DNA of 33,205 nucleotides from Candidatus Hydrogenedentota bacterium. GTDB lineage: Bacteria; Hydrogenedentota; Hydrogenedentia; Hydrogenedentales; JAGMZX01. Shown here piece by piece: positions 1-33,205 of the stretch. The first letter of the stretch is position 1; each line of letters opens with the position of its first letter. A program made the position numbers and the translations under genes. The DNA lies in assembly GCA_018005585.1 (NCBI GenBank), contig JAGMZX010000056.1, positions 1-33,205 on the forward strand, written 5' to 3'. The notes beneath the pieces are model-generated. The model did no database searches. It saw only the letters and a list, made by a program, of their open reading frames with translations, and was not told the DNA's origin.

Positions 1-921
1 CACGGGAAACAGGGTGAAACTGCCGAACCGGCCAAAAGTCGAGTGGAACAAGTACGTCAGTTTTGGTTCATTCAGCGCGTCGAGGCCGCCGGGATTGCGC
101 CAGTACGAGGCCTCGTACAGGTACAGGTCCGGGCGGCTCTGGATCGGCAGCGGGCTGCCGGTGACAGCAAGCATCACGCCGAAATGAACGGCCAGCGGCG
201 CAGCCACGCCGAGACTGGTCCAGAACAGGGTCTGTCTTGGAAAACACGCAACCATGTACAGCCCTGCAAAGGCCACGAAAATGGTGACCGGCATGTCCAA
301 TGTGAATACGAGCCCGCCACACAGGCCGAACAAGGCAAACCGGTGCGGCGCCGGGGCAAGCCGCCCCGAGCACAACCCCAGCGCGAAGTATAACGCCGCC
401 ATGAGCGCGCCCGCTGCAGGCAGGTGATTATCGATTTGCGGGGCAAATCCCAACAGCTCGGTGCCCGCCGCGAGCGAGAACACCGCCGCCAGCCGCGTGC
501 GAGGACTCTGGATGTGCCAGCGCGCCAGCAAGAGGAAAAAGACCAGCGCCGCCACGTAGCCGCTGCTGATGAGCGATAGCGTCATGATCCGGACGATGCG
601 GCGCGCGTCTTCCCGGTTTGCGAGGTCCCAGCCGAACGCGCGATGCATGACCCAGTACTCGCCGGTCATCAGGAGCGGCAGGACCGGCGGCTTGGTCGAA
701 TAGAGACGCCCGTCGATTTCCACCTTGTCCACGGTGCCAGGTTCAAACGGGTTAGGCGGGTCGATGGACCATCGGCCTTCATGCACGAGCGCCCATGCCG
801 TGGCCAGGCGGCTGTTCGCGGTGTCGCCGAGATACTGGACATGCGTGGCGCACACGACAAACACGGCCGCCGCCGTTACGAGCAGCCAGGCAAGATATTC
901 AGGAATCCGTGTGCTCCACAT
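1..921 (-). CDS. Multi-pass membrane glycosyltransferase, GT39/ArnT-like, 3' end missing
   Basis: The reading frame is open from the ATG at 921 to the window edge, giving 307 residues without a stop, so the C-terminus lies outside. It begins with a hydrophobic helix, followed by a loop with DTANSRLATAWALVHEG and then VDGRLYSTKPPVLP-like sequence (here KVEIDGRLYSTKPPVLPLL). A loop of this kind with an early acidic residue and a Y-S-x-K-P-P motif is seen in large membrane glycosyltransferases that use polyprenyl-phosphate sugars. Several further hydrophobic helices follow (LVFFLLLARW, ALFGLCGGLVF, FVAFAGLYMVACF). A weak AGGA lies about 13 bases before the ATG. The family call rests on this loop and the topology. 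The exact sugar and acceptor cannot be read, and it could be an uncharacterised relative without proven activity. Confidence 0.7.
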   Translation of the reverse strand, partial: MWSTRIPEYLAWLLVTAAAVFVVCATHVQYLGDTANSRLATAWALVHEGRWSIDPPNPFEPGTVDKVEIDGRLYSTKPPVLPLLMTGEYWVMHRAFGWDLANREDARRIVRIMTLSLISSGYVAALVFFLLLARWHIQSPRTRLAAVFSLAAGTELLGFAPQIDNHLPAAGALMAALYFALGLCSGRLAPAPHRFALFGLCGGLVFTLDMPVTIFVAFAGLYMVACFPRQTLFWTSLGVAAPLAVHFGVMLAVTGSPLPIQSRPDLYLYEASYWRNPGGLDALNEPKLTYLFHSTFGRFGSFTLFPV

Positions 922-1029
922 AGGATTGGGGCATCCTATCCATTTCGGGCGGACGGGCGCCATGCTTCGCCAGAACGCCCGCGCGCAGGCGGAAACGCAA
1001 GCGGTTCCGGGGGGTCGTCCGAAACCGGG

Positions 1030-1632
1030 TCAGAAAACGCCCGTAATCTTGCCCCAGGTCCGTCCCCACCAACCCGGTCGTTCTTCCTCGGCGACAGTGC
1101 GCTGGATTTCCTCTTGCGGCGGCACCCATTCCCCGTTGACGTATTCCTCCGTCTTCTCCGCGACAAACAACGTGCCTACGCGCTTCCATTGACCGCCGCG
1201 CCATTCAAACGTCATCGTTTCGACGCCCGTGTCGCGCAGAAAGTTCTCATCCGCCGCGGCTTCGGCCCGTTTCCGGTGCAGGCGCGTGGCAAACCGCTGC
1301 TTCTCCAAGGTCACATTGGCCACGACCGGAGCCGTGCGCGACTCCGTCTCGCGGATATCCGCATCGAATTCGTCCGCGCCGTCAGGGTAAACGCTATACT
1401 CCTTGAAGAAATACGGGCGGCGGAACACGATGTCCCCGCGCGCTTCATCCTGGCCGCGCTGAGCCGAAGCAATGGTGTGGCGGACCAGCTCGTTCAACGC
1501 CTCCTCCCGCTCAGAAGAGGCCTCCGTGACTTCCACCTGCTCCGCATCCACGCCCTTGCCGTTGTGGGCGCAGCCGAAAACACACGCCACCAAGAACATT
1601 GCGGGAAGAATAAGTCTGCTTGAACGCACCAT
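1030..1632 (-). CDS. Predicted lipoprotein of unknown function
   Basis: This is a 200-residue protein. The N-terminus has two Arg, a hydrophobic stretch and a lipobox L-V-A-C with the lipidated Cys at residue 17, so export and lipid anchoring are likely. A second Cys at 21 is a less good lipobox. The mature part is highly charged: a Glu-rich helix (about residues 30-60), then an Arg/Lys/Glu-rich middle, then a Trp-rich tail (GWWGRTWGKI). I recognise no domain. The ATG at 1632 has a GAGG about 11 bases upstream. The gene follows the zinc-ribbon membrane protein on the same strand after about 160 bases, so the two may be co-transcribed, although an extended -10-like site lies between them. Confidence 0.75.
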   Translation of the reverse strand: MVRSSRLILPAMFLVACVFGCAHNGKGVDAEQVEVTEASSEREEALNELVRHTIASAQRGQDEARGDIVFRRPYFFKEYSVYPDGADEFDADIRETESRTAPVVANVTLEKQRFATRLHRKRAEAAADENFLRDTGVETMTFEWRGGQWKRVGTLFVAEKTEEYVNGEWVPPQEEIQRTVAEEERPGWWGRTWGKITGVF

Positions 1633-1706
1633 GGTACAGACATCCTCTTGCTGGTTGGAAACGCGCTGCCCGCGCCCCTCATCCGCGGCCCAGGCGAACG
1701 GCGCCT

Positions 1707-1712
1707 ATTCTA
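1707..1712 (-). promoter_or_regulatory. Candidate extended -10 element for the lipoprotein gene
   Basis: Read on the minus strand, TAGAAT is preceded by TGT, which fits the TGn-TAGAAT extended -10 pattern. It lies about 75 bases before the lipoprotein start. No convincing -35 is present at the usual distance, so this is only a candidate. Confidence 0.3.
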
Positions 1713-1793
1713 ACACATACACCCCACCCTCTTGCGAGGCTCCAACCGACTCGTCATGCCCATTCCGCGCGGAACACCGCCCGGACGCCCAAG

Positions 1794-2837
1794 TCATCCC
1801 GCAGGCGTAAGGCGGCCCCGTTCCACCCAGTAAACGAGCAGGCGGCCGCCGCCGCGGCTCGCGTGGCGCGTATCCTCCAGACGTACCTGGCGCGGGGTGA
1901 CATTGAGCACCTCGAACCGACCGCCGAGCAGGTCTCCAACGCCCACCACCTCCTCCTCGGTGGCCTCCGCGCTCCTCTTGTAGACCACCGTATTCTGTTC
2001 CGGGTTCACCTGGAGAAACATGGAATACGCGGCCACTTCGTCCAGCACTTGCTGGCGTATGTCGCGGATGCGCGCGTCATTGTCCAGAATGACGCCCTCA
2101 CTGGTCAGCCGCGACGCCTTCTGGAGCAGTTCCGGGTCCCATGGGTCGGCAGTCAGCAACGCGTCGATTTCCTTCACAAAGTAATCGCGCGACTGGTTCA
2201 GCACCTGGTCGTTTTCCGGGCCGGGCGCATTATTCACGGCGTCCAACGCGGCCTTCAAGACTTCAAGGCCGCCGCCGTTCGCCGCCATCATCTCCGGCGC
2301 CCGGTTGTGGTACGTGGGCTTCTGCTCGACATCATCGCTGCGCAGCCCCTCCACTATCTTGTAGACAAACACGAGGCAAAGCAGCGTCGCGACGGCCACG
2401 CCCAGCCCCAACAACAGCCGCGATGCACCCGAGGGTTGCTGCGCGACACGCGGCGGCGGCGTGCTCGAGACCGTCGAGGAACTCAGCGCGAACTGCATCA
2501 GGTCGCGGCTGCGCGCGTCCAGTTCCGGAAGCCCCGAACCTCCGCCGAGGGCGGACGGCTCGCTGCCGGGCAGGTCGGCCTTCTGCCCGGAGATGACCTC
2601 GGCCCGAAAGGCCTCGATCGCCTCGATCACGTCCCCCGAAGGCGTATAGGTCGGTTGCGCGTCCCCCCCGAGGTCCTGGATAGTCAGATTGGCCTCTTTG
2701 CGCCTGGGCCGGGCCACTTCCCCGCCGCAGTGACGGCACTTGGTTGCCAAGACGCTGATTGGCATGCGGCAGATTGGGCATAGCCGCATGTCGTCCTGTT
2801 CTCGGAAGGGCACATCCGTGTCTGTCACAGCGCTCAT
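1794..2837 (-). CDS. Zinc-ribbon, single-pass membrane protein of unknown function
   Basis: This is a 347-residue protein. An N-terminal zinc ribbon has C20-x2-C23 and C34-x2-C37, in CPIC and CRHCGG knuckles. A low-complexity polar region (about 50-135) leads to one membrane helix at about 140-160 (LLLGLGVAVATLLCLVFVY). A C-terminal domain of about 185 residues follows. The layout implies a cytoplasmic zinc ribbon and an exported C-terminal domain. The C-terminal part holds helical sequence and then a short beta-like segment (GDLLGGRFEVLNVTPRQVRLED) of unknown role. The ATG at 2837 directly abuts a GGGAGG. The GTG three codons later (2828) has that same site at a 9-base distance and may be the true start. 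Confidence 0.75.
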   Translation of the reverse strand: MSAVTDTDVPFREQDDMRLCPICRMPISVLATKCRHCGGEVARPRRKEANLTIQDLGGDAQPTYTPSGDVIEAIEAFRAEVISGQKADLPGSEPSALGGGSGLPELDARSRDLMQFALSSSTVSSTPPPRVAQQPSGASRLLLGLGVAVATLLCLVFVYKIVEGLRSDDVEQKPTYHNRAPEMMAANGGGLEVLKAALDAVNNAPGPENDQVLNQSRDYFVKEIDALLTADPWDPELLQKASRLTSEGVILDNDARIRDIRQQVLDEVAAYSMFLQVNPEQNTVVYKRSAEATEEEVVGVGDLLGGRFEVLNVTPRQVRLEDTRHASRGGGRLLVYWVERGRLTPAG

Positions 2838-2987
2838 CCTCCCAAGTTGAGGTTAAACCATGCCAGCCTCTCTTATCAAGAAGAACCTGTCATGCGGCAG
2901 TTCAAGGGGCAAGCCTTCCCTGATAGACACTCCCCCACCACCGTTCTCATCCCCGTCCGTCTTGCCTCGTATCCCCATCGCTGGCTT

Positions 2988-3018
2988 ATCATACTCGATT
3001 CCAGGGAAAAGTATTCAA
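2988..3018 (-). promoter_or_regulatory. Candidate sigma-70-like promoter for the zinc-ribbon gene
   Basis: On the minus strand there is a TTGAAT (3018-3013) and a TATGAT (2993-2988) separated by 19 bases, in an AT-richer patch of the divergent spacer 2838-3113. The spacer is longer than ideal. No other feature is seen in this 276-base region; the short reading frames in it have no ribosome-binding sites or recognisable products. Confidence 0.3.
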
Positions 3019-3113
3019 CTTGTCCGGCATGAGAGCAACCCTTGGCGAGCAGACCCCGGGACGGTAAGCATGGGCAGCCCCGAGTTCCCGGTCACAGTGG
3101 AAAGGCGGTCCTC

Positions 3114-4118
3114 GTGCAATATCCAGGACATGCGAACGGCGGCAAACACCGGCCTGCCTCCGGAATCCGCGCGGCGGACTGGCGCGACCGGCTGCTGGGG
3201 TGTTGCGCCTACCTCGGCATGGCGCCGGTCTGGTTTGCGCTAAGGCGGCGGCTCGGCCGCCCCTTCGTGGACCGTCACGCCGGCCAGGCGCTGGTCTTGT
3301 TTCTGCTGTCGATGGCCATCGCCGCGCTGTTTCTGGTTTGCGCGGGCGCGCTCTCTTACGCGGTCGTGCACAAGCGGGAAATCTATGAGGGCACCTCCAT
3401 CGAGGGGTGGTTGCTCACGGTGTTTCGCTGGTTCGTGCTGGCCTGGCTCGTTTTCTGGGCTTACGGCGCCGGCTCCGCGCTGTTTGGCTCGTTTTGGGAG
3501 CTGCCGGGCGTGGCGTTTCTCGCGCGCCGGCACCGGGTTGCCGGCGCCGGGGCGATCTTCCAGACTGCCGTATACGCCCTGATACTGGCGCTGGCCGTCC
3601 TGGCCGTGCGCGCCTCCACTCTGGCCCGCGATGACTCCCGCCCCGCCGATGTGTACTTGCTCTATGAAGACGTGGACCGGTACCCGCGCTGGTTGTTCAC
3701 GCTGGCGTTCTACCCCGTCACGTGCGCCGGACTGGATAGCTTCGGCGACGATAGCGTGTCGGTCTTGAAACTCACGCGTGAGAACCTTGCGACGGCGCTG
3801 GCGCAGGGCCGCTTTGTATTCATCGGCTCCCACGGCAAGGCATCCGGCATGCTGCTCGACCGCCAGTGGTTCCCGCCGGAGGACGCGGCGGCGCTGCCAA
3901 AGGGGCCGCATCTGGCTTTCGTATATTTGTCCGGCTGCGACAGCGGCGCTCAGGCGGACGCATGGCGCGCGGCGTTTGCCCCGGCCGAAGTGGTGACGCA
4001 TAACCGCCTTACCGCCTTGATCGAGCATGTGTGGTGGCTCTGGTTCGAAGCGCCGGACGTCCTGCGCCGTCTCGCCGGCGGAGCGGCATCCCCGCCCGAA
4101 ACCATACGCGGCTCATGA
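3114..4118 (+). CDS. Membrane protein with Tic20/DUF4870-like segment and caspase/CHAT-like His-Cys dyad
   Basis: This is a 334-residue protein from the GTG at 3114, which follows AAAGGCGG by 5 bases; an in-frame TTG at 3042 lacks such a site. After about 25 residues come four or five hydrophobic helices. The first contains PFVDRHAGQALVLF, which resembles the F-x-x-x-H-A-x-Q-x-L signature of the Tic20/DUF4870 family. The soluble C-terminal part (from about residue 170) has DVYLLYEDV, then FVFIGSHGKASG with His240, then FVYLSGCDSG with Cys275. His-Gly followed about 35 residues later by a hydrophobic strand and S-G-C-x-S-G is the pattern of caspase-like clan CD domains such as CHAT. A Trp-rich amphipathic stretch (HVWWLWF) lies near the end. 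Fold, activity and substrate are inferred from the motifs only. It stands alone on its strand between a zinc-ribbon gene and a small exported protein. Confidence 0.7.
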   Translation: MQYPGHANGGKHRPASGIRAADWRDRLLGCCAYLGMAPVWFALRRRLGRPFVDRHAGQALVLFLLSMAIAALFLVCAGALSYAVVHKREIYEGTSIEGWLLTVFRWFVLAWLVFWAYGAGSALFGSFWELPGVAFLARRHRVAGAGAIFQTAVYALILALAVLAVRASTLARDDSRPADVYLLYEDVDRYPRWLFTLAFYPVTCAGLDSFGDDSVSVLKLTRENLATALAQGRFVFIGSHGKASGMLLDRQWFPPEDAAALPKGPHLAFVYLSGCDSGAQADAWRAAFAPAEVVTHNRLTALIEHVWWLWFEAPDVLRRLAGGAASPPETIRGS

Positions 4119-4149
4119 GTGGTCCTATGGACGCAGCGGTGAATAAGGT

Positions 4150-4178
4150 GGAACCAGCAGGCGTCCAATTGGTATACT
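4150..4178 (+). promoter_or_regulatory. Promoter of the exported CxxC protein gene
   Basis: TATACT at 4173-4178 is preceded by TGG, forming an extended -10 (TGGTATACT). GGAACC at 4150-4155 lies 17 bases upstream; it is a poor sigma-70 -35 but resembles the GGAAC core used by ECF sigma factors. The implied leader is about 70 bases and contains a short CCGGG/CCCGG hairpin before the AAGGAG site. Confidence 0.5.
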
Positions 4179-4252
4179 GAGAGTCTGCATAAACATTCGC
4201 TCGCCGGGTAAGGCTCCCGGGAAAGAACCCTGTACATCAAGGAGATGTTGCG

Positions 4253-4705
4253 ATGAAAAAACTGTTGGTAGTGACGATTGCGGCTGTGGCGACCTTGGCG
4301 CTCTATGGCGTAACGACGGTTCTGGCGCAGGAACAGGCGGCCCCGGAACAGCCGGTCGAGGTAGTCGTGGAAGGCGTGAATTACTGCGTGCTCTGCGAAC
4401 TGGCGAAAGAGGAAGTCGCCGGCGCAAACAGCGCGTATGCGACGATGAACGCCGTGCGCGTAGTAGCCGCGCTGGACAAGGACAACAACCTGATGACCGA
4501 CCTCGAAGGGACGACGCTGCATTACCTGCCGACGAAGCAGGCGGAACCCCTGCTGGTCGGCGAGCAGTATCAAGGCGCGAACGTGACCATCACGGGCCTG
4601 TACTACAAGCAAGCCAACGTGCTCAAGGTGGTGAGTTTCGAAGCGGAAGCCACGGGCATGGACAGCGTCCCGGTCGGCACGAAGAGCAACCTGCAGGTCC
4701 TGTAA
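4253..4705 (+). CDS. Small exported protein with CxxC motif, unknown function
   Basis: This is a 150-residue protein. A classical signal peptide (MKK, hydrophobic core, cleavage near VLAQE, residues 23-26) indicates export. The mature domain starts with EVVVEGVNYCVLCEL, a C-x2-C pair at about residues 45-48 that could bind a metal or form a redox disulfide. The rest is predicted beta-rich, with NVTITGLYYKQANVLKVVSFE near the end, a strand pattern resembling an OB-type barrel. AAGGAG precedes the ATG by 8 bases. The gene is a single transcription unit with its own promoter and a strong terminator. I do not recognise a named family. It could be a periplasmic metal- or heme-linked factor, but that is speculation. 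Confidence 0.8.
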   Translation: MKKLLVVTIAAVATLALYGVTTVLAQEQAAPEQPVEVVVEGVNYCVLCELAKEEVAGANSAYATMNAVRVVAALDKDNNLMTDLEGTTLHYLPTKQAEPLLVGEQYQGANVTITGLYYKQANVLKVVSFEAEATGMDSVPVGTKSNLQVL

Positions 4706-4725
4706 CCGCTGATTTTCAAGCTCCG

Positions 4726-4762
4726 CGCGGGAGACAACGCTGCTGTTGTCTCCCGCGTTTTT
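4726..4762 (+). terminator. Rho-independent terminator after the CxxC protein gene
   Basis: A perfect stem of at least 12 base pairs (GCGGGAGACAAC pairing with GTTGTCTCCCGC, extended by a C-G pair) closes on a 6-base loop and is followed by five T. It begins about 20 bases after the stop codon. The convergent DUF2723 gene ends at 4771, and the hairpin may also block read-through from that side, though no T tract is present in that direction. Confidence 0.9.
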
Positions 4763-4770
4763 CTTCGCGG

Positions 4771-6696
4771 TCACTCAGGCGGCGGGTACGCCCGAGTCTC
4801 AGCTCCCGTTCGTTCCTCCGACCCCTCAAGGCGCCTGAGGTTCGCCTCAACCACAGCGCAACCCGGTTCGCGCAGCAGCGCTTCGCGCAAATACCGCTCC
4901 GCTTCGCCCCGCCGGCCGAATGCCACGCACAGCACGGCCGCATTGTTCAAGGTCTGCACCTCCCGGCCGTAGATGTTCAGGCCGGTTTCCAGGTGCTCCA
5001 GCGCGGATTCCGGAAGACCCTCCCTGAACCTTTCGCGCGCCCGAGCAAGGTGATACTCATAGAGGATCAGTTCCGCCGTATCGTCGCCCCGGGCCTGTTC
5101 CGGGTCCAGGCCGTTGCGCCAGCGGTAACTGGCCCATACGTCCTTGTCCGGCGTCGGCGCGCCCAGCGGGACGGCCCGGAACAACAGACCTTCCTGCCGT
5201 GCGCGCCAGTGTGGCGGCAGCGCCGGCAACGTGGTGAAGTACACGGGCCGGGCCGTGTGGCGCAGCAGCGCCCCGAAGATTCCGGGCTCGTACCGGCGGC
5301 GCGGCTTATCGCCCCATTCCGCGGGGCGGTCATCCGCGGGGATTTCCGCCAGCACCTCCAGGGAGAGATAGCCGTACTTGCGCCCGATGATGATGTCCGG
5401 GCGCACCCCTTCGCTCGCCTGCACGTACACGGCGGGAAAACTCGCATGGTCCGCCTCGGGAATGTAAATCGCGCCGGGATCCATGGATTCAAGCACATTG
5501 CGCGCATAGTCTTGAGTCCAAAAATAGGAAGACTTGTCGTTCGCGCGCCAGTGCAGGAACAACGGGGTCAGCACGCACGCGGCAAGCAGAGGAACCGCCG
5601 CCGCGGCTGTGGTTATGGACCGTACCCGCGCCAGCAGTTCTGACAGCCACAGAGCCGTCATCATGTAGGCGGGGATGCCGAACACGGTCATGATGCCGAG
5701 CCATTCCTTGTCGAAATTGAAGTTCTGAACCAGCGCGAACCCGGCAACCACTACGACGGCCGCTGTCATCGTGAATACCGCGTCGGCCCGCCGTCTCCGC
5801 CACAACAGGCACCATCCCGCGAACCCAGCGAGCGTCACAGGCCAGCCGAATTGCCGCCACCAGAAGCCGGCACATGCCGCAAGTTGCCACAGGTAACGCG
5901 CCGCGTCGCGCGGATATTGCCAATACATGAAGCTGAGCTGCTTGCGCGTCGCGTGGTCCCAGAATCCCTGCAGCGTTTCCGGATTGCCCCAGTCCATGGG
6001 CGGGTCGGCAAGCGACGCCAGCGGCATATACGCATAGACAAACAGGCCGAGCAACGCGAACAGGGCCGCACCGGCGTAGACCCGCAGCCGGGCGATGCGG
6101 AAACCGTCTTCCCGGAGCACGAAGCCCGCAAAGACCGGCCCGAGCAGCATCATGGTGTTGTGGTTGGCAAGACTGAGCCCGTAGACGAACCCGAAGACAA
6201 GCAGACGGCGATCGCCGCGCGTGCGGCGCCATTCCCACAGCAGCAGAACGCACAGGGCAATCAGAAACGCGTTGAGCGCGTAAACTTCGGCAACAACAGC
6301 CTGTTCCCAGAACTCTTGCGAAAAGGCGAGCGCCAGCGAGGCTCCGAAAGCGGCCGCTCGGTTGCGCGTAAGCCGCAGCGCGAGCAGCGCCAGCAGAAAT
6401 ACCGTCGCCGATGCGAAGAAGGCGGACGACAGGTTGACGCGCCAGGCAATCGAGCCAAAAGGCAGCCACGTGAACACGTGCGCAAGCAGACACCATAGAG
6501 GATATCCAGGCGGATGCGGGATGCCCAGCGCATACGCGGCGGTGATGAATTCGCCGCTGTCTTCGCCCGTGACAGTAGGCCCGAGAGTCCGCAGGTATAC
6601 GAGAAAAGCGAGGCAAGCGGCGGCAAGCGCCGTGGCGTAATCCACGGCACGAAACGCACGGTCCTCGAGAGGCACGCCTGCTTGCGGTCCCATCAC
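4771..6696 (-). CDS. DUF2723 membrane protein with C-terminal TPR-like tail
   Basis: This is a 641-residue protein with about ten membrane helices. The first external loop reads LGPTVTGEDSGEF and then GIPHPPGYPLW, the signature of DUF2723, a branch of the GT-C fold related to protein O-mannosyltransferases; the acidic pair in EDSGEF sits where GT-C enzymes have a catalytic Asp/Glu. SQEFWEQAVVAEVYALN in the next loop is also typical. After about residue 400 the chain is soluble, and the last 80 residues form TPR-like helices (YHLARARERFREG, LREALLREPG). It probably transfers a lipid-linked sugar outside the membrane; donor and acceptor are unknown. The GTG at 6696 directly follows the plsY stop codon, with an ATG as second codon, so translation is probably coupled. 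Confidence 0.88.
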   Translation of the reverse strand: MMGPQAGVPLEDRAFRAVDYATALAAACLAFLVYLRTLGPTVTGEDSGEFITAAYALGIPHPPGYPLWCLLAHVFTWLPFGSIAWRVNLSSAFFASATVFLLALLALRLTRNRAAAFGASLALAFSQEFWEQAVVAEVYALNAFLIALCVLLLWEWRRTRGDRRLLVFGFVYGLSLANHNTMMLLGPVFAGFVLREDGFRIARLRVYAGAALFALLGLFVYAYMPLASLADPPMDWGNPETLQGFWDHATRKQLSFMYWQYPRDAARYLWQLAACAGFWWRQFGWPVTLAGFAGWCLLWRRRRADAVFTMTAAVVVVAGFALVQNFNFDKEWLGIMTVFGIPAYMMTALWLSELLARVRSITTAAAAVPLLAACVLTPLFLHWRANDKSSYFWTQDYARNVLESMDPGAIYIPEADHASFPAVYVQASEGVRPDIIIGRKYGYLSLEVLAEIPADDRPAEWGDKPRRRYEPGIFGALLRHTARPVYFTTLPALPPHWRARQEGLLFRAVPLGAPTPDKDVWASYRWRNGLDPEQARGDDTAELILYEYHLARARERFREGLPESALEHLETGLNIYGREVQTLNNAAVLCVAFGRRGEAERYLREALLREPGCAVVEANLRRLEGSEERTGAETRAYPPPE

Positions 6697-7317
6697 CTAT
6701 TTTGGCCCGGCTTCTCGCTTCGATGAGAAGGAGATGCGGCTTTCCTCGCCTTTCAGGATACGCTGGATATTCGCGCGGTGCTTCCACACGACGAGCGCGG
6801 CGATTAGCACGGCCGCGACGCGCACGGGCCAGCCGTATGGCAGCAGCAGCGCGGCTACGGCCAGGACGATGGCCGCGCTGCACGAACCCGCGCTGACCAT
6901 GCGCGTGGCCGCAACCACCGCGGCGAATACGAGGCCCGCCAGCAACGCAGGCAGCCAGGCCAGCGCCAGGAAGACGCCCGCGCCAGTGGCCACGCCCTTG
7001 CCTCCCCGGAACCTCAGGAACACGCTGAAGGTATGGCCGAAAATGGCCGCAACGCCGCAGGCCAGCGGCAGGTGCGGCCAAAGACCGAGACGCGCGGCGG
7101 CCAACACGGGCACGGCGCCCTTGAGCATGTCGCCCGCAAGCGCGAGCGCGCCAAGCCCCCGTCCCAGCACGCGCAGCGTGTTCGTCGCGCCGATGTTCCG
7201 GCTGCCGTGCTCGCGGATGTCCACGCCGCGCAGCCTCAGGCCAAGCCATAGCCCCGTGGGAATGGAGCCCAGGACATACGAAACGGCCACTGCGGCCGCG
7301 CACCAAACCGTATTCAT
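6697..7317 (-). CDS. plsY: Glycerol-3-phosphate acyltransferase PlsY
   Basis: PlsY transfers an acyl group from acyl-phosphate to glycerol 3-phosphate in the inner membrane, the first step of phosphatidic acid synthesis. The 206-residue protein is the usual length and has about five helices. All three family motifs are visible: SIPTG at 18-22, GSRNIGATN at 38-46, and GHTFSVFLRFRGGKGVATG at about 94-112, which holds the phosphate-binding GGKG. Its ATG overlaps the der stop codon by four bases (ATGA). Being in one transcription unit with pgsA makes functional sense, as both act in phospholipid synthesis. PlsX, which makes the acyl-phosphate, is not in the window. Confidence 0.96.
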   Translation of the reverse strand: MNTVWCAAAVAVSYVLGSIPTGLWLGLRLRGVDIREHGSRNIGATNTLRVLGRGLGALALAGDMLKGAVPVLAAARLGLWPHLPLACGVAAIFGHTFSVFLRFRGGKGVATGAGVFLALAWLPALLAGLVFAAVVAATRMVSAGSCSAAIVLAVAALLLPYGWPVRVAAVLIAALVVWKHRANIQRILKGEESRISFSSKREAGPK

Positions 7318-8660
7318 GGAGCGGGATTCCCCTGCCGCAATTCCAGTTTAATCGGAACACCCGCGAAACCGTAGCGCTCGCGAAGCTGATTCTCGATAAA
7401 GCGCAGGTAGCTGAAATGAAACAGGTCTTTCCGGTTCACGAACAACACGAACGTGGGCGGCTTCACGCCCGCTTGCGTGATATAACGCACCTTCGCTGCT
7501 TTCCCCTTTACCGTCGAAGCCGGATGCTTTGCACGGATGTCTTCCATGAACTTATTGAGCTCCGCGGTATTGATCCGGAGGTCCGTTCCGGCGGCGACGC
7601 GGTCCACGTAGTCCAGCACCGTGAAAATGCGCTGGCGCGACACGTTCGAGACCGTTACGTAAGGCGCATGCTTGATGTGCGGCATCTTGAGTTCGATTTC
7701 GTCGTCGATCTGCTTGAATCGCGCCGCTCGCTCTTCGACCAGGTCCCACTTCGTCCACACCAGCACCATCCCGACCCCCTGCTCCAAGACATAGCCGATG
7801 ACCCGCTTGTCCTGCTCCGTCATGCCCTCCGTCGCGTCGATCATGACCAGGCAAACGTCAGCGCGCCGGATCGCGCGCAGGGTTCGGCTCACGCTGAAGT
7901 GTTCGACCGGCGCGCGGATACCCGCCTTCTTCCGCAGCCCGGCCGTGTCGATGAGCACATATTCTTTCCCTTTCCACGAGAACTCGATATCGATCGCGTC
8001 CCGCGTCGTCCCGGGCTGTTCATGCACAATCGTGCGCTCTTCGTTCAGGATCGCATTGATGAACGAAGATTTCCCAACGTTCGGCTTGCCGATGACGGCG
8101 ACCTTGACGGCCGGCGCCGCCTCCGTCTCGTCCGTTTCCCGCGGCGGCGTTTCCGGCAAATGCGCCGCCACCGCATCGAGCAAAGGCCCGATGCCGTGCC
8201 CGTGCCCCGCCGAGATCGCGTACGGCTCGCCCAGGCCGAGGCCGAAGAAATCAAACCGCCTCATCTCGAGGTCTTCGTTGTCCAGCTTGTTCACGGCCAG
8301 CACAATCGGCTTTCCCGCGCGCAGCACGTCGTCGCGAATCTGGTAATCGGTCCTCGTCAATTCGCATTGGCCATCGACAATAAAGATCAGGACGCGCGCC
8401 TCGGCCATCGCGAGGCGCAACTGGTCCTGCATCTTCTGCGATACAGGGTCAACGGGGTTTTCCATGATGCCCCCGGTATCGACTACGCGGAAGGCGCGCC
8501 CTTCCCACTCGGCCTCGCTGATGAAACGGTCTCGCGTAATGCCTTCCACATTATGGACGATGGCGCGCTGTTTGCCGAGGATACGGTTGAAGAGCGTGGA
8601 TTTGCCCACGTTCGGCCGGCCGATGATGGCCACCAGCGGCAGCTTCCGTTTCTTCGGCAT
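7314..8660 (-). CDS. der: Ribosome-assembly GTPase Der (EngA)
   Basis: Der is a double GTPase needed for maturation of the 50S ribosomal subunit. The 448-residue protein carries two G domains: first G1 GRPNVGKS at 14-21, G3 DTGG at 61-64 and G4 NKLD at 124-127; second G1 GKPNVGKS at 191-198, G3 DTAG at 238-241 and G4 TKWD at 303-306. A C-terminal KH-like domain follows (from about residue 355), ending in the usual GVPIKLELR-type segment. The ATG at 8660 was chosen because it begins immediately before the first G1 motif and overlaps the pgsA stop by one base (TGATG). The open frame continues upstream only as the shadow of pgsA. Confidence 0.97.
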   Translation of the reverse strand: MPKKRKLPLVAIIGRPNVGKSTLFNRILGKQRAIVHNVEGITRDRFISEAEWEGRAFRVVDTGGIMENPVDPVSQKMQDQLRLAMAEARVLIFIVDGQCELTRTDYQIRDDVLRAGKPIVLAVNKLDNEDLEMRRFDFFGLGLGEPYAISAGHGHGIGPLLDAVAAHLPETPPRETDETEAAPAVKVAVIGKPNVGKSSFINAILNEERTIVHEQPGTTRDAIDIEFSWKGKEYVLIDTAGLRKKAGIRAPVEHFSVSRTLRAIRRADVCLVMIDATEGMTEQDKRVIGYVLEQGVGMVLVWTKWDLVEERAARFKQIDDEIELKMPHIKHAPYVTVSNVSRQRIFTVLDYVDRVAAGTDLRINTAELNKFMEDIRAKHPASTVKGKAAKVRYITQAGVKPPTFVLFVNRKDLFHFSYLRFIENQLRERYGFAGVPIKLELRQGNPAP

Positions 8661-9220
8661 CACGCCGCCTTTCGGCTTGCCGCCAGCTGCGCCCCGGAAT
8701 AGAAGTAATCGGCGAACGATGCGATCGTGCAGATCAGCGCGATGAGAATGAGATAGTAGGCGAGGGACAGCTTCAAAAGGACCGCGATGATCACGCTCAT
8801 GTGCGCCCAGGTCGTGGCCTTGCCCAAGGCGCGCGGCCTGAACTGCGTCGGGCCCATCTGGCTCGTGATCAACAAGGCGCCCACGACGATGAAGACGTCC
8901 CGCGACAGCACAATCACCGGAAACGCCATGAACCATCGCGGCAGCACGTCATAGAAATACGGGTTTGCCGCAATGAAAACGAAACCCAGATTCACGATGA
9001 GCTTGTCGGCAAGCGGGTCCAGGCGCATGCCCAGCCGGGAGTGCTGGTGGTAGCGGCGGGCGATAAAACCGTCCAGGATGTCCGAAAGCGCCGCCGCCGT
9101 GTACAGCGCAAATGCGGCCCACCGCAGCCATTCGCGTTCTGGCGAATAAAGGTACACCAGAGCGCAAAAGACCGGGATGCAGAAGACCCGGGCCAGTGTA
9201 ATGCGGTTTGCCAACGTCAC
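8660..9220 (-). CDS. pgsA: CDP-diacylglycerol-glycerol-3-phosphate 3-phosphatidyltransferase (PgsA)
   Basis: PgsA makes phosphatidylglycerol phosphate from CDP-diacylglycerol and glycerol 3-phosphate in the membrane. The 186-residue protein has the complete CDP-alcohol phosphatidyltransferase motif D-x2-D-G-x2-A-R-x8-G-x3-D-x3-D, with Asp47, Asp50, Gly51, Ala54, Arg55, Gly64, Asp68 and Asp72. Five or six hydrophobic helices surround it. The start is a GTG at 9220, giving the typical N-terminus M-TLANRITLARV; an AGAGG lies about 11 bases upstream. It is the first gene of the overlapping run pgsA-der-plsY-DUF2723. A related CDP-alcohol transferase such as PssA is less likely given the length and N-terminus. 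Confidence 0.92.
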   Translation of the reverse strand: MTLANRITLARVFCIPVFCALVYLYSPEREWLRWAAFALYTAAALSDILDGFIARRYHQHSRLGMRLDPLADKLIVNLGFVFIAANPYFYDVLPRWFMAFPVIVLSRDVFIVVGALLITSQMGPTQFRPRALGKATTWAHMSVIIAVLLKLSLAYYLILIALICTIASFADYFYSGAQLAASRKAA

Positions 9221-9326
9221 CGTGCCGATTTCCCTCTTGCGCAGTTCACGACCTCCGGATGTTCCCGGAACGGGACATCACGGCGCGCGCCGCGGGCTGC
9301 CATGCCTCCTGCTCCCTTGCGCGGCA

Positions 9327-9704
9327 TCATTCCTGCGGACGCAGATGCCGTTTGACCTGCGCCACCAGTTCCGCCGTCAAGAAAGGCTTCGTGATGAATG
9401 TGAGCGCGCCTACATGCAGGCTGTGCGCCCGCGCGTCCGGCGTGTGCGCCGAAGAGAGACACACCACCGGAATCTGCTGGGTTTCCGGGTTGGCCTTGAT
9501 CTGTTCGCACACTTCGTAGCCGCTCATCGTCGGCATCATGATGTCGAGCAGGATCAGGTCGGGCTTCTCGCGGATAGCGAGGTCGAGCGCCTCCAGTCCG
9601 TCAAATGCCCTGATTACGTCGAGACCTTCCGCCTTCAGCGTGCGTTCGATCAGCATCACCACGTCCGGCTCGTCATCGACCACAAGTATCTTTGGATTAG
9701 CCAC
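9327..9704 (-). CDS. Stand-alone receiver (CheY-like) response regulator
   Basis: This is a 125-residue single receiver domain. The acidic pocket is Asp10-Asp11, the phosphoacceptor is Asp54 in LILLDIMMP, the switch Ser84 is in VCLSSAH, and the conserved Lys106 is in TKPF. There is no output domain, so it must act by protein contact or as a phosphate sink. The start is a GTG at 9704 preceded by GGGGAG at a 7-base distance. It overlaps the end of the PilZ gene by 8 bases, indicating co-translation. No histidine kinase is encoded in the window, so the phosphodonor is unknown. About 106 bases separate it from pgsA, in which I see no further feature. Confidence 0.93.
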   Translation of the reverse strand: MANPKILVVDDEPDVVMLIERTLKAEGLDVIRAFDGLEALDLAIREKPDLILLDIMMPTMSGYEVCEQIKANPETQQIPVVCLSSAHTPDARAHSLHVGALTFITKPFLTAELVAQVKRHLRPQE

Positions 9705-10209
9705 GGCGTCTCCCCAAATTGCCGGTAACTCGGTCTCCCACCGTAATATCCAGCGTGTGCATCCGCGTGCGCGGCGTCCGGCGCGGCCGCGAACGGCGGA
9801 TCGTAATCGGAGCCGACGCAGGCCGGTGGATGGGCCTCAGCATGACCTGCACCCCATGGTCCACCAGACCGCCAAAACCCGGCTGCGTGCGCACTACGCG
9901 CGCCTCGATAGACTGCGACAACGGCACCTTGAATTCCTCGTCACGCATCATCTGTATCACCACGACGCTGCCCGTCTCCAACTGTTCGAGCAGGCGAATT
10001 CGCATGCCGCGCGGGTTCAGGTCCAGAACCACGCCCTCCAATTTCACGCCCGGCGCCCGCTTCGTCCAGACGAGGCACGGGCGGCACACCTCCGTGCGCG
10101 GGGCATTGCGCCGGCCACGCCGCAAAGATTTCAGCTCCGGAGACCAGATCATCTCCTCGCCGGGCGTTAGCCGGCCATCAACAAAGAGTGGCCTGCGTTT
10201 TTCCGCCAT
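9697..10209 (-). CDS. PilZ-domain protein, probable c-di-GMP binder
   Basis: This is a 170-residue protein from the ATG at 10209, which has AAGGA 7 bases upstream; the open frame continues upstream without a ribosome-binding site. The PilZ signature is R-x3-R at 34-38 (RNAPR) and D-x-N-x2-G at 63-68 (DLNPRG), in which Asn replaces the usual Ser. The barrel continues with ARVVRTQPGFGGLVDHGVQV. These positions bind c-di-GMP in characterised PilZ proteins, so binding is likely but the Asn change should be tested. The last 40 residues are Arg-rich (RRSRPRRTPRTR) and outside the domain. The receiver gene overlaps its 3' end, suggesting a two-protein signalling unit. Confidence 0.85.
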   Translation of the reverse strand: MAEKRRPLFVDGRLTPGEEMIWSPELKSLRRGRRNAPRTEVCRPCLVWTKRAPGVKLEGVVLDLNPRGMRIRLLEQLETGSVVVIQMMRDEEFKVPLSQSIEARVVRTQPGFGGLVDHGVQVMLRPIHRPASAPITIRRSRPRRTPRTRMHTLDITVGDRVTGNLGRRRG

Positions 10210-10482
10210 GTCCTCGTCCTTTGTGAGGGACACCGATTCATTATCTCCGCCATCTCCGCCGAATAGAAGAATACCCCAAACCGGCGGGTATTTCCATAAT
10301 CCGGCGCGGCAACGCTTTCCGGGAACGGAATTTTCACCGGCAATGGATCGTTTTATCAACAACGGGTGCTGCGAACATGCCCCGTTAACTTCCCCAGACT
10401 TCGCGGAACGACAGGAGCCGCGTCTGCCTGACATGCCGGGCAGCCAAGGGTACGACAAATATAACATGAAGGAGACCATACT
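10210..10482 (+). promoter_or_regulatory. Divergent spacer between the PilZ gene and superoxide dismutase gene
   Basis: These 273 bases separate two divergent genes and must hold both promoters. It is AT-richer than its surroundings in two places, near 10330-10360 and 10455-10470. I cannot assign a confident -35/-10 pair: CTGACA at 10428-10433 has only a weak TACGAC partner at 17 bases. AAGGAG sits just upstream of the dismutase ATG. No RNA or small gene is recognised. Confidence 0.4.
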
Positions 10483-11097
10483 ATGGCGTACACACTTCCT
10501 CCGTTACCCTATGCCTTTGATGCGTTGGAACCGCATATCGACGCGCGGACCATGGAAATCCACCATGGGAAGCATCATCAGGCCTATGTGAACAATGTCA
10601 ACGCGGCTGTCGAGGGCATCGACGCGCTCGCGGCAAAAAACATCGAGGACCTCTTGCGCAGTGTTCAGGACGTGCCCGAGGACAAGCGGCAGGTGGTCAT
10701 CAACAACGGCGGCGGCCACGCCAACCACACCCTGTTCTGGCAGATCATGGGCCCGAACGGAGGCGGCGAGCCGAGAAACGGCCTTGCCAGCGCGATTGGC
10801 AACGCTTTCGGCACGCTGGACGGGTTCAAGGACGCGTTCAGCAAGGCCGCGGCCACCCGTTTCGGCAGCGGCTGGGCCTGGCTCGTCGTGAACGGGGAGG
10901 GCAAGCTTCAGGTCTACAGCACCGCGAACCAGGATTCGCCCCTGATGCAAGGCCATACCCCCATCCTGGGTTTGGATGTGTGGGAACACGCCTACTACCT
11001 CAAGTACCAGAACCGGCGCCCGGATTACATCGCCGCGTTCTGGAATGTCGTTCGTTGGGACAAGGTGGCGGACTTCTATGCGTCCGCGAGAAGATGA
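10483..11097 (+). CDS. sodA: Superoxide dismutase, Mn type (Fe/Mn family)
   Basis: The enzyme converts superoxide to oxygen and hydrogen peroxide. The 204-residue protein has the four metal ligands His27, His82, Asp165 and His169, the last two in [16 protein letters not shown]. The second-sphere features point to manganese or cambialistic use: the [13 protein letters not shown] segment and Gln150 in TANQDSPL, where Fe enzymes have their glutamine in the N-terminal domain instead. There is no signal peptide, so it is cytoplasmic. AAGGAG lies 8 bases before the ATG, and a terminator follows. It shows the organism meets oxygen at least at times. Confidence 0.96.
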
Positions 11098-11131
11098 CGG
11101 CGCGCGCGGCGCGCTGACAGGCGCCGGGAAT

Positions 11132-11161
11132 GGCCGGGAACCCCGTTTCCCGGCCTTTTTT
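11132..11161 (+). terminator. Rho-independent terminator of the superoxide dismutase gene
   Basis: A 9-base-pair stem, GGCCGGGAA (11132-11140) with TTCCCGGCC (11147-11155), encloses a 6-base loop and runs into six T. It begins 34 bases after the stop codon, so the dismutase gene is a single transcription unit. Confidence 0.9.
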
Positions 11162-11190
11162 CTTGCCCGGCCGCGACACGGCGCGGCTTC

Positions 11191-11220
11191 TTCGCATGGC
11201 GGCACACGCTCCGGTATACT
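11191..11220 (+). promoter_or_regulatory. Promoter for the small gene and PHP-phnX genes
   Basis: TTCGCA at 11191-11196 and TATACT at 11215-11220 are 18 bases apart. The -10 and its left flank (GGTATACT) are identical to the promoter-like site at 4171-4178. It lies after the upstream terminator and about 38 bases before the next start codon, a sensible place for a promoter. Confidence 0.5.
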
Positions 11221-11258
11221 ACGCCCCGTCTTCCGGAACGGTTTCGCGGAGAAACGCC

Positions 11259-11480
11259 ATGCTGTATTTCAAGTGCGCCCAATATGTGCCGGGCAAAGGC
11301 GACGCCTGGACCTATTACGAATGTGACGACAACAAGAAGGTGTTGCGCCAGATGACGCACATCACCGGGACCGGCGAACTGACGCGGGTCCCAGACCCTA
11401 TCGTCAAGAAGCTTATCCGGCCCGAAGCGTTGCTCGATGCGGACGCTGGCGAGTTCCTGCAACTCTGGGCCAAGCCCTGA
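11259..11480 (+). CDS. Small conserved-looking protein of unknown function
   Basis: This is a 73-residue protein starting MLYFKCAQYVPGKGD, with GGAG 7 bases before the ATG at 11259. It contains Cys6 and Cys24 (ECDDNKKV) and an acidic C-terminal half (PEALLDADAGEFLQLWAKP). There is no signal peptide or membrane helix. The sequence is compact and has a good ribosome-binding site and a promoter, so I take it as real, but I recognise no family. It precedes the PHP phosphoesterase gene by 22 bases and is probably in the same transcript. Confidence 0.65.
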   Translation: MLYFKCAQYVPGKGDAWTYYECDDNKKVLRQMTHITGTGELTRVPDPIVKKLIRPEALLDADAGEFLQLWAKP

Positions 11481-11502
11481 ATCGAGTGGGAGGAAGCACG
11501 AA

Positions 11503-12381
11503 TTGCCCGTCCACATCTCTCATCCCTACATGACCGGCCCGTTCTCCTGGCTCAAAGGCAACCTGCATACCCATACGACGAACAGCGACGGCGACCTCAG
11601 CCCGCAGGAATCCGTGGCCACGTATGCCGCGCTCGGCTACGATTTCCTCATGGTCAGCGACCATGACTGCTTCACCAAGACGAAAGGCCTGGACCCTCAC
11701 GGCATGGTGCTCATACCGGGCAACGAAATCACGGCCTATGGGCCGCACCTGCTGCACGTGAACGCCCACCGCTACATCGACCCCGATGAAGACCGCCAGG
11801 CCATGATCGACGCGATCAACGTGGACGGCGGTTTCTGTGTCGTGTGTCATCCAAACTGGCTTGAAAACTACAATCACTGCGACCACAGCTTGCTCACCGA
11901 ATGGCGCGATTATCTTGGCATCGAAATTTACAACGGCGTGTGCCGGCGCGCCGAGGGCAGCCCCATCGCAACGGACCGTTGGGACCGCCTGCTCAGCACC
12001 GGCCGCCGCGTCTGGGGTTTTGCCAACGACGACAGTCACAAGCCGGTGGAACGCGGCGTAGCCTGGAATGTGGCGCAGGTCGAATCGCGCATTCCGGCAG
12101 CGATTGTGCGCGCACTTCGAGATGGCCGCTTCTATGCGAGCACGGGCGTCGCTATTACGGCCATACGCGTCGAGAACGCGACGATTACCGTCGAAACGGC
12201 CAACGCTCAGCGGTGCCGCGTGTTCGCGGACCTGAGCCGCCTGCAGGCGACACAAGAAGGGCCCGCGATTTCCTATACGGTCCCGGACGATTTCCCCCAT
12301 ACCTATGTGCGTGTGGAATGCTACGGTGTGGGCGACGATACCGCCTGGACCCAGCCGTTCTTTGTGGAAAAGACCGCCTGA
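11503..12381 (+). CDS. PHP-domain metal-dependent phosphoesterase
   Basis: This is a 292-residue protein. The PHP (polymerase and histidinol phosphatase) metal site is complete: H22-x-H24 in NLHTHTTNSDGDLSP, SDHD at 52-55, PGNEI around 79-83, a His in VVCHPNW, and the late NDDSH motif. Such enzymes hydrolyse phosphoesters using two or three metal ions; the substrate here is unknown. The last 75 residues form a small beta domain. The start was set at a TTG (11503) because GGGAGGA lies 9 bases upstream; the first ATG (11530) has no such site. phnX follows 40 bases downstream, so the two may share a pathway. Confidence 0.85.
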   Translation: MPVHISHPYMTGPFSWLKGNLHTHTTNSDGDLSPQESVATYAALGYDFLMVSDHDCFTKTKGLDPHGMVLIPGNEITAYGPHLLHVNAHRYIDPDEDRQAMIDAINVDGGFCVVCHPNWLENYNHCDHSLLTEWRDYLGIEIYNGVCRRAEGSPIATDRWDRLLSTGRRVWGFANDDSHKPVERGVAWNVAQVESRIPAAIVRALRDGRFYASTGVAITAIRVENATITVETANAQRCRVFADLSRLQATQEGPAISYTVPDDFPHTYVRVECYGVGDDTAWTQPFFVEKTA

Positions 12382-12421
12382 TACACGGGCGGGACGCCGT
12401 GCGGCGAGGAGGAATGCATTT

Positions 12422-13252
12422 ATGGAGTTCGTGTTTCAGCGCAGTTACCGCGGCCCATTGAAGGCAGTGCTGCTCGATTGGGCGGGCACGACCATGGATT
12501 ACGGGTGCTATGCGCCGGCAGTGGTTTTCGTCGAGGTCTTCAAGCGCCAGGGCGTGCCAATCACCATGGACCAGGCCCGCGAACCGATGGGCGCGCACAA
12601 GCGCGTGCACATCCAGAAGATCACGCAGATTGACGCGGTGCGGCGCCTCTGGGAAGAGACACATGGCCGCCCCCCGTCCGAACAGGACGTGGACCGGATG
12701 TTTGCCGAGTTCGTGCCGTTGCAGTTGCAGTGCCTCGCCGATTACGCGGATTTGATCCCCGGCACGCTCGAGGTGGTGGCGGACTTCCGCAAACGCGGCA
12801 TGAAGGTTGGCTCGACTACCGGCTACACGGGCGAAATGATGCAGCTGCTCTGCGCGGAAGCGACGAAACGCGGCTACACGCCGGACGCGACCGTCTGCGC
12901 TACGGACGTGCCCGCCGGCCGGCCCGAGCCGTGGATGTGCCTCGAAAACGCCCAACGGCTGCGTATCTTCCCGATGGAGGCGGTCGTAAAGGCCGGCGAC
13001 ACGTTGCCGGACATCTATGAAGGCCTGAACGCGGGCATGTGGAGCATCGGCATTGCCATGACCGGCAATGAACTGGGGCTGAACGAAGCGGAACTGGCGC
13101 AACTCGACCCCGAAACACGCGAACGAAAGCGCCGTCGGGCCTATGAACGCATGGCGCAGGCCGGCGCGCATTACGTTGTCGACTCGATTGCCGATGTGCC
13201 GCCGCTCCTCGACGCGATCAACGCACGGCTCGCGCGCGGCGAACGTCCGTAA
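12422..13252 (+). CDS. phnX: Phosphonoacetaldehyde hydrolase (phosphonatase)
   Basis: PhnX cleaves the C-P bond of phosphonoacetaldehyde to acetaldehyde and phosphate, the last step of 2-aminoethylphosphonate breakdown. The 276-residue HAD-family protein has the nucleophile Asp19 in LLDWAGTT, the Schiff-base Lys60 in PMGAHKRVHI, the TTGYT motif, PAGRPEPWM and the Mg-binding AGDTLPD. The conserved Lys separates it from other HAD phosphatases. AGGAGGA lies 8 bases before the ATG. The usual partner PhnW (aminoethylphosphonate transaminase) is not in the window, and no phosphonate transporter is seen. The preceding PHP phosphoesterase may act in the same pathway. Confidence 0.94.
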   Translation: MEFVFQRSYRGPLKAVLLDWAGTTMDYGCYAPAVVFVEVFKRQGVPITMDQAREPMGAHKRVHIQKITQIDAVRRLWEETHGRPPSEQDVDRMFAEFVPLQLQCLADYADLIPGTLEVVADFRKRGMKVGSTTGYTGEMMQLLCAEATKRGYTPDATVCATDVPAGRPEPWMCLENAQRLRIFPMEAVVKAGDTLPDIYEGLNAGMWSIGIAMTGNELGLNEAELAQLDPETRERKRRRAYERMAQAGAHYVVDSIADVPPLLDAINARLARGERP

Positions 13253-13261
13253 GCTCGCATC

Positions 13262-13978
13262 ATGGCGGCATGCCGGGACGCAGACGCGCTCAAGCGCGCC
13301 CTGTTCGCCGCGTTCGGTGCGGCGGCGATATACAGCGTGACCGCGTGTGTCGTTGAGGCCCTGCCGATGCTGCCGTTTCTGCGCGCGTTGCCCACGCTTC
13401 TCCTCGTCGCGGCAGCGGCCTTATGGTCGCGGCCCGATTACGGTTGGCGCATCGCGCTGGGACTCTTCTGCGGCGCGTGGGGCGACTACTTTCTCGCTTC
13501 CGCGTCGCGCGACTGGTTCCTGGCCGGGCTTGGCGCATTCTTGCTGGGCCATGTCTTCTATATTGCCGCGTTCGCGTTCCGCCGCCGCGTTACGGGGCCG
13601 CGCCTCGCCGTGACCGCGGCAACAACGGCAACCGTGGCTGTGCTGACTATTCTCGTCGCATTGCGGCTCGCGGCCGCGGGCGAAACGCGTCTTGTCTTGC
13701 CCGTGACCGCTTACAGCCTTGTCATCGTCGCGATGGCGGGCGCGGCCATGCTGCACGAGACCACAACGCCGCTTGTCGCGGCGGGCGCGCTTGTTTTCGT
13801 CCTTTCAGACGCGCATATCGCGGTGAACCACCTGCTGCGCGATTCGCCGCTGCTGGCGCTGAGCGTATCCGGTTATGCGACCTACTACCTCGGGCAGGGC
13901 TTGATCGCGGCGGGCGCGGTCTCGGGCTCGCACTCATGGGGGGCGCGGGCAGGCCGCAGCGATTTCGCGCAACGATAG
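13262..13978 (+). CDS. YhhN/TMEM86-family membrane protein (lysoplasmalogenase-like)
   Basis: This is a 238-residue protein with about eight hydrophobic helices. YhhN-family features are visible: LFCGAWGDYFLA, LGAFLLGHVFYIAAF, and GALVFVLSDAHIAV, containing the conserved Gly-Asp and Ser-Asp acidic residues, and a late YYLGQGLI. Eukaryotic TMEM86B members hydrolyse the vinyl-ether bond of lysoplasmalogens; bacterial members are mostly untested, so the activity here is inferred from the family. The gene starts 9 bases after phnX and is likely in the same transcript, although its ribosome-binding site is weak. Confidence 0.85.
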   Translation: MAACRDADALKRALFAAFGAAAIYSVTACVVEALPMLPFLRALPTLLLVAAAALWSRPDYGWRIALGLFCGAWGDYFLASASRDWFLAGLGAFLLGHVFYIAAFAFRRRVTGPRLAVTAATTATVAVLTILVALRLAAAGETRLVLPVTAYSLVIVAMAGAAMLHETTTPLVAAGALVFVLSDAHIAVNHLLRDSPLLALSVSGYATYYLGQGLIAAGAVSGSHSWGARAGRSDFAQR

Positions 13979-14160
13979 CTATCCTGCTTATCTCTGCCAG
14001 CGCGATTTGTGCCGTGCCGCCCGCGTATGGCAGAGTAACGCATTCTTGGACCCGCTGTTACTGGCGATTGGACGTGGAAGGGACCACGGGGAAGCAGCGG
14101 GATTGGTTAAGCCGCTCGCCTGGGCGCCGGCTTCCTCGCTGCGGAGGCGGCCGGAAATAA
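13936..14160 (+). pseudogene. Possible remnant of a secreted-protein gene
   Basis: A 74-codon open frame overlaps the end of the YhhN gene. It begins with a basic stretch, then a signal-peptide-like core (ATIAILLISASAICAVPP), then a short Cys/Arg-rich tail with no recognisable domain. No clear ribosome-binding site is seen. It may be a fragment of a decayed gene or chance, in the 215-base gap before gcvT. Nothing else was identified in that gap except a short palindrome at 14165. Confidence 0.2.
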
Positions 14161-14164
14161 CGCG

Positions 14165-14182
14165 GGGAAGCGTGCGCTTCCC
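14165..14182. repeat. Palindrome just upstream of gcvT
   Basis: A perfect inverted repeat GGGAAGCG-TG-CGCTTCCC ends 11 bases before the gcvT ATG and immediately before its GAGGG ribosome-binding site. It could be an operator or an RNA hairpin affecting initiation. There is no T tract, so it is not a terminator. Confidence 0.45.
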
Positions 14183-14193
14183 GAGGGTGTGTT

Positions 14194-15267
14194 ATGCGTA
14201 AAACCCCTCTGCATGACGAATACGCGCGCCTGGGCGCCAAAGTTGTCGACTTTCACGGCTGGGCGCTCCCGGTGCAATTCGGCGGCATCATCGAGGAACA
14301 TCTCCACACGCGGTCGCGCGCGGGTCTGTTCGACTGTTCCCACATGTCCGAGTTCCTGGTTCAAGGCCGCGAAGCCATCGCCGCGCTCGACGCGCTGGTC
14401 TTCTCCGATTTTGTCAACCTCAAGATAGGCCGTTGCCGTTACAGTGCCTTGATGAACGACCGCGCGGGCATTGTCGATGATTGCGTCGGCGTCCGCCTTG
14501 ACGAGGAAACGCTGTACCTCGTGACCAATGCAGGGCCCGTGGCCGCGGTCGAGGCCCTGTTTGCCCGATACGGCGTCAAGGCCGCCAATATCTCCGCCGC
14601 CACGGCGAAAATCGACGTGCAGGGACCGCAATCCCGGGATGTGCTGCTCGCGCTCGGCCTGACCGATGCCGCCCCGCTTGCGTACTGGAACGCGCAACGC
14701 ACGCAATGGCGGGGACGCGCCGTGCTTGTGGCGCGTGCGGGTTACACGGGCGAACTGGGCTATGAACTCTATATCGACAACGACCTGGCCGTGGACTTGT
14801 GGCGCGCCTTGCTGGAACAGCCCGGCGCCGCGCCGTGCGGCTTGGGCGCGCGCGACACGCTGCGCCTCGAGGTGGGCTATCCCCTGTACGGCGAAGACGA
14901 GTCGGAAGACAAGACCCCGCTCGAATGCGGCATGGGCCGTTTCATCCAGTGGGACAAGGAATTCAATGGCAAGGCCGTGCTCGAGGCCCAGCGCGCGCGG
15001 GACGACTATCACCGGCTTACCGCCATCGTATCGGCGGACCGGCGTTCGCCGCGGCATGGATTCGAGGTAAAGCACGGTGGCGAAACGGCCGGCGTCGTGA
15101 CCAGCGGCACCTACGGTCCGAGCGTGGGCCGCGGCGTCGGGTTTGCCTCGCTCGCGCCCGCATACGCGCGCCCCGGCGTGGCGTTGACCGCCGGCCCCAG
15201 GGAGATGCCGGTTACCACGACGGAAATTCCCATCTACAGGGATGGGACATGCCGCTTGAAAGTGTGA
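14194..15267 (+). CDS. gcvT: Glycine cleavage system T protein (aminomethyltransferase)
   Basis: GcvT transfers the methylene group from aminomethyl-lipoyl GcvH to tetrahydrofolate, releasing ammonia. The 357-residue length is typical. The N-terminus TPLHDEYARLGAKVVDFHGW is diagnostic, followed by HMSEFLVQG, DDCVGVRLD, RAGYTGELGYELY and a C-terminal barrel with GVVTSGTYGPSVGRGVGFA. The ATG at 14194 has GAGGGTG upstream. It opens the operon gcvT-gcvH-gcvPA-gcvPB-lipoate ligase. I looked for a glycine riboswitch in the leader and found none of the conserved purine-rich core, so regulation is likely by another mechanism. Confidence 0.97.
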   Translation: MRKTPLHDEYARLGAKVVDFHGWALPVQFGGIIEEHLHTRSRAGLFDCSHMSEFLVQGREAIAALDALVFSDFVNLKIGRCRYSALMNDRAGIVDDCVGVRLDEETLYLVTNAGPVAAVEALFARYGVKAANISAATAKIDVQGPQSRDVLLALGLTDAAPLAYWNAQRTQWRGRAVLVARAGYTGELGYELYIDNDLAVDLWRALLEQPGAAPCGLGARDTLRLEVGYPLYGEDESEDKTPLECGMGRFIQWDKEFNGKAVLEAQRARDDYHRLTAIVSADRRSPRHGFEVKHGGETAGVVTSGTYGPSVGRGVGFASLAPAYARPGVALTAGPREMPVTTTEIPIYRDGTCRLKV

Positions 15268-15278
15268 TGCGTTGGAGC

Positions 15279-15296
15279 GCGGCAGCCTGCTGCCGC
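15279..15296. repeat. Palindromic element between gcvT and gcvH
   Basis: A perfect 7-base-pair stem, GCGGCAG and CTGCCGC, surrounds a CCTG loop in the 109-base gcvT-gcvH spacer, flanked on both sides by TTGGAG. The spacer then continues with TGTCATTGTGAGCGTAAGGA. Both parts look like the kind of dispersed palindromic intergenic repeat found in many copies in some genomes, but a second copy is not present in this window. An RNA processing or stabilising hairpin is the alternative. Confidence 0.4.
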
Positions 15297-15376
15297 TTGG
15301 AGGAGCGCCATAACGACCCGGGTTGCGGTAATTGTCATTGTGAGCGTAAGGACTCGGCGAAATGAGGAATGAATCA

Positions 15377-15763
15377 ATGGACCCGAAGAAACTGCAGTAC
15401 ACCAAGGATCACGAGTGGATCGGGCGCGACGGCGACCTGTATGTCGCCGGCATCACGGACTACGCGCAGGAACAGCTGGGCGATGTCACCTATGTCGAGT
15501 TGCCGGAGGCCGGGCGCAAGGTCGCCGCGGAAGAGGAGGTGGCGGTCGTCGAGTCGGTCAAGGCGGCCAGCGACGTGTTCGCGCCGGTAGCAGGCACCAT
15601 CGCGGCTGTCAACGAGGCGCTCGAAGCCCGGCCCGAACTGGTGAATCAGGACCCCTATGGCGAGGGCTGGTTCTTCAAGTTGCGGGACGTCAAAGTGTCC
15701 GACCTGGACGCGTTGATGGACGCTGCGGCGTACGAGGCCTTCCTGACGACACTGGAGGATTGA
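15377..15763 (+). CDS. gcvH: Glycine cleavage system H protein
   Basis: GcvH is the lipoyl carrier that shuttles the aminomethyl group between the P, T and L proteins. The 128-residue protein has the normal length. The lipoylated Lys62 lies in [14 protein letters not shown], and the flanking [15 protein letters not shown] and YGEGWFFKL segments are typical. The ATG at 15377 was preferred to one five codons upstream because GAGGAA lies 7-8 bases before it. gcvPA begins directly after its stop codon. Confidence 0.97.
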
Positions 15764-17050
15764 ATGAGCTGGGTACCCCACACGGACGCCGACCGCGCCG
15801 CGATGCTCGCGGCCATCGGCGTCGGCACGGCGGATGCGCTGTTCGATAGCATCCCGCCGGAATCGCGGCTCAGGTCGTGGAGCCTGCCGCCGGGCCTTTC
15901 CGAGATGCAGGTGCGCCGTCTGTTCGAACAGCTTGCGGCTCGCAACGACGCCGGCCCGGTCTGTTTTCTGGGCGGCGGCTACTACGACCATTACATCCCG
16001 GCGGCCGTGGACGCGTTGCAGGGCCGCAGCGAGTTCTACACGGCGTACACGCCGTATCAACCCGAGTGCTCTCAGGGCACGCTGCAGGCCATCTACGAAT
16101 ATCAGTCGGCCATCTGCCGCCTGACCGGCATGGATTACGCGAACGCCTCGCTCTACGACGGCGGCACGGCCATATTCGAGGCAAGCACGATGGCCGTGCG
16201 CGTGACGGGCCGGCGCCGCGTCGTCTGCCATCCGTCGTTGAACCCGGCCTATCGCGCCATGCTCGATACACATGCCGCGAATCTCGGCCTGGAGCTCCTG
16301 GATGGAGACGACCCCGCGGACGCCGCATGCGTGATCGCGCAAAACCCGGCGTTTCTGGGCGATGTCGCCGATTTCGCGCCGCTGGCCGCGCGCTGTCACG
16401 AGGTTGGCGCGCTGTTCACGCTCTCCGTGTACCCGGTCTCGCTCGGGCTGCTGAAAACGCCCGGCGAGATGGGCGCGGACATCGCCGTCGCGGAGGGCCA
16501 GAGTCTTGGGCTGCCGCTCGGTTTCGGCGGCCCGTATCTTGGCATCTTGGCCACGCGCAAAGAGCACGTGCGCAAGATGCCGGGGCGTATTGCCGGCATG
16601 ACGCAGGACCAGCAGGGCCGCCGCGGCTTCGTACTCACGCTCCAGGCGCGCGAGCAGCACATCCGCCGCGCGAAAGCCACGTCGAATATCTGCACGAACC
16701 AGGCGCTGTGCGCGTTGCGCGCCTTGATCCATCTGAGCCTGCTCGGGAAAGAGGGGCTGCGCGAGGTCGCCGCGGCCTGTCACGCGAAAGCCGAGTATCT
16801 GAAGAAGAAACTCGTTTTCACGCGACTGCTCAACGAGCATCCGACGTTCAACGAGTTCGCGGTGCGCCTGCCGCGCGACGCGCGCGAGACCGTCGCGCGG
16901 CTGCGCCAGGAGGGATATCACGCCGGGCTGCCCCTGGCGTGCGTTGACCGCGGCGGTCCGAACGACCTACTCATCGCCGTCACGGAAAAACGCACCCGAG
17001 AGGAACTGAACGCCTTCGCCGCCGCATTGGAGCATGCCGCATGCAGCTAA
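15764..17050 (+). CDS. gcvPA: Glycine dehydrogenase (decarboxylating) subunit 1
   Basis: This is the N-terminal half of the two-chain P protein, which decarboxylates glycine and loads the aminomethyl group on GcvH. The 428-residue protein matches the first half of long-type GcvP and has LGGGYYDHYIP, TPYQPECSQGTLQ and ASLYDGGTA, the last typical of this subunit. As expected it lacks the PLP lysine, which is in the partner chain. The ATG follows the gcvH stop with no gap, and its end overlaps gcvPB by 10 bases, so equal synthesis of the two subunits is likely. Confidence 0.97.
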   Translation: MSWVPHTDADRAAMLAAIGVGTADALFDSIPPESRLRSWSLPPGLSEMQVRRLFEQLAARNDAGPVCFLGGGYYDHYIPAAVDALQGRSEFYTAYTPYQPECSQGTLQAIYEYQSAICRLTGMDYANASLYDGGTAIFEASTMAVRVTGRRRVVCHPSLNPAYRAMLDTHAANLGLELLDGDDPADAACVIAQNPAFLGDVADFAPLAARCHEVGALFTLSVYPVSLGLLKTPGEMGADIAVAEGQSLGLPLGFGGPYLGILATRKEHVRKMPGRIAGMTQDQQGRRGFVLTLQAREQHIRRAKATSNICTNQALCALRALIHLSLLGKEGLREVAAACHAKAEYLKKKLVFTRLLNEHPTFNEFAVRLPRDARETVARLRQEGYHAGLPLACVDRGGPNDLLIAVTEKRTREELNAFAAALEHAACS

Positions 17051-18480
17051 TCTACGAGAAATCCTGCCCGGGCCGCCGCGCGGTCCGTTTCGACGCCCTC
17101 GATGTGCCGGAGGCCGCGCTGCCCGCCGAATTGTGCCGCCGCGAGGCCGCGCTCCTGCCCGAAGTGGCCGAGATTGACGTGGTGCGTCATTTCACGCATC
17201 TGTCGCAGCGCAATTTCGGAATCGATTCGCATTTCTATCCGCTCGGTTCCTGCACGATGAAGTACAACCCCAAGATTGCCGAAGTCGTGGCCGCATTGCC
17301 CGGCTTCGCGCAATTGCACCCGCATCTGGCGAACGTGCCCGAGTACGAGGGCGCCGTACAGGGCGCATATGCGCTCATACACGACCTGGAACGGTTCCTG
17401 GCCGAGATCGGCGGAATGCGCGCGGCCAGCATCCAGCCCATCGCGGGCGCCCACGGCGAATTGACCGGTGCGCTGCTCATCGCGGCCTACCACCGCGACC
17501 GCGGCAACACGCACAAGGACACGATTCTCATACCGGACTCCGCGCACGGCACAAACCCCGCCAGCGCGGTCATCGCGGGGTTCAACGTGGTCGAGGTTCC
17601 GTCGTGCGCGAAGGGGTTCGTCGATTTCGACGCCATGAAAGGCGCGCTCATGGACAACGTGGCCGGCATCATGTTGACGTGCCCGAACACGCACGGCCTG
17701 TTCGAACCGCAGGTGTCCGAGATCGCGCGGCTGGCGCATGAGAAAGACGCGTTGCTCTATTATGACGGCGCGAACCTGAACGCCATCGTTGGCCAGTGCC
17801 GCCCCGGCGACCTCGGTTTCGACGTCATGCATTTCAACTTGCACAAAACCTTCGCCACCCCGCACGGCGGGGGAGGGCCCGGTTCGGGTCCCGTCGGCGT
17901 GGGCGAGCGGCTGCTTCCCTTTCTGCCGGGGCCGCGCGTGGTGAAACAGGGCGACCGCTATACCCTCGAAGCCCCGCCCAAGTCCATCGGGCGCGTCGCC
18001 GCATTCTTCGGCAATTTCCTGATCGCCGTGCGGGCCTACGCATTCCTGCGCTATTACGGCGGCGAAGGGCTGCGAGGCATGAGCCGCGACGCAGTGCTTA
18101 ACGCGAATTACATCCAGGCGCGCCTGCGTCAGGCGTATCAGCCTGCATTCGAGACGCGTTGCATGCACGAGTGCGTATTCACGGCGGCGCGGCAGGCCGA
18201 GAAGGGCGTGCGCGCCATGGACATCGCGAAGGCGTTACTGGACAAGGGCTTTCACGCGCCCACCGTCTATTTCCCGCTTACGGTCAAGGAGTGCCTGATG
18301 GTCGAGCCGACGGAGTCCGAGTGCAAGGAGACGCTCGACGCGTTCTGCGACGCCATGCTCGAAATCGCCGCGCGCGTGGACAGCGACCCGGATTCGCTGC
18401 ACGCCGCGCCCGTAACCACGCCCGTCGGCAGGCTGGACGAAGTCAAAGCCGCAAAGGACCTCAACTGCGCCTGCCTGTGA
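17041..18480 (+). CDS. gcvPB: Glycine dehydrogenase (decarboxylating) subunit 2
   Basis: This is the PLP-bearing half of the two-chain P protein. The 479-residue protein has the cofactor Lys269 in FNLHKTFATPHGGGGPG, together with FYPLGSCTMKYNP, IAGAHGE and SAHGTNPASA, all characteristic. It overlaps gcvPA by 10 bases. Two-chain P proteins are common in anaerobes, thermophiles and many deep-branching lineages, while plants and proteobacteria usually have one long chain. Confidence 0.97.
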   Translation: MQLIYEKSCPGRRAVRFDALDVPEAALPAELCRREAALLPEVAEIDVVRHFTHLSQRNFGIDSHFYPLGSCTMKYNPKIAEVVAALPGFAQLHPHLANVPEYEGAVQGAYALIHDLERFLAEIGGMRAASIQPIAGAHGELTGALLIAAYHRDRGNTHKDTILIPDSAHGTNPASAVIAGFNVVEVPSCAKGFVDFDAMKGALMDNVAGIMLTCPNTHGLFEPQVSEIARLAHEKDALLYYDGANLNAIVGQCRPGDLGFDVMHFNLHKTFATPHGGGGPGSGPVGVGERLLPFLPGPRVVKQGDRYTLEAPPKSIGRVAAFFGNFLIAVRAYAFLRYYGGEGLRGMSRDAVLNANYIQARLRQAYQPAFETRCMHECVFTAARQAEKGVRAMDIAKALLDKGFHAPTVYFPLTVKECLMVEPTESECKETLDAFCDAMLEIAARVDSDPDSLHAAPVTTPVGRLDEVKAAKDLNCACL

Positions 18481-18494
18481 GGGCCCGTCAAACC

Positions 18495-19220
18495 ATGCGC
18501 GTGCTCGATTGCTCGCTGCCGTCGCCGGCGCGGAATCTCGCGCTCGATGAAGCCTTGTTGAACAGCGTCGAACGCAATGCGGCCCCGGACACGCTGCGGT
18601 TCTGGGAGAGCGCGGCGCCTTTCGTCGTCATCGGCACGGCGCAGGCGCTGCACGAAGAAGTCTACGAAGACCGCTGCCGCACGGACGGCATCGCCATCCT
18701 CCGCCGCTGCAGCGCGGGCGGCTGCGTCCTCCAGGGGCCGGGCTGCCTCAATTTCGCGCTCGCATTGCGCACCGAGAGCCGGCCCGAGATCGCCTCGCTG
18801 CATCCTTCCTATGACTTTATCCTTGGCGCGATCATTCGTGCATTCGCGCGGCGCGGAATTCACCTTGAAACCGCGGGCATTTCCGACCTCGTGCTGCACG
18901 GCCGGAAAGTCTCCGGAAACGCGCAGCGGCGACGGCGCCGCGCCATCCTGCATCACGGCACGCTGCTCTATCGCGCGGACACGGCGCGCATGGACCGCTT
19001 CCTGAAGGAGCCGTTGGCCCGCCCGGCGTATCGCGGCAGGCGAACTCACGCGCAGTTTGTCACAGCACTGCCTTTGCCGCCTGCCACGCTCCATGCCGCA
19101 GTCTGCGAAGCATTCGGCGCTGCGCCCGCCTTTGAGGAACCCTTGCCGTCCGAAATGGATGAATGTCGGGAGCTGGCCTGCTCCAAGTACGAGTCAACAG
19201 CCTGGACATACCGAAGATAG
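18495..19220 (+). CDS. Lipoate-protein ligase-like protein (LplA/LipM family)
   Basis: This is a 241-residue protein of the biotin/lipoate ligase fold. It has N-LALDEALL, FWESAAPFVVIG, the RR-C-S-x-G-G-x-V-L-Q-G-PG loop at 70-83, and DLVLHGRKVSGNAQRRRR with Lys138 at the position that contacts lipoyl-adenylate or forms the octanoyl contact. The loop has Ala74 where most members have Gly (RRCSAGG instead of RRxSGGG), an unusual change next to the substrate pocket. It lies 14 bases after gcvPB and most likely attaches lipoate or octanoate to GcvH. Whether it is an ATP-dependent ligase or an octanoyltransferase cannot be decided from the sequence. No lipA or lipB is in the window. Confidence 0.85.
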   Translation: MRVLDCSLPSPARNLALDEALLNSVERNAAPDTLRFWESAAPFVVIGTAQALHEEVYEDRCRTDGIAILRRCSAGGCVLQGPGCLNFALALRTESRPEIASLHPSYDFILGAIIRAFARRGIHLETAGISDLVLHGRKVSGNAQRRRRRAILHHGTLLYRADTARMDRFLKEPLARPAYRGRRTHAQFVTALPLPPATLHAAVCEAFGAAPAFEEPLPSEMDECRELACSKYESTAWTYRR

Positions 19221-19348
19221 TCGGAGCGGCGCCGCGACCATCCTGAGAGGCACGTTATAGTATTCATATTATTATCCTAATGCGCAGTTGACCGCAGCCC
19301 GTGCCGTCTGTTACCCTGTCTATGGGGCCTGTAAAGAAGGAATTTGCC

Positions 19349-19972
19349 GTGAGCCGGAAGTGGTTCTGGGCAGTGTTAATTGGCGCTGTTATTGGACTTA
19401 CAACGGCCCTGAGCATACGGTCCGTGCTGCAGAACCCCAGTCCGCCGCCGTTGTCGGCCAGCGAAACCGTATTGCCGGAGGACAACCCGGCCTTATGCTA
19501 TGCATGGGCGTTTCAGGAAGGCAATTGGGACTACCTTATCGACCACACGTTGTGGATACAGGAACGGTTGCAGTATGAGCAGGCGCGAACAGGTGATACC
19601 GCCGCCGGACAGACCACGCGGCTTGATATCGGCAAGGCCTTGGGCGACCGTTCGGAACCGGGCAACCGGTTACGCGACACCGGCGTGGAAGACCAGTACG
19701 TATTCCGTCCCGGCGCGGCGATTGAGGTCGTTGCGCGAGATGAAGGCCGGGACGACCTGGAACGGCCCGCCGCGGAGCGTATCTGGTTTCGCGTAAGGTT
19801 CCCCAACATGGCCAATGCGTTATTTGACGCGGCGGGCCTGGCGATTCGCGCCATTACGGTCGGTGTGAATGTGTCATCGGAGGGATATATACTGAAGGCC
19901 AATGTGGACGGCAACCTGGATGTCGACTGGGATTCAATCGAGTACTGGGATGTGGGATCAGGAGACCGATGA
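19349..19972 (+). CDS. Membrane-anchored protein of unknown function
   Basis: This is a 207-residue protein from the GTG at 19349, preceded by AAGGAA at a 6-base distance; an in-frame GTG at 19301 lacks this. One membrane helix at about 5-22 anchors a soluble domain. That domain contains ALCYAWAFQEGNWDYLIDHT, a central charged stretch (RTGDTAAGQTTRLDIGKALGDR), and a beta-rich end (AITVGVNVSSEGYILKANVDG). I recognise no family. An AT-rich patch at 19252-19283 lies in the 128-base spacer after the lipoate ligase gene and may hold its promoter. It overlaps the next gene by four bases (ATGA). Confidence 0.7.
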   Translation: MSRKWFWAVLIGAVIGLTTALSIRSVLQNPSPPPLSASETVLPEDNPALCYAWAFQEGNWDYLIDHTLWIQERLQYEQARTGDTAAGQTTRLDIGKALGDRSEPGNRLRDTGVEDQYVFRPGAAIEVVARDEGRDDLERPAAERIWFRVRFPNMANALFDAAGLAIRAITVGVNVSSEGYILKANVDGNLDVDWDSIEYWDVGSGDR

Positions 19973-20391
19973 GCATGCCACTCGCAAAGTGCGCGCGATG
20001 CAGGAAGATGTTCAATAAGGCGGATTCGCCGGTATGCAGCGCCTGCATGCACGCGGAAGAAGCCGATTATGAGAAGGTGCGCGCTGCAATGGAGGAGCAT
20101 CCCGGATTGAATGCTGAGCAATTGGCAAAGCAAACGGAGGTCGCCGTCGAGTGCGTGAAGCGCATGCTGGATGTGGGGATGATTACTCTGGCCACGGGAC
20201 AACAATTGACCTGCGGCATGTGTGGCGCCCCTGCCATCAGTGCAAGCAAGCGCCTCTGCCAAACGTGTCTGGACAAACTGAACCTGCAGGTGGCAAAGGC
20301 ACAAAACCAGATTCAGGTAGGAAAGAAGAAAGCGGCCCAGGTCAAAGACACTACCGCCCGTCAGGCGTTTGACTTGAAGCGCAGAACATAG
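19969..20391 (+). CDS. Double zinc-ribbon protein resembling YvyF/TIGR03826
   Basis: This is a 140-residue protein. The first zinc ribbon is C8-x2-C11 and C23-x2-C26, followed by a helix (EEADYEKVRAAMEEHP) and a winged-helix-like segment LNAEQLAKQTEVAVECVKRMLDVGMI. This order matches the YvyF/TIGR03826 family, named from flagellar operons of Firmicutes. A second ribbon, C82-x2-C85 and C97-x2-C100, and a Lys-rich helical tail are added here. No flagellar genes are in the window, so a flagellar role is not supported. It could be a small transcription-linked regulator. It overlaps the preceding membrane protein by four bases. Confidence 0.7.
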   Translation: MSMPLAKCARCRKMFNKADSPVCSACMHAEEADYEKVRAAMEEHPGLNAEQLAKQTEVAVECVKRMLDVGMITLATGQQLTCGMCGAPAISASKRLCQTCLDKLNLQVAKAQNQIQVGKKKAAQVKDTTARQAFDLKRRT

Positions 20392-20452
20392 AATGCCATA
20401 AAGAGGCTCCCGCGCGGCGAAACCGCACGGGTGTCCGGCAAGCGCAATAGCG

Positions 20453-20485
20453 CATGCCCCTGCGGGCATGGTGTGCGGGCATGGT
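20453..20485 (+). promoter_or_regulatory. Leader with two competing hairpins before a small membrane protein
   Basis: CATGCCC (20453-20459) can pair with either of two GGGCATG arms (20464-20470 or 20477-20483) that belong to a 13-base tandem duplication (TGCGGGCATGGT twice, 20461-20485). The GGAGG ribosome-binding site of the next gene begins a few bases downstream. The two pairings are mutually exclusive, so the element could tune translation, but it may only be a chance duplication. Confidence 0.3.
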
Positions 20486-20500
20486 CCCGGAGGTCGTAGC

Positions 20501-20659
20501 ATGACTACGGGTGAAAAAGCTGGGTTGGCCGTGCTGGTCGGGTTGTTTGTCGCGCTGATAGCCGTCCTCATCGCCACGTTTCGCGGGCCGTCGGGCCCGG
20601 TAGGCACGGCATCGGACAACGCCATCGTGAATCAGGCGGTTATCAACCACACGAAGTAA
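20501..20659 (+). CDS. Small single-pass membrane protein
   Basis: This is a 52-residue protein, MTTGEKAGLAVLVGLFVALIAV, with one membrane helix at about 7-27 and a short polar tail. The ATG at 20501 has GGAGG 7 bases upstream, which supports it as a real gene; an earlier in-frame ATG at 20468 lacks such a site. No family is recognised. It lies 23 bases before the amidase gene and could be part of the wall cluster or the preceding small-gene group. Confidence 0.6.
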   Translation: MTTGEKAGLAVLVGLFVALIAVLIATFRGPSGPVGTASDNAIVNQAVINHTK

Positions 20660-20682
20660 CAGAAGGACTCACAAACGGCCGT

Positions 20683-21882
20683 ATGCAGCGCCTTGAACGA
20701 GCGGTATTTTTTTGCATTGCGTTGCGCCTGTTTCTTCCCGTCGCGGCGGGCGCGCAGGCGCAAACATCCCTCACCACGCAGGTCCACGGCGAACGCCGCA
20801 CCGCGACCGTGGCTACCCTCCCCGATGCGGCCGGCGTGCCCTATGCGCCGCTCCACGACTTGGCCCGGCAACTGGGCGGTAACGCGGTCCTTGACGGGAC
20901 GCGTGTGAAACTGGACCTCGCGGGCAGCGCCGCGTTCCTGTGGGTCGACGGGACCGAGGTCGAGAGCGCGGAAGACGCATTCACGATAGCGTATCCCGTG
21001 CGCAACCACAAAGGCGAGGCGTGGATCGCTGTCGCCGACGTGGCCCCCTTGCTCACACAGGGTTTCCGGCTGGTCCTCGAGCCCACAACGGAACCCGCGC
21101 CGGCAACGGAACCCGCGCCGGCAACGGAACCCGCGCCGGACGCCGAGGATCCCGGTGACGCGCTTGCCGTAAACGACCTCATGTCTCCGATAGAGATTGC
21201 GTCGCCGGAGGCGGCCACAACAGAGGCCGTTGCGGCTGTGCCACCTGAAGCGGCCGGCGTACAGCCCGAAGCGGTTACCGGTCTTGCCAGCGGCGCAATC
21301 ATAGTACTGGACCCAGGGCACGGCGGTCACGACGCTGGGACTATCGGCGCGCAAGGGCAAATGGAAAAGGATTTGTCGCTAGCCCTTGCCTCCGAAGTGG
21401 GGCGCATCCTCAAGGAAACCACCTCTTACACCATCTATCTCACACGGTCCGATGACAAGGATCTGGCCGCGGCGGACCGCGCCCGGCTCGCGAACGAACT
21501 GAAAGCGCAACTCCTGGTCAGCATTCATGCCGGAGGCGCCTATTCGCCGGACGCGCGCGGCTACTCCGTTCTCTATACCGGACCCGCCGAACCCGCAACA
21601 TCGAGTCCGTTGAGGCATGCGCGGACCAGCGCGGCCATCGCGGAGCGCGTGGCGCAGAGCCTTGCAGAGGGCATGACGCCCGCCTGGGCATACCATGCGC
21701 CGCACGAAGCACCGTTGCGTCTCTTGCGCGACGTCGACATGGCCGCGCTGCTCATCGAGGCGGGCTTCCTCACCAATAATGATGACGCCCTGATGCTGGG
21801 ATCGGAGGCGGGATTGCGGCGCGTGGCCGAGGCCATCGCGCAGGGCCTCGCGCAATCGCTGCAACAGAGCGCGGGAGGATAA
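20683..21882 (+). CDS. N-acetylmuramoyl-L-alanine amidase (Amidase_3) with N-terminal beta domain
   Basis: The enzyme cuts the bond between muramic acid and the stem peptide in peptidoglycan. The 399-residue protein has a signal peptide (about 1-26), a small beta domain at about 40-130 like the copper-amine-oxidase N-terminal/stalk domain, and a Thr-Glu-Pro-Ala-rich linker. The Amidase_3 domain then runs from about 205 to the end. Zinc ligands are His213 (LDPGHGGHDAG), Glu228 (MEKDL) and His282 (SIHAGG), and the catalytic Glu359 is in LLIEAGFLTN. The usual SIHAN is SIHAG here. It begins a run of wall genes (GerMN, murI, deacetylase) on the same strand. No SPOR or LysM domain is seen. Confidence 0.92.
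   Translation: MQRLERAVFFCIALRLFLPVAAGAQAQTSLTTQVHGERRTATVATLPDAAGVPYAPLHDLARQLGGNAVLDGTRVKLDLAGSAAFLWVDGTEVESAEDAFTIAYPVRNHKGEAWIAVADVAPLLTQGFRLVLEPTTEPAPATEPAPATEPAPDAEDPGDALAVNDLMSPIEIASPEAATTEAVAAVPPEAAGVQPEAVTGLASGAIIVLDPGHGGHDAGTIGAQGQMEKDLSLALASEVGRILKETTSYTIYLTRSDDKDLAAADRARLANELKAQLLVSIHAGGAYSPDARGYSVLYTGPAEPATSSPLRHARTSAAIAERVAQSLAEGMTPAWAYHAPHEAPLRLLRDVDMAALLIEAGFLTNNDDALMLGSEAGLRRVAEAIAQGLAQSLQQSAGG
21086..21139. repeat. Three 18-base tandem repeats in the amidase linker
   Basis: CAACGGAACCCGCGCCGG occurs three times in a row without a mismatch and encodes the hexapeptide repeat TEPAPA in the flexible linker between the beta domain and the catalytic domain. Such perfect repeats can change copy number by slippage, varying linker length. 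Confidence 0.9.
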
Positions 21883-21888
21883 ACGGCT

Positions 21889-22563
21889 ATGTCGGAATTT
21901 CGCGCCGGAATCATGCGGCGGGTAATGTTGTCGCTCTGGGCGATGGCCACGCTGGTGCTGGTCTTTGTACTGGGCCTGCTCGTGCGTGAAATGGTGCGCG
22001 CCGGGGAAGACCCCTTGGCCATCTTGCACCGTCCTGCCGGGGACTCCGCCGCCAGAAACGCGCCGAGAGCACCGGCGGCGCCCTTGGGCACCCGTGAGAT
22101 CACCCTGTATTTCGCTGCTGCTGACGGCATCTCGCTCGTGCCCGAACAACGCCGTATCGAAATCGTTTCCTCCGCCGTCGAAAACTGCCGCAGTGCCCTG
22201 CGCGAGTTGATCGCAGGCCCGTCGCGGCTGCACCTTCCGGTCATCGCGCCCGCAGCCGAAGTGCGCGCGCTGTATCTGCTCGAAGACGGGGAATTGGTCA
22301 TTGATTTTTCGGGCGACCTGCAAGCGGAGAGCGCGAGTCTCCGCGGGGCCGCGATTGAAACGCTCATGGTTTACGCGGTCGTGAATTCGCTCACGCAGCC
22401 CGAACTGCGCGGCGAACACGCGCAAGGCGTGCGCCGGGTCCGGTTCCTTATCGAGGGCTCGCCTCCGCAGGAGACCTTTCCCGCGCATCTTGACCTCACC
22501 GCGCCGGTCGGCCCCGATCAGCGCTGGATACACGAGCCCGGGGCCGCGCCGGAAAATGCGTGA
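21889..22563 (+). CDS. Membrane-anchored GerMN-domain protein
   Basis: This is a 224-residue protein with an N-terminal membrane helix at about 11-33 and a proline-rich linker. A GerMN domain at about 69-205 follows: REITLYFAAADGISLVPEQRRIE, a central ALRELIAGPS, ELVIDFSGDL, and the late QGVRRVRFLIEG. GerMN was named from the Bacillus spore germination protein GerM, but it is widespread in non-sporulating bacteria near cell-wall genes. The gene begins 6 bases after the amidase stop and overlaps murI by 8 bases, so an envelope role is likely; the biochemical function is unknown. Confidence 0.88.
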   Translation: MSEFRAGIMRRVMLSLWAMATLVLVFVLGLLVREMVRAGEDPLAILHRPAGDSAARNAPRAPAAPLGTREITLYFAAADGISLVPEQRRIEIVSSAVENCRSALRELIAGPSRLHLPVIAPAAEVRALYLLEDGELVIDFSGDLQAESASLRGAAIETLMVYAVVNSLTQPELRGEHAQGVRRVRFLIEGSPPQETFPAHLDLTAPVGPDQRWIHEPGAAPENA

Positions 22564-23353
22564 GGCGGCCATTGGCATCTTCGATTCCGGGGTTGGCGGC
22601 CTCACCGTGTGCCGCCGCGTCATCGAATTGCTGCCCCGGGAATCGATCGTTTACCTGGGCGATACGGCGCGCGTCCCCTACGGCACAAAATCCGCGGACA
22701 CCGTTATCCGTTATGCGCGCTCCTGCGCGGGCGTATTGCAGGCACGCGGCATCAAGCTGCTCGTCGTCGCCTGCAACACCGCCTCGGCTTACGCGATCGA
22801 CGCTCTCAAAACCGAACTGCCCTTGCCCGTCGTTGGCGTGGTCGAGCCGGGCGCGGACGCGGCCGTGCGCATGAGCCGAACCGGCGCCATTGGCGTCATC
22901 GGCACGCCCGGCACCATCGCCAGCGGCGCCTACGAGCGGGCTATCCTCGCCAGGCGTCCGGATGCGTGCATCCACAAAAAGGCATGCCCGCTCTTCGTCC
23001 CGCTGGCCGAGGAAGGCTGGACCGAAGGAACGATACCCCGGGAAACGGCCCGAACCTACTTGCGGGAACTCGCCGAATCGAACGTCGATACGCTTGTGCT
23101 CGGATGCACGCACTACCCCTTGCTGGCCGGCGCCATCGCTTCCGTGATGGGCGACGGCGTCACGCTCGTGGACAGCGCGAGAGAGACCGCGCTTACCGTG
23201 GCGGCCATGCTCGAAGCTTGCGGGCTGCTCCGCCGGGACGACCGCGCACGGACCTATGACTTCCTGGTCAGCGACGCGCCGGACAATTTCACGCGCGTGG
23301 GACGCCGTTTTCTCGGCCAGGATATCCGCCGCGTCGAATGGGTGGATTTCTGA
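22556..23353 (+). CDS. murI: Glutamate racemase
   Basis: MurI converts L-glutamate to D-glutamate for peptidoglycan stem peptides in the cytoplasm. The 265-residue protein has the expected motifs: IGIFDSGVGGLTV (Asp10, Ser11), YLGDTARVPYG, the first catalytic Cys73 in VACNTASA, and the second Cys184 with His186 in LGCTHYPLL. The start at 22556 puts the protein directly on the family N-terminus and overlaps the GerMN stop by 8 bases. Confidence 0.97.
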   Translation: MREAAIGIFDSGVGGLTVCRRVIELLPRESIVYLGDTARVPYGTKSADTVIRYARSCAGVLQARGIKLLVVACNTASAYAIDALKTELPLPVVGVVEPGADAAVRMSRTGAIGVIGTPGTIASGAYERAILARRPDACIHKKACPLFVPLAEEGWTEGTIPRETARTYLRELAESNVDTLVLGCTHYPLLAGAIASVMGDGVTLVDSARETALTVAAMLEACGLLRRDDRARTYDFLVSDAPDNFTRVGRRFLGQDIRRVEWVDF

Positions 23354-23411
23354 GGCCACTCCACGGTAGTGTGACCCCGCTTTTGAAGCAGTCGGATGTG
23401 TCGCGATTCTC

Positions 23412-25010
23412 ATGGCCCTCGAACCGAGACAAGACTCAGCATCAAGCAAGCCCCCGGCCCCAAACCGGGCTCTCTCGGCTTGGCTGTACCCCCTGTTCGG
23501 CGTTACGCTCGTGATTGCCGCCGCGGCGCTGGCCGCGCTGCTGACCGTGCAGCACCTGCGCAGCCGGCCGGTAAATCTGCGTCCGCACACGGCACAACTG
23601 GCGAATGAGATTCACCGTATACTGCACGAACAATATGTGCCCGAAGATGCAATCGAACGCGAGCCCGGCGTGCTGCTGTCCGATGCGCGCAGTTCCTGGT
23701 ACCTGTTCCGTTTCCGCGTGCACGTGCCTCCCGACTTAAACGCGGACGGACTGCGCGCAGTCCTGCGCGACAGCGTGCTTCAGGGATACGCTGCGGCCGT
23801 ACAGGCCTACGAGAACTCCGAAGGAAGCGCCATCAATCTTTCGCTGGCCGGACGCGTCTTCGCGGAGGTCGTATTCCTCCCGGAAGAGCCGCCGCCACCG
23901 GCGCAGACCGACCTTCGCGCAGCCAGCCTGCATATCGCCGACGAAGTGCAGCGGCTCGTCGTGGCCATGGGCACCCCGCAAGAACAGTACGTGCCGCTGG
24001 GCATCGCCGACCGTGAAAACGCGGACGCGCGCTGGTCCTACATGCGGGCCGAAGCAACGCTCCCGCCCGGACTCACGCCACAGGATGTCGAGGCGCGGAT
24101 AATACAGCAAATGGCGGACCGCGGCGTGCGCATGCAACTCGCCGAGGACGAGACCGGAACAGTCCTTCACGTTCTCGTGTCGGACAAAGAGTGTCTGGAA
24201 GTCTTTTTCCCGTGCCCGGCCGCTCCAGCGACACCCGACCCCGAGGAATTGCCGGACTTCAACGAATTGCCCCTCGAGTCGAACGGGACCGCCGAAGCGC
24301 AGGCGCCGGACCAGCAGACCGCGGCACAGACACCTGCGCCCGAACCGCCCGGCCAGCTGCGCGTGGCGATCATTCTGGACGACGGCGGATACGGGGGCGC
24401 ATCGACGGACGCGGTCTGGACCCTGGACTCCGGGCTTACGCTGGCGATCCTGCCCAATACGCCATTCGGGGAGGCGACGGCGCTTCAGGCCACCGCGCTC
24501 GGTTTTGAAGTGATGCTGCACATGCCCATGGAGACGTACCGCGGTATCGCCACGTTTCCAGGCCAGCTTGAGACGGCGATGGATGCCACGCAGATCCGCG
24601 CGATCACCGAGGCGGCGCTTGAACAGGTTCCCGGCGCCACCGGCGTGAACAACCACACCGGCGGCAAGTTCACCGCGGATGCCGCGGCCATGCGCACGTT
24701 CCTCCAAATCATCCAGGAATACGGCCTGTATTTCATCGACAGCCGGACTACCGGGTCGAGTGTGGCGCTGGAGGAGGCGCGCGCCCTCGGGATTCCCTGC
24801 GCGGCGCGCCACGTGTTCCTCGACAACCAACTCGACCGCGAATACATCCGCGGGCAGTTCACCCAGATGATCGACGTCGTGAAGAAGCGCGGTGAAGCTG
24901 TCGCCATCGGGCATTTCCGCCGGGACACTGTGGCCGTGCTGCAGGAAATGCTGCCGGAACTTGAAAAGGAGAGTATCCAACTGGTCCACGCCTCGGAGCT
25001 GGTTCAATGA
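23412..25010 (+). CDS. Divergent polysaccharide deacetylase (Polysacc_deac_2/YibQ) with duplicated N-terminal domain
   Basis: This is a 532-residue protein. A membrane helix at about 25-45 is followed by two similar domains, about 60-135 and 170-262. Both contain EQYVP (73-77 and 191-195), a D-A-R-x2-W-like stretch and then V-P-P/L-P-P-G before a helix. A Pro/Glu/Ala-rich linker (270-315) leads to the deacetylase domain 316-532. That domain has AIILDDGGYG (Asp323, Asp324), LHMPMET, GVNNHTGGKF, YFIDSRTT and HVFLDN, as in the Polysacc_deac_2 family. In other bacteria this domain is found with the divisome/amidase activator EnvC, which fits its place among wall genes. Substrate and activity are unproven. 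tsaD overlaps its stop by four bases. Confidence 0.9.
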   Translation: MALEPRQDSASSKPPAPNRALSAWLYPLFGVTLVIAAAALAALLTVQHLRSRPVNLRPHTAQLANEIHRILHEQYVPEDAIEREPGVLLSDARSSWYLFRFRVHVPPDLNADGLRAVLRDSVLQGYAAAVQAYENSEGSAINLSLAGRVFAEVVFLPEEPPPPAQTDLRAASLHIADEVQRLVVAMGTPQEQYVPLGIADRENADARWSYMRAEATLPPGLTPQDVEARIIQQMADRGVRMQLAEDETGTVLHVLVSDKECLEVFFPCPAAPATPDPEELPDFNELPLESNGTAEAQAPDQQTAAQTPAPEPPGQLRVAIILDDGGYGGASTDAVWTLDSGLTLAILPNTPFGEATALQATALGFEVMLHMPMETYRGIATFPGQLETAMDATQIRAITEAALEQVPGATGVNNHTGGKFTADAAAMRTFLQIIQEYGLYFIDSRTTGSSVALEEARALGIPCAARHVFLDNQLDREYIRGQFTQMIDVVKKRGEAVAIGHFRRDTVAVLQEMLPELEKESIQLVHASELVQ

Positions 25011-25993
25011 GCCGTATTCTCGGCATTGAGACCTCCTGCGACGAGACGGGCGTCGCGGTCGTCGCGGATGGCCGCCGTGTCCTGATCAATGAAGTTGCCT
25101 CGCAGGTCGATCTGCACAGGGCATTCGGCGGCGTGGTGCCCGAGATTGCCTCGCGCGAGCATACGCGGGTGATCTCGCAGCTCGTGCGGCGCGCTCTCCA
25201 CGCGGCCAGCGGCGGCATCGACGCCATCGCAGCGACGCATGGCCCCGGGCTCATGGGCTCGCTGCTCGTCGGCGTGTGTTTTGGCAAGGCGCTCGCCTAT
25301 GCGCGGAAAATGCCCTTTGTCCCTGTGCATCATATCGAGGGACACATCTTTTCAGCATTTCTAAGCGACCCGGCGCCCCAATTCCCCTTTCTCGCGCTCG
25401 TGGTCAGCGGCGGACATACGCAGATCATCGATTGCCCGCGCCCGCACGCCTACCGCATCCTCGGCACGACGCGCGATGACGCCGTGGGCGAGTGCTTCGA
25501 TAAGGTCGCGCGATTGCTCGGGCTGCCTTACCCCGGCGGGCCGTCGATTCAGAAGGCGGCTGAAAACGGCAACTCGGAGACCGTCGTGTTCCCCCGCGCC
25601 ATGCGCGACGCGGAACACCTCGACTTCAGTTACAGCGGGCTCAAGACGGCGGTTCTCTACGAACTGCGCGGCGGGAAAGGACACAGCGTGGCCGACCTCG
25701 CCGCGAGTTTTCAGGACGCCGCCGTCGATATCCTGCTCATCAAGACCAAGCAGGCACTTCAGATAACCGGCGCCACGCAACTCGTGCTGGCAGGCGGCGT
25801 CGCGGCGAACCGCCTGCTCCGGCACAGGCTTCAGGCGGAACTCGACGCGCGGGTCTTCCTGCCGCCGTTTGAATATTGCATCGACAATGGCGCCATGATC
25901 GCCGCCGCGGGCGCCTCGCGCCTCGAGCACGGCCTCGCCGGCGATTTGCGCACCACGCCCAGCCCGAACCTGCGCCTGTGCGGCCGGGACTAG
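25007..25993 (+). CDS. tsaD: tRNA N6-threonylcarbamoyladenosine transferase TsaD
   Basis: TsaD, with TsaB and TsaE, transfers the threonylcarbamoyl group to A37 of ANN-decoding tRNAs. The 328-residue protein is of normal length. The N-terminal ILGIETSCDETGVAVV, metal ligands His109 and His113 in HHIEGH, LVVSGGHTQ, and the nucleotide site LAGGVAANRLL are all present. The C-terminal metal Asp293 is in CIDNGAMIAAAG, with Gly where many members have Ala. Its ATG overlaps the deacetylase stop (ATGA). tsaB, tsaC and tsaE are not in the window. Confidence 0.97.
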   Translation: MSRILGIETSCDETGVAVVADGRRVLINEVASQVDLHRAFGGVVPEIASREHTRVISQLVRRALHAASGGIDAIAATHGPGLMGSLLVGVCFGKALAYARKMPFVPVHHIEGHIFSAFLSDPAPQFPFLALVVSGGHTQIIDCPRPHAYRILGTTRDDAVGECFDKVARLLGLPYPGGPSIQKAAENGNSETVVFPRAMRDAEHLDFSYSGLKTAVLYELRGGKGHSVADLAASFQDAAVDILLIKTKQALQITGATQLVLAGGVAANRLLRHRLQAELDARVFLPPFEYCIDNGAMIAAAGASRLEHGLAGDLRTTPSPNLRLCGRD

Positions 25994-26071
25994 ACCGCGC
26001 CGTGCCTTCGAGGGGGATTCTGTAGTATTCTTGTTGCGCACGCGGGCGGTCGAGGAATAGGAGACGGATCC

Positions 26072-27151
26072 ATGAGCATTCCAATGCGGGACTTGATGCG
26101 CGGAGCGCTCGAAAAGCGCGCATCGGATATCCATCTCAAGGCGGGCAACCCCCCGATCTACCGGATCGACGGCGACTTGGTCCGGCTTGAAACCGAGCCG
26201 CTCACCGAAGAGGGGCTGCAGGAGTTGCTCAAGGAAATCGCGTCCGAACAGGACATCGCCAAGTTCAACAAGGTGATGGAGCTGGACAATTCGTACATGC
26301 TCGAGGGCATTGCCAGGTTCCGCGTGAACGTGTGCCGCGACGACGGCGATACCCGCATCGTGCTGCGCCTCATCCCGCTGAAAATCCTCACCATCGACGA
26401 CCTGGGTCTGCCGCAGGTCCTGAAGAGGCTCTGTCCGCTGCACACCGGGCTCGTCCTCGTGACCGGCCCGACCGGCAGCGGCAAATCGACCACGCTCGCG
26501 GCGATTATCGACGAGGTCAACCGCACGCGCCCCGTGCATATCGTGACCATCGAGGACCCGCTCGAATTCGTGCACGAGGACAAGACCGCCATCGTGACAC
26601 AGCGTGAAGTCGGGCATGACACGCTTTCATTCGCGAACGCGCTGCGCGGCGCTCTGCGCCAGGACCCCGACGTCATCCTCATCGGCGAAATGCGCGACGC
26701 GGACACGGTTCGCACCGCGCTCGCTTCGGCGGAAACGGGCCACCTCGTGTTCTCAACGCTGCACACGGTGGACGCGGTCGAGACGCTGAACCGCATCCTC
26801 GACTTCTTCGAGCCGCACCAGCAGCTTCAGATTCGCAAGCAGTTGGGGAGCGTGTTGCGCGCGGTAATCTCGCAGCGCATCGTCCCGCTGGCGAGCGGCA
26901 CGGGGCGCACGGTCGCGGCGGAAATCCTCATCGGCACGCGCACGGTCCGCGAGTTCATCGATCAGGGCAAGGCGTTCAAGGACATCGTGAAACTCATCGA
27001 GGAAGGCGTGGATCAGTACGGCATGCAGACCTTCGACCAAGCCCTGTTCAATCTCTGGAAAGAAAAGAAGATCAGCACCGAGACGGCCCTGCAGAATGCG
27101 ACGAGCGCCAAGGACCTCAAACTGCGCATGCAGGGCTTGAACGTGCGGTAA
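26072..27151 (+). CDS. pilT: Twitching-motility ATPase PilT
   Basis: PilT powers retraction of type IV pili. The 359-residue protein has an N-terminal PAS-like domain with ASDIHLKAGNPP, Walker A GPTGSGKST at 132-140, an Asp box (VTIEDPLEFVH), Walker B VILIGEMRD at 201-209 and the His box HLVFSTLHT. The C-terminus has TRTVREFIDQGK, which replaces the AIRNLIRE sequence important for retraction in classical PilT, so it is a divergent PilT or a PilU-like form. GGAG precedes the ATG at a distance of about 8 bases. No other pilus gene is in the window; the next three genes overlap or nearly abut one another. Confidence 0.93.
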   Translation: MSIPMRDLMRGALEKRASDIHLKAGNPPIYRIDGDLVRLETEPLTEEGLQELLKEIASEQDIAKFNKVMELDNSYMLEGIARFRVNVCRDDGDTRIVLRLIPLKILTIDDLGLPQVLKRLCPLHTGLVLVTGPTGSGKSTTLAAIIDEVNRTRPVHIVTIEDPLEFVHEDKTAIVTQREVGHDTLSFANALRGALRQDPDVILIGEMRDADTVRTALASAETGHLVFSTLHTVDAVETLNRILDFFEPHQQLQIRKQLGSVLRAVISQRIVPLASGTGRTVAAEILIGTRTVREFIDQGKAFKDIVKLIEEGVDQYGMQTFDQALFNLWKEKKISTETALQNATSAKDLKLRMQGLNVR

Positions 27152-27160
27152 GGCTCGCTC

Positions 27161-28096
27161 ATGCTGTGGCAGGTCTGGCTGCTCCTGTTGGCCGCGGATA
27201 CGCCCGCGGCCGCAAACCTGCTCAGCAACCCCGGTTTCGAAACCGCCGTAGCCGGCCGCCCCGCCCACTGGGACCTCTACCTGATGCCGCAGGACGGCGC
27301 CCTCGCCCGGCTCGACTCCGCCGCGCGCACCGGCCAGTATGCCGTCATGCTCCACGTGCCCATGCCGTATCCCGAAGACCCGGTCAACAACTGGAGTCAA
27401 AATGTCCTTGGAGCGGTGGCCGGGAAGTCGTACCGCCTGAGCGGCTACCTCAAAGCGCAGGATGCGCAGGACGCCGCACTCTGGGTGCAGTGCTGGCGCA
27501 AGCAGCCGCTCGCCCTGCTTCACACCGCCAGCACGGGGCACGCCTGTCCCGTTTATGGCACCATGGACTGGTCGTTCGCGGAAACGCTCGTGAACGTGCC
27601 CCACGGCACGGATTTTCTGACGGTGCGCTGCGTGATGAAGGGCGCAGGCACGGTCTGGTTTGACGACGTGACGTTGCGGCCCGCCGAGGAGACCTCCGCG
27701 ACGCCTGCGGCGCCGCCCCCCACGCCGCCCGCTCCTGCCACGCCGCCCGCTCCTGCCACGCCGCCGACCACGCCTTCCGCCGTTCCACCATCACCTGCAC
27801 CGATGCCGCCGCCGGAGCCCCCGGCCACCGTCGCGCCCGCCGCGCCGCAACCGGGAGCCGGCGCGGAGGAGTCACGACAGCTTCGGGAATCCAACCGTGC
27901 GTTGCGGCGGACACTCGATGAAGTGCGGCAGCAGAATGACGCGTTGCTCGAGGAAGTCGTGCGGTTGCGCCAGGAATTAAACGATGTGCGGGAACGGGTG
28001 GATGCGGCCGCTGCGCAACCCGCGCCGCCGCCACAACCGGAGCCCTTTGTATCGCCGATTGTGCCGCACAGCCAGAACCCGGAGCGATCACCGTGA
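27161..28096 (+). CDS. Secreted protein with carbohydrate-binding-like module, Pro-rich linker and coiled coil
   Basis: This is a 311-residue protein. A short signal peptide (1-19) is followed by NLLSNPGFETAVAGRPAHWDLY, the typical start of a CBM4/9-type or related jelly-roll module, which runs to about 174 and ends in VWFDDVTLRP, also typical. A Pro/Ala/Thr-rich linker (175-235) contains two perfect TPPAPA repeats. A coiled coil at about 237-282 (RQLRESNRALRRTLDEVRQQ and following) and a Pro-rich tail complete it. It starts 9 bases after pilT and its stop overlaps the next gene by four bases. The domain order suggests a surface or periplasmic oligomer that binds glycan; ligand unknown. Confidence 0.75.
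   Translation: MLWQVWLLLLAADTPAAANLLSNPGFETAVAGRPAHWDLYLMPQDGALARLDSAARTGQYAVMLHVPMPYPEDPVNNWSQNVLGAVAGKSYRLSGYLKAQDAQDAALWVQCWRKQPLALLHTASTGHACPVYGTMDWSFAETLVNVPHGTDFLTVRCVMKGAGTVWFDDVTLRPAEETSATPAAPPPTPPAPATPPAPATPPTTPSAVPPSPAPMPPPEPPATVAPAAPQPGAGAEESRQLRESNRALRRTLDEVRQQNDALLEEVVRLRQELNDVRERVDAAAAQPAPPPQPEPFVSPIVPHSQNPERSP
27722..27757. repeat. Two 18-base tandem repeats in a Pro-rich linker
   Basis: ACGCCGCCCGCTCCTGCC is repeated perfectly, encoding TPPAPA twice, in the linker of the carbohydrate-module protein. It is similar in length and codon pattern to, but not the same as, the linker repeat of the amidase. Confidence 0.9.
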
Positions 28097-28302
28097 ACCT
28101 GGATGCGTTTCTCATGAGAATTGTGGCCATCGCTCTGCTGACCGGCTTCGTTGCGGGCGGCTGCGTGTGGTACGGCTGGGGTGCCGCCAGCGGCATAAGC
28201 CGCGCCATTGCGCAATCCTGGACGAAACGCAAGCAAGCCGCCTTGGCCAAGGCAAAAGAAAAGCCGGCGCCCGAAACAGAAACCGCAAAACCCGCCCGAT
28301 GA
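28093..28302 (+). CDS. Small membrane protein with charged tail
   Basis: This is a 69-residue protein from a GTG that overlaps the previous stop (GTGA). One hydrophobic helix (IVAIALLTGFVAGGCVWYGW, residues 10-29) is followed by a basic Lys/Ala/Glu-rich cytoplasmic or periplasmic tail. No family is recognised. The four-base overlaps on both sides make it a likely real member of the pilT transcription unit. Confidence 0.65.
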   Translation: MNLDAFLMRIVAIALLTGFVAGGCVWYGWGAASGISRAIAQSWTKRKQAALAKAKEKPAPETETAKPAR

Positions 28303-28496
28303 GCGATCCCGAAGAGAAAAGCGGTGCAACGCGCCCGTTCATTCACATGCACTTCAAGTGCTGTAACGTCTACGCGCGGGTCTACCTCAACCATGACGGA
28401 ACCGCCTTCGCCGGACACTGCCCGCGTTGCGCCGCGCCGATCCGCATCCCAACCGGCCCGCACGGATCTGACGCAATATTCTGGTCCGTGGAGTAA
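28299..28496 (+). CDS. Small zinc-ribbon protein
   Basis: This is a 65-residue protein starting at the ATG that overlaps the preceding stop (ATGA). It has Cys21-Cys22 (HFKCCNVYARVYLN) and the C41-x2-C44 knuckle in AGHCPRCAAPIRIPTGP, forming a likely one-zinc ribbon. The sequence looks conserved and compact, but I cannot assign a function. It is the last gene of the pilT transcription unit. The 45-base GC-rich spacer that follows separates it from a convergent gene. Confidence 0.7.
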   Translation: MSDPEEKSGATRPFIHMHFKCCNVYARVYLNHDGTAFAGHCPRCAAPIRIPTGPHGSDAIFWSVE

Positions 28497-28541
28497 TGCC
28501 GCGCCGCGCACGCGGCGGGGATATCCGCGAGCCCGCGGCGC

Positions 28542-28961
28542 TCAGCCGAAGAGTTTGCGGAAGAAATCGGGATCGTCGAGTTGCTCCAGCTCGACTTTGA
28601 TGAAGTGCTCGATATCCGCGTCGGAAATGCCGGGATCGGGCTCGGGAGCGGCAAGCGATTCCTCGGGCAGCGGCGCTTCCGGGGCCGGACGATGCCTGCG
28701 CCGCCGCGGCCGCGCGGGCGGAGCATCGATCTGAAACATGCCGGATTCGAGAAACTCCGTGATCACACGCGCGCAATGCGCAACGCGCTCCTCGCGTGTG
28801 CCCTGTTCCAGGATGCGCTTGTCCAGCGCAATGGCCTTGTTGCGGAATAGAACGGTCAATTCGCCGCAGGCGGGGCAGGGCATGACAACGACAACATCAC
28901 GCGGGACATTCGTGGTCACTATCCGGTGGGACTTGCAGTGCGGACATACTACCGAGTTCAT
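28542..28961 (-). CDS. Zinc-ribbon protein with acidic C-terminal tail
   Basis: This is a 139-residue protein. The N-terminal ribbon is C6-x2-C9 (VVCPHCKSHR) and C29-x2-C32 (MPCPACGELTVLFRNKAI). A helical segment (about 45-75) leads to a basic Arg-rich stretch (PRRRRHRP), then an acidic tail ending DIEHFIKVELEQLDDPDFFRKLFG. No membrane helix or signal peptide is seen. The ATG at 28961 was preferred over the upstream TTG at 29003; neither has a strong ribosome-binding site. Family and function are unknown. Confidence 0.7.
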   Translation of the reverse strand: MNSVVCPHCKSHRIVTTNVPRDVVVVMPCPACGELTVLFRNKAIALDKRILEQGTREERVAHCARVITEFLESGMFQIDAPPARPRRRRHRPAPEAPLPEESLAAPEPDPGISDADIEHFIKVELEQLDDPDFFRKLFG

Positions 28962-29069
28962 ATCACGCAGTCTTCCCCGTCGGCAATTCAGCCTCAGGAC
29001 CAATCGCTGCGTTCATTCTAGTCAAGCCGGAACGGCGGTTTCAACTCGCCCGCGCGCGCCCTTTTCTTC

Positions 29070-29912
29070 CTATGGCAGCCGCGCCGTAATCCACGAAACG
29101 ATGCCCCCAATCGCGTCCTCCTTGCACAGGTCATTCCAGAGTTCATGGTAGCCGCCTTCGTAAATGCGGAGCGTCTTGTCCGCCGATTCCGCACGTTCGT
29201 GCAGCAGACGGCTGCCCGCGACCGGCACCAGCTTATCGTCCGTGCCGTGCAGGATGTACAGCGGTGCGTCAACCGTATGCATATCCGCCGCGATACGGTC
29301 GATCGCGAATTTAAGCTGTGCGCCCGTGCGCGCGCGCACGCGCCCGTGGTAACTGAGCGGGTCCGCATCCGCCGCCTGCACCACCGCCGGGTCGCGCGAC
29401 AGCGCCTCCGTGTTGACGCCCCCCACGGGCAGCCAAGGCAGTACCGCGCCTACGACACCGGACAGTGCAACCAGCAACTTCGGCACATCGCCGGCGAACT
29501 GGAGAAACGCGCTGCTGCAAACCAGCCCGCGCACAGCGGGCCGCCGCGTGACATAGTACAACACGAGGAGCTGTCCGCCCATGCTGTGCCCCATCATGAA
29601 CAGCGGTTTATCACCAATACGCGGCTTGATATGCGCCAGGAAAGCGTCCAGGTCGCGAAGCAGGTCCTTGTAGTCGCGGATGTATGCGCGCCTGCCGGGC
29701 GAGCGGCCGAAGCCGCGCTGATCGTAGGTGTGTACCGTGATCCCCGCGGCGTTCATCGGCCGCGCCACGTGCTCGTAGCGGCCGCAATGCTCCCCGTAGC
29801 CGTGCAGCAGCGCCAGATGCGCCTTCGCCTCGCCGTCGGATTCCCAGCGCCGCTCGAATAGCCCCACGCCGTCAAAGGTCTTGAAATAACCTGAATTCGC
29901 GATTGTTTCCAT
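29070..29912 (-). CDS. Alpha/beta hydrolase, monoacylglycerol-lipase-like
   Basis: This is a 280-residue protein of the Hydrolase_4 (serine aminopeptidase S33-like) family, typical of monoacylglycerol lipases and lysophospholipases. It has LLHGYGEHCGRY (oxyanion loop), YDQRGFGRSPG, the nucleophile Ser110 in MGHSMGG, Asp226 in HGTDDKLVP and His256 in EGGYHELWND, a complete triad. A cap region lies between about 125 and 205. AAGGAG lies 9 bases before the ATG at 29912, which decides the start over a longer open frame. The substrate is probably a fatty-acid ester such as monoacylglycerol or lysophospholipid, inferred from family. Confidence 0.92.
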   Translation of the reverse strand: METIANSGYFKTFDGVGLFERRWESDGEAKAHLALLHGYGEHCGRYEHVARPMNAAGITVHTYDQRGFGRSPGRRAYIRDYKDLLRDLDAFLAHIKPRIGDKPLFMMGHSMGGQLLVLYYVTRRPAVRGLVCSSAFLQFAGDVPKLLVALSGVVGAVLPWLPVGGVNTEALSRDPAVVQAADADPLSYHGRVRARTGAQLKFAIDRIAADMHTVDAPLYILHGTDDKLVPVAGSRLLHERAESADKTLRIYEGGYHELWNDLCKEDAIGGIVSWITARLP

Positions 29913-30069
29913 GAGGAACGACTCCTTGCTCCGCGGCGCGGATACGGGACACGCACCCGGGCCGCGTGCTAGAGTATGGGGCCACTGCAAAAAGAATGCA
30001 ATGCGGCGCGCCTCCTGCGTTGCCAGAGGTTTCCCTCGCAGCCGGGCCGACCCGCAACGGAGACGATAG

Positions 30070-30771
30070 ATGCGGCTCTTCTTGTTCTTGGCCGCCGTCG
30101 CGGCCTGCATGGCCGTCCAGGCGGAAGAATCCACCGGCGCGGTTTCCGGCACCGTGCGCTATGAAGGCAAGGCGGCGGTCATGCGGCCCATCGACATGGG
30201 CGCGGACCCCACATGCGCCGAAAAACACGCGGACAATCCGGCGCTCAACGAGTCCCTGGTTGTGGGGCCGGACGGTGGTCTCGCGAATGTCTTCATGCAA
30301 GTCACGGAGGGCGTGCCGCAGGGGGAGTACCCCGTTCCCGAAGAGCCCGTCGTGTTCAGTCAGGCGGGTTGCATGTATCATCCGCGCGTGTTCGGTATCC
30401 GCGCGGGCCAGAAACTGCAAATCCTCAATCCCGACGGGACCATGCATAACGTCAACGCCATGCCGAGCGTTAATGAGGGCTTCAACAGGCCCATGGACCG
30501 CGAGACGGAGCAAGCGGAGGCCGCATTCCCAAAGCCGGAGGCCATTTTCCCGATCAAATGCGACGTGCATCCCTGGATGCGCGCCTACTGCGCCGTGATG
30601 GCGCATCCCTTCTTCGCCGTGACGGGCAAGGACGGCACATTCACGATTCCGGGACTGCCGCCGGGCGAATACACCATCGAGGCGTGGCACGAACGCCTCG
30701 GCACGCAGTCGATGAAGGTAACTGTAACCGCTGACGCGTTCGCGGAGGCGAATTTCGTATTTGCGCGCTGA
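30070..30771 (+). CDS. Secreted cupredoxin-like protein with C-x2-H-x2-M copper-site motif
   Basis: This is a 233-residue protein. A signal peptide (1-18, ending AVQAEE) directs export. The first part (25-90) is a carboxypeptidase-regulatory-like or beta-sandwich strand region. Then come QAGCMYHPRVFGI, NPDGTMHNVN with His126, and FPIKCDVHPWM with Cys164, His167 and Met170. His followed later by C-x2-H-x2-M is the type 1 copper ligand set of short-loop cupredoxins. The end (FTIPGLPPGEYTIEAWHERLG) is a typical carboxypeptidase-regulatory beta domain. Extra Cys at 49, 101 and 174 could form disulfides. Likely role is electron transfer in the periplasm or on the surface, with the partner unknown. 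GGAG is 7 bases before the ATG. The upstream gene is divergent, with a 157-base spacer. Confidence 0.8.
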   Translation: MRLFLFLAAVAACMAVQAEESTGAVSGTVRYEGKAAVMRPIDMGADPTCAEKHADNPALNESLVVGPDGGLANVFMQVTEGVPQGEYPVPEEPVVFSQAGCMYHPRVFGIRAGQKLQILNPDGTMHNVNAMPSVNEGFNRPMDRETEQAEAAFPKPEAIFPIKCDVHPWMRAYCAVMAHPFFAVTGKDGTFTIPGLPPGEYTIEAWHERLGTQSMKVTVTADAFAEANFVFAR

Positions 30772-30790
30772 TTCCGGAGGTTTCCCGCCC

Positions 30791-31834
30791 ATGTTGTCCG
30801 CGGTACTGGAAGACCTGGACCGCCTCGTCGTCAAAGAGCAGCCGGTGCCCGAGACCGGCGACGACGAGGCGCTGCTGCGCGTCGAGGCGGTCGCGATTTG
30901 CGGCTCGGACGTGCGTATCCTCCATCACGGCAATCCGCGCGTGAAACCGCCCGCCGTCATGGGTCACGAGGCCGCGGGCGTCGTCGTCAAGGCCGGGAGG
31001 AACGTTACGCGCGTCAAGGAAGGCGACCGCGTCGCGCTCGGCGCCGACGTGCCCTGCGGCCAATGCGGCTGGTGCCGCAACGGGATCGGCAACAACTGCC
31101 GTATCAACTATGCCGTCGGCTACCAGATACCCGGCGCGTTCACCCAGTATATGAAACTGACGCGGTTGCTGCTCGAAGAAGGGCCGGTCACGCCGTTCAG
31201 CGACGCCATCAGTTTCGACCATGCCGCGCTCGCCGAGCCGCTCGCCTGCGCGATCAACGGCCTCGAACTCGTCAACCTGTCCCTGGGCAAGACCATCGTC
31301 ATCCTCGGCCTCGGCCCGATCGGCAGCATGATGATCGATCTGGCGCGTGTCATGGGCGCGGCCAAGGTCATCGCGGTGCAGCGCAGCCGTAAACGCATGG
31401 AAATCGCGCGCGCCTACGCCGCAGATGTCTACATCGCCTCCGAAGAAGAGGACGTCGTCGCCCGCTGTGTCGAGGAGACCCGCGGCGAAGGGCCGGATAT
31501 CGTGGTCACCACCTGCGGATCCGTCGAGGCACACGAACAGGCGATCGAGATGGTGGCGCACCGCGGCTACGTGAACCTCTTCGGCGGACTCAAGAAAGAG
31601 GCGCGCCCGCTGAACGTCCTCTCGAACACCATTCACTACAAGGAATGCTTCGTCACCGGCTCGCACGGCAGCGTGCCCCGCCAGCACGAACTCGCCGTGC
31701 GCCTGCTCGAAAAGGGGATGGTTCGCGTCGCGCCCATCATCACCCATCACTTCCCCCTCGACCGCATCCACGACGCCTTCGCGGCCATGGAATCCCGCGA
31801 CGGCATGAAGGTCATCGTCCACCCGCGCGGATGA
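30791..31834 (+). CDS. Zinc-dependent alcohol/sugar-alcohol dehydrogenase (MDR family)
   Basis: This is a 347-residue protein of the medium-chain dehydrogenase family. Catalytic zinc residues are Cys37 (ICGSD) and His59-Glu60 (GHEAAG). The structural zinc lobe is Cys89, Cys92, Cys95 and Cys103 (CGQCGWC). A Rossmann NAD(P) site is VILGLGPIGS. The architecture fits the threonine 3-dehydrogenase/sorbitol dehydrogenase group, which oxidise polyols or amino alcohols. The real substrate is not determined. GGAGG lies 10 bases before the ATG, 19 bases after the cupredoxin-like gene, so co-transcription is plausible. Confidence 0.92.
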   Translation: MLSAVLEDLDRLVVKEQPVPETGDDEALLRVEAVAICGSDVRILHHGNPRVKPPAVMGHEAAGVVVKAGRNVTRVKEGDRVALGADVPCGQCGWCRNGIGNNCRINYAVGYQIPGAFTQYMKLTRLLLEEGPVTPFSDAISFDHAALAEPLACAINGLELVNLSLGKTIVILGLGPIGSMMIDLARVMGAAKVIAVQRSRKRMEIARAYAADVYIASEEEDVVARCVEETRGEGPDIVVTTCGSVEAHEQAIEMVAHRGYVNLFGGLKKEARPLNVLSNTIHYKECFVTGSHGSVPRQHELAVRLLEKGMVRVAPIITHHFPLDRIHDAFAAMESRDGMKVIVHPRG

Positions 31835-31838
31835 GGAA

Positions 31839-31861
31839 ATCTCAAGTCTCAGCTTTGAGAT
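31839..31861 (+). terminator. Weak hairpin at the end of the dehydrogenase gene
   Basis: ATCTCAA and TTGAGAT form a 7-base-pair stem around a 9-base loop just after the stop codon, in the 114-base gap between two convergent genes. No T tract follows, so it is at best a weak or factor-dependent terminator. I see no other feature in the gap. Confidence 0.3.
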
Positions 31862-31948
31862 GTCACATGGCATCATCGCGGATTGTGTGAGTACTGGCAG
31901 GCCCATTATTTACGTCAACGTCTTGCGCGCCTGTTCGCGGTTCTTCGC

Positions 31949-33205
31949 CTAACGGGCTGACGATTCAAGAGCGAGTCGAACCGCGGTGTCGGCGCTGACA
32001 AGCCGGACGTGTTCCGGGAGTATCTTGACCAACTGCATGACCGAGTTGTTGAGGTCGAGTCCGCCGTCGCTCGTCATGTAGATGGCCGTAACGGTTCCCC
32101 TCGGGTACGCGCCCAGCTCTCTCGCCATGTTTTCTGCACTCAAGTAGTATTTCCTTGTGAGGAACGCGCCCCCATCATGAACCCCTCGCCATTGCCTGGG
32201 GCGGAACAACACAGTCTTCCCGCCCTCCTGGCCCTCGATCACCTTGAAGAATTGGCCCCGTTCCCATGTGCCCATCGGCAACATGTAAGGCACGTTCACC
32301 GGAAACACGCCGTTGATGACCCCGCCCGCTCTGGCGTACTTCGGCAGGAATGAACGCTGCGCGTACCGCCATTTCCAGAAGGCTTCCCAGTGAACGGTGC
32401 TGCTCGTTCCCAGCAGGCGGGCGTCCTCTTCCGTGGCGTGGACGAATGTGTCCTGCATGGTTTCTTCTTCCAGGGAAGAGGGATACGCATACAGGTGGCC
32501 GCTCGGCGGAAGCATGAAATAGTCATTGCCGGTTTCGCGACTCATCCCGTAGTACCACTGCAGGACATCCGGCGCGATGCGGGCAAGATGCGGAGAAATG
32601 GTCCAGGTCAACGGCGGGCACGATTCTTCTCCCGCGCGGCAGGCCTCCGCGCGCTGCCGCAACCACTCCGCGCGTGCTCCCAACATGAAACTGATATTGT
32701 CCCCGTCCCCCACGATGAAGGCGACATAGGTTTGCGTGGGGTCGTAGTCGACCTTCTCTAACTTGTTTTGCGGTATTTCATCCGGACCGGTTATCGGGGC
32801 CCGTCGCGTGGAGAAGAAAGACAGGTTATTCACTTCCGTTGGAATGGCGCCCATGTTTCGCGACCCGGCGCACAAGGTCTGCGCCTCGAAAACGTATCCG
32901 CCGAATACCATCCAATAGTTCGCGTAGCCATAGACGCCGATAGGCTTGGGCCAGGGATTCGCACGGGCAATCTCGTTCATCAGGCCGTGTTCTTCCGCGC
33001 ACATGATGCAGCCGTTCACCAGGAACATGGTGAACAGCTTCTCAGAGAACACGAAATCGATCATGGCCGGGTTCATGTCTTCATGAAGCTCAGGGTCCCA
33101 GACGGGGCCCTCGCTTATGCTGTAGCCCGGGTTGAGCATGGCAAGTCCGGTCGTCTTGTCTACGAAATGTTCATACACGTACTTCGTCGCGAGATAAGGC
33201 GTGTT
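31949..33205 (-). CDS. GxGYxYP-family protein, 5' end missing
   Basis: At least 418 residues are encoded. The frame stays open past the GTG at 33178 to the window edge (adding NTPYLATKY), so the true start is outside. Features include YVAFIVGDGDNISFM, ARIAPDVLQWYYG and MLPPSGHLYAYPSS, which match the C-terminal domain of the GxGYxYP family, although the signature reads G-H-L-Y-A-Y-P here. These proteins occur in Bacteroidetes, Planctomycetes and related groups and are considered putative glycoside hydrolases or glycan-binding proteins; no activity is established. The remaining C-terminal part has AIYMTSDGGLDLNNSVM. The gene is convergent with the dehydrogenase. Confidence 0.85.
   Translation of the reverse strand, partial: NTPYLATKYVYEHFVDKTTGLAMLNPGYSISEGPVWDPELHEDMNPAMIDFVFSEKLFTMFLVNGCIMCAEEHGLMNEIARANPWPKPIGVYGYANYWMVFGGYVFEAQTLCAGSRNMGAIPTEVNNLSFFSTRRAPITGPDEIPQNKLEKVDYDPTQTYVAFIVGDGDNISFMLGARAEWLRQRAEACRAGEESCPPLTWTISPHLARIAPDVLQWYYGMSRETGNDYFMLPPSGHLYAYPSSLEEETMQDTFVHATEEDARLLGTSSTVHWEAFWKWRYAQRSFLPKYARAGGVINGVFPVNVPYMLPMGTWERGQFFKVIEGQEGGKTVLFRPRQWRGVHDGGAFLTRKYYLSAENMARELGAYPRGTVTAIYMTSDGGLDLNNSVMQLVKILPEHVRLVSADTAVRLALESSAR

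Follow-up and report, generated by a model that had tools for sequence, protein, structure and literature searches.

The window, that is, the whole 33,205-nucleotide stretch of Hydrogenedentota DNA analyzed here, encodes a 334-residue protein that is reasonably likely to be a cysteine peptidase with clan CD kinship, held in the membrane by a HOTT/Tic20-like anchor and carrying a probably extracytoplasmic domain that would cut exported or membrane proteins. Judged by sequence comparison, what appears to be new is a previously unclassified Hydrogenedentota protein whose two halves each have relatives. Pfam and NCBIfam both leave the protein unclassified, and the full-text literature on Hydrogenedentes with caspase and on DUF4870 yielded no account of it.

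The open reading frame is real. The purine-rich sequence AAGGCGG stands immediately 5' of its GTG start at 3114, and the stop codon occupies positions 4116–4118 on the + strand. We treat an antisense ORF of 262 residues across the same interval as a shadow ORF, a by-product of the G+C-rich frame. The motifs named in the original prediction are all present where it placed them: PFVDRHAGQALVLF at residues 50–63, SHG with His240, and LSGCDSG with Cys275, the candidate nucleophile lying exactly 35 residues after the histidine.

Table 1 Features of the 334-residue protein and its gene, in window coordinates
Feature	Position	Strand	Evidence
334-residue fusion protein gene, GTG start	3114–4118	+	Open frame; homolog in 36/68 phylum genomes; dN/dS about 0.1
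Residues 23–42, first weakly hydrophobic helix with AP break; corresponds to the HOTT/Tic20 reentrant-like helix	3180–3239	+	AlphaFold; hydropathy peak about 1.1; DUF4870 profile match starts here
Residues 43–58, conserved basic loop with His55 and Gln58 (R..PFVDRHAGQA), Tic20/DUF4870 signature	3240–3287	+	hhalign P 3.8e-6; His55 32/33; mean K+R 3.97
Residues 58–86, transmembrane helix	3285–3371	+	Family-mean hydropathy up to 2.66; AlphaFold helix 50–86
Residues 96–123, transmembrane helix with conserved W111 and W115	3399–3482	+	Alignment, AlphaFold, hydropathy
Residues 140–170, extra transmembrane helix leading into the catalytic domain	3531–3623	+	AlphaFold, hydropathy
Residues 172–322, putative minimal caspase/haemoglobinase-type (CHAT/C25-like) domain	3627–4079	+	AlphaFold pLDDT 91.4; hhalign
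Glu185-Asp186, loop L1 after strand 1	3666–3671	+	Column counts; possible S1 role by analogy with clan CD (PMC4357240)
His240, candidate catalytic histidine (SHG), end of strand 3	3831–3833	+	33/33 invariant; strand 234–238
Cys275, candidate nucleophile (LSGCDSG), after strand 4	3936–3938	+	33/33 invariant; strand 269–272
His305 in EHxWWLW, start of C-terminal helix	4026–4028	+	33/33 invariant; AlphaFold helix 302–321

AlphaFold models the whole protein with a pLDDT of 90.4 and a pTM of 0.84, and residues 172–324 with a pLDDT of 91.4 and a pTM of 0.89. The catalytic domain is predicted to contain strands at residues 180–184, 215–219, 234–238, 269–272 and 292–295, and a small β hairpin (245–253) separates the third strand from the fourth. 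In both models His240 comes just after the third of these strands and Cys275 after the fourth. The recognized landmarks of clan CD are a histidine after strand 3, a cysteine after strand 4 and a hairpin between them (PMC4357240), and by this definition the strand order is seen in the model and His240, Gly241 and Cys275 are invariant. The confident models thus agree with a fold of the caspase/haemoglobinase type, and on this count they do not speak against the original prediction. In clan CD, the loop after strand 1 contributes to the S1 pocket (PMC4357240). Since this loop is acidic at position 185 in all aligned members (Glu or Asp in 33/33), Glu185-Asp186 is a candidate S1 pocket, and it is reasonable to suppose that P1 is basic.

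In Foldseek searches of the PDB with the domain alone, flavodoxin-like proteins rank first (TM about 0.5), followed at lower ranks by the TPR-CHAT protease (8d9h_E; TM 0.46, E 0.01) and caspase-11 (6ns7_B; E 0.028); with the whole protein, helical membrane proteins and flavodoxins dominate the matches. Structural ranking by itself is therefore ambiguous. The viral Foldseek library returned nothing at E 0.001, and a sequence search of solved structures returned nothing meaningful. The top-ranking flavodoxin-like matches, together with His305, a third invariant histidine outside the usual clan CD dyad, would fit a non-peptidase α/β domain (flavodoxin- or receiver-like) in which His240, Cys275 and His305 bind metal or carry out other chemistry. 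The clan CD landmarks described above, namely the placement of His-Gly and Cys and the intervening hairpin (PMC4357240), argue against such a domain, as does the profile comparison below, and we regard it as quite unlikely.

For that comparison, alignments of Hydrogenedentota proteins were built for each of CHAT, C25 and flavodoxin and compared with the catalytic domain by hhalign. Over the dyad region the domain matches CHAT strongly, with P 4.7e-8 (95% probability) in local and 1.9e-7 in global mode, and C25 moderately, with P 1.3e-4; the scale is set by CHAT against C25, at P 2.6e-4. Shuffled, reversed and N-terminal-half controls gave nothing. The flavodoxin control reached P 0.027, which is not significant, and an identity as a flavodoxin is not supported. 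By these profiles CHAT appears to be the closest family and C25 the next, in line with the CHAT-like reading of the original prediction, and kinship of the catalytic domain with clan CD is very likely.

Conventional family searches fall short of this. The window protein has no Pfam match to CHAT (PF12770) or DUF4870 (PF09685), genome scans for either family did not return the locus, and its score for Peptidase C25 (PF01364) is 15.3 bits, below the cut-off of 23. When the 33 aligned family members were scanned one by one, sub-threshold Pfam matches appeared to C25 in seven and to CHAT in six (best E 9e-4), and DUF4870 matches in just three (best E 7e-4). The C25 genome scan independently picked one family member (G002, E 3.8e-4), and the best C25 score in the family, 21 bits, is likewise below the cut-off. 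The HMM searches suggested with the original prediction therefore gave a divided answer: the relationships emerge in profile comparison, but the window protein stays below the Pfam thresholds of all three families (CHAT, C25 and DUF4870), and because of this we describe it as a relative rather than a filed member of them. Clan CD enzymes are common in the source organism, since other parts of the genome from which the window comes hold two CHAT genes and three strong Peptidase C25 genes.

The protein differs from each of the known systems that it resembles. (i) With CHAT, for instance the TPR-CHAT of Craspase, it shares the placement of His-Gly behind strand 3 and of Cys behind strand 4, but the CHAT profile spans 289 positions compared with about 150 residues here, and here a membrane domain is fused and there is neither a TPR nor a conflict-system context. 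(ii) With C25 (gingipains) it has in common a similar His-to-Cys spacing of about 35 residues and a putative extracytoplasmic location, whereas the C25 proteins of these genomes lie in frames of about 930–3490 codons and ours is small and membrane-anchored. (iii) Cyanobacterial membrane orthocaspases also combine a bacterial caspase-type domain with transmembrane segments (PMC7475262); theirs, however, are C14 p20 domains, predicted to be cytoplasmic and accompanied by varied accessory domains, whereas ours is CHAT/C25-like, C-terminal and predicted to lie outside. The original prediction had regarded a membrane-embedded version without effector or sensor neighbours as unusual. Membrane location alone is not new, because membrane-bound bacterial caspase homologues have been described previously (PMC7475262); the second part stood, in that no such neighbours were seen in the surroundings examined.

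The N-terminal half resembles the DUF4870/HOTT and Tic20 superfamily (PF09685; PMC11628618) in its conserved charged loop and two further helices, which come after a first helix that may be reentrant-like. It differs in that this first helix is shorter and in that an extra transmembrane helix and the catalytic domain follow. Compared by hhalign with the DUF4870 proteins of the phylum, the N-terminus matches across the AP...RPF..H..QA motif (Table 1) with clean negative controls, and with this and the shared architecture the proposed DUF4870/Tic20 resemblance holds. Loops 1 and 3 are basic (family-mean K+R 3.97 and 3.82), and loop 2 is acidic (K+R 1.55, D+E 2.58). By the positive-inside rule these charge counts would make loops 1 and 3 cytoplasmic and would place the catalytic domain, which follows the last helix, probably on the extracytoplasmic side.

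Conservation was assessed in an alignment of 33 members with 29–59% identity to the window protein. His240, Gly241, Cys275 and His305 are unchanged in 33 of 33, the WWLW helix at His305 is conserved, and the SHG/LSGCDSG arrangement is thus not a chance one; the non-conservation of His240 or Cys275 that would have counted against a dyad was not seen. The other nearly invariant histidine is His55 (32 of 33), within the Tic20/DUF4870-like motif, and cysteines 30, 31, 76 and 204 and histidines 86, 140, 266 and 296 vary. A few divergent members carry variants after the cysteine (GCHADV, GCNAAV, or GCD with a short deletion) and retain both His and Cys. NG86 estimates of dN/dS for four pairs are about 0.09–0.13. 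The gene is under strong purifying selection, with the dyad among its best-kept features. We consider peptidase activity likely. In one homolog (L035; G008:C344:14000-16200) the reading frame is broken in two and the catalytic domain is preceded by a proline-rich stretch, which reflects either a frameshift or an assembly fault.

A first search found homologs in 36 of 60 related genomes, and a profile search of all 68 Hydrogenedentota genomes again gave 36 with a homolog, one copy per genome. Across these 68 the members always occur as the fusion; with the catalytic domain alone as query, no convincing second copy and no stand-alone domain was found. A motif-based scan of genome contigs returned 21 loci, whose record titles without exception read Hydrogenedentota, Hydrogenedentes or Hydrogenedens or referred to unnamed MAGs; the restriction to Hydrogenedentota is that of this single scan, which divergent relatives in other phyla may escape. 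Within the phylum, the gene is missing from all 25 genomes of one family (f4), which shows that it is not universally needed. Six f4 regions beside the zinc-ribbon gene that is a neighbour of the fusion gene elsewhere contain no remnant of it, and in five of the six the aldolase-like gene directly adjoins; a missed remnant was rejected on this basis. The pattern is one of vertical inheritance, with clean absence in that one family.

In several families the gene adjoins this divergent zinc-ribbon gene (window 1797–2837, − strand) and a gene resembling class II aldolases, behind which comes an aminotransferase-like gene, and in others it lies near surE-, dapB- and dnaE-like genes; these names were read from the sequences of the neighbours, not from a family scan. 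The zinc-ribbon protein has an N-terminal CPIC...CRHC, one membrane segment and no Pfam family above cut-off, with relatives of about 600 residues in family f10. Its gene was rejected as a dedicated partner, being present in 63 of the 68 genomes, including family f4, which lacks the fusion gene. Other genes nearby encode a 200-residue putative lipoprotein (LVACVFGCAHNGK; 1033–1632, −), syntenic in six examined loci and without a Pfam match; a 150-residue protein that begins much like a signal peptide and contains a CVLC motif, also without a Pfam match (4253–4705, +); and a TMEM260-like O-mannosyltransferase-type protein with C-terminal TPR-like repeats (4771–6696, −; Pfam E 5e-38).

Defence genes are usually patchy in distribution and mobile. 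In the neighbourhoods examined there are no defence genes and no sensor or effector genes, PADLOC and PHROG searches gave no defence or phage signature for the protein, and the viral contigs and plasmids searched hold no relatives of it. These results, with the single copy and conserved synteny, count against a membrane-bound caspase-like enzyme of programmed death or anti-phage defence, akin to TPR-CHAT and the orthocaspases, whose membrane part would be the sensor. Such a role could draw on the kinship with CHAT, many bacterial members of which are thought to act in conflict systems, and on the proposal that membrane orthocaspases are death initiators (PMC7475262), but we judge it improbable. 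The association with defence or programmed death mentioned in the original prediction finds no echo here in a defence family, in defence-type neighbours or in a patchy mobile distribution. The gene looks instead like an inherited one-per-genome gene, and a processing role is the likelier one by a good measure.

The single-copy housekeeping pattern and the predicted extracytoplasmic, membrane-abutting active site would also suit a transpeptidase or sorting enzyme, whose dyad would not simply cut exported proteins but attach them to an acceptor, like gingipain-family PorU and GPI transamidase; clan CD includes such transpeptidase-type enzymes, PorU and PIG-K. Exosortase genes, however, do not cleanly take the place of the fusion gene, since the two occur together in several families and are both missing from some, and we consider this alternative unlikely.

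For the membrane-anchored peptidase, we infer catalysis, membrane side, P1 preference, substrate and processing role as follows. The HOTT/Tic20-like segment and one extra transmembrane helix would hold the minimal caspase/haemoglobinase domain against the membrane, on the probable extracytoplasmic side, with its active site near the outer face. The catalytic dyad would consist of His240 and Cys275 and would cut membrane or exported proteins near the bilayer, perhaps after a basic residue. More tentatively, and as a rather doubtful possibility, the protein could be a maturation or sorting protease peculiar to the phylum. Its Tic20-like module would collect exported or membrane substrates and hand them to a caspase-type active site at the inner membrane's outer face; if true, one polypeptide would unite a clan CD protease with a targeting module.

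Bacterial CHAT and caspase homologues have mostly been discussed as enzymes of defence and death. An inherited, single-copy, membrane-anchored homologue with an invariant dyad would give a handle on the ordinary bacterial roles of the clan, and the fusion links a HOTT/Tic20-type membrane domain, whose family has hardly any known function, with an enzyme activity that can be tested.
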